Origin: Methylovorus glucosotrophus
GTDB taxonomy: Bacteria; Pseudomonadota; Gammaproteobacteria; Burkholderiales; Methylophilaceae
Direction of reading: 5' to 3'
DNA: 64,000 nt
NCBI RefSeq assembly: GCF_009858335.1
Contig: NZ_VMSE01000002.1
Coordinates: 310,001-374,000, forward strand
Positions 1 to 64,000 of the stretch are shown here, in pieces. The translations under genes were made by a program, and so were the position numbers. How positions within the stretch are numbered: position 1 is the stretch's first letter; every line of letters starts with the position of its first letter. The notes under the pieces were generated by a model. The model was not told where the DNA came from, made no database searches, and saw only the letters and a list, made by a program, of their open reading frames with translations.

Positions 1-395
1 TAGCATGCGGAAAGGCCGATCCGTCACGCCTGCCATAGGCGCAACCACCAGATTGTTTTTTAGTTTGTATGGGCCGATTTGCACTGAAGCTGAAACCTTG
101 GACAAAGTCCGTACGATGATTGTGGAAAAGCTGCCTATTTTATATGCAAACGGCAGGCGCGCAAAACGAAAAATTGTAATTAGTGGGCTTGACAAGAGTA
201 AAAGCATGCCTCTGCTAGCTTGTTGATTCCCTTAATACTATCGAGATTGTCCCGTGCCCCGTCCCAGGGCAGAGTCAGGCAAAAACACTTACCTTGCTGA
301 ACCACATTTTCTGGCATCAGAATGCCTGAAAAGTGGGCTTCACGCGATGGATGCTTTATGCTGGCGCCACCCCGATACCATAAGCACATATCCCG
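1..395. other. Intergenic region upstream of the MFS gene, no gene recognised
   Basis: No protein-coding gene can be supported here. A short open frame of 73 codons near the left edge has no recognisable domain and no clear ribosome binding site. A TTGACA hexamer at 189-194 could be a -35 element, but the matching -10 region is poor. An imperfect hairpin at 302-336 is listed separately. The left edge could hold the tail of a gene outside the window, but nothing shows it. Confidence 0.4.
302..336 (+). promoter_or_regulatory. Leader hairpin before the MFS transporter
   Basis: Bases 302-317 pair with 322-336 around a four-base CAGA loop, giving a stem of about 14 pairs with one T-T mismatch and one bulged A. 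It lies 60 bases before the transporter start and has no T-run after it, so it is not a simple terminator. Function is unknown; it could be an mRNA leader structure or an operator. Confidence 0.35.
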
Positions 396-1667
396 ATGAA
401 CATGCAGCCGACATCTACCCCTTCCACCACCCGCATCGCCTTTGCCAGCTTCATCGGCACGGCCATTGAGTTCTATGATTTTTACATCTACGCCATGGCG
501 GCGGCACTGGTGATCGGGCAGGTGTTCTTCCCGGCGGAGGCGCCAGCGGCACAGTCGCTCAATGCCTTTTTGACCTTTGGCATTGCCTTTCTGGCGCGGC
601 CGCTGGGGGCGGTGCTGTTTGGGCATTTTGGTGACAGGGTGGGGCGCAAGGTGACGCTGGCGGCATCGTTGCTGTTGATGGGGATTAGCACGCTGCTGAT
701 AGGCGTGCTGCCGGGCTATGCCGAATGGGGCGTGTGGGCGCCTGTGGTGTTGTGCCTGTTGCGCTTTGGTCAGGGCCTGGGGCTGGGCGGTGAATGGGGT
801 GGAGCGGCCCTGCTGGCTACCGAACATGCGCCGGAGGGGCGGCGTGCCTGGTTTGGCATGTTTCCGCAGTTGGGGCCATCCGTGGGCTTTTTGCTGGCGA
901 CCTTGAGTTTTCTTGGTTTAAGCCTGTGGCTGACAGATGCTGAATTCAAGGCCTGGGGCTGGCGCGTGCCGTTTATTGCCAGTGCCTTGCTGGTGGTGGT
1001 AGGCTTGTATGTACGCTTTACGCTGGCCGAAACGCCGGCCTTTGCCGCCGTGCTGGCTCACAAAGCCACCCATACCCTGCCGGTGGGCGCCTTGCTGAAG
1101 ACCCATGCGCGTGCCGTGCTACTGGGCGCACTGGCGATGGGCGTGTGCTACAACCTGTTTTACACCGCGACGGTGTTTTGCCTGAGCTATGGCACCGGCA
1201 CGCTGGGCATATCGCGCCCGGTTTTTCTGGGCATGCTGTGCGTGGCGATTCTGGCGATGACGCTGGCGACGCCCTTGGCCGCTGCCTGGAGTGATCGTAT
1301 CGGCCGTCGACCGGTGTTGCTGCGCGGAGCGCTGGCCGCCATGCTAGCGGGGTTTCTGCTGGCACCTGCGTTGCAGAGTGGTTCATTGTTGCTGGTGACG
1401 GCCTATCTCGCGTTGCTGTTATTCCTCATGGGCGTGACCTTTGCCCCCATGGGCGCGTTTTTGCCCGAGCAGTTCCCGGCTGCCATGCGCTACAGTGGCG
1501 CCGGGCTGGCATATAGCCTGGGCGGCATCCTCGGCGCCTCGCTGGCACCTGCCATTTCGCAAGCACTGGTGCAGCAGGGCGGATTGGCGTGGGTGGGCGG
1601 CTATGTGTCGGTGATGGCGGGGTTGAGCGCGCTGGCCGTGCTGGGGCTCAGGGCGCGGGCTGGGTAA
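396..1667 (+). CDS. MFS transporter, metabolite:H+ symporter (MHS) family
   Basis: Inner-membrane secondary transporter of 423 residues with the expected twelve hydrophobic segments. The N-terminal EFYDF motif (about residues 25-29) and the [10 protein letters not shown] loop (76-85) between segments 2 and 3 are typical of the metabolite:proton symporter group that includes ShiA, ProP and KgtP. A second, weaker copy, SDRIGRRP, lies in the second half, as expected for the internal duplication. These transporters usually import organic acids, osmolytes or shikimate-like compounds with protons; the substrate cannot be read from sequence. The gene stands alone. Its 3' end overlaps the converging YkgJ gene by about 20 bases. 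A second in-frame ATG lies two codons downstream. Confidence 0.9.
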
Positions 1668-1908
1668 GTTGTTCCAGTTCGCCTAGCCAGCGGATGGCGT
1701 GCTCGCGGCTGGTGCCGCACATGGCGGGTTCTGGTTGCAGGCCGCCGCAAAAGTGAGGGCGCTCGGGCTGGCCGAAGATGGCGCAGCGCAGGTCATCCGT
1801 TAATTGTATGCAGCGCACGCCGGCTGGTTTGCCATGCGGCATGCCGGGGATGGGGCTGGTGATGGAGGGGGCGATGCAGCAGGCGCCGCAGTCGGGGCGA
1901 CAATCCAT
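1648..1908 (-). CDS. YkgJ family cysteine cluster protein
   Basis: Small protein of 86 residues with the cysteine pattern of the YkgJ/UPF0153 family (annotated as zinc- or iron-chelating): CRPDCGACC at the N-terminus, then single cysteines in CIQL, RCAIFG, HFCGG and MCG. This family probably binds a metal ion; its physiological role is not established. The start codon overlaps the stop of the upstream MoCF-domain gene by one base (TAATG), so the two are probably translationally coupled. The 3' end overlaps the oppositely oriented MFS gene. Confidence 0.88.
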
Positions 1909-2648
1909 TACATGGCTTGCCAGGGGAAACCGGCTTGCGTCACGCCTTGCGTGATGTCGGCCATGGCAGCGGCCACCTGCTCAGCTGGGCCTTTGACCCC
2001 GAGCTCAATAGTGCGGCGCGTATCCAGCTTGGGCAGGCTGAACAGTTTCACCTCGGGATGGGTGGCGACGATGTGGTTCATGAGATCAATCAACTGGCTC
2101 TCACCGGCATCCCACACCACAATCGCTTGTTCGGTGATCACATGCTGGTGGAACAGATGGGCGTAGTGGGTACCCAGCACCCATTCCATCATCGGCCAGG
2201 CCATCTCGGGGAAGCCGGGCATGAAGTAATGCGAGCGCAGTGAAAAGCCCGCCACGCGGTTGACCGGGTTAGGGATCAGGTCAGCGCCCTGGGGAAAATC
2301 TGCCATCAGCACGCGCTTGGGATAGGCGGCCTCGCCAAAGCGTGCTTCGATTTCGGCTACTGCGCCAGCGTGGCGCTCAATCGGCAGGCCCGCGGCTTCG
2401 GCAGCGGCCTGGCGGGTAAAGTCGTCCGGCGTGGCGCCTATGCCGCCAAAGCTGAGCACGATGTCGCCACGGTCCATGCTGCGTTTGAGGCTTTGCGCGA
2501 TACGGCTCTGGTCATCGCCCAGATACTCGGCCCAGCCGAGCTGCAAGCCGCGTGCGGCCAGGGTCTGGATGACCCGGGAAAGATGGGCATCCTGCCGTTT
2601 GCCGGAGAGGATTTCATCGCCGATGATGTAGGCACCGAAGGTTGGCAT
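1908..2648 (-). CDS. Molybdopterin-binding (MoCF/CinA N-terminal-like) domain protein
   Basis: A 246-residue protein made essentially of one MoCF_biosynth domain, as in MoaB, MogA and the N-terminal part of CinA. It starts with [17 protein letters not shown], which matches the CinA-type N-terminus, and carries the [12 protein letters not shown] signature (about residues 69-80) that forms the pterin/nucleotide pocket. It lacks the C-terminal nicotinamide-nucleotide amidase domain of full CinA, so it belongs to the single-domain group often labelled competence/damage-inducible protein A-like. Substrate is unknown. It is co-transcribed with the YkgJ gene downstream. Confidence 0.88.
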
Positions 2649-2797
2649 GGTGTGTGGACGTTATCGAAAATTGCATTATATCCTGCCCGGCAATGCAGGC
2701 TTGATGTGCTGGCGCTTGCAAGATACGACCTTATGCAAGGGCATAAACCCGGGCGCCATGTCATATACTTGGCAGCATATTTACCTTGATTCAGCTT

Positions 2798-3082
2798 ATG
2801 ACCACCGACAAAGACAACCCCGACAACGAAGTGCTATGCCACTGCAGCGGCACCAAGCGCGGCCAGATACGCGAGCTTTTTCTGGAAGGGCGCGATCTGG
2901 AGGGCATCTCGCGCTGGACGGGTGCGCTGACTGGCTGCGGCGGCTGTGAATGGGATATTGAGTGGTATTTGAAGGAGCTGAAGGAAGAGGGCGCGGGGGC
3001 TGCGCCCGTTTCTGCGGCCGAGCCAGATTCGGCCGAGCCGCCCGCGGGCGATAGTCCAGAGGCGCCGGCAGAGGAGTCTTAG
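2798..3082 (+). CDS. Bfd-like (2Fe-2S)-binding protein
   Basis: Small soluble protein of 94 residues with the four-cysteine pattern of bacterioferritin-associated ferredoxins: C14 and C16 in CHCSG, then C47 and C50 in GCGGC, giving CxC-x30-CxxC. Bfd-type domains bind one [2Fe-2S] cluster and pass electrons, classically to bacterioferritin to release stored iron. The last 30 residues are an Ala/Pro/Glu/Ser-rich acidic tail not part of the fold. The ATG at 2798 is preferred over an in-frame TTG at 2786. No bacterioferritin gene is nearby, so the partner is open. The gene converges on polA. Confidence 0.82.
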   Translation: MTTDKDNPDNEVLCHCSGTKRGQIRELFLEGRDLEGISRWTGALTGCGGCEWDIEWYLKELKEEGAGAAPVSAAEPDSAEPPAGDSPEAPAEES

Positions 3083-3125
3083 GGCCGATCCGGCTTGACC
3101 TGCGAACATCTGCGGTGCTGAACGA

Positions 3126-5882
3126 TCAGTGCGCTGCTTCCCAGTTACTCCCCACCCCGACTTCTGCCAGCAATGGCACATCCAGTTTTGCCACATCCTG
3201 CATCAGCTGCGGCAGTTTTTCCTTCACCAGCGCCAGCTCGTTATCCGGCACTTCCAGCACCAGTTCATCGTGCACTTGCATGATGAGTTTGGTGGCGAGC
3301 TTTTCGCTTTCCAGCCAGCCTTGCACGGCAATCATCGCGAGCTTGATGAGGTCGGCCGCGGTGCCCTGCATGGGCGCATTGATGGCGGCGCGTTCGGCGC
3401 CGGCGCGGCGTATGCCGTTGGGGCTGTTGATCTCGGGCACCCACAGGCGACGGCCGAAGAAGGTTTCCACATAGCCTTGGGCTTTGGCGCGCTCGCGCGT
3501 GTTTTGCATGTAATCGCGCACGCCGGGGTAGCGGGTGAAATAGCGTTCGATGTAGTTCTGCGCGGCCTGGCGTTCGATGCCGAGGTTTTGCGCGAGGCCG
3601 AAGGCGCTCATGCCGTAGATCAGGCCAAAGTTGATGACTTTGGCGTAACGGCGCTGCTCGCTGCTGACGGCGTCGCGCTCCACGCCAAAGATTTCCGCCG
3701 CGGTGGCGCGGTGAATATCCTCACCGGCGGCAAAGGCGGTCAGCAAGCCGTCATCCTGTGACAAGTGCGCCATGATGCGCAGCTCAATCTGGGAATAGTC
3801 GGCGGAGACGATGTGCCCGCCCGCAGGCGCCACAAAGGCCTCGCGGATGCGGCGGCCTTCGGCGGTGCGTACCGGGATGTTCTGCAGATTGGGGTCCGAG
3901 CTGGAGAGGCGACCGGTCACCGCCACGGCCTGACTGTAACTGGTATGCACGCGGCCGGTGGTCGGGTTAATCATGCGGGGCAGCTTGTCGGTGTAGGTGG
4001 ATTTCAGCTTGGCGAGGCCGCGATATTCCAGCAAGACCTTGGGCAAGGGGTAATCCAGCGCCAGCTCCTGCAGCACATCTTCATCGGTAGAGGGCGTGCC
4101 GCTGGGGGTTTTCTTCAAAGGCTTGATGCCCAGCTTGCCGAACAGGATTTCCTGCAATTGCTTGGGCGAGCCCAGATTGAACGGCTGACCGGCCAGTTCG
4201 TAAGCCTGCTGTTCCAGCGCCATCAGCTTCTGGCCGATTTCATGGCTCTGGCGATTCAGCATGTCGCTGTCGATCAGCACGCCATTGCGCTCGATGGTGA
4301 ACAGGATATCCAGCACCGGCATCTCGATCTGGCGATAGACGAATTCCAGCTTGGCATCTTCCGCTACCTGCGGATAGAGATTTTCATGCAGTTGCAGGGT
4401 GACATCGGCATCTTCGGCGGCGTATTCGCTGGCCTGCTCCAGGGCCACCTGGCTGAACGACACCTGCTTGGCGCCTTTGCCTGCCACTTGTTCATAGGTG
4501 ATGGTCTGCACGCCGAGGTGGCGCATGGCGAGATCATCCATGCCATGGGTGCGATGGCTTTCCAGCACATAGGATTGCAGCAGGGTGTCGTGCGCAATGC
4601 CATTCAGCGCGATGCCGTGGTTGGCCAGCACATGCTTGTCGTATTTGAGGTTTTGCCCGACTTTTTTGATGGCGGGGTTTTCCAGCAGCGGCTTGATGCG
4701 CGACAGCGTGGCGGCAAACGGCAGCTGATCTGGCGCGCCGGGGTAATCATGCGTTAGCGGCAGATAAGCGGCTTCGCCCGCCTTGATCGAAAACGACATG
4801 CCGACCAGCTTGGCGGTGAGCGGATCCAGCGAGGTGGTTTCGGTATCAAAGCACACCAGTGCGGCGCTGCTGATCTTGTCCAGCCAGCGTTGCAGGCTGG
4901 CTTCATCGAGGATGGTCTCGAACTGGCGGGTAGTGACGCCAGCAGCGGCAAACAGATCCGCCGAGGTGCCTGCTGGCTGTGCCGCCATGGCGGGCAGCGG
5001 GGCTTGTGCAGCGGGAACAGCCAGGTCCAGTTCGCGGCGCAGGGTCTTGAATTCAAAACGGTCGAACAGCTCAATCAGCTTTTCGCGGTCCTGCGGACGT
5101 GGGGCCAGATCCTCCAGGCTCTCCTGTATGCCTACATCGCAGCGTATGGTGATCAGCTCGCGCGCCGTCGGCAGCCAGGGCAAGGCCTTGCGCAGGTTTT
5201 CGCCCACTACGCCGGTAATCTGGTCGGCATGCGCGACGATGTTTTCCAGCGAGCCATATTGCGTGAGCCATTTGACGGCGGTTTTCGGCCCGACTTTTTC
5301 CACGCCGGGCACATTGTCCGAGCTGTCGCCGATCAATATCAGGTAATCGACCATCAGGCTGGGTGGTACGCCAAATTTGGCTTCGACGCCTGCCGGGTCC
5401 AGCACTTCATCGGTTTTGCGGAAGGCATCGCGCATGGTGTTGACGACGGTGATGTGTTCATTCACCAGCTGCGAAATATCCTTGTCGCCAGTGGAGATGA
5501 TGACGCGCATGCCTTCGCGCTCCGCCTGCTTCGCCAGCGCGCCGATGACGTCATCGGCTTCCACGCCGTCTTCCACAATCAGCGGCCAGCCCATGGCCTG
5601 GATGGCGGTATGCAATGGCTCTATCTGCAGGCGCAGATCGTCGGGCATTGAGGCGCGGTTGGCCTTGTATTCGGGGTAGATGTCGTCACGAAAGGTTTTG
5701 CCTTTGGCATCAAACACACAAGCGCTATAATCGGCCGGATAATCTTTATGCAGGCGGCGCAGCATGTTGAGCACGCCCTGAATGGCGCCGGTCGGCTCGT
5801 TTTGCTTGTTGCGCAAATCGGGCATGGCATGAAACGCCCGGTAAAGATAGGATGAGCCGTCAACCAATAACAATGTTTTCAT
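3126..5882 (-). CDS. polA: DNA polymerase I
   Basis: Full-length family A DNA polymerase of 918 residues. The N-terminal third is the 5'-3' flap exonuclease (DGVEADDVIG, GDSSDNVPGV). The middle has an intact 3'-5' proofreading domain: the Exo I motif FDTETTSLD and the Exo III motif YAAEDADVTL retain the metal-binding acidic residues. The C-terminal polymerase has motif A (DYSQIELRIMAHLS), motif B (RRYAKVINFGLIYGMS) and motif C (MQVHDELVLEV). It fills gaps in excision repair and removes Okazaki primers. ATG at 5882, divergent from the LOG-family gene. Confidence 0.98.
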   Translation of the reverse strand: MKTLLLVDGSSYLYRAFHAMPDLRNKQNEPTGAIQGVLNMLRRLHKDYPADYSACVFDAKGKTFRDDIYPEYKANRASMPDDLRLQIEPLHTAIQAMGWPLIVEDGVEADDVIGALAKQAEREGMRVIISTGDKDISQLVNEHITVVNTMRDAFRKTDEVLDPAGVEAKFGVPPSLMVDYLILIGDSSDNVPGVEKVGPKTAVKWLTQYGSLENIVAHADQITGVVGENLRKALPWLPTARELITIRCDVGIQESLEDLAPRPQDREKLIELFDRFEFKTLRRELDLAVPAAQAPLPAMAAQPAGTSADLFAAAGVTTRQFETILDEASLQRWLDKISSAALVCFDTETTSLDPLTAKLVGMSFSIKAGEAAYLPLTHDYPGAPDQLPFAATLSRIKPLLENPAIKKVGQNLKYDKHVLANHGIALNGIAHDTLLQSYVLESHRTHGMDDLAMRHLGVQTITYEQVAGKGAKQVSFSQVALEQASEYAAEDADVTLQLHENLYPQVAEDAKLEFVYRQIEMPVLDILFTIERNGVLIDSDMLNRQSHEIGQKLMALEQQAYELAGQPFNLGSPKQLQEILFGKLGIKPLKKTPSGTPSTDEDVLQELALDYPLPKVLLEYRGLAKLKSTYTDKLPRMINPTTGRVHTSYSQAVAVTGRLSSSDPNLQNIPVRTAEGRRIREAFVAPAGGHIVSADYSQIELRIMAHLSQDDGLLTAFAAGEDIHRATAAEIFGVERDAVSSEQRRYAKVINFGLIYGMSAFGLAQNLGIERQAAQNYIERYFTRYPGVRDYMQNTRERAKAQGYVETFFGRRLWVPEINSPNGIRRAGAERAAINAPMQGTAADLIKLAMIAVQGWLESEKLATKLIMQVHDELVLEVPDNELALVKEKLPQLMQDVAKLDVPLLAEVGVGSNWEAAH

Positions 5883-5984
5883 AAGGTGCCTTCATAAACT
5901 GACTTCTGACGCATGCCGGATATTCAGGATGCCATGCGCCAGTCCCGCATTTTTCCAGGCCCTCAACACGCAAGGTTAAGCCCC

Positions 5985-6713
5985 ATGTCTGCTGCAAAAA
6001 AAATCCCGAAACTGATGGACCCGGATCTGATCGAGCATCGACGTTCCTCGCACGAGGCCTGGCATGCACTCGAGATTATGTCAGAATTCGTCGATGCCAC
6101 CGAACGCCTGAAACAGATTACCCCGGCCGTCTCGATTTTCGGCAGTGCCCGCACGGCACCGGATCATCCTTATTACCAGCTGACGGAAGAAATCGCGCGC
6201 CAGCTCTCCGAGGCAGGCTTTAGCGTGATTTCGGGCGGTGGCCCGGGCATCATGGAGGCCGCCAACAAGGGCGCGTTTTACGCCCGCTCGCCCAGCATCG
6301 GCCTCAATATCGAATTGCCGCACGAGCAAAAGGGCAACCAGTATCAGGATATCAGCCAGACCTTTCATCACTTTTTCATGCGCAAGGTCATGTTCGTCAA
6401 ATACGCCTCGGCCTATGTGGTGATGCCCGGTGGCTTTGGCACGCTGGATGAACTGATGGAGGCGTTGACGCTGATACAGACTGGCAAGTCGCGCAAGATA
6501 CCGATCATTCTGGTGCATGAGCCGTTCTGGAGAGGCATGCTGGACTGGTTCCGCAATACGCTGGTGGCCGAAGGCATGGTGTCGCCGGATGACATGGATC
6601 TGGTGCAGGTGATTGATCATCCCGCCGCCGTAGTAGAAGCCATCTTCAAGCACTATGAAACCCGTGGCTTCGAGTTGTCACCTGCCGAGCGCCAGATTCA
6701 GCTTTATCTGTGA
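5985..6713 (+). CDS. TIGR00730 family Rossmann-fold (LOG) protein
   Basis: Protein of 242 residues from the lysine-decarboxylase-like (LOG) family. The nucleotide-binding motifs are GGGPGIMEAANKGA and PGGFGTLDEL; the latter matches the PGGxGTxxE active-site signature of LOG enzymes, which hydrolyse nucleoside 5'-monophosphates to base and ribose 5-phosphate (cytokinin activation in plants). Bacterial members are thought to act on purine nucleotides, but the substrate here is not known. The ATG at 5985 fits family N-termini better than an in-frame ATG 24 codons upstream. It lies divergently next to polA. Confidence 0.88.
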   Translation: MSAAKKIPKLMDPDLIEHRRSSHEAWHALEIMSEFVDATERLKQITPAVSIFGSARTAPDHPYYQLTEEIARQLSEAGFSVISGGGPGIMEAANKGAFYARSPSIGLNIELPHEQKGNQYQDISQTFHHFFMRKVMFVKYASAYVVMPGGFGTLDELMEALTLIQTGKSRKIPIILVHEPFWRGMLDWFRNTLVAEGMVSPDDMDLVQVIDHPAAVVEAIFKHYETRGFELSPAERQIQLYL

Positions 6714-6825
6714 TTGGTGTACGACAAGTTCTGCATATCCATTTTCCCGGCTTGGGGTGGTTTTTGCTAGAATGCCTTCATCCCGCCGCTTTCGTTGTGA
6801 AGGCGGCTCAAAGCCTGAGGTGATT

Positions 6826-7158
6826 ATGCGACTGCTTCGTCATTTAGTTGTTCTAGCACTGGTATTGCCATGGCTCGCCCATGCCGCGGACCTGCCCAAG
6901 AATCTTGAACCGTTGCCAGAGGCGCCACCGCCTCCAGGCTATGAAAACACACCTGAACCAGAAGTGACCATCACCAAGAAGGGTGAGGACACCATTGAAG
7001 AGTACCGCATGAACGGTGAGCTTTACATGATGAAGGTGACGCCTTCGCATGGCGTGCCTTACTATCTGACCAAGGATGACGAGCAAAGCGATTGGGCACG
7101 TTCCAATGGGCCAACCCCACCCATCTCCATTCCAAAGTGGGTATTGTTCCGATTCTAG
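6826..7158 (+). CDS. DUF2782 domain-containing exported protein
   Basis: Small protein of 110 residues with a clear signal peptide (MRLLRHLVVLALVLPWLAHA, cleavage after AHA), so it is periplasmic or envelope-attached. The mature part is Pro/Glu-rich, followed by a compact segment (EVTITKKGEDTIEEYRMNGE, then MMKVTPSHGVPYYL) that matches DUF2782, found in beta- and gammaproteobacteria, often next to thrB or polA as here. Function is unknown. It is 48 bases upstream of thrB on the same strand and may share its promoter. The ATG at 6826 is chosen because it gives the signal peptide directly. Confidence 0.85.
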   Translation: MRLLRHLVVLALVLPWLAHAADLPKNLEPLPEAPPPPGYENTPEPEVTITKKGEDTIEEYRMNGELYMMKVTPSHGVPYYLTKDDEQSDWARSNGPTPPISIPKWVLFRF

Positions 7159-7206
7159 AATCCCGGTGCGAAGAGTTCAGCTCTTCGCCATCTCACGATA
7201 AGCGTT

Positions 7207-8157
7207 ATGTCCGTATTCACTACCGTTACTTTCGAGCAGCTCAGCCATTGGCTTGAAGCTTATCCGCTGGGCCAGCTGCGGGATCTGCAGGGCATCGCTT
7301 CCGGCATTACCAACACCAATTATTTCGTAACGACCGAGACTGGTCGTTATGTACTCACCCTGTTTGAAGAAAACACGGCGGAAGAGCTGCCGTTCTTTCT
7401 TGATCTTATGACCCATCTGGCCGAGCGCGGCATTCCGTGTCCGCACCCGGTCAAAAACCACGCGGGCTCCAGCCTGGGCGAGCTGAATGGCAAGCCAGCG
7501 GCGCTGGTGAGCTGCCTGCGCGGCAAATCCCTTGAACATCCTTCCGTTGAGCAATGTGCTGCAATCGGCCGCGTGCTGGCTGACATGCATCTGGCTGGGC
7601 TGAGCTTTCCTGCCGGCATGAAAAATCAGCGCGATGGTGACTGGCGGCAGAAGACCGCGGCCAAAGTGGCCCCTTTGTTGCGCCCGGCCGATAAAGCCTT
7701 GCTGGATGCACAGCTGCAATTTGAGGCCGAGGCGGATTCGGAATATCTGCCCAGCGGCGTCATTCACGCTGATCTCTTCCGCGACAATGTACTGTTTGAT
7801 GGCAACGAGCTGGGCGGCATCATTGATTTTTACTACGCCTGCCAAGATGCTTTGCTCTACGACGTGGCCATTGCCGTGAACGACTGGTGCGTGCATGCCG
7901 ATGGCAGCCTGGACCAGGCCAGAGTCATGGCGCTTATCGAGGCATACCACGCCGTGCGCCCATTGACCGCCGCCGAGATCGAGGCGTGGCCGGGCATGCT
8001 GCGCACAGCGGCCATGCGGTTCTGGTTATCGCGCCTGCATGACCTGCATTTCCCTAGTGCCGGGGAACTGACGCACGCCAAGGATCCAGACCATTTCAGA
8101 AATATATTGCACAAGCGCATGACGGAGCCGTCAGTGCTGGGGTCGCTACCCGCCTGA
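7207..8157 (+). CDS. thrB: Homoserine kinase (APH-type ThrB)
   Basis: Homoserine kinase of 316 residues belonging to the aminoglycoside-phosphotransferase fold, the ThrB type of beta- and some alpha- and gammaproteobacteria, unrelated to the GHMP-type enzyme of E. coli. It phosphorylates L-homoserine for threonine synthesis. Diagnostic features are the N-terminal MSVFTTVTFEQLSHWL, SGITNTNYFV (nucleotide loop), the catalytic HADLFRDNVLF and the metal-binding IIDFYYA motifs. Length is normal. It follows the DUF2782 gene and precedes a membrane protein gene by 38 bases. Confidence 0.95.
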   Translation: MSVFTTVTFEQLSHWLEAYPLGQLRDLQGIASGITNTNYFVTTETGRYVLTLFEENTAEELPFFLDLMTHLAERGIPCPHPVKNHAGSSLGELNGKPAALVSCLRGKSLEHPSVEQCAAIGRVLADMHLAGLSFPAGMKNQRDGDWRQKTAAKVAPLLRPADKALLDAQLQFEAEADSEYLPSGVIHADLFRDNVLFDGNELGGIIDFYYACQDALLYDVAIAVNDWCVHADGSLDQARVMALIEAYHAVRPLTAAEIEAWPGMLRTAAMRFWLSRLHDLHFPSAGELTHAKDPDHFRNILHKRMTEPSVLGSLPA

Positions 8158-8195
8158 GGCGGCGGCCCAAAATCGTCTAAAGGGGAAAAGACATC

Positions 8196-8993
8196 ATGTT
8201 CAAGCGTAGCGCCAAAGAAGCCTTCCACTGGGTGAAGGATTGTCTGAGTATCTTCCGGCAGAATCCTGCCATGTGGATGCTGGTGGCCCTGAGCTATGTG
8301 CTGCTGTTCATGGTGATTCCCGCCATGGTCTTCCTGCCGGTGATCGTCAAATTGCTGGTGGTGATCATGGGGCCGTTTTTCCTGGTGCTGGCGCTGACGC
8401 TTTACCGTGAAGCCGACCACGGACGCGATACCGAATTCAGTGACATCGTGGCGCAGGTAAAGCCGCAGATCGGCAAGCTGGTTGCCCTGGGCGGCGCTTG
8501 CATGGTCTATGGCATCCTCATCAGCTATGTCACCTCGGGCGATATGCAGGCACTGGATGACATGGTGAACGCCAAGGCTGATGCCGAAGCGCTGGCTACG
8601 CGCGCCGTGCCGCTGGCGATCAAGATGCTGGTGTTGATGACACCGATTTTCATGTCCACCTGGTTCGCCCCTATGCTGGTGGCGCATCACCAGTTCTCGG
8701 TCTGGAAAGCCATCAAGTCCAGTATTGCGGGCTGCCTGACCAGTGTGTTGTCGCTGACCTTTGCCTGGATATTGCTCACCGCGGGTCTGGCTCTTTGCAT
8801 GATGGCGACCGGGATTGTGGTGGCGCTGGTGACCGCGATTATCAAACCGGTTGGCCTGATCCTGACTTCGCTGACACTGTTGGCATTTTTGCTGCTGGCC
8901 ACCTCGCTGATGCTGGGGCTGCAATATGTCAGCTATCGCGACATCTTTGCCAAGAAGCTGGATGCCAAGGCGATGGAGCCTTCCGCTGCATAA
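8196..8993 (+). CDS. BPSS1780 family membrane protein
   Basis: Inner-membrane protein of 265 residues with about six hydrophobic segments, resembling the conserved BPSS1780 family of betaproteobacteria, which has no known function. The N-terminal amphipathic stretch (KEAFHWVKDCLSIFRQNP) before the first membrane segment is characteristic. A soluble loop of about 40 residues separates the third and fourth segments. A good Shine-Dalgarno (AAGGGG) lies ahead of the ATG. It is the last gene of the DUF2782-thrB run and is followed by a bidirectional terminator. Confidence 0.8.
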   Translation: MFKRSAKEAFHWVKDCLSIFRQNPAMWMLVALSYVLLFMVIPAMVFLPVIVKLLVVIMGPFFLVLALTLYREADHGRDTEFSDIVAQVKPQIGKLVALGGACMVYGILISYVTSGDMQALDDMVNAKADAEALATRAVPLAIKMLVLMTPIFMSTWFAPMLVAHHQFSVWKAIKSSIAGCLTSVLSLTFAWILLTAGLALCMMATGIVVALVTAIIKPVGLILTSLTLLAFLLLATSLMLGLQYVSYRDIFAKKLDAKAMEPSAA

Positions 8994-9035
8994 AATAGGC
9001 GTGGCAACCCGCATCGTTTTGAGCGATGCTCTGCA

Positions 9036-9067
9036 AACAAAAGGCCCGATTATGCGGGCCTTTTGTT
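9036..9067. terminator. Bidirectional rho-independent terminator
   Basis: A 13-base-pair perfect stem (AACAAAAGGCCCG with its complement) around a six-base loop, with A and T runs on both sides. It sits between the converging membrane protein gene and uvrD and can stop transcription from either side. A second short hairpin (GCATCG/CGATGC) lies just before it at about 9011-9029. Confidence 0.9.
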
Positions 9068-11230
9068 TTATACCTTTTCCAGCTTGGCGTATTCCAGCAT
9101 GAGCCATTTCATGCCTTCGCTGCCAAAGTTCACCTGCACCCGCATGTCGTTGGCGTTGCCTTCGTAATTCACGACCACACCTTGCCCAAATTTGCTGTGT
9201 GCTACGGCCTGGCCTATTTTCCATGGCATGCTGTTTTTCTGTTCGCTGCTGGTGGCGGCTTGCGATACTGGCGACTCGCCATAGCCACCGCGGCCAGGGC
9301 TGGCGCGGGTATTCAGGCGCTTCAGCAAGGCCTCGGGTATTTCATCCAGAAAGCGCGATGAAATACCGTAGCGTACCTGACCATGCAGCATGCGGCTTTG
9401 CGCGTGGCTCAGGTAAAGACGCTGGCGCGCGCGCGTCACGGCCACGTACATCAGGCGTCGCTCTTCTTCCAGGCCATTCGTTTCATACAGGCTTTGCTCA
9501 TGCGGGCACAAGCCTTCTTCCAGTCCGCTGATAAATACCGTGCGGAACTCCAGCCCTTTGGCGGCATGCACGGTCATTAGTTGCAAGGCATCGCGGCCGA
9601 CTTCTGCCTGATGTTCGCCTGCTTCGAGGCTGGCAAAGGTCAGGAAGTCCGTCAGGGTGCCGGCATCCTGATTGTTATTGACGAAGGTAACGGCCGCCGA
9701 GATTAATTCATCCAGGTTGGCGATACGGTCTTCGCCTTCCTTTTCATTCTGGTAATGGGTTCTCAGGCCGGAGAGCGTGGTGGCAATCTCGGCCATTTCT
9801 GGCAGGGTGAGCCCGGTGGCTTCTTCCGCCATCTGACGGATCAACGCGACAAACCCTTCCACGCCCTTGCCTGGGCGGCCATTGCCCACTTTGTTGATGG
9901 CGGCCTGCCACAGGCTGCAGTCTTCGGCGCGTGCGGCTTCCTGCAATTGTTCCAGGCTGCGCGCACCTATGCCGCGGGTAGGGAAGTTGATCACGCGCAG
10001 CAAGGCGGTGTCGTCATTCGGGTTGGCGATCAGGCGCAAATAGGCCAGCGCATGCTTGATTTCGGCGCGTTCAAAAAAGCGCAGCCCGCCGTAAACACGA
10101 TAAGGCAGACCAGCTGAAAACAGCGCATGCTCCAGCACGCGCGACTGGGCATTGGAGCGATAGAGCAGGGCGATCTCGCTCAGCTCGGTGCCTTCGCTGT
10201 GCAGGGATTTGATCTCGTCGACGATAAAGTTGGCTTCATCAATATCGTTATAGGCCTGATACACGCGTATCGGCTCGCCTTTGCCAGCCGAGGTCCACAG
10301 GTTCTTGCCCAGGCGGTTGCGGTTATGGGTGATGATGGCGTTGGCGGCATCCAGAATATTGCCGTGCGAGCGGTAGTTCTGTTCCAGCTTGACGATATTG
10401 CGTACATTAAAGTCTTGCTCAAAGTCGCGCATATTGCCCACGCGCGCCCCGCGGAAGGCATAAATCGACTGGTCGTCATCGCCCACGGCAAACACGCAAT
10501 TGTCCGCCCCGGCCAGCAGCTTCAGCCACAGGTATTGCAGGCGATTGGTATCCTGAAACTCATCGACCAGGATGTATTTGAAGCGGCTCTGGTAGTGCTG
10601 GCGTATGCTGGCATCGCGGCTCAGCAGCTCATAGCAGCGCAGCAGCAGCTCGGCAAAATCGACCACCCCTTCGCGCTGGCACTGGCGGTCGTACTCTTCA
10701 AAAATCTCCCGCATGCGTTGGGAGTGCGCGTCATAGGCATCCACCGCATTTGCCCGCAGGCCTTCTTCCTTGCAGCTATTGATATAGCCCATGACCTGCT
10801 TGGGTGGAAACTTTTCATCATCCACATTCATCTGCTTCATCAGGCGCTTGATGCTGGATAACTGATCGGCGGTGTCCAGAATCTGGAAGGTGGCTGGCAG
10901 CAGCGCTTCGCGATGATGCGCCCGTAGCAAACGGTTGCACAGACCATGGAATGTACCTGCCCACATGCCGCGCACATTGATCGGCAGCATGGCGGAAAGC
11001 CGCGTCAGCATTTCCTTGGCCGCTTTATTGGTAAAGGTCACCGCCAGCAAACCATTGGGCGATACTTGTCCGGTCTGGATCAGCCACGCAATGCGGGTGG
11101 TGAGTACGCGGGTCTTGCCGCTACCTGCACCGGCAAGTATCAGTGCAGATTGGTGCGGCAGCGTGACCGCCTCAAGTTGCTTGTCGTTCAGGCCTTCGAG
11201 CAGAGAGGTAGAGGGGTGTTGTGCGTTCAT
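9068..11230 (-). CDS. uvrD: ATP-dependent DNA helicase UvrD/Rep family
   Basis: Superfamily 1A helicase of 720 residues, the normal UvrD size. Motifs in order: Q motif and Walker A (AGAGSGKTRV, about residues 33-42), motif II DEFQDTN, motif III GDDQSIYAFRGA, motif IV LEQNYRSHGNIL, motif V TVHAAKGLEFRTVF and motif VI VAVTRARQRLYL. UvrD unwinds DNA in nucleotide excision and mismatch repair. The C-terminal tail (VAHSKFGQGVVVNYEG and onward) is the UvrD-type tudor-like domain that contacts RNA polymerase. It ends at a shared terminator. Its start faces the candidate small RNA. Confidence 0.95.
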   Translation of the reverse strand: MNAQHPSTSLLEGLNDKQLEAVTLPHQSALILAGAGSGKTRVLTTRIAWLIQTGQVSPNGLLAVTFTNKAAKEMLTRLSAMLPINVRGMWAGTFHGLCNRLLRAHHREALLPATFQILDTADQLSSIKRLMKQMNVDDEKFPPKQVMGYINSCKEEGLRANAVDAYDAHSQRMREIFEEYDRQCQREGVVDFAELLLRCYELLSRDASIRQHYQSRFKYILVDEFQDTNRLQYLWLKLLAGADNCVFAVGDDDQSIYAFRGARVGNMRDFEQDFNVRNIVKLEQNYRSHGNILDAANAIITHNRNRLGKNLWTSAGKGEPIRVYQAYNDIDEANFIVDEIKSLHSEGTELSEIALLYRSNAQSRVLEHALFSAGLPYRVYGGLRFFERAEIKHALAYLRLIANPNDDTALLRVINFPTRGIGARSLEQLQEAARAEDCSLWQAAINKVGNGRPGKGVEGFVALIRQMAEEATGLTLPEMAEIATTLSGLRTHYQNEKEGEDRIANLDELISAAVTFVNNNQDAGTLTDFLTFASLEAGEHQAEVGRDALQLMTVHAAKGLEFRTVFISGLEEGLCPHEQSLYETNGLEEERRLMYVAVTRARQRLYLSHAQSRMLHGQVRYGISSRFLDEIPEALLKRLNTRASPGRGGYGESPVSQAATSSEQKNSMPWKIGQAVAHSKFGQGVVVNYEGNANDMRVQVNFGSEGMKWLMLEYAKLEKV

Positions 11231-11304
11231 GCGCTAATTATCGCAGGTCACACTGGGGAAGAGAACCTAAAACCGGAGGGGAAGGCTGGGAATGTTAAAA
11301 AATG

Positions 11305-11481
11305 AAAAATCGGGGATCATGTCTGACAATTTTAGAAATTGTCGGAACTAAACGCGAGTGACTTCGTCTTACTTTGCAGATGGCGCAAGTCATCTCCCGC
11401 TTCTCCTCCCTGAGCGGGAAGCCTTATCTGATGAGGCTGCTTGATCCCCGATTTTACTCCCCTTTAATCGGGGTTTTTTTT
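11305..11481 (+). ncRNA. Candidate structured small RNA with its own terminator
   Basis: A non-coding stretch between uvrD and the yfiB-like gene that folds strongly as plus-strand RNA. A perfect 14-pair closing stem joins 11306-11319 to 11442-11455. Inside are an 11-pair hairpin (11322-11332 with 11336-11346), a middle stem (UGACUU with AAGUCA), and a hairpin at about 11420-11438. Two stems contain a U-G pair that would be an A-C mismatch on the other strand, which supports transcription rightward. It ends in a stem at 11446-11473 and eight T residues. The terminator and the closing stem use the same central CCCCGAUU, so they exclude each other. No family was recognised; 6S RNA was considered and does not fit. 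Confidence 0.55.
11446..11481 (+). terminator. Rho-independent terminator of the candidate small RNA
   Basis: CCCCGATT at 11446-11453 pairs with AATCGGGG at 11466-11473 and is followed by eight T residues. It acts on rightward transcription. No gene on the plus strand lies just downstream, so it probably ends the small RNA. Confidence 0.85.
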
Positions 11482-11662
11482 GCCTGTCGCTCTTGTAAAT
11501 CCTTGCGGATTCTGGCGCGGAAGCGTTTCTGGAGCTGATTATACCTCGGGCGAGATTAAATTGTAAAAAAATGTAACAGAAAATTTGCCCCCAATACTGG
11601 CCTTTCTTTCAGGCGAGTATTGGGGCAAAGAATTCTTATTTTTACGCGGCAATGCTCCGGGT

Positions 11663-12187
11663 TTAATCCGTCACCACAATAATGCTCACCCGGCGATTTT
11701 CTGCCCGGCCCGCTACGGTGGCATTGCTCGCTACCGGGCTTTGTGAGCCCATGCCCCGAACAATGATGCCACTTTTGGGCATGCCGGATTGGATAAAGGC
11801 ATCCGCCACCGCCCAAGCGCGCTGCTCTGACAACTCGACGTTATAAGACTCGCGACCCGTGGCGTCAGCGTGGCCTTCAATCCGCATCTTGTTCAATCCG
11901 ACCGACTGCAGCGCTTTGCTTACCTTTTGAACAGCGCCGCGGCTTCTGTCATTGAGTACAGCCTGGTTGGTATCAAACAGCAATTTGTCGGCGAAGCTGA
12001 GCGCCCAGCCATCATCGGTATGCACGAAGCCTTGCTCTTTCAGCGTACGAATCTGCTTCTGCCGCAGGGTTTCCTGTGCAGGGGCCGCAGGCGTTGATTT
12101 ACACGCGGAGAGGGTTAACGATAGGGTAAATGCCAGCAATGCATAACAAACAGTAGAACGAAATAATGAATACAATTTAAACCTCAT
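11663..12187 (-). CDS. OmpA-family outer-membrane lipoprotein, YfiB-like
   Basis: Lipoprotein of 174 residues. The signal peptide ends in the lipobox LSAC (cysteine near residue 29), so the protein is likely anchored in the outer membrane. Residues 60-174 form an OmpA C-terminal domain with the peptidoglycan-binding signature EGHADATGRESYN followed by LSEQRA. It is the third gene after yfiR- and yfiN-like genes, the same order as the Pseudomonas yfiRNB operon. There YfiB sequesters the periplasmic repressor YfiR at the cell wall and so releases the cyclase YfiN. That role is inferred here from order and domains. Confidence 0.85.
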   Translation of the reverse strand: MRFKLYSLFRSTVCYALLAFTLSLTLSACKSTPAAPAQETLRQKQIRTLKEQGFVHTDDGWALSFADKLLFDTNQAVLNDRSRGAVQKVSKALQSVGLNKMRIEGHADATGRESYNVELSEQRAWAVADAFIQSGMPKSGIIVRGMGSQSPVASNATVAGRAENRRVSIIVVTD

Positions 12188-12270
12188 ACTTGGAATGTGG
12201 GGGAAAACCCTGTGTTGAATATCCCACGCTTGATGCTGAGCCTATGACTGGCTCTTGATGAAATCCTTGA

Positions 12271-13500
12271 TTACAAACCGATGGCCCAACTGCCGCGCTC
12301 CTGGTCCTTGGCCCGATACATGGCTTCGTCTGCCGCCGCGAGCAACTCCTGTGCGGTACGCGCGTGGTCGGGGTAGAGGGCAATCCCGATGGTCACCGAG
12401 CAGGTGATCAGCTCCCCGTTGGGTAGCGTGATGGGGGATTGCATCTGATGGGCAATTTTCTCGGCAATATGCACCGCATCTTCGGCATGCTTGATGGGTT
12501 TGAGCAGCGCCGCAAACTCATCCCCACCCAGACGGGCCACAATATCGCTCTCACGTAACTGGCCACTGATGCGCAGCGCCATGATTTTCAGCACCTCATC
12601 GCCAGCCGCGTGTCCATAGGTGTCGTTGATTTCCTTGAAGTGATCGCCGTCCATGAACATCAACGCCACCGCGTTGCTGTGGAATCTGGCATCACGCACG
12701 GCGTGCTCCAGTTCGGATTCGAGCAGGCTGCGATTGCACAGGCCGGTCAGGCTGTCATGGTTGGCGCGATAGGCCAGGGTGTCGTGTTCACGTTTCACAT
12801 GGCGTTGCCAGGTGGCAAGTTCATCCATCAGGGCATTGAAGTCCTGATTGAGTTGATTGAGCTCGGCGATATTGGCAGCAGGGGCGCGCAAGCCGAAGCT
12901 GCGATATTGGCGCACGCGGTGGGCGGTATCGGCCAGGATATTCAAGGGCCCGGAAATGCCAGCATGCATGCGGCGGGAGAGCGCCAATGCCAGCAAGGTA
13001 CTGAAGGCCATGCAGGCAAAGACGCAGCTGATCCCGGTGACCATGTATTCCAGCAGCAGGCGGCTGTGAGGTACCAGACGGATACGGCCTATGGTCATAT
13101 TGTCGTGCGTGACCGGGTAGTAGTAGGGCTCGGGCATGACGATGTTGGCCAGCCAGCTTTCCAGGTGGAAGAAGGCACCTGTCTCAGGGCGTTTCCAATT
13201 GGCCAATGGGATGCCATGGCGGCCGATGACGCGGATCTCGGCCACATCCTCGCGCTTGCCTACCTTATCCAGGGCCTCTTGCACCGCCAACTCATCGTTG
13301 AACAGCACAGCCGCTTCCACCGTATAACTCAGCGAGCGCGCTACCAGCTGCATGTTTTGCGTGGCATACGCCTGCAAGGCATACATGCCAGCGAGGGTGA
13401 GCGCAAGCCCGGAGGAAATGACGGCAATCAGCGCCACGCTCAGGTGCGCGCGCCGCAGAACCTGATCCAGCCTTGGGAGTGGTGAGCGAGGCGTGGTCAT
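12271..13500 (-). CDS. Membrane diguanylate cyclase, YfiN-like
   Basis: Inner-membrane protein of 409 residues: a transmembrane segment near residues 20-42, a periplasmic sensor of CHASE8/PAS type to about 150, a second membrane segment (about 152-172), a HAMP linker and a C-terminal GGDEF domain. The active site RLGGDEFAAL is intact, and RESD five residues before it matches the inhibitory I-site, so an active, product-inhibited diguanylate cyclase is expected. It makes c-di-GMP from two GTP. Its ATG overlaps the stop of the yfiR-like gene (ATGA), so synthesis of repressor and cyclase is coupled. Confidence 0.9.
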   Translation of the reverse strand: MTTPRSPLPRLDQVLRRAHLSVALIAVISSGLALTLAGMYALQAYATQNMQLVARSLSYTVEAAVLFNDELAVQEALDKVGKREDVAEIRVIGRHGIPLANWKRPETGAFFHLESWLANIVMPEPYYYPVTHDNMTIGRIRLVPHSRLLLEYMVTGISCVFACMAFSTLLALALSRRMHAGISGPLNILADTAHRVRQYRSFGLRAPAANIAELNQLNQDFNALMDELATWQRHVKREHDTLAYRANHDSLTGLCNRSLLESELEHAVRDARFHSNAVALMFMDGDHFKEINDTYGHAAGDEVLKIMALRISGQLRESDIVARLGGDEFAALLKPIKHAEDAVHIAEKIAHQMQSPITLPNGELITCSVTIGIALYPDHARTAQELLAAADEAMYRAKDQERGSWAIGL

Positions 13501-14021
13501 GGCGAAGCCTTGCGCTTTCCTAGCTGCAGTACATTGGGATGCACACGCAAACCGCTGCGCGCGATCGTATCAAGATTGACCTCGAAGTAGACATTGTCTT
13601 CACGGAACAAGAGGCAGAACATGCCCCCGGCGCTGCACGAAGGCGGAGGCTCGCTGATGATGAGCACGGGCTGACCGATGAGCTGGGCCAGCAGCGATTC
13701 ACGTTCGCCATTTTCCATGGTGCCAAGGTAGGCAATCTGGCACTGGGCAACCGCTTCGGGGGTATGCAGGGCCAGCTGGCGTACCGTAATACGGGGATGC
13801 ATGGGGTTGGGCGTACCGGCCATCAAGGCATCGGCATACCGCGTGTCGCCGGTGATGCAGAGCTGAAGTTCAGGAAAAGGCGCCGGCCAGCGCGTATAGC
13901 TGACGATACCGTACACAATTTGCGCCACCTGTTTGCCGCGCGCAATGTCATCGCTGGCGGCGGCGTGGCTGATCTGGCTCATTAGCAGCAGGCAGGCGAA
14001 ACCCAGCCATGCCAACAGCAA
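13497..14021 (-). CDS. YfiR family periplasmic protein
   Basis: Protein of about 174 residues with a hydrophobic N-terminal export segment ending near SHAAAS and a YfiR (DUF4154) domain. YfiR binds the periplasmic part of the cyclase YfiN and holds it inactive; redox state and YfiB relieve this. Cysteines in QLCITGD, AQCQIAY, SCSAGG and MFCLLF match the disulfide-forming cysteines of YfiR proteins. The start is uncertain: TTG at 14021 or 14015 are the only usual start codons in this frame near the signal peptide, and the n-region lacks a positive charge. A hairpin (GGTAG/CTACC) lies just upstream at about 14032-14048. Confidence 0.82.
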   Translation of the reverse strand: MLLAWLGFACLLLMSQISHAAASDDIARGKQVAQIVYGIVSYTRWPAPFPELQLCITGDTRYADALMAGTPNPMHPRITVRQLALHTPEAVAQCQIAYLGTMENGERESLLAQLIGQPVLIISEPPPSCSAGGMFCLLFREDNVYFEVNLDTIARSGLRVHPNVLQLGKRKASP

Positions 14022-14220
14022 AGAATCAGGACGGTAGCACTGCCTACCGGGAAATGGTGCGAAACGGTAAATTTAACAACCCCTAGTCAATCAAATATGA
14101 CGAGTTACCCGCAAGCACCCGTTCTGTATTTATACGCGTAAGTATGGCCTGAAATGGATGAGCTGCATAGATATCGGGCTGTGCAGCCCATGTAAAGACA
14201 TCGGGCTCTAAGGGTTTATT

Positions 14221-15630
14221 TTACGTGAATTGCGATATTTCAGCCCTGGGCAACCTGAGCTCGAACCGCATGGTGTGATCCTGGTAAAGCGCACGAATGC
14301 TGCCACCATGCGCTTCGATAATGGACTTGGTAATGGCAAGTCCCAAGCCTGTGCCTTCGCTCTCGCGCTGGCGCGATGGGTCCACCCGATAAAAGCGGTC
14401 AAATAGCCGCGCCAAGGCATCTTCAGGAACAGGCTCGCCGGCATTGTCCACCCAGACCGTGATCCAATGGCTATCGTCATAGTGGATGGTGATCGTGATG
14501 GTCTGCCCCACCGGGGTGTAGCGCACGGCGTTGGAGAGCAGATTGCTGAAAGCGCGGCGTATCATCAGGCGGTCTCCGGCCAGGGTGGCGGTGCCATGGC
14601 GGCTGACCAACAGCTGTTTTTCAGCCGCGAGCGCTTCGTAAAACTCAATGACGGCATCGATTTCCACGCCCAGATCCATGGTTTCGCGGTGCGGCACTAG
14701 CAAGCCATTGTCTGCCTTGGCTAGAAACAGCATGTCGGCAATCATGCGCGAGAGCCGTTCATACTCTTCAATATTGGAATAGAGAATCTCCTGATATTCG
14801 CCCGCCGAGCGAGCTTGGGAGAGCGCCACATGACTTTGCGTCATGAGGTTGCTGACCGGCGTGCGGAGCTCATGGGCAATATCGGATGAAAACTCGGAGA
14901 GCCGGAGAAAGGATTCCTGCAGACGCTGCAGCATGGCGTTGAACGACACCCCCAGCTCGACCAGCTCACGCGGTAGGGAGGTGACATCGATTCTTTCGCC
15001 CAGGCGGCTCGCCGAGATATTGCCCGCCATGCGCACAAAGTCGCGAATCGGCCGCAGGCCACGGCGGGCGGCGATCCAGCCGACCGCCACCAGAAACAGA
15101 ATGCCGGTGGTGAGATAAAGCCACAAGGAGCGCTGAAAGTGATGGATGAAATGGTCATGGTGGCCAATATCTACCGCAATCGCGACATTCAAGGAGGGTC
15201 GCTGTGCGCTTGCCGGAAACTGCACCACCAGCCCGCGATAGGCGTGCCCGTTTTGCTGCCAGCGCTGCAGGTGTGCACTGTGTGGAGCGTAAGGCGCTGG
15301 ATGCGGAAGTAGTAACTCCGCAGGGAAGCTGGCCTCCATGGAGCGGTAAACCAGCTGCTTGTCCGGGCGATACACCATGACAGAAAGGGCGTGATGCCCG
15401 ATCAGCGCGTCGTTCAGACGCTGTGGCAGAGGTTGCTCTTCCTTTTCAGGCGCGGAATTCAATGCATGATGGATGAGTTCAAGCTTGCCTTCTATTTCGA
15501 TCAGATCTTCTTCGGCAAAGTGGCTATCGACCGCGTAGCTGGCAATCGCCCCGATGGCGATCATGACCACCGTGGAGAGTGCCGCAAAAATCAGGGTGAT
15601 GCGTGTGATGATGGAGGTGTGCATGTTCAT
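14221..15630 (-). CDS. Heavy-metal sensor histidine kinase (CusS-like)
   Basis: Inner-membrane kinase of 469 residues. Two membrane segments (about 8-30 and 165-187) flank a periplasmic sensor, followed by HAMP, the HisKA domain with [17 protein letters not shown] (phosphorylated His) and a HATPase domain with [17 protein letters not shown] and [12 protein letters not shown] motifs. It fits the TIGR01386 heavy-metal sensor group (CusS/CopS). Copper is the likely signal because the divergent operon encodes copper proteins. Its ATG overlaps the stop of the regulator gene (ATGA). Confidence 0.9.
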
Positions 15631-16307
15631 GGTGCCTCGGGCACATCCAGTACATAGCCCATGCCGCGCACGGTGTGAATCAGCTTGGGCTCGAACGGAT
15701 CATCAATCTTGGCGCGCAGGCGGCGCATGGCCACTTCAATGACATTGGTGTCGCTATCAAAATTCATGTCCCACACCTGCGAGGCAATCAGCGAGCGCGA
15801 CAACACCTCACCACGCCGACGCACCAGCAATTCCAGCAGTCCAAACTCCTTGGCCGTGAGCTCGATTTTCTTGCCATCGCGCTGCACGCGCCGCCGTAGC
15901 ACATCGATTTCCAGATTGGCAACTTGCAGCACATCGGCTTCGCGCGTTCTGCCGCGCCGCAGCAGCGTGCGTATACGGGCCAGCAATTCGGAAAAGGCAA
16001 ACGGTTTGACCAGGTAGTCATCCGCGCCCAGTTCCAGGCCTTTCACGCGGTCTTCCACCAGGTCACGTGCCGTCAGAAAGAGCACCGGGGTATGCTTGCC
16101 CGCCTCACGCAGGGCAGCGATGATCTGCCAGCCACTGGCGCGTGGCAGCATGACATCCAGAACGATCAGGTCGTAATGTTCAGCCAGCGCCATATGTTGC
16201 CCATCCAGACCATCCTGTATCAGGTCCGTGACAAAGCCTGCCTCGGTCAGGCCTTTGCGCAGATACTCGCCGGTTTTGTGTTCATCCTCGACTACAAGAA
16301 TTCGCAT
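15627..16307 (-). CDS. OmpR/PhoB-type response regulator (CusR-like)
   Basis: Response regulator of 226 residues: receiver domain 1-120 ([16 protein letters not shown]; phosphorylated Asp in LIVLDVMLP; conserved Lys in [12 protein letters not shown]) and an OmpR winged-helix domain to the end ([18 protein letters not shown]). It matches the CusR/CopR group. The ATG at 16307 is chosen because it begins exactly at the receiver domain; a longer open frame upstream overlaps the operator region. It is the first gene of the pair with the kinase and is divergent from the copper operon. Confidence 0.93.
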
Positions 16308-16368
16308 GGAGTGGTCAGGTGGTGGTGTAGACAGTGATTGTGCCGCAAACCATGCTGCCTGGCAGCAA

Positions 16369-16386
16369 GATGACAAAAATGTAATC
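16369..16386. promoter_or_regulatory. Likely CusR/CopR operator
   Basis: An inverted repeat GATGACA-AAAA-TGTAATC with one mismatch between halves. It resembles the CusR/CopR box (ATGACA...TGTCAT type). It lies between the divergent starts of the regulator (16307) and the copper operon (16432), where such boxes are expected. Confidence 0.6.
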
Positions 16387-16431
16387 TGGATGTCAGCTGG
16401 CTGTCGGGTCAGCCATGCCATGCTGGTCAGC

Positions 16432-17859
16432 ATGAAACTTTCTCCGTCTATCCGCTCGCCCCGCGCTGACATGATATGCATGGCATATGCGCGGCTGTTG
16501 CTGCCACTGGTGCTTGTCAGCCTGTTGCCCGGCTGCGCCACGTTTTCGCGGGATGGCGGATTTGATCAGGTGGCTTCCACGGTGAAAGCCAAAACCGGTA
16601 AGGAGATACGCTGGGTCAAGTCTGAAGACGAGCGTCACGCTCTGGATGCGCGTATCGCGCAACTGTTGCAGCAGCCCATCAGCGTGGACGATGCCGTGCA
16701 GATTGCCTTGCTGAATAACCGTGGCCTGCAGGCATCGTATGCCGAGCTGGGTATTTCAGAGGCTGATCTGGTGCAGGCCGGGCGCTTGCCCAATCCGCGC
16801 TTTTCCATGCTGCGCGCCAGCCGCGACGGCGAATACAAGATCGAACAGGCGCTGACCTTCAATATTTTTTCGCTGGTGACCATGCCCAAGGCCACCGCCA
16901 TCGAGCGCCGCCGCTTTGAGCAAACCCAGCGTCAGGTCTCGCTGGAGGTATTGCGACTGGCGACTGCTACCCGCAAAGCGTATTTCAGCGCGCTGGCTGC
17001 CGCGCAATCCGAACGCTACATGCAGCAGGTAATGCGGGCGGCCGAGACCAGTGCCACGCTGGCGCAGCGCATGAAGAAGGCAGGCAACTGGAGCACACTG
17101 GATGAGGCGCGTGAGCAAGGTTTTTATGCCGATGCCACCTTAGGCGCAAGCCGTGCCCGCCAGGCCAGCTTGCAGGCTACCGAGCAGCTCACCCGCTTGA
17201 TGGGCCTGGATCACACGCACTACACTTTGCCCGAGCGCATGCCGGATTTGCCCGCGCATGCAGAAGACCCGGCCAATCTGGAGCAGACCGCTTTGCAGCA
17301 GCGCATGGATGTGCAGATGATGAAGCTGCAAACCGAAGCTCTGGCCGGGCAATTGGGCCTCACCAAAACCACGCGCTTCATCAATGTGCTGGAGCTGGGC
17401 CCTGCCCGCGTGCTGGAAGGACGACGCTCGGACCCCTACAAAAATGGCGTGGAGATTTCGTTGGAGATTCCCTTGTTTGACTGGGGCAGCACCCGCGTAG
17501 CGAGGGCGGAATCCACCTATATGCAGGCCGTGAACCAACTGGCGCAAGTGGCGGTGGAAGCCAGATCAGAAGTGCGCGAGGGCTATGGGCGTTACCGCGC
17601 CAGTTACGATATTGCCCGGCAGTATCGCGATAGTGTGGTGCCTATCCGTCAGAAAATCGCCGAAGAAAACCAGCTGCGCTATAACGGCATGCTGGTCAGC
17701 GTGTTTGATTTGCTGGCAGATGCACGGGCGCAGATTGCCAGTGTGAACAGCTACATCGAGGCCTTGCGTGATTTCTGGCTGTCGCAAAGCGATATGGAAA
17801 TGGCCTTGATCGGCAAGCCGGATTTTTCTACGCCAGCTTCGGCGCTGACTGCCCAATAA
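16432..17859 (+). CDS. TolC family outer-membrane protein of a copper operon
   Basis: Outer-membrane efflux protein of the TolC/CzcC type, about 475 residues. The N-terminus has a lipoprotein signal ending in LLPGC, so it is probably lipid-anchored. Two OEP repeats follow (around [20 protein letters not shown] and the second half with [16 protein letters not shown]). The start is uncertain: ATGs at 16420, 16432, 16471 and 16480 are in frame, and the last two give the most normal signal peptide. It leads an operon with a multicopper oxidase and a CusF-like protein. No pump or adaptor gene is adjacent, so its export partner is elsewhere or it acts in a different way. Confidence 0.85.
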
Positions 17860-17906
17860 AGCCAGCCCAACCCAGGCGCAAGTGATCAACAGGACAGGAT
17901 AACGAT

Positions 17907-19286
17907 ATGGTGTCTAGGCGTGATTTTCTTAAAGGGGCCAGTCTGGCCGGGGTAGCCGCTACCGCGGCCACGGTCAGCAAGGTCGCCATGGCGGCGTTGC
18001 CGGAGATCATCTCGGTGAGCGATGCCGACACCCAGGCGCCGCACATGCCGGATACTGGCCGTCCATATAACCCGGTCGTCACTCTCAATGGCTGGACCTT
18101 GCCGTGGCGCATGCGCAATGGCGTAAAGGAGTTTCATCTGGTGGCCGAGCCGGTAGTGCGCGAATTGGCGCCCGGCATGAAAGCGCATTTATGGGGCTAC
18201 AACGGTCAGAGCCCCGGCCCAACCATAGAAGTGGTGGAAGGTGACCGCGTGCGCATTTACGTCACCAATCGCCTGCCCGAGCATACTTCCATGCACTGGC
18301 ATGGCCAGCGCCTGCCCAATGGCATGGATGGCGTCACTGGCCTGACCCAGCCAGGCATCAAGCCCGGCAAGACTTTTGCCTATGAATTTGTCGCGCAGCG
18401 GGCGGGCACCTTTATGTATCACCCGCATGCCGATGAAATGACGCAGATGGCGATGGGCATGATGGGCTTCTGGGTCACGCATCCGAAAAACCCCGCCACC
18501 ATGGCGGTGGACCGCGATTTTGTGTTCCTGATCAATGCCTACGATATTGACCCAGGTGCTTACACACCGCGCATCAACACCATGCTGAATTTCAATCTGT
18601 GGACGTTTAACAGCCGGGTGTTTCCGGGGATCAGCCCCATGGTGGTGAATCAGGGCGACCGCGTGCGCATCCGCGTCGGCAATCTCAGCATGACCAATCA
18701 TCCCATTCATATTCATGGGCACGAGTTCATGGTGACGGGTACCGACGGCGGCTGGGTGCCACCCAGCGCGCGCTGGCCCGAAGTGACAACCGACATTGCA
18801 GTGGGCCAGATGCGGGCGCTGGAATTCAAGGCCGATGCACCGGGCGACTGGGCGTTTCATTGCCATAAAAGCCATCACACCATGAATGCCATGGGGCATG
18901 ACGTGCCCACCATGCTGGGCGTGGAGCAGCGCGATTTGAAGCAGCAGTTGCAAGGCTTGTTGCCGGATTACATGGCCATGGGTCAGCACGGCATGGCGGA
19001 TATGGCCGAGATGCAAATGCCGCTGCCTGACAACACCTTGCCGATGATGTCGGGCCAGGGCCAGTTTGGCGGGGTGGAGATGGGCGGCATGTTTACCACC
19101 GTCAAAATCCGCAAGGGCATCGCCAAACATGATTATCGCGACCCCGGCCATTACCAGCACCCCGCCGGTACCGTCGCCTGGGAAGTGGAAAACGATCTTC
19201 CGCCGGTTGAGCGCCCCGCGGACACCGACGCCCACGGTGGCGTTGAAGTACAGGTGCGCAAACCCGGCGACCACATGCAGCATTAA
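17907..19286 (+). CDS. Tat-exported multicopper oxidase
   Basis: Periplasmic multicopper oxidase of 459 residues. The twin-arginine signal SRRDFLKGASLAG indicates export of the folded, copper-loaded enzyme. All copper ligands are present: HWHGQRLP, YHPHADEM, NHPIHIHGHEF and HCHKSHHTMNAM, with the axial Met of the type 1 site. After the HCH motif there is a Met-rich region (MGQHGMADMAEMQMP; also MGGMF) typical of copper-tolerance oxidases such as CueO/CopA. It probably oxidises Cu(I) to less toxic Cu(II). It lies 47 bases after the TolC-family gene and 18 bases before the CusF-like gene. Confidence 0.93.
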   Translation: MVSRRDFLKGASLAGVAATAATVSKVAMAALPEIISVSDADTQAPHMPDTGRPYNPVVTLNGWTLPWRMRNGVKEFHLVAEPVVRELAPGMKAHLWGYNGQSPGPTIEVVEGDRVRIYVTNRLPEHTSMHWHGQRLPNGMDGVTGLTQPGIKPGKTFAYEFVAQRAGTFMYHPHADEMTQMAMGMMGFWVTHPKNPATMAVDRDFVFLINAYDIDPGAYTPRINTMLNFNLWTFNSRVFPGISPMVVNQGDRVRIRVGNLSMTNHPIHIHGHEFMVTGTDGGWVPPSARWPEVTTDIAVGQMRALEFKADAPGDWAFHCHKSHHTMNAMGHDVPTMLGVEQRDLKQQLQGLLPDYMAMGQHGMADMAEMQMPLPDNTLPMMSGQGQFGGVEMGGMFTTVKIRKGIAKHDYRDPGHYQHPAGTVAWEVENDLPPVERPADTDAHGGVEVQVRKPGDHMQH

Positions 19287-19304
19287 CCTGAATGGAAGTT
19301 ACTC

Positions 19305-19688
19305 ATGAGCAAACCCGGTATTCGTGTTTTATGGACTTTTAACCTGATCGGCATGATGGCCTTGCCGCTAACGGTATTCGCGCATGAAGGAATGACGCAT
19401 GACGCCACGGCGACTGCTGCTGCAGATGCCGACATCAGCACCACCCAGGGCGAAGTGCGTAAGATCAATCTGGAGCAAGGCACCATCACGCTACGCCATG
19501 GCGATATCAAAAACCTGGGGATGCCGGGCATGACCATGGTGTTTGTCGCGCAGGATAAAGCAATGCTGAACGGCTTGGCAGAGGGCGACCCGGTGGTGTT
19601 TCGCGCTGAGCGGCTGAATGGGGTGCTGATGGTGATTGCCATCCAGAAACAGGGGGCGGCCAGTTCATCGTCAAATCCGGCGCCCTGA
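19305..19688 (+). CDS. CusF-like periplasmic copper-binding protein
   Basis: Exported protein of 127 residues: signal peptide, a His/Ala-rich linker, then a small beta-barrel of the CusF type (GEVRKINLEQGTITLRHGDI to MVIAIQK). In E. coli CusF, Cu(I) is held by H36, M47 and M49 and capped by W44. Here the His (RHGDI) and both Met (MPGMTM) are kept, but the Trp position is Met (NLGMPGMTM). A four-ligand His-Met3 site is therefore possible. It is the last gene of the copper operon and probably passes copper to partner proteins. Confidence 0.85.
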   Translation: MSKPGIRVLWTFNLIGMMALPLTVFAHEGMTHDATATAAADADISTTQGEVRKINLEQGTITLRHGDIKNLGMPGMTMVFVAQDKAMLNGLAEGDPVVFRAERLNGVLMVIAIQKQGAASSSSNPAP

Positions 19689-19765
19689 GTCAGCTTCGCG
19701 ATGCAAGGCTGATGTCATGAAGATAGCGCGGCTGGACATGGCATTCAATTCATCGCAAAGACCAT

Positions 19766-19797
19766 AAAAAAAGCCCCGGTTTCCCGGGGCTTTTTAC
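19766..19797. terminator. Bidirectional terminator between copper operon and groEL
   Basis: AAGCCCCGG at 19771-19779 pairs with CCGGGGCTT at 19784-19792, extended by flanking A and T runs on both sides. It can end both the rightward copper operon and the leftward groESL transcript. Confidence 0.9.
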
Positions 19798-19835
19798 TTG
19801 ATGGCGAGGCTTGCAGCCTCTGCATCAGGCATTGA

Positions 19836-21506
<1,671 letters not shown>

Positions 21507-21524
21507 TTAAGGGATGCGTCGCAA

Positions 21525-21815
21525 TTAAGCTTCAACAACGCCCAGAATGTCTTCCTCACGCAGTACCAGCACTTCTTCGCCATTAACCTTCACAGCCTGG
21601 CCTGCATACTTGCCGAACAACACCTTGTCGCCCACTTTCACATCCAGAGCGATAGCCTTGCCGCTGTCATCTTTCTTGCCAGGACCAACAGCGATCACTT
21701 CGCCTTGATCGGGCTTCTCAGCAGCAGTATCTGGAATGACGATGCCGGATGCTGTTTTACGTTCTTCTTCCAAGCGCTTAACAATCACGCGGTCATGCAA
21801 TGGACGAATTGCCAT
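21525..21815 (-). CDS. groES: Co-chaperonin GroES (Hsp10)
   Basis: Co-chaperonin of 96 residues with the family signature [20 protein letters not shown] at the start, the mobile loop around [15 protein letters not shown] that docks on GroEL, and the roof/C-terminal part ending in [12 protein letters not shown]. It caps the GroEL chamber in an ATP-dependent way. First gene of the groESL operon. Confidence 0.99.
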
Positions 21816-21886
21816 GAGTTACTCTCCTTGATTAAAGTCATTTTTTGACATTGGGTTGATCAGAATTCGGGTCGGGATGGATGCTG

Positions 21887-21913
21887 TTAGCACTCATGCC
21901 TATAGAGTGCTAA
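21887..21913. promoter_or_regulatory. CIRCE operator (HrcA binding site)
   Basis: Perfect inverted repeat TTAGCACTC-N9-GAGTGCTAA, the canonical CIRCE element. HrcA binds it to repress groESL and dissociates on heat stress. It begins at the last base of the -10 element and covers the likely transcription start, so bound HrcA would block initiation. No hrcA gene is in the window. Confidence 0.97.
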
Positions 21914-21941
21914 TAATAAGGGCGGGGGTGGGTTTTTTCAA
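21913..21941 (-). promoter_or_regulatory. Sigma-70-type promoter of groESL
   Basis: On the minus strand, TTGAAA (21936-21941), a 17-base spacer and TATTAT (21913-21918). The CIRCE element follows directly. The sequence CTTGAAA with C-rich spacer also resembles a sigma-32 promoter, so dual use is possible. Confidence 0.8.
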
Positions 21942-22046
21942 GAGAGGGGTGAGTCTTTTTCTTGCGGGGAGGCTAGCCATGGATCATGGCGATGCCATTT
22001 AGGTGCCATTTTACCGGGTTGCGGCGGCGTGATGGCACCCTGCTTT

Positions 22047-23468
22047 CTAAATCAGTGTCAGTTGAGCCTTGAGCTGCATGTAGGCCTTGGATTCATGAAA
22101 AACGGGCATGAAGGCTTCAAACGCTTCAATCGACAACGGCCGGCTGAAGAGATAGCCCTGGTATTTCATGCAGCCTTTATTCAGAAGGTAGTTCAGCTGC
22201 TCGGTGGTTTCCACGCCTTCTGCAATCAGCATCATGTTGAGGTTTTTGCTGAGTACGACCAGGGTTTCCACAATCGCTTTGTCGCTTTCGTTGGTCAGCA
22301 GGTCGCGCACAAACGATTGGTCTATTTTCAACTGTTCAAATGGCAGGTGCTTCAGGTAGTTGAGTGAGGAGTAGCCAGTGCCAAAGTCATCCAGTGACCA
22401 GCTGATGCCGAAGGCACGCAGGGCTTTCATCTTCTGGATGGTGGTGTCGACATCCTTCGCCAGCATGCTTTCGGTGAGTTCGAGTTTTAGCTGCGCTGGC
22501 GTGGCGCCGCTGCGCATCACGATCTCGATGACTTCCTGCACGAAGTCGGGCTGCCTGAGCTGCGATGCGCTGACATTCACCGAGATGCTGAGATGCGCCA
22601 TGTTGGGGTCTTTAGACCACTTAACCAGTTGGGCACACGCTTCTTTCAGCACCCATGTGCCAATAGGCTGGATCAGGCCGGTTTCTTCGGCTGCGGCGAT
22701 AAAGACGCCCGGGGGAATCATCCCGCGCACGGGATGTTGCCAGCGTAGCAGGGCTTCCGCCCCGAAAATATTGCCTACGGCATCCACCTGCGGCTGATAA
22801 TGCAGGCGGAACTGGCCTTGCGCCAGCGCCGCACGCATATCGGCATACAGCGAATGACGCGTGGAAATGTCGGTTTGCATGACAATCAGCGCCACACCCA
22901 GAATCGCGAGTGCAGCCAGGTTGTTAATCCATGCTCCCAGCAGGCGAATCTCCTGATCGGCGATCAGCTCGGGTTTGACGATGCCGATATGAGAGCTCGC
23001 AAAAATCAGGCAGCACGCCAGCAAGGTAAATGGCAGCACCAGACGCAGATAGAGATTTTCCTTGCGAAATATCAGCGAGGCGCCCGCCGCCACCGGCAGA
23101 AAATACATATGAACCGAGCGGGGGACATCCTGCGTTGGCACATCCAGCCAGCAGATCACGCAAAGCATTACCAGCAACCCATGCGCCATGCTGATCGCCA
23201 CCAAGCGCTCGCGCCCGGCGTTGATGAGAATGAGGGTGTAGATCCCCAGGGCAATCAGAATGGCATGGGACGCCATCAACACCCATTTGCCATGACACAG
23301 ATAATAGGCGCCCCACATGCCGCAGAGCATGATCAGCGACCATCCGCCAATCGCCAGCAACATTCTTACCCGCAGGTTGTGCGGTTCCTGCGCATAGGGT
23401 GGAAGCTCATGTCGCAATAACTTGAACAAGAACCGTAATGGCATCGGCAGGCTATTCAGATGGGGCAT
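22047..23468 (-). CDS. Membrane-bound EAL-domain c-di-GMP phosphodiesterase
   Basis: Protein of 473 residues: six or seven membrane segments in residues 35-215, a short linker and a C-terminal EAL domain with no GGDEF domain. Catalytic motifs are intact: EALLRW (the EAL signature), ELTESML, DDFGTGYSSL, KIDQSF (catalytic Lys) and AEGVE, so it should hydrolyse c-di-GMP to pGpG. A long leader with a c-di-GMP-I riboswitch lies upstream, so enzyme level probably follows substrate level. The ATG at 23468 is preferred over an in-frame TTG at 23537; SD-like GGGGCA and the AUG lie in a six-pair hairpin. Confidence 0.92.
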   Translation of the reverse strand: MPHLNSLPMPLRFLFKLLRHELPPYAQEPHNLRVRMLLAIGGWSLIMLCGMWGAYYLCHGKWVLMASHAILIALGIYTLILINAGRERLVAISMAHGLLVMLCVICWLDVPTQDVPRSVHMYFLPVAAGASLIFRKENLYLRLVLPFTLLACCLIFASSHIGIVKPELIADQEIRLLGAWINNLAALAILGVALIVMQTDISTRHSLYADMRAALAQGQFRLHYQPQVDAVGNIFGAEALLRWQHPVRGMIPPGVFIAAAEETGLIQPIGTWVLKEACAQLVKWSKDPNMAHLSISVNVSASQLRQPDFVQEVIEIVMRSGATPAQLKLELTESMLAKDVDTTIQKMKALRAFGISWSLDDFGTGYSSLNYLKHLPFEQLKIDQSFVRDLLTNESDKAIVETLVVLSKNLNMMLIAEGVETTEQLNYLLNKGCMKYQGYLFSRPLSIEAFEAFMPVFHESKAYMQLKAQLTLI

Positions 23469-23481
23469 GGCACATTGCCCC
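23462..23481 (-). promoter_or_regulatory. Hairpin covering the start site of the EAL gene
   Basis: On the mRNA, GGGGCA (23476-23481) pairs with UGCCCC (23462-23467) around an eight-base loop. The first strand is the best Shine-Dalgarno-like sequence for the ATG at 23468, and the second holds the last two bases of that AUG. This could limit translation and may be the output point of the riboswitch, though no pairing to the aptamer was traced. Confidence 0.4.
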
Positions 23482-23728
23482 TGGCGAACGATACGGTCGC
23501 GATGGCATCCGCCTCCATCAGAAAAGCCGCCAGGCAATCTGCAGCGGGTCGAGGTCTCATTGCCAGTCTGGTAATCACTAACTACTTTCCGTTGAATTTA
23601 TCTCCAGCCACGCCACGCAGGGCGATAGCCGCCTGACAGCCAAGCCTCAGCTCACGCTGGGCTCACATGTCTGATGCGGGTGATACATCATGGAAATTGC
23701 AAAGCGCCGAATACATTCACCCTTGCGG

Positions 23729-23812
23729 TAAACGGCAGTCCCGCTACCTTAGGCATGCGCCCTTAGGTCGGAAACTTTGCGTCCCTGCCTTTCAGCAGGT
23801 TTGCCTTTCAAT
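23729..23812 (-). promoter_or_regulatory. c-di-GMP-I (GEMM-I) riboswitch
   Basis: Read on the minus strand, the segment holds the conserved GEMM-I core in order: GGCAAACC, a stem closed by a GAAA tetraloop, GGGACGCAAAG, the ACCUAA receptor strand, then GGUAGCGGG and the closing P1 strand UGCCG. This matches the Vc2-type class I aptamer closely. It sits about 260 bases before the ATG of the EAL phosphodiesterase on the same strand. Binding of c-di-GMP most simply would raise phosphodiesterase production, giving negative feedback; the direction of control cannot be read directly. Confidence 0.95.
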
Positions 23813-23822
23813 AACGGCGCTA

Positions 23823-23851
23823 AGTTCATCAAACTTTGCTGGGGATGTCAA
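23823..23851 (-). promoter_or_regulatory. Likely promoter of the riboswitch-EAL transcript
   Basis: TTGACA at 23846-23851 and TGAACT at 23823-23828 with a 17-base spacer on the minus strand. The predicted start, near 23815, is just before the riboswitch. The -10 element is weak, as might be expected for a regulated promoter. Confidence 0.5.
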
Positions 23852-24016
23852 CTGCGGAAGCCTTACATGCGGTACACCTGGCTGGAAGGCGGCAGTACAA
23901 TTTAGGCATTACGGTTAGTTGCCGGCCGACCCTGCGGGCAGTCAGGCAACATATTATTAACGTTGCAGGCGGCGCATATCGTACAAGCCATCTTGCACCG
24001 AAAGGAGCATACACGC
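23852..24016. other. Intergenic region between EAL leader and deacylase gene
   Basis: Together with the riboswitch leader this forms a non-coding gap of about 550 bases. No gene is supported in this part. It should contain the promoter of the deacylase-like gene. A strong Shine-Dalgarno (AAAGGAG) lies at about 24001-24007. Confidence 0.4.
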
Positions 24017-24508
24017 ATGACAATCCAATCCAACGTCACTACCCTGCTCGAAAGCAAAGGCATCGCTTTCAAGATTGTCGAAATTCCGCTTAGCGAAGAC
24101 AAAAAGCCCATCCGTAGTCTTGAGGAGTTGCTCTCTGCGCAGGGCTTGGAGCCGCAGTCGGTGGTACGTAGTGTGGTGTTCAAGGGTGAGCAGAGCGGGT
24201 TTTGCCTGCTGGCGGTGGCGGGTGGTGGTCGGGCGGACTGGGCGTTGTTGCGTAACTTTCTGGGGGAGCGCAAGTGCCGTATGGCGGAGTATGCCGAGGT
24301 GCCGGAAGCGACCGGGTATGTGGTGGGTGCGGTGCCGCCGATTGCCTTGCCTGAGGGCTTGCGGGTGCTGGTGGATACCAGTGTTTCTGCGTATGAGACG
24401 GTGGTGATAGGCAGTGGCGTGCTGGGTTATGCGCTGGCATTGAAGTCGGCGGATTTGCTGAGTCTGTTGCAAGATAAGCCGCAGGGCAGCTTCGTCAAGG
24501 TCGAGTAG
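24017..24508 (+). CDS. YbaK/EbsC family aminoacyl-tRNA deacylase-like protein
   Basis: Protein of 163 residues with the YbaK/ProX fold. Related proteins remove wrongly attached amino acids from tRNA (for example Cys-tRNAPro or Ala-tRNAPro). The pattern QSVVRSVVFKGEQSGFCLL and the end of the domain (VVIGSGVLGYALALKSADLL) fit the family. The charged substrate is unknown. The ATG at 24017 follows a strong AAGGAG. The gene is alone, 68 bases before the open frame of the helicase. Confidence 0.82.
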   Translation: MTIQSNVTTLLESKGIAFKIVEIPLSEDKKPIRSLEELLSAQGLEPQSVVRSVVFKGEQSGFCLLAVAGGGRADWALLRNFLGERKCRMAEYAEVPEATGYVVGAVPPIALPEGLRVLVDTSVSAYETVVIGSGVLGYALALKSADLLSLLQDKPQGSFVKVE

Positions 24509-24576
24509 TTTATCGGGGCGGTATCGCGGGCACGCCTCGTTCGCTTCGCGATACAATAAGGCCTCACGCCAGTGAG

Positions 24577-26949
24577 GTGGGAAATCGTGATCCCCTCTCG
24601 TCTGGTCCTCCACATTGCCTGACCCCACAAGGATGCAACATTAAGCTCGCTCCCAGCCTGGTCGTTTCCGAAAATCCCGCGGATCCGTTCCGGTACATTA
24701 TTTCTGTGCGTGCCATGTGCGATCTGGTTGCCCGCCGCGGTGATCTGGATCAGCGCTTTACGCCTGCGCCCACGGCGCTGGAGGGGATGATGGGGCATAC
24801 TTCGGTCACGTCCAACCGCAATGCGAGCTACGAGACCGAGATTGCGCTCACCGGCGAGTACCAGAATATTTTTGTGCGGGGCCGGGCCGATGGTTATGAC
24901 CCGGAGTTGAACCAGCTGGAGGAGATCAAGACCTTCAAGGGCCTGCTGGAGCGCATGCCGGAAAACCATCGCTTCCTGCACTGGGCGCAGGCCAAGGTAT
25001 ATGCCGCGCTGCTGTCGCAGGAGCGTGAGCTGCACGAGATCAATACCACGCTGGTGTATTACAACGTATCGAGCAAAACGGAAGAGCCGCTAAGCGAGCT
25101 TTATACGGCGGAGGCGCTGGCGGCGTATTTCAACGCGCAGTGTGCCCAGCTGCGCACCTGGGCGGACCGCGAGGTGGCACATCGTTTGCGTCGCAACCTG
25201 CAGCTCACGGCCTTGCAGTTTCCGCATCCCACTTTTCGTACCGGGCAGCGCGTGCTGTCAGAATCCGTGTACAAAACGGCGAGCCTGGGCAAATGCCTGA
25301 TGGCGCAGGCGACGACCGGCATCGGCAAAACGCTGGGCACGCTTTTCCCCCTGCTGAAAGCCATGCCGGAAAAGAAGCTGGACAAGATTTTCTTTCTTAC
25401 CGCGAAAACCTCCGGACGCAAACTGGCGCTCGATGCCATTCATGTGATTCATGCGGCCAACCCGGACCTGAGCTTGCGCACGCTGGAACTGGTGGCGCGC
25501 GAAAAAGCCTGCGAACATCCCGACAAAAGCTGCCATGGCGATTCCTGCCCGTTGGCCAAGGGTTTTTACGATCGCTTGCCGCAGGCGCGCATACAGGCGC
25601 TTGAGCGTGGCATGATGGACCGCGAGGCACTGGCGGCGGTGGCGCGGCAACATCAGATCTGCCCCTATTACCTGGCGCAGGATCTGGTGAGCTGGAGTGA
25701 TGTGGTGGTGGGCGATTACAACTACTACTTTGATCTCTATGCCGTGCTGTATGCGGGTACGGTGATGAATGAATGGCGCGTAAGCATCCTGGTGGATGAG
25801 GCGCACAACATGATAGAGCGCGGCCGCAAGATGTATAGCGCCGAGCTGGATCAGCAGGCGTTTGAGGTTATGCGGCAGGAAGCCCCTAAATCGCTGAAAA
25901 CGCCGCTGGAAAAACTCAGCCAAGCCTGGAGCAGCATGGTGCAGCCGCAGGTGGCGCCGTATGAAGTCTATCCGGCGATTGAGGAAGACTTTGAGCTTTC
26001 GCTGCAGCGGGTGGTCACCCGCATTACCGATTATCTGGCGCTGCACCCGACCGATAATGCCGCCAGCCTGCTGAATTTCTATTTTGATGCGCTGCAGTTT
26101 GTCACGCTGGCCGATGCCTTTGGCCCGCATTCCATGTTTGATATCACGCTGAAAGAGGGCCGCGCTAATCTGTTGCAGGCAAACACGGTGCTATGCATAC
26201 GCAATATCGTGCCTGCGCCATTTCTCAAGACGCGCTTTGACGCCGCGCAATCGGCCACGCTGTTTTCTGCCACGCTCAGCCCTTCGCATTTTTACAGTGA
26301 CATGCTGGGCCTGCCGGATAAAACGCCGTTTATCGATGTGCCATCGCCATTCAGCCCGGAGCAGCTGGACGTGCGGCTGGTGACGCATATTTCCACGCGC
26401 TATCTGCGGCGGCGCCACTCGGTGATGCCGATAGCCCAGCTCATGGCCAAACAATACAAAGCCCGGCCGGGCAACTATCTGCTGTTTGTAAGCAGCTTTG
26501 ATTATCTGCAGCAGGTATACGAGCTATTTACCGAGCGTTATCCCGATATTCCGGTGCGGCAGCAATCGCGCATGATGACGGAGCAGGACAGGGAAGCCTT
26601 CATCAATCGCTTTACCGAAACCTCGGAAGGCATTGCGTTTGCTGTGCTGGGCGGCGCTTTCGGTGAGGGCATCGATTTGCCGGGTGATCGGCTGGTGGGC
26701 GCCTTTGTCGCCACCATAGGCTTGCCGCAGATCAACGAGGTAAATGAGCAGATGCGGGAACGCATGGAAGAGATATTTGGCGCGGGCTATGAGTACACCT
26801 ATCTCTACCCCGGCCTGCAAAAAGTGGTACAGGCGGCGGGCCGTGTGATTCGTACGCGGGAGGACACAGGGGCCATCTACCTGATTGATGACCGCTATTC
26901 GCAAGCCGAGGTGCGCGCCCTGCTGCCCACCTGGTGGGATATCCGTTAA
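24577..26949 (+). CDS. XPD/DinG-type Fe-S helicase with N-terminal nuclease-like domain
   Basis: Superfamily 2 DNA helicase. Walker A is TTGIGKT (about residue 246), the DEAH box is VDEAHN (about 406), and motifs near the C-terminus (AVLGGAFGEGIDL; QAAGRVIRTRED) complete the XPD/DinG set. Four cysteines near residues 312, 319, 324 and 362 (KACEHP, SCHGDSC, ICPYY) fit the [4Fe-4S] domain of XPD-like helicases. The first 150 residues contain a PD-(D/E)xK-like signature (GRADGYDPELN, then EEIKTFKG). Related proteins begin close to YIISVRAMCDL. The GTG at 24577 is the open-frame limit, not a convincing start. No ATG lies in frame upstream of that point; an ATT at 24640 has an AAGGA seven bases before it. 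Confidence 0.85.
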   Translation: MGNRDPLSSGPPHCLTPQGCNIKLAPSLVVSENPADPFRYIISVRAMCDLVARRGDLDQRFTPAPTALEGMMGHTSVTSNRNASYETEIALTGEYQNIFVRGRADGYDPELNQLEEIKTFKGLLERMPENHRFLHWAQAKVYAALLSQERELHEINTTLVYYNVSSKTEEPLSELYTAEALAAYFNAQCAQLRTWADREVAHRLRRNLQLTALQFPHPTFRTGQRVLSESVYKTASLGKCLMAQATTGIGKTLGTLFPLLKAMPEKKLDKIFFLTAKTSGRKLALDAIHVIHAANPDLSLRTLELVAREKACEHPDKSCHGDSCPLAKGFYDRLPQARIQALERGMMDREALAAVARQHQICPYYLAQDLVSWSDVVVGDYNYYFDLYAVLYAGTVMNEWRVSILVDEAHNMIERGRKMYSAELDQQAFEVMRQEAPKSLKTPLEKLSQAWSSMVQPQVAPYEVYPAIEEDFELSLQRVVTRITDYLALHPTDNAASLLNFYFDALQFVTLADAFGPHSMFDITLKEGRANLLQANTVLCIRNIVPAPFLKTRFDAAQSATLFSATLSPSHFYSDMLGLPDKTPFIDVPSPFSPEQLDVRLVTHISTRYLRRRHSVMPIAQLMAKQYKARPGNYLLFVSSFDYLQQVYELFTERYPDIPVRQQSRMMTEQDREAFINRFTETSEGIAFAVLGGAFGEGIDLPGDRLVGAFVATIGLPQINEVNEQMRERMEEIFGAGYEYTYLYPGLQKVVQAAGRVIRTREDTGAIYLIDDRYSQAEVRALLPTWWDIR

Positions 26950-27007
26950 GGCTTTCGGCCCGGGCTGCCTGGTGTTGAAGCAGCCCGATCCAGCCACTCA
27001 ACCCTCG

Positions 27008-28132
27008 TCAGGCCGCTTCGCTTTTTCGTGCATCGGCTATCTGCCGTTGCAGCAAATGCAGCACATGCCGCTCAATGGCATCCAGCGCCCAGGGGGCATC
27101 CTTATCTTTGGTTTCCTGCTCCACGGCCTCCAATAATTTTCCCGCCATATAGGTTTCGATAATCAGCGGGTGCACATAACACTTGCGGCAGATGGTAGGG
27201 GTATTGCCCAGCTTGCGGGCGGCTTCGGTGATGGCCTGCACCACATTCTTTTTGGCCTGGGTCTGGTTTTCAAAGGCATCCAGCGTGGTGAGCGATTGAA
27301 AGGTATGCAAGGTGCCAGACCAGGTTCTGAAATCCTTGGCGGTATAGTCGCGACCGGTAATGCTTTTGAGATAGGCATTCACGTCCGATGAACTCACCGC
27401 ATGGCGTTCGCCGGTGTCATCCACATACTGAAACAGGGCCTGCCCGGGCAGGTCTTTCATCTTGCGCACCAGTCTGGCCAGCCTGGCGTTTTGCAACTCG
27501 ATGGCATGTTCCACCCGGCTTTTGCCACGGAAGTGAAAGGCGATACGGCCGCCCTGTACATCCACATGGCGGTTGCGCAGGGTGGTGAGGCCAAAGGAGC
27601 GATTGGTGCGGGCATATTCATCATTGCCGACCCGTATCATGGTTTTTTCCAGCAGGGCGATGACCAGTGCCAGCACTTTCTCCCGGCACAACCCTGGCTT
27701 GGCAAGGTCGGCATCTACCTGTTTGCGTATCAGCGGTAAATGCAAAGCGAAATCCAGCATGTGCGCGTATTTGGCTTCATCGCGGATGGCGCGCCACTCC
27801 TTGTGGTAGCGGTACTGCTTGCGACCCTTGGCGTCTATCCCCGTAGCCTGAATATGCCCATTGGCATACGGGCATATCCACACGTCTTGCCAGGCGGGTG
27901 GAATGGCGAGTGCCCGGATGCGCGCCAGATGCGTTTTTTCATGCAAGGGGCGGCCTTGCCGATCCACATAACGAAAGCCCTTGGCCGTGCGCTTGCGGGC
28001 AAAGCCGGGCGTGCCGTCATTCACATAACGCAGCCGTGCAGCTTCGGCAGAGAGCGCCATGTCGCCATGCAATTCGGCGCCAAGGGCGTCGTTGAGCTGT
28101 ACCGTACATTCATCAAGCGGGGTATTGGGCAT
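27008..28132 (-). CDS. DNA topoisomerase IB (poxvirus type)
   Basis: Type IB topoisomerase of 374 residues, the size of bacterial homologues of the vaccinia enzyme. It relaxes supercoils through a 3'-phosphotyrosine link. Visible features: the N-terminal RYVNDGTPGFARKRTAKGF, the catalytic-core NEEYAR-like segment VGNDEYARTNRSFGLTTLR, KDFRTWSGTL and the C-terminal catalytic Tyr in KCYVHPLIIETY. It is a single gene convergent with the helicase. The accessory distribution of this family in bacteria suggests past horizontal spread. Confidence 0.92.
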   Translation of the reverse strand: MPNTPLDECTVQLNDALGAELHGDMALSAEAARLRYVNDGTPGFARKRTAKGFRYVDRQGRPLHEKTHLARIRALAIPPAWQDVWICPYANGHIQATGIDAKGRKQYRYHKEWRAIRDEAKYAHMLDFALHLPLIRKQVDADLAKPGLCREKVLALVIALLEKTMIRVGNDEYARTNRSFGLTTLRNRHVDVQGGRIAFHFRGKSRVEHAIELQNARLARLVRKMKDLPGQALFQYVDDTGERHAVSSSDVNAYLKSITGRDYTAKDFRTWSGTLHTFQSLTTLDAFENQTQAKKNVVQAITEAARKLGNTPTICRKCYVHPLIIETYMAGKLLEAVEQETKDKDAPWALDAIERHVLHLLQRQIADARKSEAA

Positions 28133-28352
28133 CGCATGCTTTCAACGGAGGGGTGTGTACTTGATGACCCGCCCAGGCGGCGAAAAGTGCCATAAGAAAA
28201 GTCGGGCCCTTGCATACAGCGAGCCGGGATAATGCATGAGAGTTGAGCGAGGCGAGGGTATCTGCTCCGGTTTTTTTTGCAGGAACTGCATCTGTTGGGG
28301 TTAGGCCCCCTGTTTTATGATGTGCCTTTCGTTGATAGCGGCTGGGGCAGAC

Positions 28353-28679
28353 ATGCAGATTGTGGCAGTAACCAAAAAAGATCAGGACTTGCTGTTTGCC
28401 TCGGGCAATACCTTGCGCATTTCGGTGGAGCGCATGTTTGAGGTCGGCATCTACGAAGGGGCGGCTGAAGTGGCGCGTATCCGCTTTGAAGCGCTGTCAT
28501 CGCTCAATAATCTGGAGCTGCCACCTTTGTATCGCCTATCCGCCGCGTCGGTGACGGCCGCCATGCCGCGCGAGCAGCTGGCCGATGCCGGTCGCGCCGC
28601 CATTGCCTTGTTTCAGTACTACACCAATGGCAGCGTGCGCGTGCCGGATGACATGCAGGCGACGCTGGCGCTGGCCTGA
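28353..28679 (+). CDS. Hypothetical protein of 108 residues
   Basis: No family was recognised. The protein is small and soluble, without signal peptide or membrane segment: a beta-rich N-terminal half (MQIVAVTKKDQDLLFASG, then RISVERMFEVGIYEGAAEVA) and a helical second half. The ATG at 28353 is taken because it starts the ordered part; an ATG at 28317 would add 12 residues. Its stop abuts the converging MocR gene exactly. Confidence 0.55.
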   Translation: MQIVAVTKKDQDLLFASGNTLRISVERMFEVGIYEGAAEVARIRFEALSSLNNLELPPLYRLSAASVTAAMPREQLADAGRAAIALFQYYTNGSVRVPDDMQATLALA

Positions 28680-30095
28680 TCAGCGAATATGCTCGGGAAT
28701 CAGTCTGGCCAGCGTATGCAGGGCCTGCTCGATTTCGCTGGTCCATTCATGGCCGTAATTCAGCCGTATATATTCTGAAAACTGCCGCTGCGCCGAGAAC
28801 ATGGGGCCGGGAGCAATGCTGATGCCCAGCTCCAGGCAGTGCTGATGCAGCGAGAGCGCATCGGTACCTTCCGGCAGTTTCAGCCATAGAAAATAACCCC
28901 CGGCCGGGCGCGTGAGCTGCGTGCCAGCAGGGAAGACCTGCTCAATGGTTTCAATAAAGCGAATCTGCTGCATCAGCAGGGTGTGCCGCAAGGCCCGCAG
29001 GTGCCGGTCATAGCCGCCCATGGCGAGATAGGCCGCCAGCGTTTGCTGCACCGGCGCCGGTGCGGCGAGCGTGGTGGTCAGCTTGATGCGCTCTATGGTT
29101 TTGGCAAAGCGGCCTGCCGCTACCCAGCCCACGCGGTAGCCCGGCGCCAGACATTTGGAAAACGACGAGCAATGCATGACCAACCCTTCGGTATCAAATG
29201 CCTTGGCCGGCTTGGGGCGCTGCTGCCCAAAATACAGTTCGCCATACACATCGTCTTCGATCAGCGGCACCTGGTAGCGCTGCAGCAAAGCCACCAGAGC
29301 CTGCTTTTTATCTTCCGGCATCAGGCTGCCCAGCGGATTCTGAAAATTGGTCATCAGCCAGCAGGCCGCTGGTTTGTGCTGTTCCAGCGCCGCCGCCATG
29401 GCATCCAGATTAACGCCGGTTTTGGGGTGGCTGGGGATTTCAATGGCATTCAGTCCGTTACGCTCAATGGCCTGCAACGCGGCATAAAAGGTCGGACATT
29501 CGATCAGGATGCTATCGCCGGGTTTGGAGACCGCGGCCAGGCAGAGATTCAGCGCTTCCAGCGCGCCATTGGTAATCACGATGTCATCGGTGGGTACACT
29601 GAAACCATCGATCATGTAACGCACGGCAATCTGGCGGCGCAGGTTTTCATCGCCCGGGCTCAAGTCGCGCACCGAGCTCCACGGGTCCATGTGCTGGGCG
29701 ATGGAGGCCATGGTGCGTCCCAGTTTTTTCAGCGGAAACAGCAAAGGGCTGGGAAAGGCGGACCCCAGTGGCACCACCGTGCGATTGCGGGTGGCACCCA
29801 GGATATCAAACACCAGCTCGCTCACATCCACCGGCGTCAGATAAGGATGCGCCACCGGGTGCGCGGCCAGCTCCGGCAGGGTTGAACTGCCGCCGCTGAC
29901 GTAATAGCCAGAGCGCTCTTTTACCGTAATCAGGCCGCGCGCTTCCAGCAGGTAATACGCCTCAAACACGGTAGACGCATTCACCGCATGGCTGGCGCTG
30001 GCCTGGCGCACCGAAGGCAATTTATCGCCCTTGCGCAACACACCGGTGCGTATGGATTCGGCAATCTCTTCCGCCAGTTTTTCGTATTTTTTCAT
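28680..30095 (-). CDS. MocR/GntR family regulator with aminotransferase domain
   Basis: Protein of 471 residues: a GntR winged helix in residues 1-70 (EKLAEEIAESIRTGVLRKGD, then SVRQASASHAVNASTVFEAY) and a fold type I aminotransferase domain from about 90 to the end. The PLP lysine is in the SFSK segment (CSSFSKCLAPGYRVGW). MocR regulators use PLP or an amino-compound adduct as effector. Characterised members control vitamin B6, GABA or taurine genes; the target here is unknown. It is divergent from ccoG. Confidence 0.92.
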   Translation of the reverse strand: MKKYEKLAEEIAESIRTGVLRKGDKLPSVRQASASHAVNASTVFEAYYLLEARGLITVKERSGYYVSGGSSTLPELAAHPVAHPYLTPVDVSELVFDILGATRNRTVVPLGSAFPSPLLFPLKKLGRTMASIAQHMDPWSSVRDLSPGDENLRRQIAVRYMIDGFSVPTDDIVITNGALEALNLCLAAVSKPGDSILIECPTFYAALQAIERNGLNAIEIPSHPKTGVNLDAMAAALEQHKPAACWLMTNFQNPLGSLMPEDKKQALVALLQRYQVPLIEDDVYGELYFGQQRPKPAKAFDTEGLVMHCSSFSKCLAPGYRVGWVAAGRFAKTIERIKLTTTLAAPAPVQQTLAAYLAMGGYDRHLRALRHTLLMQQIRFIETIEQVFPAGTQLTRPAGGYFLWLKLPEGTDALSLHQHCLELGISIAPGPMFSAQRQFSEYIRLNYGHEWTSEIEQALHTLARLIPEHIR

Positions 30096-30222
30096 GGCTG
30101 GGCCTTGCAGCTGATCATGCAGGCAGTATAAATCTGATATGGTTTTTTATATAGTTTCTGCATCTGTTTTATCTTGCTGGCGAGTTTTAACATGGCACAC
30201 ACTCAAATGAATGGAGCCAGCC

Positions 30223-31662
30223 ATGCAAGCGGTTATTGCCGGTGCTGCCAAGCCCGCCAGAAAAATCATTCCCATCGTGCCGTATGCGGTCAAGGGCAAA
30301 TATCGCAATCTCAAGACCGGGATTCTGCTCCTGGCCTACACGGTTTATTTTGGCCTGCCATGGCTCACCTGGCATGGCGCGGCGCGCAGCGGTCAGCCCT
30401 TGCTGTTTGACCTCGCCAATTCCCGCTTCTTTTTGTTTGATATCGTGATCTTCCCGCAGGACCTCATGGTGCTGATGGCGATCATGGTCATGGCGGCCAC
30501 CATGCTGTTTGTGTCGGCGGCGCTGTATGGGCGTGTGTTCTGCGGGTTTTTCTGTTTTCAGACCCTGTGGACCGATGCCTTTCGCATGATAGAAGGCTGG
30601 GTGCAGGGCGAGGCGCAGGCCCGTATCCGCTTGACGAAACAACCCTGGGGCCTGGAGAAAATCGCCAAGCTGGGGCTCACCCACGCGCTCTGGCTTGTCC
30701 TGGCGTTGGCAACCGCCGTGACCTTTACCCTGTATTTTGCTGATGCCCGCCAGCTGATATCCGCCATCTGGGAGGGCCGTGCGCCCATGGCGGCCTATAC
30801 CGCCATCGCCACCATCACCGCCACTACCTATGTCGCCGCCGGCTTCGCCCGCGAGAACATCTGCCGCGTGGCTTGCCCCTATGGCAAATTCCAGAGCGCC
30901 ATGCAGGATCCACTGACCAAAACCGTGGTCTACGATGCTGCCCGGGGTGAACGCACCCAAGGCCGCCAGCCACCTGCCAAAGCGCTCAAGGAGCCGGGAT
31001 CTCGCCAGCAGCAAGGCGTGGGTGACTGTATTGATTGCGGCTATTGCGTCAATGTCTGCCCCACCGGTGTGGATATCCGCAAAGGTTTTCAGATTGACTG
31101 CATTGCCTGTGGCTTGTGTATTGATGCCTGCAATACCATCATGAAATCCATCCAGCTGCCCACTGGCCTGATTGATTTCCGCCAGGCCGCGGCCGTCGAG
31201 CCTGCGGCCAAATCTGCCACCGTCAGCTTTGCCAGCCGCCTCAAGCAATATGGCTACCTGGGGCTGATGGCATTGGCGATTGTCTTCTTTGCCTACAAGA
31301 TTCAGCACCTGGAGCCCTTTGTCGCCAATATCCAGCAGGACCAGCCGCTGGTGACCCGCATGTCCAATGGCGATCTCAAGAGCCGCTACATCGTGCGCCT
31401 CACCAATAAAGAAGCCCAGGCGCAGACCTATGTGCTCACCCTGCAAGGCTTGCCACCCGATGCTTCCCCTGCGCGGCATGTGATGCATGTGCCCTCCGGC
31501 AAGACCTACGCCAGCACGTTCAGCATTGTGGTGTCACCGCAGGTAGCGCAAACCCTGCAAGGCTTTACCGCCGTGATTACACCCATGGAAGCGCATGAAC
31601 GCGCCGAGCCTGAACAAGCGCAGGAATTCAGTCTGGCATATTCGTCAGGCCAGGCTCACTGA
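30223..31662 (+). CDS. ccoG: Cytochrome c oxidase accessory protein CcoG (FixG/RdxA)
   Basis: Inner-membrane iron-sulfur protein of about 479 residues needed for copper delivery to cbb3-type oxidase in other bacteria. It has about five membrane segments, a cysteine-rich motif near CGFFCFQTLWTD, two ferredoxin-type clusters (CIDCGYCVNVCPTG and CIACGLCIDACN) and a periplasmic FixG C-terminal Ig-like domain. The ATG at 30223 has GGAG six bases upstream; an in-frame ATG at 30211 is also possible. No ccoNOQP genes are in the window. Confidence 0.92.
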   Translation: MQAVIAGAAKPARKIIPIVPYAVKGKYRNLKTGILLLAYTVYFGLPWLTWHGAARSGQPLLFDLANSRFFLFDIVIFPQDLMVLMAIMVMAATMLFVSAALYGRVFCGFFCFQTLWTDAFRMIEGWVQGEAQARIRLTKQPWGLEKIAKLGLTHALWLVLALATAVTFTLYFADARQLISAIWEGRAPMAAYTAIATITATTYVAAGFARENICRVACPYGKFQSAMQDPLTKTVVYDAARGERTQGRQPPAKALKEPGSRQQQGVGDCIDCGYCVNVCPTGVDIRKGFQIDCIACGLCIDACNTIMKSIQLPTGLIDFRQAAAVEPAAKSATVSFASRLKQYGYLGLMALAIVFFAYKIQHLEPFVANIQQDQPLVTRMSNGDLKSRYIVRLTNKEAQAQTYVLTLQGLPPDASPARHVMHVPSGKTYASTFSIVVSPQVAQTLQGFTAVITPMEAHERAEPEQAQEFSLAYSSGQAH

Positions 31663-31750
31663 GCAACTCGCATTTCTGCACGGGCGGTTATCACTATCCA
31701 ATAATCCGGTGACGGCTTTTCTTGAGCCGAGTTTTTTCCTTGCATAGCAT

Positions 31751-31788
31751 CCCTGGGTATTTAAACCATTTGTTTAATCTACCCAGGG
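31751..31788 (+). promoter_or_regulatory. Inverted repeat covering the ribosome binding site of the DUF6402-like gene
   Basis: CCCTGGGTA (31751-31759) is the exact complement of TACCCAGGG (31780-31788); inside, TTAAAC (31761-31766) pairs with GTTTAA (31772-31777) around a CATTT loop. The right arm contains the AGGGG Shine-Dalgarno (31785-31789) of the gene starting at 31796. As RNA it would hide the ribosome binding site; as DNA it could be an operator. Confidence 0.6.
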
Positions 31789-31795
31789 GTAAACC

Positions 31796-33127
31796 ATGTC
31801 ATTGTTTGAGCAGCTTGCAGATAGGGTGTCACAGTACCAGCAGCAACTTAAAAAAGGGCGGTACCCCTTTCTTGCCACTGAAACGTCGGGCTTAAGCCGA
31901 GCCTGGGTGTTAAAACAACATGCCGATGGCTGCCGCCCGGTCAAGGCCCAGGCCAGTATCGCCATGGATAAATCGCCACCGCCGCTGGATGATGAGCCAC
32001 CAGAGCCCGCACCCAGCCGCACATCCGCGCCCCCTGGCACAGGCAACACGCCACCCGCCACCGCGCAAAAGTCCCGTTCATCGCAAGTGGATGACGATGA
32101 CGACGATGAAGAAGACTGCCCGCCACCGTTCGACATGCTCGATCTGCCAAAAGGCATGGCAGCCATGGGCTTCAAATACGCCGCCTACTGCGCCCGGCGC
32201 TGGTTCAATGGCCGTGCCCACGTTATCCCCGATAAATCCGACACCATGTTTGATGAAGCCTTTGTGGATACCGACAACCTCAAACTAAGCTGGGTGCTGG
32301 GCTTTGGCGATGTGCGCAAGCATTACAACTGGCTGCTGGATAGTGAGTTGGAGTCCACGGCCCATGAAAATATTTACAACAGTCCGGCTCGAAAAGAGCT
32401 TGTAAATAAATTTGAGCGCTTTATGAAGCGCTACGATTATCAGTACACTGGCACTCTGGATACGCTGGCGAACTGTGACAATGATAAGCAGCTTTTGCAC
32501 AAGCGCTTCCAGTTTCAGCATGCCGATGTCCCCATGCTGGATGTGATTGCCAATCTCAAAACCGCTTATCAGGGCGTGGGCATGAACGACCTCGCCGCCG
32601 CCATTGGCAATTTCAGCCTGTATGCCGCCATTGCCAGTGCTGAAATCAGAGTGGCCCGCTACAATCGGTACGATCCTGTCCCATGGCGACAATGCCTGCA
32701 TGCCACTGTCACCATCACCCATGTCTATGTTTATGCAAGAGACTACTATTCCTTTAACGATGCTGGGCACTCTGTTTCTCAGTACCTGGGACATTGGAAC
32801 CATAGAGGTGTAATCATTGCCTTGGATGGTGCCATAGCAGACGTTATATCCAAGAAACTTGCTTCAAAGCGCAGATTTGAATTAGCTAATGATGCCCGCT
32901 ACTACCTGCCCTCTATTCCAGACCACATCGACAAGCCGGTGGACATCAAGAGTCAGTTGCGTAAGGGGAATGTGTATTATCCGATCCGCAATCGTGACTT
33001 TCGCAGATGGCGCGAGCTTAAAATACGCGGTGGTGACTTTGTGATCTATTCTGATCTTAAGCGCATCAAACTGACCAAGCCTATCGTGGTTGATCTAGGA
33101 GAAGTATGCTGGGAGTACGAGCGATGA
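31796..33127 (+). CDS. DUF6402-like protein, possible secreted effector
   Basis: Protein of 443 residues with no signal peptide. A short N-terminal region is followed by a Pro-rich linker (about 58-90) with a run of acidic residues and then a large globular C-terminal part (about 110-443). The segments AIGNFSLYAAI, HVYVYARDYYSF and SQYLGHWNHRGV resemble DUF6402, a family found in proteobacteria that I recall as often lying near secreted effector genes. Function is not established. The stop overlaps the ATG of the next gene (ATGA). A hairpin covers its ribosome binding site. No type VI secretion genes are in the window. Confidence 0.6.
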   Translation: MSLFEQLADRVSQYQQQLKKGRYPFLATETSGLSRAWVLKQHADGCRPVKAQASIAMDKSPPPLDDEPPEPAPSRTSAPPGTGNTPPATAQKSRSSQVDDDDDDEEDCPPPFDMLDLPKGMAAMGFKYAAYCARRWFNGRAHVIPDKSDTMFDEAFVDTDNLKLSWVLGFGDVRKHYNWLLDSELESTAHENIYNSPARKELVNKFERFMKRYDYQYTGTLDTLANCDNDKQLLHKRFQFQHADVPMLDVIANLKTAYQGVGMNDLAAAIGNFSLYAAIASAEIRVARYNRYDPVPWRQCLHATVTITHVYVYARDYYSFNDAGHSVSQYLGHWNHRGVIIALDGAIADVISKKLASKRRFELANDARYYLPSIPDHIDKPVDIKSQLRKGNVYYPIRNRDFRRWRELKIRGGDFVIYSDLKRIKLTKPIVVDLGEVCWEYER

Positions 33128-33549
33128 TTATCAAAAGGATACTTCGCTTACTGCTAATTCTCGCGGCTATCCCCTATCTTTTCTGGTTATTCATGATGCG
33201 GGCAGACCTCGATGATTATTTTCGATGTGACCTTTACAACGAAGAAATGAATGGCGGCATCCATACCTTTCAGGGTCAGCAATACAACATTGTTCTTTGT
33301 GGACTGGCTGGAGGTATTGATCCAAGCAATTTCCAGGATGACGAAATCCTTCTCAGAGTTTACTCCATGCAGGGCGAGCTACTGGCCGAGCGCTACTTCG
33401 AGTTTAACTGGGAACTCCGCGAACTTGAGTATGGCAACGACTACCTGATCTACGCGGATGGTGGAGGTGCCGGATTTGAAACCCGCATGGCGATGCCACC
33501 CACCCGGTTGGATTGGATACGTGCCAGATTGCCGAGGCTGTGGCCGTGA
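33124..33549 (+). CDS. Small membrane-anchored protein, partner of the DUF6402-like gene
   Basis: Protein of 141 residues: positively charged start, one membrane segment (about 6-26), then a soluble domain with cysteines in FRCDLYN and IVLCGLAGG. No family name can be given. It is translationally coupled to the DUF6402-like gene (ATGA overlap). Coupled small membrane proteins behind effector-like genes often are immunity proteins; this is only inferred from arrangement. The ATG at 33124 is taken; an in-frame ATG at 33106 would overlap more. Confidence 0.6.
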   Translation: MIIKRILRLLLILAAIPYLFWLFMMRADLDDYFRCDLYNEEMNGGIHTFQGQQYNIVLCGLAGGIDPSNFQDDEILLRVYSMQGELLAERYFEFNWELRELEYGNDYLIYADGGGAGFETRMAMPPTRLDWIRARLPRLWP

Positions 33550-33554
33550 CTTTC

Positions 33555-35771
33555 CTACAACAAGGGCAGCATCTGTGGCGGGGCGGGGACATCCTGGAAT
33601 AACAGGGAGGGATTGTGCAGCACCTGGGTCATTTCCTTGGCGGGCAGGGGTTTGCTGAACAGGAAGCCTTGCATCTTGGAGCAGCCCAGGGATTGCAGGG
33701 TGTGCATTTGCGGGATGGTTTCCACGCCTTCGGCGATGAGGTCGAGCTTGAAGCCGTTGGCGATACCGGCAATCGCCGAGATGATGGAGGCGTTTTCGCT
33801 GGTGCTGCTGATGTCGCTGACAAAGGATTTGTCGATTTTGACGCTGTGGATGGGGAAGCGACGCAGGTAAGCCAGCGAGGAGTAGCAGGTGCCAAAGTCG
33901 TCCAGGGCGATCTTGATGCCGTGGCTGCCCAGCTCTTTCAGCTTGCTGATGGAGCTTTCCACATCGCGCATCAGCAGGTTTTCGGTAATCTCGATTTCAA
34001 ACAGGTCTTCGCTCAGCTGGTGGTGGCGTATCGGCGTCAAAATGCGGCTGACAAAGGCATCTTCTTCCACCAGTTGCGGTGAGATATTGATCGCCAGGCT
34101 GAAGTTGTTGAGCCCGGCATCCTGCCATTGCCGCATCTGCACACAAGCTTCTTCCAGCAGCATTTCACCCAGGGCGTGGATAAGGCCGGTTTCTTCTGCC
34201 AGCGGGATGAATTCCAGCGGCGAGACCAGGCCCAGCTCGGGGTGATGCCAGCGCGCCAGGGCTTCGAGGCCGATGACGCAATGACCATCCAGATGAATCT
34301 TGGGTTGGTAGTACAGCACAATCTGGCGTTTTTCGATGGCGCGCCGCAGCTCGTTTTCCAGCGACAGCTTTTTGTGGAACATGCTGTTCATGCTTGGATC
34401 GTAATACTGGAAGCCATTCTTGCCGCGCCATTTGACGTGGTACATGGCAATGTCGGCGCGCTTGATCAGGTTTTCGATGGAGTCGCCATGGTCCGGGTAA
34501 ATGGCGATGCCGATACTGGATGAAATGAAGATTTCGCGATCATCCAGCATGAAGGGGCGCTTCAGCTCATCAAAAATCTTCTGCGCGATGACAGTCGCAT
34601 CGTCGGGCTGATTCAGCTCGTGCAGCAGCATGGTGAATTCATCACCGCCCATGCGCGCCAGCGTATCCTGCTCGCGCATGCAGTTGCGCAGGCGGGCTGC
34701 CACTTGCTTCAGGAGCTCATCGCCATACAGATGGCCTAACGTATCGTTCACCCATTTAAAGCGGTCCAGATCCAGGAACATGATCGCCAGCTTGTGCTTG
34801 TTGCGCTTGGCGTGATGGATGGCGACGGTTAAGCGGTCCTTGAACAGCATGCGGTTGGGTAGGTCGGTCAGCGTATCGTGGTAGGCCTGGTGGGTGATGG
34901 CCTGCTCGGCTTTTTTGCGCTCGGTAATGTCGCGCGCCACGCCATAGGTGCCGTTGAAGGGCGTGCCATGTTCCGGGTGCGTGCCATAAATGCCCATGGC
35001 ATTGATGACCACCGTAATGTAATTCTGCTCGGGCTGGCGGCGTTCACTGCGTCGCTCCTGGCAGCGCAGGCGCAGCTCCACGTTCTTGGCGGCGCGGTTG
35101 CCGGTGCGGCGCTCATTGAAGGCGTGGTGCGCGCGCTCGTAGTCTTCTTCGTGGATCAGCAGCGTGTAGTGCTTGCCCAGCATGGTCTCGCGTGAATAAC
35201 CCAGCAGGGTTTCCACACGGTTGTTGATGAAGGTGAAGTTTCCGTTGTCATCCAGCGTGTAGATGATGTCGGGCGAGCTGTCGATCAGGTACTGGTAGAG
35301 CGTTTCTGATTCTTCCAGCCGGGCGTGGATGGATTTGTTCTGCAGCTCGAGCCGGGAGTGTTCCAGCGCGTTTTCAATCGTGCGCAGCAGCTCTTCCGGC
35401 TGGTAGGGTTTGCGCAAAAAGTCATAAGCGCCATGGCGCATGGCATCAATCGCGGCATTCAGGGTTTTGGTGCCACTGATGACGACCACGGGAATGCGTT
35501 GCTTGCCCTTGGGCAGTTGCATCAGCACCTCATGCCCGGTCATGCCCGGCATGGAAAGGTCCAGCAGCATCAGGTCAAAGCGCTGCTCGGCAACGAGATC
35601 AAGCGCGGCAAAGCCAGAGTTGCACACGTGGGCAACATAGCCATGGATTTCGACCAGGTATTTCAGGCTTTCCGCCAGCCGCACATTGTCATCGACAATA
35701 AGCAGCCGCGCCAGCGGCGCTGTTTCGGCAACCGGCTTGGGTGAGGCGTTGATGGGGTAGATGCTCGACAT
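33555..35771 (-). CDS. Response regulator with PAS, GGDEF and EAL domains
   Basis: Soluble protein of 738 residues: receiver (about 20-140; LLIVDDNVRL, Asp in LMLLDLSMPG, Lys in FLRKPYQPEE), PAS sensor (about 155-285), GGDEF (about 300-465) and EAL (about 480-735). The GGDEF site ARMGGDEFTML and an REQD I-site are intact; the EAL site has GLEALARW, DDFGTCYSSL, KIDKSF and AEGVE. Both synthesis and breakdown of c-di-GMP are possible. It lies 10 bases downstream of an HDOD-kinase gene, its likely phosphate donor. Confidence 0.92.
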   Translation of the reverse strand: MSSIYPINASPKPVAETAPLARLLIVDDNVRLAESLKYLVEIHGYVAHVCNSGFAALDLVAEQRFDLMLLDLSMPGMTGHEVLMQLPKGKQRIPVVVISGTKTLNAAIDAMRHGAYDFLRKPYQPEELLRTIENALEHSRLELQNKSIHARLEESETLYQYLIDSSPDIIYTLDDNGNFTFINNRVETLLGYSRETMLGKHYTLLIHEEDYERAHHAFNERRTGNRAAKNVELRLRCQERRSERRQPEQNYITVVINAMGIYGTHPEHGTPFNGTYGVARDITERKKAEQAITHQAYHDTLTDLPNRMLFKDRLTVAIHHAKRNKHKLAIMFLDLDRFKWVNDTLGHLYGDELLKQVAARLRNCMREQDTLARMGGDEFTMLLHELNQPDDATVIAQKIFDELKRPFMLDDREIFISSSIGIAIYPDHGDSIENLIKRADIAMYHVKWRGKNGFQYYDPSMNSMFHKKLSLENELRRAIEKRQIVLYYQPKIHLDGHCVIGLEALARWHHPELGLVSPLEFIPLAEETGLIHALGEMLLEEACVQMRQWQDAGLNNFSLAINISPQLVEEDAFVSRILTPIRHHQLSEDLFEIEITENLLMRDVESSISKLKELGSHGIKIALDDFGTCYSSLAYLRRFPIHSVKIDKSFVSDISSTSENASIISAIAGIANGFKLDLIAEGVETIPQMHTLQSLGCSKMQGFLFSKPLPAKEMTQVLHNPSLLFQDVPAPPQMLPLL

Positions 35772-35780
35772 GGTGCCCTT

Positions 35781-37985
35781 TTATTCCATTAATGCCAGAT
35801 CGCTGGCTTCGGATTGCAGAGGCAGGCGCACGTCAAAGCTGGTGCCCTGGGGGGATGTTCGGCAGGCCATGCTGCCATGCAGGGATTTGATAATGTCGTT
35901 GCTGATGGTGAGCCCGATGCCGCCATGGTTGCCGCCCTTGGTGCTGGTTTGCGGGCTGAACAAGCGTGCCATCACCTCATCGGGGATGCCATGGCCGGTG
36001 TCGCTGACCTGAATCAGCAGCATGGGTTCTTCGCCAGCGCGGTTTTCCACATGGGTGGCAATGGTAAGTGTGCCGCCATTCGGCATGGCTTCGGCGGCAT
36101 TGCGGATCAGATTGACCAGCACTTGCCGCAACTGATACGGAATGGTGGTGACTTCCGGGAGGTTCGGCAGCAGCGCTTCCACTACATCCACGCCAGCGGG
36201 TTCCAGGTAAGTCTGGCGATGCAGGGTAATCAGGTCCAGTACCATCTGGTTGATATCCACACTGGCGGCGCTGTAGCTTTGGCCATTGGAATACAGCTCG
36301 CCGATCATGACGCCGATGCGGTCGATCTCTTCATTGACGATGCTGATGTCATCGCTTTGCATGCCGTTTTTCAGCATGCGCTGCTCTAAAATCGCGAGGT
36401 AGTTTTTAACCGTGGTGAGCGGGTTGCTGGTTTCATGCACAAACCGTCGCAAGCGTTCTTTTTGCGCTTCGCCTGCCAGCATGTCATCGGCCGGTTGGCC
36501 GCTGGCGGCCAGGCGGCTGGCGGCAATGCGGGCAAGGGCGGTGGGGATGGACATTTGCGTGTCCAGCAGCAGAAACTCGGGCTGATCCAGCGCCAGCACC
36601 ATCACGCCCATGGGCTTGCCTTTCAGCATCATCGGCACGCACAGCATGCCAGCGGCATTGCTCATGCGCATCATCTGCTTGTCTGGCAAGGTGGCCTTGC
36701 TGCCACGGAAGGCTTCAAAACTATGGCGGGCCGCCTGCGCAAGCCAGGTGTCGGCAATCAGGCTGACATCCTGCTGGGTCGGCAGAATGAAATCGGCCAC
36801 CCATTTCTGGTCAGCCTGCAGCGGCTTGCCGATGAGGGTGGTCTGGGTTTCATTGGGCACAAACAGCATCAGCTGCTTGCTGTGGCAAATCAGCCGCGCC
36901 AGCTTTTGCAGTTGCAGCAGCAGGGCTTCTTCATCCGGCTGCTGGCTGAGCGTGCTTTCCATGTGGTTGATCAGCGCATTGCTTGCCACGCCTTGCATCA
37001 GGCGGTCATCAATATTGGACGACGGTGCAAGCAGCGCTTGGGCACGGTTGCCAAGCGCACCCAGCAGGGCGTCGATATCTTCGGCTTCCGGGGCGCTGTC
37101 CATGCCCAGCGCGGGTTTTTCGGCTTCCAGGTTGAGCGAGATCGCCAGCACATCAATCTGCTGATGGCTGATGCTGACAATTTCATCCAGCGCGGTTTCG
37201 CTCAGATTGAACCAGCGCTCGGCCAGTTCGGCCAGGGCGGGTTTGTCACGGATATTCTGCTGTGCCAGCAGATTGGCCAGGTAGACAATCTTGATCAGCG
37301 CCGGCGAATGTTCCAGCTGTGCGGCAGGAAGATGGTGATAGGCAATCGCATCTTCCAGGAAGGACTTTACCTGCCAGTTCTTGATGACCCAGGCGCCCAG
37401 CTCGCAATGGTCGATGCCAAAGCGCGCGGCTTCACTCTCGATGTAGTTGGGCAGGGATTCGTCGATGGCAAAAAACGCCTGGTACTGGGCGTTGAATCCA
37501 CTCAAGAGCCCCAGGCGGCCGATGTCGTGCAGCAGGCCGGAAATATAGGCTTCGTCAGTGGAAACCGCGCTGGTGCGGGCGGCCAGTGCCTTGCACAGCA
37601 CGGCAGTGCGCAGCGAGTGATACCAGTAACTGGCGAGATCCTGCTGATTGCTCTTGAAGTAATCGCTCAGCATGCGCTGGAAGATAATGCTCAGGGTCAG
37701 CGTCTTGACCAGGTCCCAGCCCAAGTTGGAGATGCCGCTGTATACCGACAATACCTGGGTGCCGCGCTGGAAGGCCGCCGAGTTGGCTACTTGCAGGATG
37801 CGGGCGCTGATCACCACATCCATTTCCATCAAGTCCGCCAGCTTGCGCATGTCGGTATCTTCATCCTGCAGCATTTCCAGAATGCGCGTCAGCACCTGCG
37901 GAATAGACGGCAGCGCGCTGATCGTGACGTGATTCAGCACGATCTGCGCGTGATGGTCCGGCGTATATTGAGGCGATTGCTGCAT
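35781..37985 (-). CDS. HDOD-domain histidine kinase
   Basis: Soluble protein of 734 residues: HDOD domain (about 15-215; ALPSIPQVLTRILEML, SGLLHDIGRLGLL), a GAF-like region (about 330-490), HisKA with the phosphorylated His in FVHETSNPLTTVKNYL, and a HATPase domain (NLIRNAAEAMPNGG; DTGHGIPDEV; GGIGLTISNDI). No membrane segments, so it senses something inside the cell. HDOD domains are found in signalling proteins of unclear biochemistry. It is the first gene of an operon with the GGDEF-EAL regulator. Confidence 0.9.
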   Translation of the reverse strand: MQQSPQYTPDHHAQIVLNHVTISALPSIPQVLTRILEMLQDEDTDMRKLADLMEMDVVISARILQVANSAAFQRGTQVLSVYSGISNLGWDLVKTLTLSIIFQRMLSDYFKSNQQDLASYWYHSLRTAVLCKALAARTSAVSTDEAYISGLLHDIGRLGLLSGFNAQYQAFFAIDESLPNYIESEAARFGIDHCELGAWVIKNWQVKSFLEDAIAYHHLPAAQLEHSPALIKIVYLANLLAQQNIRDKPALAELAERWFNLSETALDEIVSISHQQIDVLAISLNLEAEKPALGMDSAPEAEDIDALLGALGNRAQALLAPSSNIDDRLMQGVASNALINHMESTLSQQPDEEALLLQLQKLARLICHSKQLMLFVPNETQTTLIGKPLQADQKWVADFILPTQQDVSLIADTWLAQAARHSFEAFRGSKATLPDKQMMRMSNAAGMLCVPMMLKGKPMGVMVLALDQPEFLLLDTQMSIPTALARIAASRLAASGQPADDMLAGEAQKERLRRFVHETSNPLTTVKNYLAILEQRMLKNGMQSDDISIVNEEIDRIGVMIGELYSNGQSYSAASVDINQMVLDLITLHRQTYLEPAGVDVVEALLPNLPEVTTIPYQLRQVLVNLIRNAAEAMPNGGTLTIATHVENRAGEEPMLLIQVSDTGHGIPDEVMARLFSPQTSTKGGNHGGIGLTISNDIIKSLHGSMACRTSPQGTSFDVRLPLQSEASDLALME

Positions 37986-38381
37986 GGGTTTATGGATTCA
38001 ATGTCCGCGTTTTATAAATAGGCTACAAAAGGGCGGGACGCAAGAATCGTGCTCGCAAGGCGCATGCTATATAGACCCCCCTTGGAAAAACGCAATTAAA
38101 CTACGTAAAATTTTCTGTTAAATAGCGATGTTTTTTTATAATTTGCCAACAAATTAAGGCACTTATGCCAAATTATTAAACCACAATGTATCATTGTGTG
38201 AATAAAGAGACAATACCGTGTCTTATCCCACAATTAATTTTTAGGATTTGTGTTATCCAACGACGGTCGGGCGCCAAGAAATGTGGTGCCGAAATCCCGT
38301 ACTGACTGACCAGATTTCGACGTTGCCATGCTGGGAGGGAAACTGCCCGGTTTGGCGCCGGGCAGTTGGTGAGGCGGAGAC
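37986..38381. other. AT-rich intergenic region between HDOD-kinase and TonB receptor
   Basis: About 400 bases without a gene, clearly more AT-rich than its surroundings, holding the promoter region of the HDOD-kinase operon. A perfect inverted repeat CACAATG-TAT-CATTGTG lies at 38182-38198 and could be an operator. A TATAAT hexamer lies at 38137-38142 on the plus strand, with no gene following in that direction. A ten-pair hairpin (38341-38350 with 38358-38367) lies after the TonB receptor stop and may help end that transcript, though no T-run follows. Confidence 0.5.
38341..38367 (-). terminator. Hairpin after the TonB-dependent receptor, weak terminator
   Basis: AACTGCCCGG pairs perfectly with CCGGGCAGTT around a seven-base loop, 15 bases after the receptor stop on the minus strand. 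The U-tract is missing, so termination strength is uncertain; it may instead protect the 3' end. Confidence 0.5.
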
Positions 38382-40793
38382 TTAGAACTGCATCTGTGCC
38401 GAGAAGGCCAGGCTGCGCGGGGTGCCAAGGTAATAGGCGTTCAGCCAGTAATCCTTGTCGAACAGGTTATTCACATTCAAGCGCAAGGTCAGCGGGCGAT
38501 TGGAGACCGTGGTTTGGTAACGTGCGCCAATATCCGCTGTGACAAAGGATGGCAGACGATCAGTGTTGGCGTCATCCGCATATTGCTTGCCGGTGTAGTA
38601 AACCCCGCCGGTGAGCGTCAGGCCTTCAACGCCCGGGATCTGATACTCGCTATATACCTTGGCAAACTGCTGTGCCACATTCATCGGCACATTGCCTGCG
38701 TTTTCCGATTTCTTCACCGTGGCATCCATTAGCGTCAGGCCGGTGATGACGGTGAGTCTATCGGTGGCTTTGCCGGTGGCGCCGAATTCTATGCCCTTGT
38801 GATTCTGGCGACCATTCTGGCGATAGACACTGCTTGAGCTGTCGATGACCTCCGTGTATTGATAGGCCTTTTCGATTTCAAAGATGGCGGTGGTTAGCAA
38901 TACCTTGCCCACACTGGCTTTCAGGCCGAACTCCTGCTGACGGCTGACCATGGGTGGCATAACCTCACCATGGTTGGTATAAATCAGTGAAGTTGGCGCG
39001 CGACCACCTGCCTCCAGTCCTTCGATGTAGCTCAGGTAAGAGGTCAGCCATGGCATGGGCTTGTAAATCAGGGAGATCGCAGGCGAGGTCCGGCTCTTGT
39101 CATAGGAGGAGCTCTTGCTGTTGTCTTCGTTGTAGCTCAGCGACAGGATACGGCTGCGGTTTACCCCGGCCAGCATGGACCATTGCTCGTTGAAGGTCAC
39201 CAGATCGCCCAGCATCAGGTTTTCATTGATATCGCGGCCTTTGGTATAAAGCGAGGCGGTGTCCGCAGCAAAGGCTGGTTTAGCGACATAGGTCGGACTG
39301 CGCATGGAAAATGGCCCTAGCGTGCTAGCGCCACTGTCGTAATCCGAGCCACGGAACAGGTCGGAATTCATGTAGTAGCCGGTGGTGAGCTTGTGCGAGA
39401 TGCTGCCGGTATCAAAGCGGATATCGGCAAACGCCTGTCCCGCGTTATAGACATCCTCGCTATCGGCACCAGCCAGTGCCAGTTGCTGATAAGTGGTGGA
39501 CGATTGCGGGTAATTGTAGGTGCCTGCAGTACCTTCGCGGTTGATGTAATCGCGCATGTAAGCGCCGCGCAGGGTGATGTTGTCATTCAGCTGGTAGGTC
39601 AGCTTGCTCATGAGCTTGGTATTGTGAAACTCATCACCACTCCATTTCTGGCCCCAGTATTTGCTGGTGTCGGGGGCGGAAGGGCGCTGAATGCCACTGG
39701 CCACATACCAGTAGGGTGAGACGGCATCAATTTTGTAGTGGTTGTAGACCGCGTTCAACTCCAGCAGCAGCTTGTCGGTGATCTGCCAATCGATGGCGCC
39801 GCTGATCAGTTCGCGCTGTATGCTTTGATGATCCAGCGCCGTGCCACCATCCTGCTTGACCACGTTCAGCCGATAGCCTGCGCGGCCTTCGTCGTCAATG
39901 CGGCCGCCAAAATCGCCATGCACATAGGCCTGGCTGCCACCGTAGTTACCCACAGTTACGCTGTTCAGGCGCTCCATGGTCGGGCGTTTGTACACGAAAT
40001 TGATCATGCCGCCCGGGTTTGCTGCGCCATATAAAAAGCCGGAAAGGCCGTTCAACACTTCCACCCGTTCCTTGTCTTCCATGGTGGCAGCATGGTTGTA
40101 GGCGCGGCGCATGCCGTCTTCCGCTGTGTTATAGCCGTCAAAGCCGCGAATATTCACATTGGGGCTGAAGCCGGTGATCTGCGGCGTGGTGGTGCGGGTC
40201 GATGGGTTCAGCTTGTAGACATCATCTGGCGATTGCGCCTGGATATTCTGGATCAGCTCTTGCGGGATCACGCTGATCGCATAGGGCGTATCCTGCAGGC
40301 GCATGCTGCCGAGTGCGCCGACGGAGGAGATGGTCTTGACCCGATAGCCATCTGCGGCCTTGCCTTCTTCCTGCACGTTAGCGCTGGATTCGTTGGCGGC
40401 TGACACGCTGACTTCAGGCAGGGTAGTGGGCTCGGCATGGCTTTGCGGTTTTTCCACATTGGCCGGATTGGGCTTGAGGGTGTAGCTGCCATTGCTGCCT
40501 TTTACCGCCTGCAAACCGCTGCCGGCCAGCAGCGCGGTTAAGGCGTCTTCTGGCTGGTATTGCCCATTGATAGGTTTGGCCTGCTTGTTGCGCACCAGGT
40601 CGGCATCCACCCCGATCAGCATGCCGGTTTTGGCGGCCAGCTCGGTGAGGGCTTGCCCCAGTGGCTGGGCGGCGATCTGCAGATGGCTGGCAGTGCCGGT
40701 GTCGGCGGCGTGGGCCTGCGTCATCTGGCACAGGCACGCCACAATGGCGAGATGTAAAAGTGAGGCGCGGCCCCACGCTGGAGATGTTGTCAT
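38382..40793 (-). CDS. TonB-dependent siderophore receptor with STN domain (set 1)
   Basis: Outer-membrane receptor of 803 residues. Order: signal peptide (1-29, ending AHA), an STN signalling domain (about 38-105; LQIAAQPLGQALTELAAKTG), a TonB-box region, plug domain (about 160-270; DTPYAISVIPQELI) and a beta-barrel ending in Phe (SAQMQF). STN receptors signal substrate binding to a FecR-type protein that releases an ECF sigma factor, both encoded just upstream. It resembles the FpvA/FoxA class. A strong leader hairpin (40811-40847) precedes its Shine-Dalgarno. Confidence 0.93.
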   Translation of the reverse strand: MTTSPAWGRASLLHLAIVACLCQMTQAHAADTGTASHLQIAAQPLGQALTELAAKTGMLIGVDADLVRNKQAKPINGQYQPEDALTALLAGSGLQAVKGSNGSYTLKPNPANVEKPQSHAEPTTLPEVSVSAANESSANVQEEGKAADGYRVKTISSVGALGSMRLQDTPYAISVIPQELIQNIQAQSPDDVYKLNPSTRTTTPQITGFSPNVNIRGFDGYNTAEDGMRRAYNHAATMEDKERVEVLNGLSGFLYGAANPGGMINFVYKRPTMERLNSVTVGNYGGSQAYVHGDFGGRIDDEGRAGYRLNVVKQDGGTALDHQSIQRELISGAIDWQITDKLLLELNAVYNHYKIDAVSPYWYVASGIQRPSAPDTSKYWGQKWSGDEFHNTKLMSKLTYQLNDNITLRGAYMRDYINREGTAGTYNYPQSSTTYQQLALAGADSEDVYNAGQAFADIRFDTGSISHKLTTGYYMNSDLFRGSDYDSGASTLGPFSMRSPTYVAKPAFAADTASLYTKGRDINENLMLGDLVTFNEQWSMLAGVNRSRILSLSYNEDNSKSSSYDKSRTSPAISLIYKPMPWLTSYLSYIEGLEAGGRAPTSLIYTNHGEVMPPMVSRQQEFGLKASVGKVLLTTAIFEIEKAYQYTEVIDSSSSVYRQNGRQNHKGIEFGATGKATDRLTVITGLTLMDATVKKSENAGNVPMNVAQQFAKVYSEYQIPGVEGLTLTGGVYYTGKQYADDANTDRLPSFVTADIGARYQTTVSNRPLTLRLNVNNLFDKDYWLNAYYLGTPRSLAFSAQMQF

Positions 40794-40810
40794 ATGGACT
40801 CCCTGAGTTT

Positions 40811-40847
40811 GGTCATTGGAATTGAGAAGCTCTCAACTCCAATGACC
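40811..40847 (-). promoter_or_regulatory. 17-pair hairpin in the leader of the set 1 receptor
   Basis: Bases 40811-40827 pair with 40831-40847 around a three-base loop. One position is A-C on the plus strand but U-G on the minus strand, so the stem is fully paired only in the receptor mRNA. It ends seven bases before the AGGGAG Shine-Dalgarno. No U-run follows, so it is not an ordinary terminator. Confidence 0.7.
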
Positions 40848-40907
40848 GCGCTGAGGAAAAATCGGGCAGTCAGGAGTATTCGTCCCTTATATAAATCCTA
40901 TAGAACG

Positions 40908-41900
40908 CTAGCGATCCGACGCAGGTTCGTTGCCGGCATCGACCAGCACGATGTAGTTCGAGTAGCGCTGAATGCGGATGGGCAAGGCCTGTTGCAGGAT
41001 GCTGAGCGCCTTTTCGCTATCATCGGTGGGCAATACCCCGGTAAAGCGGAAGGCTTGGGTATCTGTCCTCAGCTTGAGCAGGCCGGGGCGGTATTCCGCC
41101 AGCCGTGCGATCACGGCACTGAGTGGTGCATCTTCAAATACCAGCCGTTGCATGTGCCAGCTATCGGCGAGTGCTGGGGCGGGCATCAGGGTGTATGCCT
41201 GCTGGGCGTCAAAGCGCAACTGTTCGCCTGCATATACTTTGCTGATGGTGGCTGAGTGGCGCGGCTTCACGGCTACCGTGGATTCCAGCACGGTGACGGT
41301 GCTACTGTCGGCATCCTGCCGCACCAGATAACGCGTACCCAGGGCAGTGGCCGTACCATCGCGATTTTCCACAATAAACGGGCGCTGCTGCGGGTCGTGC
41401 GCCACTTCGGCCAGCACTTCGCCCTCGGTCAGGCGTATGGTGCGGGTGTGGGCATCAAAGCGGATATCCACGGCGCTATGTGTATTCAGGGTGATGCGGC
41501 TGCCATCACTGAGGTTGATCTGGCGAATTTCGCCGGTCGATGTACGTTCATCTGCCAGCCAGTAGCGGGTGGTGGGCAGTTGCAGGCCGCCCAGCAGCAG
41601 CAAGGCACTCAGGGCGGTGCCGATCAGCGCCTTGCGCCTGCCCTTGCTGCGTTTTGGTTTCGCAGTGTCACCATGGTCCGCCAGGCTTTGCCACAGGGTT
41701 TGCATCTGACGAAATATCTCTGCGTGGCCAGGATGCTGCTGTTGCCATGCCTGGCAGGCCGCCTGCAATGCGGCACGCTGGGTGTCGCTTTCGGCCTCCG
41801 ATAGCTGAATCAGCCATTCTGCGGCCTGCTGGCGTATCTCGGAAATGCTGGGCTGCGTCATCCCGGCGGAGGAGGCTGGCGTTGGCATGTCGTCGGGCAT
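40908..41900 (-). CDS. FecR-type anti-sigma/sigma regulator (set 1)
   Basis: Inner-membrane protein of 330 residues: cytoplasmic DUF4880 anti-sigma part (QQAAEWLIQLSEAES), a membrane segment (about 103-121, ALIGTALSALLLLGGLQL), the periplasmic FecR domain and a C-terminal part (VFEDAPLSAVIARLAEY) resembling an STN-interacting module. It relays receptor occupancy to the sigma factor. The ATG at 41900 is two bases after the sigma stop, indicating an operon; a longer frame would overlap the sigma gene. Confidence 0.9.
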   Translation of the reverse strand: MPDDMPTPASSAGMTQPSISEIRQQAAEWLIQLSEAESDTQRAALQAACQAWQQQHPGHAEIFRQMQTLWQSLADHGDTAKPKRSKGRRKALIGTALSALLLLGGLQLPTTRYWLADERTSTGEIRQINLSDGSRITLNTHSAVDIRFDAHTRTIRLTEGEVLAEVAHDPQQRPFIVENRDGTATALGTRYLVRQDADSSTVTVLESTVAVKPRHSATISKVYAGEQLRFDAQQAYTLMPAPALADSWHMQRLVFEDAPLSAVIARLAEYRPGLLKLRTDTQAFRFTGVLPTDDSEKALSILQQALPIRIQRYSNYIVLVDAGNEPASDR

Positions 41901-41902
41901 GA

Positions 41903-42430
41903 TCAGGGCGCGCCGGGGTAGAGCCGGGCATGGCAATGCACCAGCGCCCGCGACAGGTACTGCTTCACGCTGCTTTCCGAGACTTGCATGGTAGCGGCGA
42001 TCTCGCGATATCCCAGCCCATCGACACGAGCAAGCAGCAGGGCGCGCCGCGCTTTTTCATCCAGCTCTTCGCTCAGCATCAGCAATACCTGCGCCAGCAA
42101 TTGCCGCGCCGAGCAGATGGTTTCCGGACTATGGCTGCTGTCATCGGCGTTGAGCAGTGCCACGGCTTGCAGGGTTTCCTGCTCCACCTGCCGCTTGCGG
42201 AATTCATTGATCATCAGCCGGTTGGCCGTCACCAGCAGGTAAGCCCTGGGCTCGCGGATGTCGGGGATGTTATCCAGCGCCAGCAGGCGGCTGAAGGTGT
42301 CGTGCGAAATATCCGCTGCATGGTGCGGGCAGCCCAGCTTCTTGCGCAGCCAGCCCATAAGCCAGCCCTGATGGTGGCGATAGAGCAGGCTTAGCCATTG
42401 ATTGCGCAGATGAATCTGGGGGCTCAGCAT
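41903..42430 (-). CDS. ECF sigma factor, FecI-like (set 1)
   Basis: RNA polymerase sigma factor of 175 residues with region 2 (WLRKKLGCPHHAADISHDTF) and region 4 (GYREIAATMQVSESSVKQYL) only, as in iron-starvation ECF sigma factors. It should direct transcription of the receptor gene in response to the siderophore. It is 12 bases downstream of a PepSY gene that carries the Fur-box promoter. Its region 2 is very like that of the set 2 factor, pointing to duplication. Confidence 0.93.
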   Translation of the reverse strand: MLSPQIHLRNQWLSLLYRHHQGWLMGWLRKKLGCPHHAADISHDTFSRLLALDNIPDIREPRAYLLVTANRLMINEFRKRQVEQETLQAVALLNADDSSHSPETICSARQLLAQVLLMLSEELDEKARRALLLARVDGLGYREIAATMQVSESSVKQYLSRALVHCHARLYPGAP

Positions 42431-42442
42431 GGTCGTGGCGGA

Positions 42443-43702
42443 TTAATTCGCGGGGCTGGGCTTGGAGCCGTCGCGCTGCGCCAGTTGGCGCTTGCTTACG
42501 TCAGTGGACGCGGCGCGCTGACTTTGGTGCAGGCGCGACTTGCGCTTGCGTGCCCAGATAATGATGCCGGTGACGGAAAGCATGGTGACGACCACCCCCA
42601 TCAGCGAGATCAGGATGCGCCCCGGCAAGCCGAGAATGCGGCCTGAATGCAGCGGGAACTGCGCCTGCATGAAGATATCGCCGGCACTGCCCGTGCCCGG
42701 TACGATGGCGCCCGCATATTCGCCAGTCTTGCCATCGAAATAGAGCCAGGGGTTGCCGAGCCCTCCATCGCCATGGTCATTGTCGGCTTCAAAGAATCCC
42801 ACGCCATACACGCCAAATTGCGGCGACCAGAAAATGGCACCGGGAGGCGCTTCCCAGCCGCGCTTTCGTGCCTCGCTGGTGGCACGATCCAGCACGGCCT
42901 GACGCGAGATGACCGGCGTCAGCGGTTTATCCAGCGGGCTGGGGGTGATGGTATCAAACGGGCTGGCAGTCAGCGGCGATATGCGATTTACCAGCGGGCG
43001 CATGACTTCCGTATCCAGGTTCATCGAGATGGAGGTGACCGCCATGATCAGCAGCAAGCCCCAGACCCAGACGCCGCCCGAGCGGTGCAAATCAAAGTTG
43101 AGCGCATAGCCCCCCTTTTGCCAGCGAAACGCAAACGACTTGCGCCAGCTGGCGAGGTTGGGGAAGGAAATCCACAAGGCAATCAGGCTGTCTATGGTCC
43201 AGACGATGGCAACAATCCCCATGAACAGCACGCCCAGTTCAAGATTGAAACCATCGGGGATATGCAGGCTGTAATGCAGCTTGTACAAAAATGGCAGCAG
43301 GTTTTCCGGCGCCAGTGAAATCTCGCCCCACATGCGCTTGCCCTGCACCTCGCCGGTGTAGGGGTTCACCGCCATCTGGTTGAAGTCTGGCGTGTAGGGC
43401 TTGCCGGTGGCCGGGTTGAGCCGCGGCTGCACGAATAGCTGCAAGGCATGTCCGGCTTCTGTTGCCAGCGGCAGGTAGGTCACCTGTATGGACGGGTTGG
43501 CGGCCTCGATCTCGGCAGCCAATTGCAGGGATGGCTGCGGAATGCCATGCGCCGGGGCTTCTAACTCGAAAAGATGCGGATTCAGCGCCGCATCCAGTTC
43601 ATGATCCCAGGAAATAACCGCGCCGGTAAGGCCGGCAATAAACAGAAAAATCGCGGTGGCAAGGCCAAACCAGCGATGTAGCAGGGCAAGTGGTTTACGC
43701 AT
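42443..43702 (-). CDS. PepSY-associated membrane protein (set 1)
   Basis: Inner-membrane protein of 419 residues with four membrane segments (about 10-32, 140-165, 200-222 and near 370-393) and a PepSY domain with GAVISWDHELDAALNPHL at the start. Related proteins in siderophore clusters (FpvG, PiuB-like) are inner-membrane ferric reductases or their partners; haem-type His residues such as LHRWFGLATA and YKLHYSLHIPDG fit that group. It is the first gene of the leftward iron operon, just behind a Fur-like box. Confidence 0.85.
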   Translation of the reverse strand: MRKPLALLHRWFGLATAIFLFIAGLTGAVISWDHELDAALNPHLFELEAPAHGIPQPSLQLAAEIEAANPSIQVTYLPLATEAGHALQLFVQPRLNPATGKPYTPDFNQMAVNPYTGEVQGKRMWGEISLAPENLLPFLYKLHYSLHIPDGFNLELGVLFMGIVAIVWTIDSLIALWISFPNLASWRKSFAFRWQKGGYALNFDLHRSGGVWVWGLLLIMAVTSISMNLDTEVMRPLVNRISPLTASPFDTITPSPLDKPLTPVISRQAVLDRATSEARKRGWEAPPGAIFWSPQFGVYGVGFFEADNDHGDGGLGNPWLYFDGKTGEYAGAIVPGTGSAGDIFMQAQFPLHSGRILGLPGRILISLMGVVVTMLSVTGIIIWARKRKSRLHQSQRAASTDVSKRQLAQRDGSKPSPAN

Positions 43703-43734
43703 GAAGCATCCGGCAGTAACAATATTCAGGGGAT

Positions 43735-43764
43735 ATTATACATATCAAATACAAATCATTCTCA
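43735..43764 (-). promoter_or_regulatory. Fur-like box and promoter of the leftward iron operon
   Basis: TACAAATCATTCTCA (43750-43764) matches the 7-1-7 Fur consensus at 11 of 14 positions. On the minus strand a TATAAT lies at 43735-43740, with the box over the spacer and -35 region. Fur with iron would block the promoter. Confidence 0.7.
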
Positions 43765-43881
43765 TTTTGTGCTGGGCCATGATATTGCATGAAAGCAGAG
43801 CTTGATCATGTGCTTGCGCGCTAGGACCTTATCCCGACTTTACGATTGAGCGGTTGTGGGATGCTGGCTTGTTTCATATAA

Positions 43882-43896
43882 TGATAATTATTCTCA
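43882..43896 (+). promoter_or_regulatory. Fur box of the rightward iron operon
   Basis: TGATAATTATTCTCA matches the 7-1-7 Fur consensus at 13 of 14 positions. It lies 17 bases before the ATG at 43913. This placement argues that translation starts there and not at 43856. Confidence 0.85.
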
Positions 43897-43912
43897 ACTG
43901 TATGTATCGGTC

Positions 43913-44437
43913 ATGTCCCTGATTCTTTGTCCCCGTCGTCGCGATGTGGCGGAAATGCTTTATACCCAGCATCACAGCTGGCTACAGGGCTGGCTGCGCA
44001 AAAAGCTGGGCTGCGCGCATGGGGCGGCGGACATTGCACAGGATACATTTTTGCGGCTGATGGCCTCACGTGATCTGCTGATGCTGCAGGAGCCGCGGGC
44101 TTTCCTGACGCGCACGGCAACCCGCTTGCTGATTGATGATGCGCGGCACAAGAAAATCGAAGCCCTGTATCTGGAAGAACTGGCGGCGCAGCTGGAACAA
44201 GCCCATGCGCCAGACCCGGCAAAAATACTGGAAGCGGTGCGCGCTCTGGCCTATCTCGTCTCGGTGCTGGAAACCCTGCCGCAGAAGCCGCGCGAGGCAT
44301 TTCTGATGGCGCAGCTGGAAGAGCTGGGGCATGACGAAATCGCCCGTCGCCTGTCGGTGTCCACCCGCATGGTGCGCAAGTACCTGGTGCAGGCGTTGGT
44401 GCATTGTCACGATGCGCTGGAGCAGGTGCAAGCATGA
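43913..44437 (+). CDS. ECF sigma factor, FecI-like (set 2)
   Basis: ECF sigma factor of 174 residues with region 2 (WLRKKLGCAHGAADIAQDTF) and region 4 (GHDEIARRLSVSTRMVRKYL). It is the first gene of the rightward iron operon and lies directly behind a near-perfect Fur box, so it is made under iron limitation. The ATG at 43913 is chosen over one at 43856 because the longer frame runs through the Fur box. It shares the motif WLRKKLGC-x-H with the set 1 factor. Confidence 0.92.
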   Translation: MSLILCPRRRDVAEMLYTQHHSWLQGWLRKKLGCAHGAADIAQDTFLRLMASRDLLMLQEPRAFLTRTATRLLIDDARHKKIEALYLEELAAQLEQAHAPDPAKILEAVRALAYLVSVLETLPQKPREAFLMAQLEELGHDEIARRLSVSTRMVRKYLVQALVHCHDALEQVQA

Positions 44438-44450
44438 GCGAAGCATTCGC

Positions 44451-45497
44451 ATGAGCAACATCGCAGATCAGGGCGCAAAGCCAGCTGAAACGAGGTCTGC
44501 CGTGGTGCGTCAGGCAGCCGAGTGGCTGGTGCTGCTGGCCAGCCCGGAGGCCAGCGCGGCCGACGAGGCGGCGTTTAATGCCTGGGTGCAGGCAGATCCG
44601 GCCCATCTCAATGCCGTGGTTACCATGCGCGGCTTCGTCGGCAAGCTAAGTGCCATAGCGAGCGATACCTCGCAACGCGCTGTTCTCCAGCAGGCGTTGC
44701 ACAAACCGGCGTCCGGTCGCGGCTGGCGTAACGCAGTCGCCGCGATGTTGCTGCTGGGCGCCATGCTGGGCAGCTGGCAGCTACTCAATCCATGGTCGGC
44801 CATGTTTGCCGATCTGAGTACCGAAACCGCCGAGTGGAAAAACGAAGTGCTGCCAGATCAATCGCACCTGGCTTTGGCCAGCGCCACGGCGGTGGATATC
44901 AACTTCAGTGCACATGAACGCAAGCTTGCGCTGCTCAAGGGCGAGATTCTGGTGGATGTTGCCCCTGATCCAGAGCGGCCATTTATCGTGCAAACCCCGC
45001 ATGGCACCATGCGCGCCCTCGGCACGCGCTTTGTGGTGACGCTGACCGATAGCGGGACCACGCTGACCATGCTGCACTCCCGGGTCGAGGCCAAAACGGA
45101 GGCGCAAGACCAGACGCGCATAGTCAGTGCAGGCGAGCAGGTGCTGCTGTCGGCTGAACACATCAGCACTCCCGTGGCGATTGATACGGAAAGTGTCGCC
45201 GCTGCGTGGAGTGCCCATCAGCTGATGGTGCAGGACCAGCCTATGGACCAGGTGCTCGACAAGCTGTGGCGCTACCGTCGCGGCATTGTCATGTATCGCA
45301 CGGCCGATATGGAAGCCATGCATGTATCGGCCCTGCTGCCACTGGACGATACAGACCGGGCGCTGCAATTGCTGGCGAGCAGCTTCCCGCTGCGCATCCG
45401 TCATTTGACGCCATGGCTGAGCTGGGTGGAGAAGGTGGAAAAGCCTCAGTCGGCAGCCAAGGTCAGCCAGGCCCCTGCGCAGAGTTCATCCAAATAA
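44451..45497 (+). CDS. FecR-type anti-sigma/sigma regulator (set 2)
   Basis: Inner-membrane regulator of 348 residues: DUF4880 (RQAAEWLVLLASPEAS), one membrane segment (about 100-117, NAVAAMLLLGAMLGSW), periplasmic FecR domain (GEILVDVAPDPERPFIVQ) and a C-terminal module (VQDQPMDQVLDKLWRYRRG). It begins 13 bases after the sigma stop. The expected role is to hold the sigma factor until the loaded receptor signals through its STN domain. Confidence 0.9.
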   Translation: MSNIADQGAKPAETRSAVVRQAAEWLVLLASPEASAADEAAFNAWVQADPAHLNAVVTMRGFVGKLSAIASDTSQRAVLQQALHKPASGRGWRNAVAAMLLLGAMLGSWQLLNPWSAMFADLSTETAEWKNEVLPDQSHLALASATAVDINFSAHERKLALLKGEILVDVAPDPERPFIVQTPHGTMRALGTRFVVTLTDSGTTLTMLHSRVEAKTEAQDQTRIVSAGEQVLLSAEHISTPVAIDTESVAAAWSAHQLMVQDQPMDQVLDKLWRYRRGIVMYRTADMEAMHVSALLPLDDTDRALQLLASSFPLRIRHLTPWLSWVEKVEKPQSAAKVSQAPAQSSSK

Positions 45498-45593
45498 CTG
45501 ACAAAAAAACGGCAAGAAATGCAGCACATGCAGTTCCGCTTTTGCGGGTGACTACGTCATAGCTTGTGTAGACACCATCAAAAAAGGGAGCAC

Positions 45594-48077
45594 ATGAAGC
45601 AGTATCAGAAAAGTGGGAAAGGGCAGGCGCGCATGCCTGCAAAAGCGGCAGCGTGGACAAGATTAAAGCCCGCCTGTCTGGCGGTACATCTGGCCCTGGG
45701 TTCCATGCTGGCCATCTCGGCAAGCACCCAGGCAGCAGAAGTTGCGCAAAAGAGTTACCAGATTCCAGCGGGCAGTCTCGCCCAGGTATTGAACCGCTAC
45801 GCGCAGCAGGCTGGCGTGCTGATTTCATATGATGCCGGGCTGGTGAAAAACCTGAATTCGCCCGGCCTGCAAGGGCAATACGACGTGGACGCAGGCTTTG
45901 CCCGTTTGCTGGATGGCAGTGGTCTGCAGGTAAAGCGCAATGCCGCAGGCTACGTGCTGGAAGTCGCGCCCAAAGCCGCTGCGCCAGACTCGGCGGCAGT
46001 GCGTGATCAGACCCTGCCTGAAGTCGCTGTGGTCGCAAACGAGGAAAGAATGGCCGTTACCGAAAACACCGGCTCGTACACTACGGGCGAGACCAGCACC
46101 GCCACCCGGCTCGGTTTGTCCCTGCGCGAAACGCCGCAGTCGGTGAGCGTGATTACGCGCCAGCAAATGGACGACCGCGCCTTGCTGGGCTTGTCAGATG
46201 TATTGCGCCAGACCACGGGCATCAGCGTCAACCAGAATGGCTCGGACGTCACCGATGGCGTGCAGTATTACTCGCGCGGCTTCGCGGTAGAAAACTACAT
46301 GATAGACGGCATCCCGCTGTCGACCAGCGAAAGCTGGCAGTATCAGGTTTCCGACCTGGCATTTTATGACCGGGTTGAGGTGGTAAGGGGCGCGACTGGC
46401 CTCATGAGTGGCGTGGGCACGCCTTCCGCCGCCATCAATCTGGTGCGCAAGCGCCCGACCAAAGAGTTTCAGGCCTCGGTCACCGGCATGGCGGGCTCCT
46501 GGGATAACTTCCGTGGCGAAGCGGATGTTTCCGGATCGCTGAATGAAGATGGCAGTGTGCGTGGCCGCATGGTGGGCGTGCGCCAGAGCAGCAACTCCTT
46601 TATCGACCGCATGAGCTCCGACAAGGAAATGTTCTACGGTATTCTGGAAGTCGACCTCACTCCCAGCCTGCTGTTTACCGCTGGCATTGAATACCAGAAA
46701 TACACCTCCACTAGCGCCAGCCGTGCAGGCCTGCCCTTGTTCTTCAGCGATGGCAGCCGCACCAACTGGTCGCGTTCGGCCAATTCGTCTGCGTCATGGG
46801 CGGATTTCAATCATGAGCAGCGCTCGTATTTTGCCTCGCTGGAAAAGCGTTTTGACAACGACTGGCTGGCCAAGGTCGTGGTCAACCAGCGTCGTAGCGA
46901 TTACGACGCCCTGCTGGGCTATGCCATCTGGAAGACGCCGAATCGGGATGGTACCGGTTTGGGCATGTACAAGAGCAGCTGGCTGGCCAAGCCCAAGCAA
47001 AACAGTATCGATGCCTATGCCACCGGGCCGTTTAGCCTGTTCGGGCGCGAGCATGAGCTCGTGGTCGGCGTCACCGCCTCCAAAACCAGCTGGGGTAGAA
47101 CAGCCAGTCATGGCTGGGCCCTCAGCGATATTGACAATATCTATACCTGGAATGGCGCTACGCCTGGCTACGACGATATCCCGGTGACTGGTTCCGGTGC
47201 GTTTGACAGCCACGAATCCGGTGCCTACACCACGGTGCGCCTCAAGCCCGTGGATGATCTTTCCATCATGATCGGCAGCCGTATCAGCAACTGGAGCACG
47301 CGCAACTTCTCCTGGGACCCGAGTGGTACGCAGAATGCCACCGATGCCCGCAGTGAAAGCGGCGTGGTAACGCCGTATGCCGGTGTGGTGTATGACCTCA
47401 ACCGCACCTGGTCTGTGTATGCGAGCTATACCGATATTTTCAAGCCTCAAACCAATCGCGGTTCTGACGGTACATTTCTGGATCCTCTGACCGGCAGCAG
47501 CAAGGAAGCGGGCGTCAAAAGCGAATTCTTCAATCGCAGGCTCAATTTCAGCGCTGCCGTGTTTGAAATTCAACAGGACAATCTGGCGCAGCTGATTCCC
47601 GGTGTCACGATTGACGGCAACTCAGTGTATCGCGCTGTATCCGGGACCAAGAGCCGCGGCTTTGAAGCCGAAGTCAGTGGCGAACTTCGCCCGGGTTGGC
47701 AAGTGGTGGCCGGTCTTTCGCATAGCCGCGCCAAGGATAAGGACGGCGAGCTGCTGAATACCTATGTTCCGCAGAACACCATCAAGCTGTTCACGACCTA
47801 TCGCATGAGCGGTGTGCTGAACAAGCTGACGGTGGGCGGCGGCACCAACTGGCAGAGCAAGACCTACACCGATGGGCTGGGCCCGAATGGCGACCAGCGC
47901 TTCACGCAGGATGCCTATGCCGTGGTCGACCTAATGGCGCGCTATCAGGTGGATAGCCATCTGTCGGCTGCGCTCAATATCAACAACGTATTCGACAAGT
48001 CGTATTACAGCACGACCAGCTCGAGCTATTTCGGTACGCCGCGCAATGCCATGCTGACACTCAAGTATCAGTTCTGA
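45594..48077 (+). CDS. TonB-dependent siderophore receptor with STN domain (set 2)
   Basis: Outer-membrane receptor of 827 residues: long positively charged signal peptide to about residue 46, STN domain (YQIPAGSLAQVLNRYAQQAG, about 51-110), plug (LRETPQSVSVITRQQMDD and onward, about 180-290) and barrel ending in YQF. It resembles the FpvA/FhuE/FoxA group that takes up ferric hydroxamate or mixed-type siderophores. Start ATG 45594 follows GGGAG. A terminator-like stem-loop follows, then the reductase and exporter genes. Confidence 0.93.
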   Translation: MKQYQKSGKGQARMPAKAAAWTRLKPACLAVHLALGSMLAISASTQAAEVAQKSYQIPAGSLAQVLNRYAQQAGVLISYDAGLVKNLNSPGLQGQYDVDAGFARLLDGSGLQVKRNAAGYVLEVAPKAAAPDSAAVRDQTLPEVAVVANEERMAVTENTGSYTTGETSTATRLGLSLRETPQSVSVITRQQMDDRALLGLSDVLRQTTGISVNQNGSDVTDGVQYYSRGFAVENYMIDGIPLSTSESWQYQVSDLAFYDRVEVVRGATGLMSGVGTPSAAINLVRKRPTKEFQASVTGMAGSWDNFRGEADVSGSLNEDGSVRGRMVGVRQSSNSFIDRMSSDKEMFYGILEVDLTPSLLFTAGIEYQKYTSTSASRAGLPLFFSDGSRTNWSRSANSSASWADFNHEQRSYFASLEKRFDNDWLAKVVVNQRRSDYDALLGYAIWKTPNRDGTGLGMYKSSWLAKPKQNSIDAYATGPFSLFGREHELVVGVTASKTSWGRTASHGWALSDIDNIYTWNGATPGYDDIPVTGSGAFDSHESGAYTTVRLKPVDDLSIMIGSRISNWSTRNFSWDPSGTQNATDARSESGVVTPYAGVVYDLNRTWSVYASYTDIFKPQTNRGSDGTFLDPLTGSSKEAGVKSEFFNRRLNFSAAVFEIQQDNLAQLIPGVTIDGNSVYRAVSGTKSRGFEAEVSGELRPGWQVVAGLSHSRAKDKDGELLNTYVPQNTIKLFTTYRMSGVLNKLTVGGGTNWQSKTYTDGLGPNGDQRFTQDAYAVVDLMARYQVDSHLSAALNINNVFDKSYYSTTSSSYFGTPRNAMLTLKYQF

Positions 48078-48106
48078 CGCGCGTCGATTTGTGGTTTAAC
48101 CCGTGA

Positions 48107-48145
48107 CCGGTACCTGGTTGTTTTCAGGTGCCGGCCTGTTTTTTT
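48107..48145 (+). terminator. Terminator-like stem-loop inside the siderophore operon
   Basis: CCGGTACCTG (48107-48116) pairs with CAGGTGCCGG (48125-48134) with one U-G pair, then CCTG and seven T residues. It lies between the receptor and the downstream DUF3649 gene. It probably allows only part of the transcripts to continue. Confidence 0.8.
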
Positions 48146-48160
48146 GTAAAGGATGCATGG

Positions 48161-48532
48161 ATGCAGGTGTATGACGAAGGCAATGAGATGAGCGACGTCG
48201 GGCTGGCGCCGCGCAAACCCGCGCAGGCGCAGCGTAAATCAGGCTCCGACACATCCGCAACCAGCATGCGCTGGGCGGTGTTTTCCCGGGTGATGGCGGC
48301 GATTATCGGCGCCTATGTGCTGACGCTGCTGAGCATCGCCGTGCTGGCACTGGTATTGCCGATGTCGCGCGCGGAGTCGGTGTTGCTGTCCATGCTGTTG
48401 TCCTTTTTGATTTATGCCTGTGCCGTCCTTTGGGTGTTTGCCACGCGCAGTGCATGGCGCGCATGGTGTGGCATGTTGCTGCCTTCGCTGCTGATGGCAG
48501 CGGGGCTGGGTGTGTGGTGGAGTGTGAGATGA
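48161..48532 (+). CDS. DUF3649 family membrane protein
   Basis: Protein of about 123 residues with a polar N-terminus and three membrane segments in the second half (VMAAIIGAYVLTLLSIAVLA; SVLLSMLLSFLIYACAVLWV; GMLLPSLLMAAGLGVWW). It matches DUF3649, a family found next to PepSY proteins in iron-uptake clusters. Role unknown; probably a subunit of the PepSY reductase. ATGs at 48161 and 48188 are both possible, the latter having GAAGG upstream. Its stop overlaps the ATG of the next gene. Confidence 0.75.
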   Translation: MQVYDEGNEMSDVGLAPRKPAQAQRKSGSDTSATSMRWAVFSRVMAAIIGAYVLTLLSIAVLALVLPMSRAESVLLSMLLSFLIYACAVLWVFATRSAWRAWCGMLLPSLLMAAGLGVWWSVR

Positions 48533-50175
48533 AAGACGCGTTTAGAGCTTCCATGGCGTGGGTGCACACCTGGGCTGGCTTGCTGGTGTGCTGGGTGTTG
48601 CTGCTGATCTTTGCCGCAGGCACGGCCAGTTATTATCGCAACGAGATTACCTTGTGGATGCAGCCCGAACTGCATGCCATTGCCCCCAGTCAGGATAGCC
48701 AGGCCCACATGGCCGAGCGGGCGGTGATCGCCCTGCAACAGCGTGCGCCCGATGCCAAGCAATGGTTTATCGGCTTTCCCAGTGAGCGCAGCCAGGGTCT
48801 GCAGATTTTCTGGGAAGACAAGCTGCCGCCGGGGGTAGAGCCCACGCGTGAACGTTTTCACGATGTGATGCTGAACCCCGATACCGGCTTGCCGCTGGAG
48901 GTGCGGGAAACCAAGGGCGGCAATTTCTTCTACCGGCTGCATTTTGATCTGCATTACCTGCCGGTGACGCTGGCGCGCTGGATCGTCGGTTTTTGCGCCA
49001 TGTTCATGCTGGTGGCGCTGATCACGGGCGTGATTATCCATCGCCGCATTTTCAAGGATTTTTTCACCTTCAGGCCCGGCAAGGGGCAGCGCTCGTGGCT
49101 GGATGCCCACAACATCACCGGTGTGCTGGCCTTGCCCTATCACCTGATGATTACCTATACCGGCCTCATGCTGCTGATGTACCTCTATATGCCCACGCCG
49201 ATTGTGGTTGCCTACCAGGGCAACAACCAGGCATTTTTCGGCGAACTGTTCCGCGAGGAACCGGCGCCTGAGCCCAGTGGCCGAGCAGCAAAACTGACGT
49301 CCATCGGTAATCTTGTCGCACAGGCACAGCATATCTGGCGAGGCAGCGAGGGCGATGGCAGCCATGCAAAAGTCGACCACATGCATATCAATAATCCCAA
49401 CGATGCTGCCGCCAGCGTCAGCCTGGATAAAGCCGGGGATGGCGGTCTGATCGAGAGCGGCATGTCGCTCACCTTTGATGGTGTCAGCGGCAAGCTGCTG
49501 CATGAGGTGGATGCAGAGCAGCGCGCCGTGGTGCAGACCGCCACCGCCATGCGCAGCCTGCACGAGGCGAATTTTGCCCAGCCCTTGCTGCGTGCCCTGT
49601 TTTTTATCAGCGGTTTGGGTGGCTGCCTGATGATTGCCACGGGGGCAGTGCTGTGGGCCGTGAAAAAGCGCCAGGCGCAAGCCAGGCGCTTGGCCAGTGG
49701 CCTGCCGCCAACCTGGGGATTGCGGCTGGTTGAGGGGTTGAATCTGGGCGTGATTGCGGGTCTGCCTATCGCCTTTGCCACGTTTTTCTGGGCGAACCGC
49801 ATATTGCCGGTAGGGCTCGCGGACCGCGACGAATGGGAGATTCACTGTGTGTTTATCGCCTGGGCCGCCGTGCTGCTGCTGGCGCAGTGGCGACCGGGGC
49901 GGCATATGTGGCAGCTGATGCTCTGGCTGGGCGGCCTGATGTGGCTGGCGCTACCGGTGCTGAATGCCATGCTGACGCCGCAATCGGCCTTGTTGACCAC
50001 CTTGCGGCAAGGTCCAGCGGCCGTGGCCGGCTTGGATATCACCGCCATGCTGCTGGGCGCGGCTATCTGTTTTGCCGCCTGGCGTACCGGCAAGGTGCGC
50101 AGCCAGTTAAGCAATCCTCGGCGCTCTGCGCGGCCTGAACACAGACCCGAACTGGCCGAAACGGAGGTGGCATGA
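48529..50175 (+). CDS. PepSY-associated membrane protein, possible siderophore reductase (set 2)
   Basis: Inner-membrane protein of 548 residues. An N-terminal membrane segment (HTWAGLLVCWVLLLIFAAGT), PepSY regions, and further membrane segments near 155-180, 205-225, 360-385 and in the C-terminal third. Conserved His residues near the membrane ends (WVHTWAG; FHDVM; HFDLHYLP; HNITGVLALPYHLM) could bind haem. It is related in type to FpvG, the periplasmic-facing iron reductase for ferri-pyoverdine. It overlaps both neighbours by ATGA, indicating a tight complex. Enzymatic role is inferred. Confidence 0.85.
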   Translation: MKDAFRASMAWVHTWAGLLVCWVLLLIFAAGTASYYRNEITLWMQPELHAIAPSQDSQAHMAERAVIALQQRAPDAKQWFIGFPSERSQGLQIFWEDKLPPGVEPTRERFHDVMLNPDTGLPLEVRETKGGNFFYRLHFDLHYLPVTLARWIVGFCAMFMLVALITGVIIHRRIFKDFFTFRPGKGQRSWLDAHNITGVLALPYHLMITYTGLMLLMYLYMPTPIVVAYQGNNQAFFGELFREEPAPEPSGRAAKLTSIGNLVAQAQHIWRGSEGDGSHAKVDHMHINNPNDAAASVSLDKAGDGGLIESGMSLTFDGVSGKLLHEVDAEQRAVVQTATAMRSLHEANFAQPLLRALFFISGLGGCLMIATGAVLWAVKKRQAQARRLASGLPPTWGLRLVEGLNLGVIAGLPIAFATFFWANRILPVGLADRDEWEIHCVFIAWAAVLLLAQWRPGRHMWQLMLWLGGLMWLALPVLNAMLTPQSALLTTLRQGPAAVAGLDITAMLLGAAICFAAWRTGKVRSQLSNPRRSARPEHRPELAETEVA

Positions 50176-50534
50176 TGAAAGGCTCATGGCTTTATCTGGC
50201 AGTGTTTGCACTGGCGTATCTGGGGCTGGCAAGCCTGGCCTATGGCATGGAGCGTCACCACAAGCAGCTCACCCGCGCACACGGTTCTTCCGTGCTGGCG
50301 GCGCTGAAGCGCCTTACTCCAGTAGCGGCGTGGGGCTGGCTGATTGCCGCCTTGCATCTGGCGATCAGCCTCGAAGGCGCCGGCCCCGGCAGTGTGCTGT
50401 GGCTGGGTAATCTCACGGCAGCGGCCATGATGCTGGCCTTGCTGCTGACCTATGCTCCGGGGCTAGCGCGCAGACTTGCCATGGTCAGCCTGCCGCTGAT
50501 CGTGCTCGGCATGCTAGTGGCTTACTGGGCATAG
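50172..50534 (+). CDS. DUF3325 family membrane protein
   Basis: Protein of 120 residues with four membrane segments (starting WLYLAVFALAYLGLASLAYG) and one conserved cytoplasmic pattern MERHHKQL between segments 1 and 2. It fits DUF3325, which is repeatedly found with PepSY proteins and TonB receptors. Function unknown; likely a partner of the reductase. The ATG overlaps the upstream stop. Confidence 0.78.
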   Translation: MMKGSWLYLAVFALAYLGLASLAYGMERHHKQLTRAHGSSVLAALKRLTPVAAWGWLIAALHLAISLEGAGPGSVLWLGNLTAAAMMLALLLTYAPGLARRLAMVSLPLIVLGMLVAYWA

Positions 50535-50608
50535 ATATGCACGTACCAAGTCTGGCAGCTTGTTTCAGGCTTGTTTTGGAAATTTCACACGGAAGGTAAT
50601 TCATCTTG

Positions 50609-51253
50609 ATGCATTCAACACACTCGCGTTTTGCTATTGCCCGCCTGGGCGCTTTGCTGTTGTCGACCCTGCTGTTCAGTCTGTCGGCGCATGCCGATTA
50701 TGTCTGGCTGGAGCGCGATGGCGCCACGGCCCATGCCTATCTGGGCGAGCTGCAGCCGGATCGTCCTGCGGCCAGCGCTGAGTTGCTGGGCGATGCCCGC
50801 GCCTTTATGGCGGATGGCAAATCGCTGGCGACCACCATGAGTGACAGCCATTACAGCATTGCCAACCTGCGCGAAGGTGGTGATTTGCGCTTTACTGCCA
50901 AGCGCCAGTCATCCAATGGCGGCCTGCTGTTTTACCAGGCCAAAGCCGGGCGTGAGGACACCAAGCCGGTGAATGATCTGGAACTGGTGCCGGACCAGGC
51001 GGGCGGCAATACCTTCCGCCTGTATTGGAAAAGCCGGCAGGTACCTGCCGATCAGGTCAACGTCTACACTTCCGAAGGCTGGACGCGCAGCTTCAAGGCC
51101 GCCGCCGATGGCAGCGTGACCATAAGCACGCCATTCCCCGGCCGCTATGTGCTGGAAGTGACGGCCAAGGTCAATGGCACGGTGGAACTGGAAGGCAAAA
51201 AATACGATGACGTGCGCCATGTGGCGACCGTGAGTTTTGTCGTCGCAAAATAA
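50609..51253 (+). CDS. DUF4198-like periplasmic protein
   Basis: Exported protein of 214 residues: signal peptide to SAHA (about residue 28), then a beta-sandwich-like mature part starting DYVWLERDG and ending VRHVATVSFVVAK, as in DUF4198 proteins, which bind or deliver metals in some nickel/cobalt systems. In this operon it may bind iron or siderophore released in the periplasm. The ATG at 50609 follows GGAAGG. Confidence 0.7.
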   Translation: MHSTHSRFAIARLGALLLSTLLFSLSAHADYVWLERDGATAHAYLGELQPDRPAASAELLGDARAFMADGKSLATTMSDSHYSIANLREGGDLRFTAKRQSSNGGLLFYQAKAGREDTKPVNDLELVPDQAGGNTFRLYWKSRQVPADQVNVYTSEGWTRSFKAAADGSVTISTPFPGRYVLEVTAKVNGTVELEGKKYDDVRHVATVSFVVAK

Positions 51254-51335
51254 ACGCGTAAACGCAGTACCCATTTCGCTTGCTCATCCGTCATAGAAAG
51301 TAAGAGCCGAAAAAATCGGCAAAAAGGTGGATGAG

Positions 51336-52499
51336 ATGAAGAAGCAAACATATGGATGGGGACTGATGGTCCTGGTGATAGTGCTGACCGGCGCCTTGGT
51401 CTGGACCATGCGCGACACGGTGGAGCGCGATACGCAGGCTGTGAGCAAGGGGGACATCGAGATCAATGTCAGCGCACTGGGCACCCTGCAGCCGCGCAGT
51501 TATGTGGATGTTGGCGCGCAGGTGTCGGGGCAGATACGGCGCATACACGTGGCCCCCGGCAGCCATGTGGAAAAAGGCGAGCTGCTGATCGAGATAGATC
51601 CCAGCATTCAGCAGGCGGTGGTGGATAGCGATCGTGCTACGCTGGCCGCCCTCAAGGCGCAACTGATGGAAAGCCAGGCGCAAAGCGAGCTGGCCGGGCA
51701 GCAGCATCGCCGTCAGCAGCAGCTGGCAAAAGACGATGCCACGCGTGAAGAAGATGTACAGACCGCCCTTGCCAGCTGGCGTGCTGCTGAAGCCCGGGTA
51801 GACAATCTGCGTGCGCAGATTGATGGCGCCCAGTCTACGCTAAAGGGCCATGAAGCCCAGCTGGGCTACACCCGCATTTATGCGCCTATGGCCGGTACCG
51901 TGGTATCGCTGGAGGCGCGTGAAGGGCAAACCCTGAATGCCACTTACCAGACCCCCATGATCCTGCGCATTGCCGACCTCAGCAGCATGACGGTCTGGGC
52001 AGAAGTCTCCGAAGTGGATGTCACGCGCGTCAAACCCGGCATGCCGGTGTATTTCACCCGCCTGGGTACCGAGCAGCGCCGTTGGCAGGGCAAGGTGCGG
52101 CAAGTGCTGCCAGCGCCACCCACTGCCGCCGGGCAAGGGCAGAGCAGTGAAACCAAACCCGCCGCCTCCTCCGTGGGTAAAGTGGTGACTTACACCGTAC
52201 TGTTTGATGTGACGAATGCCGATGGTGACCTGATGCCGCAAATGACGGCGCAGGTATTTTTTGTGGTGTCGCAGGCGCTGGATGTGGTGATGGTGCCCAT
52301 GCAGGCCCTGCATATCAAGACGCCCGGCGTGTATGAAGCGCGGGTGCTGAACAAGGCGGGCAAGATTGAGGTGCGTGAGGTGCGCATTGGCCTGCAGGAC
52401 CGCATTCATGGCGAAGTCTTGCAAGGCTTGCAGCCCAGCGATCAGGTGGTGACAAGTGAACGCAATATCAGCCACTGGGCCGAGAGGTTTCAGTGGTGA
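51336..52499 (+). CDS. MacA-like periplasmic adaptor
   Basis: Membrane fusion protein of 387 residues: N-terminal membrane anchor ([19 protein letters not shown]), biotinyl-lipoyl half domains ([39 protein letters not shown]), a coiled-coil hairpin (about 95-165) and beta-barrel. It links the MacB-like pump to the outer-membrane channel. The siderophore-operon context resembles PvdR. ATG at 51336 has AAGG upstream; an in-frame GTG at 51327 is less likely. Confidence 0.92.
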
Positions 52500-54502
52500 G
52501 TGAAGCCATCCCGCTGATCGAGCTGCGCGCCATCCGCAAATGCTATGGCGGCGGCGATACGCCCGAAGTTGAGGTGTTGCGCGGTATCTCGCTCAGCATC
52601 CATGCAGGCGAATTCGTGGCCATCGTCGGCGCTTCGGGTTCCGGCAAATCCACGTTGATGAATCTGCTGGGTTGCCTGGACCGGCCGACCAGCGGTGAAT
52701 ACCTGTTCGCCGGGCTAGATGTTGCCGGGCTGGGAGCCGATGCCCTGGCCTGGTTGCGCCGCGAAGCCTTTGGTTTTGTGTTTCAAGGCTATCACCTGAT
52801 CCCCACCGAATCCGCCCGCGAAAATGTGGAAATGCCCGCCATTTATGCCGGCTTGCCCGATGCCGAGCGCGCAGCGCGTGCCATCAGCCTGCTGCAACGG
52901 CTGGGCTTGGGCGACCGCCTTGACCACAGGCCCAGCCAGCTTTCTGGCGGTCAGCAGCAGCGGGTGTCGATTGCGCGGGCGCTGATGAATGGCGGCCGCA
53001 TCATTCTGGCGGATGAGCCCACCGGTGCGCTGGATAGCCGCAGCGGCGAAGAAGTCATGGCTTTGCTCAATGCACTGGCCGATGCCGGACATACCATTCT
53101 GCTGATTACGCATGATCGTGAAGTCGCCGCGCAGGCCAGACGCATCATCGAAGTGCGCGATGGGCAGGTGGTGGCGGATTCCCAAGCTTCTGGCCGTGAC
53201 GAGAACTCCGTATCGCCTTCCATTGTGAATGCCACCCCCGCTGCAGCTTCCTTGCTGGGCTCACCCCAGCAACTGGTCGCCGCCATGCAGCAAGGCAGCA
53301 CCGCCTCCCCGGTATTCTGGAGCGATCTGCGCGAGGCCTGCCGCGCCGCCTGGCGCGTGATGACCATCAACCGCTTTCGCACGGCGCTCACCTTGCTCGG
53401 CATTGTGATTGGCGTGGCGGCGGTGATCGTCATGCTGGCGGTGGGCAATGGCGCCAAGCGCAACATCCTGTCGCAGATTTCCATGTTCGGCTCCAAGAAT
53501 CTTTACCTGGAGCCGCAAGGCGAAAGCGCGCTGCAAAACGGCGGGCGCATCTCGCTGGATGACGTCGCTGCTGTGCGCGAGATTCCCAATGTGCTGGCCG
53601 CCATGCCGTATCTCGAAGGCTTTTATACTGCGCGCTATGACAACCGGGATTTCCGTACCGAAATTGGCGGCGTCACGGTGGAGTTTCCACTGACCATCAA
53701 CTGGAACGTGGCGCGTGGCAGCTTTTTTAACACCACCGATGAAAACAGCATGGCAAAAGTCGTGCTGCTGGGCACCAGTGTAAAAAAAGCCTTGTTCCCG
53801 GATGAGGTGGACCCGCTCGGCAAATATGTGCTGCTGAACAATATTCCGTTTCAGGTGATCGGCCTGTTGGCAGAAAAAGGCGCGGGCCGCGGGCAGCAGG
53901 ACGAAGACAATCGCGTGGTGATTCCATATTCCACCGCCAGCAGCCAGATTTTCGGCAGCCCTTACCCCAACTGGGTCGCCATTACGCTGGATGATCCGGC
54001 GCTGATGCATGAAACCGAGCAGGCGGTGGATCAGCTCATGATGGCGCGGCACCATATCAAGGATTATCGCCTGTTCAATGCCGCCTCGTTCATCAAGGGC
54101 CAGGCCAAAGCCAGCGATACCATGTCCTTGCTGCTGGGGCTGATTGCGGTGGTTTCGTTGCTGGTGGGCGGCATAGGCATCATGAACATCATGCTGATGA
54201 CGGTGCGTGAGCGCACGCGTGAAATCGGCATCCGCATGGCTACCGGCGCCCGTCAGCGCGACATCATGCGACAGTTTCTCACCGAGGCCATGCTGGTCTC
54301 GCTGGTGGGCGGTGCGGTGGGCGTGCTGCTGGGCCTGTTGATCGGGGCGGTGCTGGTGGTGGCTGGCGTGCCTATCATATTTTCAATAAGTGCCATTCTG
54401 GGGGCCTTTGGCTCTGCCATGCTGGCGGGCCTGATTTTTGGCTACACGCCTGCCAAAAAGGCGGCGCAGCTGGACCCGGTAGTGGCATTGGCGAGCGAAT
54501 GA
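52493..54502 (+). CDS. MacB-like ABC exporter (ATPase fused to permease)
   Basis: Protein of 669 residues. N-terminal ABC ATPase (about 1-235) with Walker [10 protein letters not shown], signature LSGGQQQR, Walker B IILADEP and H-loop THD; then a MacB periplasmic core and FtsX-like permease with four membrane segments (the first at about 293-316, the last three at the C-terminus). It is the pump of a tripartite system that exports substrates from the periplasm. It is the counterpart of PvdT in pyoverdine recycling. The GTG at 52493 (or the next one) follows GAGAGG and overlaps the macA-like stop. Confidence 0.93.
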
Positions 54503-55986
54503 TGCAATTTTCTGATCTGGATGTACCTATGAATGCGGTTGGTGCGGGGGCAGCTCGCCTGGCTGGCGTATCAAATCTGTTGGCGATCTCAAAGCGCTGG
54601 CGCTTGCTTGGCGGCATGATGGGCATTGTGGCCGCCAGTTTGAGTGCATGTTCTAGCACGCCGCTGCAACCCTTGCCTGGCACATCGGTGCCTGATCGCT
54701 GGCAATACGCGACGGGGAGTGTGGCTGCCGATGCCGTCTCGCAGCAATGGTGGCAAAGTTTTGGCAGTGATGAGCTGGACCAGCTGCTGACCCGTGCCCA
54801 GCGCGACAGCTTTGATGTGCAAGCGGCTGCCGCACGCGTGGAGCAGGCCGTGGCGCAGGCGCGGATTGCCGGTGCGCCTTTGTTGCCTGAGCTTAACCTT
54901 GGCGTCAACGCCAGTCGGCAGGATTATCTGGATAGTCATCGTAACGCGGATGGTTCCAGCCACACCGTGGCGTTGGCCGCGAGTTATGAAGTGGATTTCT
55001 GGGGCCGCAACCGGGCACTGCGCGACCGTGCGCGCTATCAGCTGCAATCCAGCCATCATGATCTCGACACCGTGCAGCTGACACTGACCAGTGGCGTGGC
55101 ACGTCTTTACCTGCAAGTGCTGGGCCTGGCCGAGCGCCTGTCGATTGCCGAACTGAATGTGGCGAATGCCAGCCGGGTGCTGGAAGTGGTGGAAGCGCGT
55201 TATCGCGCCGGGGCGGCAACTGCGCTGGAGGTGGCCCAGCAGCGTGGCTTGCTCGCCAGCCAGCAGCGCACGATGGAAACCCTGCGCCAGCAGCTGGCGG
55301 ATGGCAAAACCGCGCTGGCGGTGCTGATCGGGCTACCACCGGCGGAGCTGGTGATAAGTGGGCAGGGCTTGCAGGGCGTGCAAACGCCGCAGATTACGCC
55401 TGGCCTGCCCGCGCAACTGCTGGTACGGCGGCCGGATATTGCCCGCGCCGAAGCAGCATTGGCGGCGGCCGATGCCAACACCATTGCCGCCCGCGCCGCC
55501 ATGTTGCCGCGTGTGCAGCTCACCGGCAGCCTGGGGCTGGGCGGCGAGCAATGGAGTGACATGCTGGCGCATCCAATCTACAGCGTGGCCGCTGCGCTGA
55601 CTGCGCCGGTATTCAACGCCGGTCGGCTGGCGGCTGGCCGTGATCTGGCGCTGGCGCAGCGCACCGAGCTGTTGCAAAACTACCGTGCAGCGATTGTGGC
55701 GGCGTTTGGCGATGTGGAAACCGCGCTCAATGCCGTGCAGGCGATTGAGCAACAACGGCGTTGGCAGGGCGAAGAGCTGGCGCAGGCCGAGCGCGCCTTT
55801 CGTCTGGCGGAAACTCGCTACCGCGCTGGCGCCGATACCCTGCTGACCATGCTGGATGCCCAGCGCACCTGGTATAGCGCGCAGGATCAAGCCGTGCAGC
55901 TCACGCTGGCCAACTTGCAAGGGCGAGTTGCCTTGTTCAAGGCCCTGGGCGGCGGCTGGCAGCTCACTCCTGCATCCGCCTCGTGA
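54499..55986 (+). CDS. NodT-family outer-membrane efflux channel
   Basis: Channel protein of 495 residues with two OEP repeats and a lipobox LSAC (about residue 51) after a long N-terminal region, so the true start may be further in. It follows the MacB-like gene with an ATGA overlap. With the adaptor and pump it forms a complete exporter like PvdRT-OpmQ. Repeat motifs [16 protein letters not shown] and [17 protein letters not shown] are clear. Confidence 0.92.
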
Positions 55987-56102
55987 TCCAGCTATTGAAT
56001 AAGGGCAGTATTCACGGCAAAGCCTTGGGATGACGGGCTGCCTGTGTCACAATTCCATCTGAAACAATTACCCTGCCTGTGTGGCAGATGATGGAGATGA
56101 TG

Positions 56103-56675
56103 ATGGTGGACGCATTGACGGATGCGGCGATCCAGCAGCTCAATCTGGGCTACAACGCCGAGGAAGACCGACTGCTGCTGAAGATAGGTTTGGCGGACGA
56201 TGTGGAGGTGCCAGTATGGCTGACCCGGCGTATCGTGCGCTCCTTGTGGAAACTGCTGCATCGCGATGCAGCGCCAGCGCCCACGGCTCCTGAGCTGGCC
56301 GCTACCCCGATTTACCCCACCGCCGCGGCGCAGGTCATGCAGGCCTTTGCCGAAGAAATGCGCGAGCTCACGCTGGCGCAGCAAGTCAGCGAAAGCCTGG
56401 ACATGACCGGCGCCTATGAAGAGCGCAGCCAGCAGCTGGGCGACGAACCCTTGCTGGTCAGCGTATGCCGCATGATTACCGAGCAGCCGGATAAACCGAC
56501 GCTGGAGCTGGCGGCGGCCGATGGTCAGACCCTGCATTTTTCCCTGAGCCCCGAACTTGGCATGGCATTGGGCAGCATGCTGCAACTCGCCACCCGCGAA
56601 GCACAGTGGGATCTGGGCTTTGCCGATGGCCCGCTGCTGATCGATCAGCATGTGGTGCCCGCTGTTCTGCATTAA
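56103..56675 (+). CDS. Conserved hypothetical protein
   Basis: Soluble protein of 190 residues, no signal peptide or membrane segments. It has a beta-rich N-terminal part (QQLNLGYNAEEDRLLLKIGL; WLTRRIVRSLWKLLH), a Pro/Ala linker and a second beta-rich part. I do not recognise the family. Several ATGs cluster at its start; 56103 fits the TGGAG spacing best. It precedes bioA by 21 bases and may share its transcript. Confidence 0.65.
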   Translation: MVDALTDAAIQQLNLGYNAEEDRLLLKIGLADDVEVPVWLTRRIVRSLWKLLHRDAAPAPTAPELAATPIYPTAAAQVMQAFAEEMRELTLAQQVSESLDMTGAYEERSQQLGDEPLLVSVCRMITEQPDKPTLELAAADGQTLHFSLSPELGMALGSMLQLATREAQWDLGFADGPLLIDQHVVPAVLH

Positions 56676-56696
56676 TGAAGGCCACCTGCATTTTCA

Positions 56697-58028
56697 ATGA
56701 CTGAAGCGAGCCGTAATCAACAGCTGCTGGCGCGCAGCCTGCATGCCGTATGGCATCCCTGCACCCAGATGAAACATCACGAACACCTGCCGCTGGTACC
56801 CATACAGCGCGGTGAAGGCGTATGGCTGTATGACATGGATGGCAAAGCCTATCTTGATGCTGTCAGTTCGTGGTGGGTCAATCTGTTCGGCCATAATCAT
56901 CCCCGCATCAAGGCCGCCATCAGCCAGCAAATGGATCAGCTGGAGCATGTGATCCTGGCGGGCTTTACCCACGAGCCCGTGGTGCAATTATCCGAGCGGC
57001 TGGCAGCGCTTACCGGGCTGGGGCATTGTTTTTATGCTTCGGATGGCGCCTCGGCGACCGAAATTGCGCTCAAGATGAGCTTTCATTACTGGCGCAACCT
57101 CGGGCTTGCGCAAGGCAAGCCCAGCGCTAAAACCGGCTTTATCAGCCTGCAAAACAGTTATCACGGCGAAACCCTGGGCGCACTATCGGTGACCGATGTG
57201 GCTATTTTCAAGGATACCTACGCGCCCCTCCTGCGGCAGAGCATCCAGATTCCCAGCCCGGACTGGCGGCTGGCAGAAGCAGGCGAGAGCGCCGAAGCCT
57301 ATGCCCTGCGCTGCGCCCAGGCGCTGGAAACCCATCTGCAACAGCACCATGCCACCACCGCTGCCGTGATCGTGGAGCCGCTGGTGCAATGCGCTGCCGG
57401 CATGGGCATGTACCACGAGGCTTATCTGCAACGCTTGCGCGCCTTGTGCGATCAGTACGAAGTGCATCTGATTGCCGATGAAATTGCCGTGGGCTTTGGC
57501 CGCACCGGGACGCTGTTTGCCTGCGAGCAGGCTGGCATACGGCCCGACTTCCTGTGCCTTTCCAAGGGCATCACCGGTGGCTATCTACCTTTGTCGGTAT
57601 GCCTGACGACCGATGCCATATACCAGGCGTTTTATGATGACAGCACCGCGCGTGGCTTTTTGCATTCGCACAGTTATACCGGCAATGCGCTGGCCTGCAG
57701 TGCGGCCCTGGCCACGCTGGATATTTTTGCCGAGGAAGACGTCATTGCGCGCAACCGCGACAAAGCTGCAGCGATGAATGTGCAATTGCAGGCCTTGCAG
57801 GATCTGCCCATCCATCATCTGCGCCAACGCGGCATGATCTGGGCATTTGATGTTGAATCGGCGCGCTCCGATTTCTCGCGCCAGTTTTACCTTGAAGCCT
57901 TGCAGCATGGGCTTATCCTGCGGCCCATCGGCAATACGGTGTACTTCATGCCGCCGTATTGCATTACGCCGGATGAAATGTCCACCCTCGTCGACCACAC
58001 CGCGCAGATACTGCGCAAGCTAGGTTAG
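56697..58028 (+). CDS. bioA: Adenosylmethionine-8-amino-7-oxononanoate aminotransferase
   Basis: Class III aminotransferase of 443 residues that makes 7,8-diaminopelargonate in biotin synthesis, with S-adenosylmethionine as amino donor. Diagnostic features are VWHPCTQMKHHE at the N-terminus, AVSSWWVNLFGHNHP, YHGETLGALSV, the EIAVGFGRTG loop and the PLP Lys in LSKGITGGYLPLS. Length is normal. No other bio genes are in the window. It abuts the dacB gene with two bases between. Confidence 0.97.
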   Translation: MTEASRNQQLLARSLHAVWHPCTQMKHHEHLPLVPIQRGEGVWLYDMDGKAYLDAVSSWWVNLFGHNHPRIKAAISQQMDQLEHVILAGFTHEPVVQLSERLAALTGLGHCFYASDGASATEIALKMSFHYWRNLGLAQGKPSAKTGFISLQNSYHGETLGALSVTDVAIFKDTYAPLLRQSIQIPSPDWRLAEAGESAEAYALRCAQALETHLQQHHATTAAVIVEPLVQCAAGMGMYHEAYLQRLRALCDQYEVHLIADEIAVGFGRTGTLFACEQAGIRPDFLCLSKGITGGYLPLSVCLTTDAIYQAFYDDSTARGFLHSHSYTGNALACSAALATLDIFAEEDVIARNRDKAAAMNVQLQALQDLPIHHLRQRGMIWAFDVESARSDFSRQFYLEALQHGLILRPIGNTVYFMPPYCITPDEMSTLVDHTAQILRKLG

Positions 58029-58030
58029 CC

Positions 58031-59479
58031 GTGTTGCGCCGCCTGCTGCTTTGTTGCTTGCTGGGTCTGGCCGTGCCTGCACACGCCGTATTGCCTCTGC
58101 CCGTGAGCCAGGCCTTGCAACAGGCCGGGCTGGCAGATGATGATGTGGCGGTGTATGCCCAGCGGCTGGACCTTCCCCTGCCGGTGATTATTGCGCACCG
58201 GGCTGATGCCGCGCTTAACCCGGCATCCACCATGAAGTTGCTCACGACCTATGCCGCGCTCGATATGCTGGGCCCGGCCTACCGCTGGCGTACCGAGATT
58301 TATCGGGATGGTCCGCTGGTCGATGGCGTGCTGCAGGGCAATCTGATTCTGCGTGGCGAGGGCGACCCGGCGCTGATGGCGGAAGATTTCTGGCGTTTGC
58401 TGGGCCGTTTGCGGCAGCTGGGAGTGCGCGACATTACCGGCGATCTGATCATCGATAACAGCTATTTTGCGCCGCAAGCACAGGATGCCGCGGCGTTTGA
58501 TGGCGATGGCTACCGCGCTTACAACGTCACCGCCTCGGCGCTGGTTATCAATCTGCAAGCCAGCAGCCTGCGGCTGGCAGTATCCGCCGATAGTCCCGCC
58601 AGAGTAGAAGTCAGCGCCGAGCCTGCATTGCCGGGCGTGGTGGTGCAAAACCGCCTGCAGGTCACGAGCGATAGTTGCGGTGACTGGCGCAGCCGCCTGC
58701 AATACAAGGTGCAACCTAAAGTGGAGCCGCAGGCGGCAAACGATCCTGTGCGTGGTGTGAGCATCGCATTGAGCGGGACGTTTTCGGCAGATTGCGGTGA
58801 AAAGTATCTAGAACTCAGCGTGCTGGATGGCCCGCAATATACCTATCAGCTGTTCCAGAGCCTGTGGCAATCGCTCGGTGGCTCCTTGCATGGCGAGGTG
58901 CGTTTGCAGGCCTTGCCGCCACAAGCGGTGAAACTGACGGACCAGCTATCGCCGCTGCCACTGGCGGATGTGCTGCGGCGCCTGAACAAATACAGCAACA
59001 ACCTGATGGCGCGGCAACTGCTGCTGACCGTTGCCGCCCAACAGGGCTCCCTGCCCGCCACGGAAGAGGCCGGGGCGAATGCTGTGCGGCAATGGCTGGC
59101 TAAAAAAGGCTACCGCTTCCCCGAGCTGATGATAGAAAACGGCGCCGGGCTGTCGCGTGTTGAGCGCATCAGTCCGCGCCATCTGGGGAATATTCTGGCC
59201 GATGCCTATGCCGGCCCATGGATGCCGGAACTGATGTCATCGTTGCCCGTGCTGGGCGTGGATGGCACGCTGCTCAAGCGCATGCAAGGCCAGCCGGTGC
59301 AAGGGCGGGCGCATCTCAAAACCGGCTCGCTGAATGGTGTGAGCACGCTGGCGGGTTATGTGCTGGACCAGCACGGCCAGCGCTGGCTGCTGGTATTCAT
59401 GGCGAATCACCCACGCGCCGCGGCTACAAGAGCGGCGCAGGATGCCCTGATTAACTGGATTTACCGGCATGATGAGTAA
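58031..59479 (+). CDS. dacB: D-alanyl-D-alanine carboxypeptidase/endopeptidase (PBP4)
   Basis: Periplasmic class C penicillin-binding protein of 482 residues with a signal peptide ending near PAHA. The active-site motifs are STMK (in NPASTMKLLTT), SNN (KYSNNLMARQ) and KTG (LKTGSLNGVST). It trims and opens peptidoglycan cross-links. The region between the SxxK and SxN motifs has the long insertion typical of PBP4. GTG at 58031 is the only suitable start, two bases after bioA. Confidence 0.94.
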   Translation: MLRRLLLCCLLGLAVPAHAVLPLPVSQALQQAGLADDDVAVYAQRLDLPLPVIIAHRADAALNPASTMKLLTTYAALDMLGPAYRWRTEIYRDGPLVDGVLQGNLILRGEGDPALMAEDFWRLLGRLRQLGVRDITGDLIIDNSYFAPQAQDAAAFDGDGYRAYNVTASALVINLQASSLRLAVSADSPARVEVSAEPALPGVVVQNRLQVTSDSCGDWRSRLQYKVQPKVEPQAANDPVRGVSIALSGTFSADCGEKYLELSVLDGPQYTYQLFQSLWQSLGGSLHGEVRLQALPPQAVKLTDQLSPLPLADVLRRLNKYSNNLMARQLLLTVAAQQGSLPATEEAGANAVRQWLAKKGYRFPELMIENGAGLSRVERISPRHLGNILADAYAGPWMPELMSSLPVLGVDGTLLKRMQGQPVQGRAHLKTGSLNGVSTLAGYVLDQHGQRWLLVFMANHPRAAATRAAQDALINWIYRHDE

Positions 59480-59679
59480 GGCTGTTTTACCCTGCTTTAC
59501 GTTACCTTTGCCGCTAGCGGGTGCACGGCTACGGAACCGATGCTGAATTCGGGTATCATAATCCCCTCGGAAACAGGCGGGTATGCAGCCGCAATGTCGC
59601 CTGCTTCTGCAGCACTTCAGCCAGAAACTCGCCTATCACCGGGTTTTGTAACATTAGCCTCTAAATTTTGGAGTACGCA

Positions 59680-60147
59680 ATGAAACATGTAAGTCTTTTT
59701 GCCAGCGCATTGTTGCTGGCGATGTTTGCGACCAGCGGATGCAGTGCTGACAATAACGGAACATCTTCAACACAGGAAAAACCCGCCATGAGCAAAACCA
59801 TTACCGAACTGGTCAAGATCGACCAGGTAGTCGGCACCGGCCGTGAAGCCGAACCCGGCCTCAACGTCACCGTGCATTACACCGGCTGGCTGTATGACCC
59901 CAGCAAGCCTGAAGGCCATGGCGCCAAATTTGATAGCTCGGTCGATCGTCGTGATCCTTTCATTTTCTACCTCGGCGGCGCGCAAGTGATCCGTGGTTGG
60001 GATGAAGGCGTGGTCGGCATGAAAGTCGGCGGCAAGCGCACGCTGATCATCCCTTCACACATGGCTTATGGTGAGCGTGGTGCGGGTGGCGTGATCCCTC
60101 CTTACGCGACCCTGGTGTTTGATGTCGAACTGCTGAACGTCAAGTAA
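59680..60147 (+). CDS. FKBP-type peptidyl-prolyl isomerase lipoprotein
   Basis: Protein of 155 residues: lipoprotein signal (lipobox TSGC, about residue 21), short linker, and an FKBP domain (VTVHYTGWLYD; FDSSVDRRDPFIFYLGG; QVIRGWDEGVVGMKVGGKR; MAYGERGAGGVIPP). It should catalyse cis-trans proline isomerisation of envelope proteins. Active-site residues typical of FKBP12 (Y, F, D, V, I, W) appear conserved. The ATG follows TGGAG. Confidence 0.92.
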   Translation: MKHVSLFASALLLAMFATSGCSADNNGTSSTQEKPAMSKTITELVKIDQVVGTGREAEPGLNVTVHYTGWLYDPSKPEGHGAKFDSSVDRRDPFIFYLGGAQVIRGWDEGVVGMKVGGKRTLIIPSHMAYGERGAGGVIPPYATLVFDVELLNVK

Positions 60148-60205
60148 TCCTTCCGGGCCGGCCATGGGTCGGCCCTGTATAGCCCTGGAACGGGCAGGAG
60201 CAAGT

Positions 60206-60628
60206 ATGAAAGCAAGAATCAAGTGGGTGGAAAATGTCTGCTTCATGGGCGAGTCTGAAACCGGGCATGCCGTGATTCTGGATGGCGCCCCGGATGCCGG
60301 TGGCCGTAATCTCGGCATGCGTCCGATGGAAATGCTGCTGATCGGCATGGGCGCCTGCACGTCGTTTGATGTGGTGACCATTCTCAAAAAAGCCCGCCAA
60401 CCAGTGACCGATTGCGTTGCGGGCATCAGCGCCGAACGTGCCGATGAGGTGCCAAAGGTCTTTACCAAGATTCATGTGCATTTTGTGGTGACGGGCAAAG
60501 GATTGAATCCGGCACAAGTCGAACGTGCGGTGAAACTGTCTGCTGAAAAATACTGCTCGGCATCCATCATGCTTGGTAAGGCAGCAGAAATCACCCACGA
60601 CTATGAAGTGGTGGAGGCCCCGCTGTGA
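60206..60628 (+). CDS. OsmC family protein (peroxiredoxin-like)
   Basis: Protein of 140 residues of the OsmC/YhfA type. The two active-site cysteines are in GACTSFDVV and TDCVAGIS, matching the hydroperoxide-reducing pair of OsmC/Ohr proteins. It belongs to the group without strong evidence for a substrate. ATG at 60206 follows GGAGC. The stop overlaps the GTG of the VOC gene. Confidence 0.9.
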   Translation: MKARIKWVENVCFMGESETGHAVILDGAPDAGGRNLGMRPMEMLLIGMGACTSFDVVTILKKARQPVTDCVAGISAERADEVPKVFTKIHVHFVVTGKGLNPAQVERAVKLSAEKYCSASIMLGKAAEITHDYEVVEAPL

Positions 60629-61029
60629 GCACACGCCCAGGCGGCATGCTGGGCATGCATCATGTGGCCTTGTTTGTGCATGATCTCGAAGCTTGCCTGC
60701 ATTTTTACCGCGATGTGGTCGGCATGGTCGAAGAGTGGCAGCCTGATCCGGACAATATCTATTTAACTTCCGGTAACGACAATGTCGCCCTGCACCGGCT
60801 GGCGGCAGACAAAACGCTGGATGGCCCGCAACGGCTGGATCATCTGGGCTTCATCCTGCGGACACCGGAGGATGTGGATGCCTGGCATGCCCACCTGACG
60901 GCGAATGAAGTTCGCATTGCGCAGGCGCCCAAAACCCATCGTGATGGTGCACGCAGTCTTTACTGCTTTGACCCTTGCGGGAATCTGGTGCAGTTTATTT
61001 ATCATCCGCCGATTGCAGACAAATTGTAG
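60625..61029 (+). CDS. VOC family (glyoxalase/dioxygenase fold) protein
   Basis: Protein of 134 residues with the paired beta-alpha-beta-beta-beta units of the vicinal oxygen chelate fold: MLGMHHVALFVHDLEACLHF at the start and YCFDPCGNLVQFIYHPP at the end. Likely metal ligands are the His in MHHVA, the His in DHLGF and the Glu/Gln position near the end (NLVQF, here Gln). The reaction is unknown. It starts at GTG and is coupled to the OsmC gene. Confidence 0.88.
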   Translation: MSTRPGGMLGMHHVALFVHDLEACLHFYRDVVGMVEEWQPDPDNIYLTSGNDNVALHRLAADKTLDGPQRLDHLGFILRTPEDVDAWHAHLTANEVRIAQAPKTHRDGARSLYCFDPCGNLVQFIYHPPIADKL

Positions 61030-61051
61030 AGTGCAACCTGCGGTTAGGAAT

Positions 61052-61085
61052 CAAAAAGGCCCCGCAAATGCGAGGCCTTTTTTGT
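61052..61085. terminator. Bidirectional terminator
   Basis: CAAAAAGGCC-CGC pairs with GCG-GGCCTTTTTTG around an AAAT loop with one mismatch, flanked by A and T runs. It lies between the VOC gene and the converging TonB receptor gene. Confidence 0.88.
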
Positions 61086-61106
61086 GTGGGTGATTTATTA
61101 ATTTGT

Positions 61107-63230
61107 TTAATATTTCCAGGTGAGGGTGGCGCTAGCGTTCATGGGGGCTCCGTAATAGCTCTGACCACCATTGGCCCACATCAGACTGGTGAGGTATTTT
61201 TCGTCGGTAAGGTTATAAATGTTTAACGCCGCGCTCCAGTGTTTATCGATTTCATAATTGGCCATCAGGTTCAAGAGTGCATAGCTATCCTGCTTATATC
61301 GTGTAGTGCCTATATCTACATGCGTTTCGCTTTGCCAATTAACGCTCGCGCCGACTTTCAGTTTTTCGATAAAAGGCACTTGGTAGACGGTGGTTAGTCT
61401 TAGCAGCTGCCTTGGGGTGTAAGGCTTGACGTTCTCATCATTGTCACCTTTTACACTGGCCAACCGGGTGTACCCGCCGGTGATCTTCAGTCTTGGGGTT
61501 ACCTCACCTGACATATCAAATTCATACCCCTTGGTGGTGGCGTTGATACCTTCATAGATGGTGGTGTTGCCTATCACTGTGCCAGTGGACTGAGCCAGAT
61601 TTTCTTGTTCAGTCTTAAATACTGCAAAAGATGTGTTCAGGTTATTGAACAGCTGACTTTTAATGCCGGCTTCATAGTTTTTGCCTTTCATTGGCGCCAG
61701 TGGCTGGAGGTTCCTGTCCAGTTTGGTTTCTGGATTGTAGATGCCGGTATAGCTGGCATAGAGAGAGTGTTCATTTGTCAAGTTATAGACTGCTCCGGCA
61801 TACGGAGTGATTTTATTATTGGCTTCCGATTCTCTGCTGACGCCATAACTTACTCCGGTCAGCTCATAGCTCAACATGTTTCCGCCAGTGGTGATTTTCA
61901 GTTTGTCAGTGACATTGAATTTGGCTGCGGCATAGGTGTTAAGGCGTTTGACGTCAAAGGAAGCCGAGCTGCCTGTCACCCAGGTAGGCTCTGGCAGGTC
62001 GCCCGCATTATCGAAACTGCTGAGACCGATCGTTGTGTAGGAAGCTGATTTCTCGTGCTCATCATAAGTGGAGCGCGACCAGTTACTGCCAATTACCAAC
62101 TCATGTTCACGACCCGCTAATTGAAATGGGCCAGATACATAGGCATCCGCAATCAATTCTTTATAGGAGTCGCGATATGCACCTGGCCAGCCGGTCAAGC
62201 CAGTTCCTGTGCTGCGGTCTTCGTTGCCAAAAACATAAAGAAGTTTGGCATTTCCAGTCATTTCTTTGCGGGTTAGCTGGGTGCGCAGTTTCCAGCCGTT
62301 ATTGAACAGGTGGGTCAGCTCAGCGAAGGTAATATTGTTGGTTGTATCCCAGTAGCTCCAGTCTGCAGATGTAGATGCTGATCTGCTGTAATGGCGGGTT
62401 GAGCCATCCGAGTAAAGCAGTGGCAGGCTGCCCCACATCGGGCTGTTGGTATTATTCTGTTGATAGGTGTGACCAAATGTCACCGTCGTGTTATCGGTAA
62501 TGTCTGCTTCAATTACGCCATAAGCGACATTCCGCTCCTGACTGTAGCGGTCCAGGTATGAGTTACGATCCTGGTTGGAAAGAACCAGGCGGCCGCGCAC
62601 ATTTCCGGCCTCATTCAATGGGCCAGAGACATCCATATCTACCCGGCGCTTGTCCCAGGATCCGACGGTCAGATCAATCTTGGCCTGAAATTCTTGTGTC
62701 GGGCGTTTGCGGATAAAGTTGATGGTGGCTGATGGGTTTCCTGTGCCGGATAATAAGCCTGTCGCACCCCGTAAGACCTCAATTCGATCATAGACTGCAG
62801 TATCTATATCACCAATTAATAGCCCATCCGGGAACGGCACACCAAGTCCATCTATCTGGAAGTTGGTAATGTCTGAGCCTCTGGCTGTGTAATATGTACG
62901 ATCGGTTTCGGCCCGTTCAACCTTAATGCCGGTGGTCATGTCCAGCACATCATTAATGGATGTGAGCTTGAAGTCATCCATTAACTCGCGTGTGACGACA
63001 GAAATCGACTGCGGTGTTTCCCGCAAACTCGTATTCAAACGGGTCGCAGTTTCTGTGGATTTCACCGTATAGGATTTTGTTTTTTCAGAAGCCTGTGGGG
63101 CCGAGTCTTCGGCCTGGGCGCTTACTTTCACTTCCGGCAGTGTGCTTGTGTTTTCAGCGGTTTGTTCGGCAGCGAAACTATTGGCTGCCCAGATGGCGGA
63201 GAGAGCCAGCGCAAGTGCTTTTTGTTGCAT
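61107..63230 (-). CDS. TonB-dependent siderophore receptor without STN domain
   Basis: Outer-membrane receptor of 707 residues: signal peptide to FAA (about 21), TonB-box-like segment (LPEVKVSAQ), plug (LRETPQSISVVTRELMDD) and barrel ending in Trp-Lys-Tyr (TLTWKY). It resembles ferric-coprogen or rhodotorulic-acid receptors (FhuE class). Without an STN domain it does not signal to a sigma factor. Direct Fur control is likely from a box at 63311-63325. It is more AT-rich than neighbouring genes, which suggests recent acquisition. Confidence 0.92.
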   Translation of the reverse strand: MQQKALALALSAIWAANSFAAEQTAENTSTLPEVKVSAQAEDSAPQASEKTKSYTVKSTETATRLNTSLRETPQSISVVTRELMDDFKLTSINDVLDMTTGIKVERAETDRTYYTARGSDITNFQIDGLGVPFPDGLLIGDIDTAVYDRIEVLRGATGLLSGTGNPSATINFIRKRPTQEFQAKIDLTVGSWDKRRVDMDVSGPLNEAGNVRGRLVLSNQDRNSYLDRYSQERNVAYGVIEADITDNTTVTFGHTYQQNNTNSPMWGSLPLLYSDGSTRHYSRSASTSADWSYWDTTNNITFAELTHLFNNGWKLRTQLTRKEMTGNAKLLYVFGNEDRSTGTGLTGWPGAYRDSYKELIADAYVSGPFQLAGREHELVIGSNWSRSTYDEHEKSASYTTIGLSSFDNAGDLPEPTWVTGSSASFDVKRLNTYAAAKFNVTDKLKITTGGNMLSYELTGVSYGVSRESEANNKITPYAGAVYNLTNEHSLYASYTGIYNPETKLDRNLQPLAPMKGKNYEAGIKSQLFNNLNTSFAVFKTEQENLAQSTGTVIGNTTIYEGINATTKGYEFDMSGEVTPRLKITGGYTRLASVKGDNDENVKPYTPRQLLRLTTVYQVPFIEKLKVGASVNWQSETHVDIGTTRYKQDSYALLNLMANYEIDKHWSAALNIYNLTDEKYLTSLMWANGGQSYYGAPMNASATLTWKY

Positions 63231-63310
63231 GGGGTGTCCTCATGGAGCTTATGGTTGAGGCACGGGCGGGCTACTTGTTGCTGGCTGGTGCGGATGATTA
63301 ATTTATCAAA

Positions 63311-63325
63311 TGATAATCGTTTTCA
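63311..63325 (-). promoter_or_regulatory. Fur-like box of the third TonB receptor
   Basis: TGATAATCGTTTTCA matches the 7-1-7 Fur consensus at 12 of 14 positions. It lies about 80 bases before the receptor start, read leftward. Confidence 0.8.
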
Positions 63326-63461
63326 TCCACATTGAAAATGCATGGAGTGTAAAAGTGTTGGATTTTTACATCTGCAAAGGAACTTACAGGGTATCAGGAG
63401 AGGTATCCCCCGCTTGAAGAGCAGTGAATGTTGCAGGGGTGCAACATTCACGGAGGGAAAT

Positions 63462-63776
63462 TTATTCTGTCACTTTGGCCGTCAGGGTGTGCTGGCTCGA
63501 AATGACATCCAGCAAGCGGTCGATATTGGGGTGTTTGCCTGGAAAGGCTTTTGCATCCGCAGTGTGCTCGGCATACAGATCCAAGCCCTCCTGAGCGGCG
63601 GCGGGTGTGATGGCGCCATGCTTTTTGATCAGGTGTTGATATACCTTAAGCGAGCCCTGGCTGCCGGGTTTGTTTTCAATCAAGCCTGCGGGTTGCTGGT
63701 CAGGAGTGTAAAGGGCGATGGATTGAATATGATCTGCACTGGCAAGGGTACTGAGAATTTCGCTAAAAGGTTTCAT
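63462..63776 (-). CDS. DUF2322-like small protein
   Basis: Soluble protein of 104 residues. The segment GSLKVYQHLIKKHGAITPAA followed by EGLDLYAEHTADA and PGKHPNIDRLL fits DUF2322, a family of unknown function in betaproteobacteria. No metal or catalytic motif can be named. It lies 18 bases after the coq7 stop on the same strand and may be co-transcribed with it. Confidence 0.78.
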   Translation of the reverse strand: MKPFSEILSTLASADHIQSIALYTPDQQPAGLIENKPGSQGSLKVYQHLIKKHGAITPAAAQEGLDLYAEHTADAKAFPGKHPNIDRLLDVISSQHTLTAKVTE

Positions 63777-63794
63777 GGCGGTGTTTTATCAGGC

Positions 63795-64000
63795 TTAAAG
63801 ATAATAGGTGGTGGAAGTCATGACTTTGGACGCGGCTTGCATGGCGGACTTGATCGTAGGTGGAAGCTCCGCTCCACCCTGTGCCACGGCAGTTTCGGCA
63901 TGCTTGGCTTCGTCTTCCTGCATCTGGGTGACAACTGCACGGCTTTTGGCATCCTGCTCAGGTAGCGTTTGCAGATGGGATTGCAAATGCCGACCCACCT
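63795..64000 (-). CDS. coq7: Ubiquinone biosynthesis monooxygenase Coq7, 3' end (partial)
   Basis: The window edge cuts this gene; only the last 68 codons are present. The remaining part has the final di-iron motif of Coq7 in [13 protein letters not shown] and the typical C-terminus [12 protein letters not shown]. Coq7 hydroxylates demethoxy-ubiquinone in ubiquinone synthesis. Identity is inferred from this C-terminal part only. Confidence 0.88.

Follow-up and report, generated by a model that had tools for sequence, protein, structure and literature searches.

Most riboswitches for c-di-GMP act on outputs of the signal, for example motility and adhesion. The locus described here, in a window of 64,000 nucleotides of Methylovorus glucosotrophus (the whole stretch of DNA analysed), raises the question whether such a riboswitch is also placed in front of the enzyme that destroys its ligand and, if so, whether c-di-GMP would raise or lower the synthesis of that enzyme. 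A riboswitch on a phosphodiesterase would give c-di-GMP a direct feedback at the RNA level, and an environmental methylotroph is convenient for measuring whether such a loop damps or latches the signal.

The original prediction had proposed a GEMM-I aptamer ahead of an EAL gene within 23462-23851, a span that reaches from the -35-like TTGACA to just beyond the start codon. All the GEMM-I motifs it named were found on the minus strand, and the Rfam scan, which had been named beforehand as refuting if negative, returned with cmscan a full-length match to RF01051 (c-di-GMP-I, GEMM-I; model positions 1-87 of 87, E 4.1e-14), far over the gathering score of 35 (Table 1). The GEMM-I core pattern occurs without mismatch once in the window and in none of 100 dinucleotide shuffles, and a permissive RNA-family scan of 23300-24100 up to E 5 gave no second aptamer and no other RNA family. 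The ACCUAA motif is present as predicted, in a form that departs from the consensus GGUCUAAGG, and the opposite side of P3 changes along with it: the helix has A-U and C-G pairs in M. glucosotrophus and G-C and U-A pairs in four aligned relatives. Helices P2 and P3 both carry changes on both sides among the aligned leaders, and over the whole leader such changes affect 5 of 29 pairs in the five aligned sequences. The GNRA tetraloop (GAAA) on P2 is present and the pocket positions compared with the RF01051 consensus (the specificity G, the A of J2/3 and the C of J1/3) all agree, with the ligand-touching positions partly assigned on our own assumption. Part of this assignment comes from PMC6274999. 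The minus-strand element at 23815-23731 is, by its sequence, a canonical c-di-GMP-I aptamer, predicted to bind c-di-GMP.

Table 1. Features of the EAL gene and its leader in the window.
Feature	Position	Strand	Basis
EAL phosphodiesterase gene, 473 aa	22047..23468 (ATG 23468, stop 22047)	-	PF00563
Promoter-like sequence: TTGACA, 17-nt spacer, TGAACT with extended TG	23823..23851	-	sequence
-35-like TTGACA	23851-23846	-	sequence
-10-like TGAACT	23828-23823	-	sequence
c-di-GMP-I aptamer	23731..23815	-	RF01051, 80.0 bits
Hairpin CGUUUACC-GCAAG-GGUGAAUG, right after the ligand-contacting C	23714..23734	-	conserved in leader family
Possible terminator-like stem UGCCG / CGGCG	23705..23737	-	sequence; p 0.34
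Shine-Dalgarno-like AGGGG before ATG 23468	23478..23482	-	sequence

That the aptamer might instead be a variant sensing c-AMP-GMP appears very improbable, since M. glucosotrophus has a G (GGCAAACC) where the variants have A, the position of the G20A change on the RF01051 model being placed as we take it to be. An A at the specificity position was seen in two other sites (G113:C8:387555 and G121:C92). Variants of this kind do occur within the original GEMM collection (PMC7266159) and G20A is named as the variant specificity change (PMC6274999). In its whole aptamer, GAAA tetraloop, pocket positions and 5' placement on the gene's strand the locus agrees with the RF01051 class, and it differs in that the gene predicted to be controlled degrades the ligand and in that the M. 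glucosotrophus leader is without a recognisable expression platform. The locus adds a member to an established class of riboswitches, in a placement that is uncommon and could be self-regulating.

The aptamer lies 262 nt 5' of the EAL start codon on the same strand, the arrangement that had been predicted, and the start codon is common to the orthologues in the protein alignment. EAL is the sole Pfam domain of the product (249.7 bits, cut-off 31.3, positions 3-236 of 236), and the best PDB match is 4rni, entitled 'Motility regulator' (E 5.3e-69, residues 197-451), which we take to be MorA. Eight residues (E238, N298, E330, D360, D361, K381, E417 and Q437), presumably the catalytic positions of EAL phosphodiesterases, are invariant in four aligned proteins and align with identical residues in 4rni, in keeping with the intact catalytic set claimed earlier. 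The protein thus appears to be a c-di-GMP phosphodiesterase, as predicted from these residues. The part preceding the EAL domain matched no Pfam and no NCBIfam family; in a predicted structure of low confidence (mean pLDDT 66.5) it forms long helices, which probably span the membrane. The MorA-type EAL domain is the closest solved relative over residues 197-451, and compared with the MorA type the M. glucosotrophus enzyme has an unmatched helical N-terminus and is without a GGDEF domain. A search with the N-terminal part in the named genomes gave three loci, in Methylovorus mays VKM B-2221, Methylophilus sp. 13 and an uncultured Methylophilus MAG. The gene across the intergenic region is oriented divergently and encodes a YbaK-like tRNA-editing domain. 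The genome as a whole gave 33 EAL and 42 GGDEF matches; one GGDEF protein is encoded about 10 kb from the EAL gene (12271-13500, minus strand), directly after an OmpA-like lipoprotein gene, a layout that recalls YfiB/YfiN.

To define the leader, a covariance model was built from five sequences (M. glucosotrophus, M. mays (G002), G001, G086 and G010) and searched in 150 genomes of the family. It gave 57 matches, seven of them above 100 bits and the next at 82.4; the seven comprise the five sequences used to build the model and two new ones, G490 and G522. The high-scoring leader precedes an EAL gene in four genomes, M. glucosotrophus, M. mays, G086 and G490, the last two being near-identical Methylophilus genomes. 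The joint conservation of aptamer and gene is therefore directly visible, and the promoter-like sequence, the aptamer and a short 3' stretch are, as judged from the alignment, one conserved leader. The -10-like sequence TGATGAACT is common to M. glucosotrophus, M. mays, G001 and G086. Transcription is predicted to start near 23816, where the aptamer begins or close to it, and with the usual promoter spacing the RNA would open directly with the aptamer. A consensus scan of 23300-24100 reported no sigma-70-like promoter and also missed the proposed site, whose second hexamer does not have the A that the scan requires at position 2. The one terminator-like site in the same scan, on the plus strand, was rejected: it is the P2 helix of the aptamer itself and no better than expected by chance. 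The sequence that separates the -10-like hexamer from the probable start (23822-23816, minus strand) is the G+C-rich TAGCGCC; a G+C-rich discriminator is of the kind linked to ppGpp control.

Downstream of the aptamer, the hairpin that follows it is kept in all five aligned leaders save one U-U and one lost pair; as it is nearly invariant, covariation gives no proof of it, and by energy alone it is not unusual (169 of 2000 shuffles equally stable). A pairing of the 5' GCGCCG with CGGCGC around the aptamer of M. glucosotrophus was set aside because most of it is probably 5' of where transcription starts and because G001 does not have it. Beyond the first ~40 nt the stretch from aptamer to ATG is hardly conserved, and the AGGGG is conserved neither in M. 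mays nor in G086.

We infer that the riboswitch, carried at or close to the 5' end of an RNA made from the leader's own promoter, would control the probably membrane-anchored EAL phosphodiesterase, whose expression would then follow the level of its own substrate. According to PMC6274999, the ligand-pairing C (C75) lies in J1/3. By our mapping the ligand-contacting C is model position 83, at 23735 of the window, and the GCCG that holds it can pair with a downstream CGGC in M. glucosotrophus, M. mays and G001. When no ligand is bound, this CGGC and the aptamer's 3' end may form a terminator-like stem; bound c-di-GMP would take the C, prevent the stem and allow read-through, and high c-di-GMP would give more phosphodiesterase until the signal falls, a negative feedback. 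Should the stem act as a terminator, it and the bound ligand would be mutually exclusive, which would make the riboswitch an ON switch. The tail following the candidate stem reads UUUUUC in M. mays and G001 and CUUUGC in M. glucosotrophus, where the stem has no U-run and is itself within chance. Sequestration of C83 as a general signature was rejected: among 84 leaders three reached p <= 0.05, with a median p of 0.60 (KS p 0.80). On balance we favour the reading that the riboswitch controls the EAL gene, probably with an ON sign, as suggested by the compensatory changes in the aptamer, the intact EAL domain and the recurrence of the pair in four genomes; counted against it are the chance-level stem, the G086 leader, which has no downstream CGGC, the 262-nt gap and an orthologue in an uncultured Methylophilus (L140) for which no RF01051 match reached the gathering threshold.

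The same riboswitch may also work with the opposite sign, a less probable reading that we nevertheless take seriously. Bound c-di-GMP would then lower the phosphodiesterase, a positive feedback that could latch a high c-di-GMP state; the effect could run through Rho, or through a ribosome-binding site far from the aptamer, instead of an intrinsic terminator. Both signs exist among c-di-GMP-I riboswitches according to PMC6366702, the leader is long, and the AGGGG of M. glucosotrophus is predicted to be paired; against this, folds of the three full leaders of M. glucosotrophus, M. mays and G086 revealed no start-codon structure common to them. Further evidence on the sign comes from G001, where the high-scoring leader stands before a gene for a ShlB/FhaC-type transporter (TpsB), followed by that of a TPS-domain, haemagglutinin-repeat protein. 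Outputs of the adhesin type are usually raised by c-di-GMP, and an OFF switch would, against this pattern, shut the G001 operon at high c-di-GMP. The ON reading is therefore the one favoured by physiology.

The occurrence of the same leader before other genes in relatives, and the riboswitch-free orthologue of L140, lay outside the view of the original prediction. They also bear on whether a real aptamer might be present without controlling the EAL gene, for instance because a second promoter lies within the 262 nt or because the leader is a relic. The poorly conserved stretch behind the aptamer, the leader's presence before different genes and the L140 gene without it agree with such a lack of control, which we nonetheless regard as improbable: the aptamer and the EAL gene persist together across two genera, Methylovorus and Methylophilus, and the promoter scan, which overlooked the proposed site as well, found no sigma-70-like promoter in the gap. 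In G010 and G522 the genes behind the high-scoring leader encode small proteins without a Pfam match, whose N-termini look signal-like. The platform string, searched in 399 genomes of the order, occurs in M. glucosotrophus and M. mays, with one two-mismatch match in G312; G001 is not in that list.

G001 is a Methylovorus close to M. mays. Its EAL domain is 99% identical to that of M. mays (M. glucosotrophus is 92% identical to either), and the gene is truncated (L124 4333-5415), with approximately the first 180-200 residues missing. Relative to M. glucosotrophus and M. mays, most of ybaK and the leader are missing at this locus too, and the EAL remnant abuts the last codons of ybaK in the opposite direction. 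The G001 tpsB leader and the M. mays EAL leader are 88% identical in an alignment of 147 nt that starts at the -10-like region and ends shortly after the U-run, so that one leader type serves two unrelated genes within one genus and one sensor could be compared on two outputs, a phosphodiesterase and an adhesin operon. No TpsB homologue was found in M. glucosotrophus or M. mays at E 1e-30. In another genus, G061 has a tpsB gene behind a c-di-GMP-I aptamer, in a leader that is only ~50% identical. Support in the leader tree was 54-64, except for 100 for the two Methylophilus leaders, and with such low values no direction of transfer is claimed. As a speculative extension, which we hold only tentatively, aptamers in the Methylophilaceae would repeatedly stand before c-di-GMP-degrading enzymes (EAL, HD-GYP type) as an RNA negative feedback, and the leader of about 150-170 bp (promoter, aptamer, platform) would be a portable cassette. 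The G001 lineage would then have swapped homeostatic feedback for direct output control: its EAL leader would have been lost in one deletion together with most of ybaK and the N-terminus of the enzyme, with a leader of the same type standing at the TpsBA adhesin operon.

How unusual the placement is was estimated from the genes behind other aptamers. Two c-di-GMP-I sites were found in the M. glucosotrophus genome, and only the one described here precedes an EAL gene; the second (L002 1501-1585, 66.5 bits) stands before a 431-aa predicted secreted protein (1635-2930) with at most a below-cut-off DUF4124 match, and the same pair of sites is present in G001 and M. mays. Including M. glucosotrophus, 149 genomes of the order gave 90 RF01051 sites. 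Classification covered 84 of them (2 own, 82 others), a single below-cut-off row included, and left out six, one of them below cut-off. A script chose the first gene at each site by the length and position of the ORFs; at one classified family site the downstream DNA was only 207 nt long, and at another no ORF reached 100 aa. The first gene was of EAL type at three of the 84 sites, a GGDEF-EAL hybrid at one and of HD-GYP type at six, and all ten of these sites belong to the Methylophilaceae (10 of 51 family sites). A pure GGDEF protein was the first gene at none of the 84; at six a GGDEF ORF lies further down. Across the class, 107 of 117 sites were classified, leaving out the own 2, 4 of G104 and four below cut-off, with less than 300 nt of downstream DNA at 5 sites, 300-1498 nt at 10, ~1500 at 25 and more at 67. 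Searches with two-round profiles revealed a c-di-GMP turnover domain in this DNA at 4 of the 107: two in G879 (GGDEF-EAL) and one each in G618 (GGDEF) and G634 (HD-GYP type, from +576). A weaker single-sequence search had given 3/107, and its count of 3/140 a p of 1.3e-4, which is superseded.

Phosphodiesterase-type first genes look over-represented in the Methylophilaceae: 10/51 family sites against 6/140 others (Fisher p 0.0018), where the former number counts first genes of phosphodiesterase type and the latter any c-di-GMP domain in the downstream DNA. The six comprise the four class-wide sites together with G125:C39 and G131 from the non-family part of the order set; three family sites with an EAL-HDOD first gene are outside the ten, and G490 is outside all these counts. 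G019, with a listed contamination of 5%, contributes 13 of the 51 family sites. The six HD-GYP-type proteins form one family (47-58% identical to the first), and M. glucosotrophus, M. mays and G086 carry orthologues; as the sites are thus not independent, the family bias is a lead rather than a result, and together with the possibly portable leader it is worth following. Riboswitches before turnover genes are already known as a kind: PMC12564702, recounting work by Weinberg and Sudarsan, reports in general terms that GEMM RNAs occur ahead of certain DGC and PDE genes, and the present locus shows the same kind of arrangement. A literature search with most subscription journals outside its reach led to no paper that we recognised as treating this locus.

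Several further observations concern other c-di-GMP-I sites and the window. At L034, L039, L052, L058, L060 and L067 the first genes encode DUF3391 plus HD-domain proteins with the consensus GFP, where HD-GYP proteins have GYP, and in G013:C1 a GGDEF ORF lies at +1628 beyond such a gene. In four genomes of genus g7 (L061, L062, L064, L065) the aptamer precedes a protoglobin-PAS histidine kinase, assigned by Pfam for one and by sequence likeness for the other three, with a GGDEF ORF ~2.1 kb on. The genes behind the 13 c-di-GMP-I sites of G019 include those of HD-GYP-type, EAL-HDOD and MotA-like proteins. Finally, the window holds an anti-hemB RNA (Rfam RF02837, 67.5 bits, gathering score 49.5) at 11393-11481 on the plus strand, with no hemB-like ORF among the five ORFs listed there; by gene names assigned by eye, it lies between a UvrD/Rep-like helicase gene (9068-11230, minus strand) and the OmpA-like lipoprotein gene (11663-12187, minus strand).
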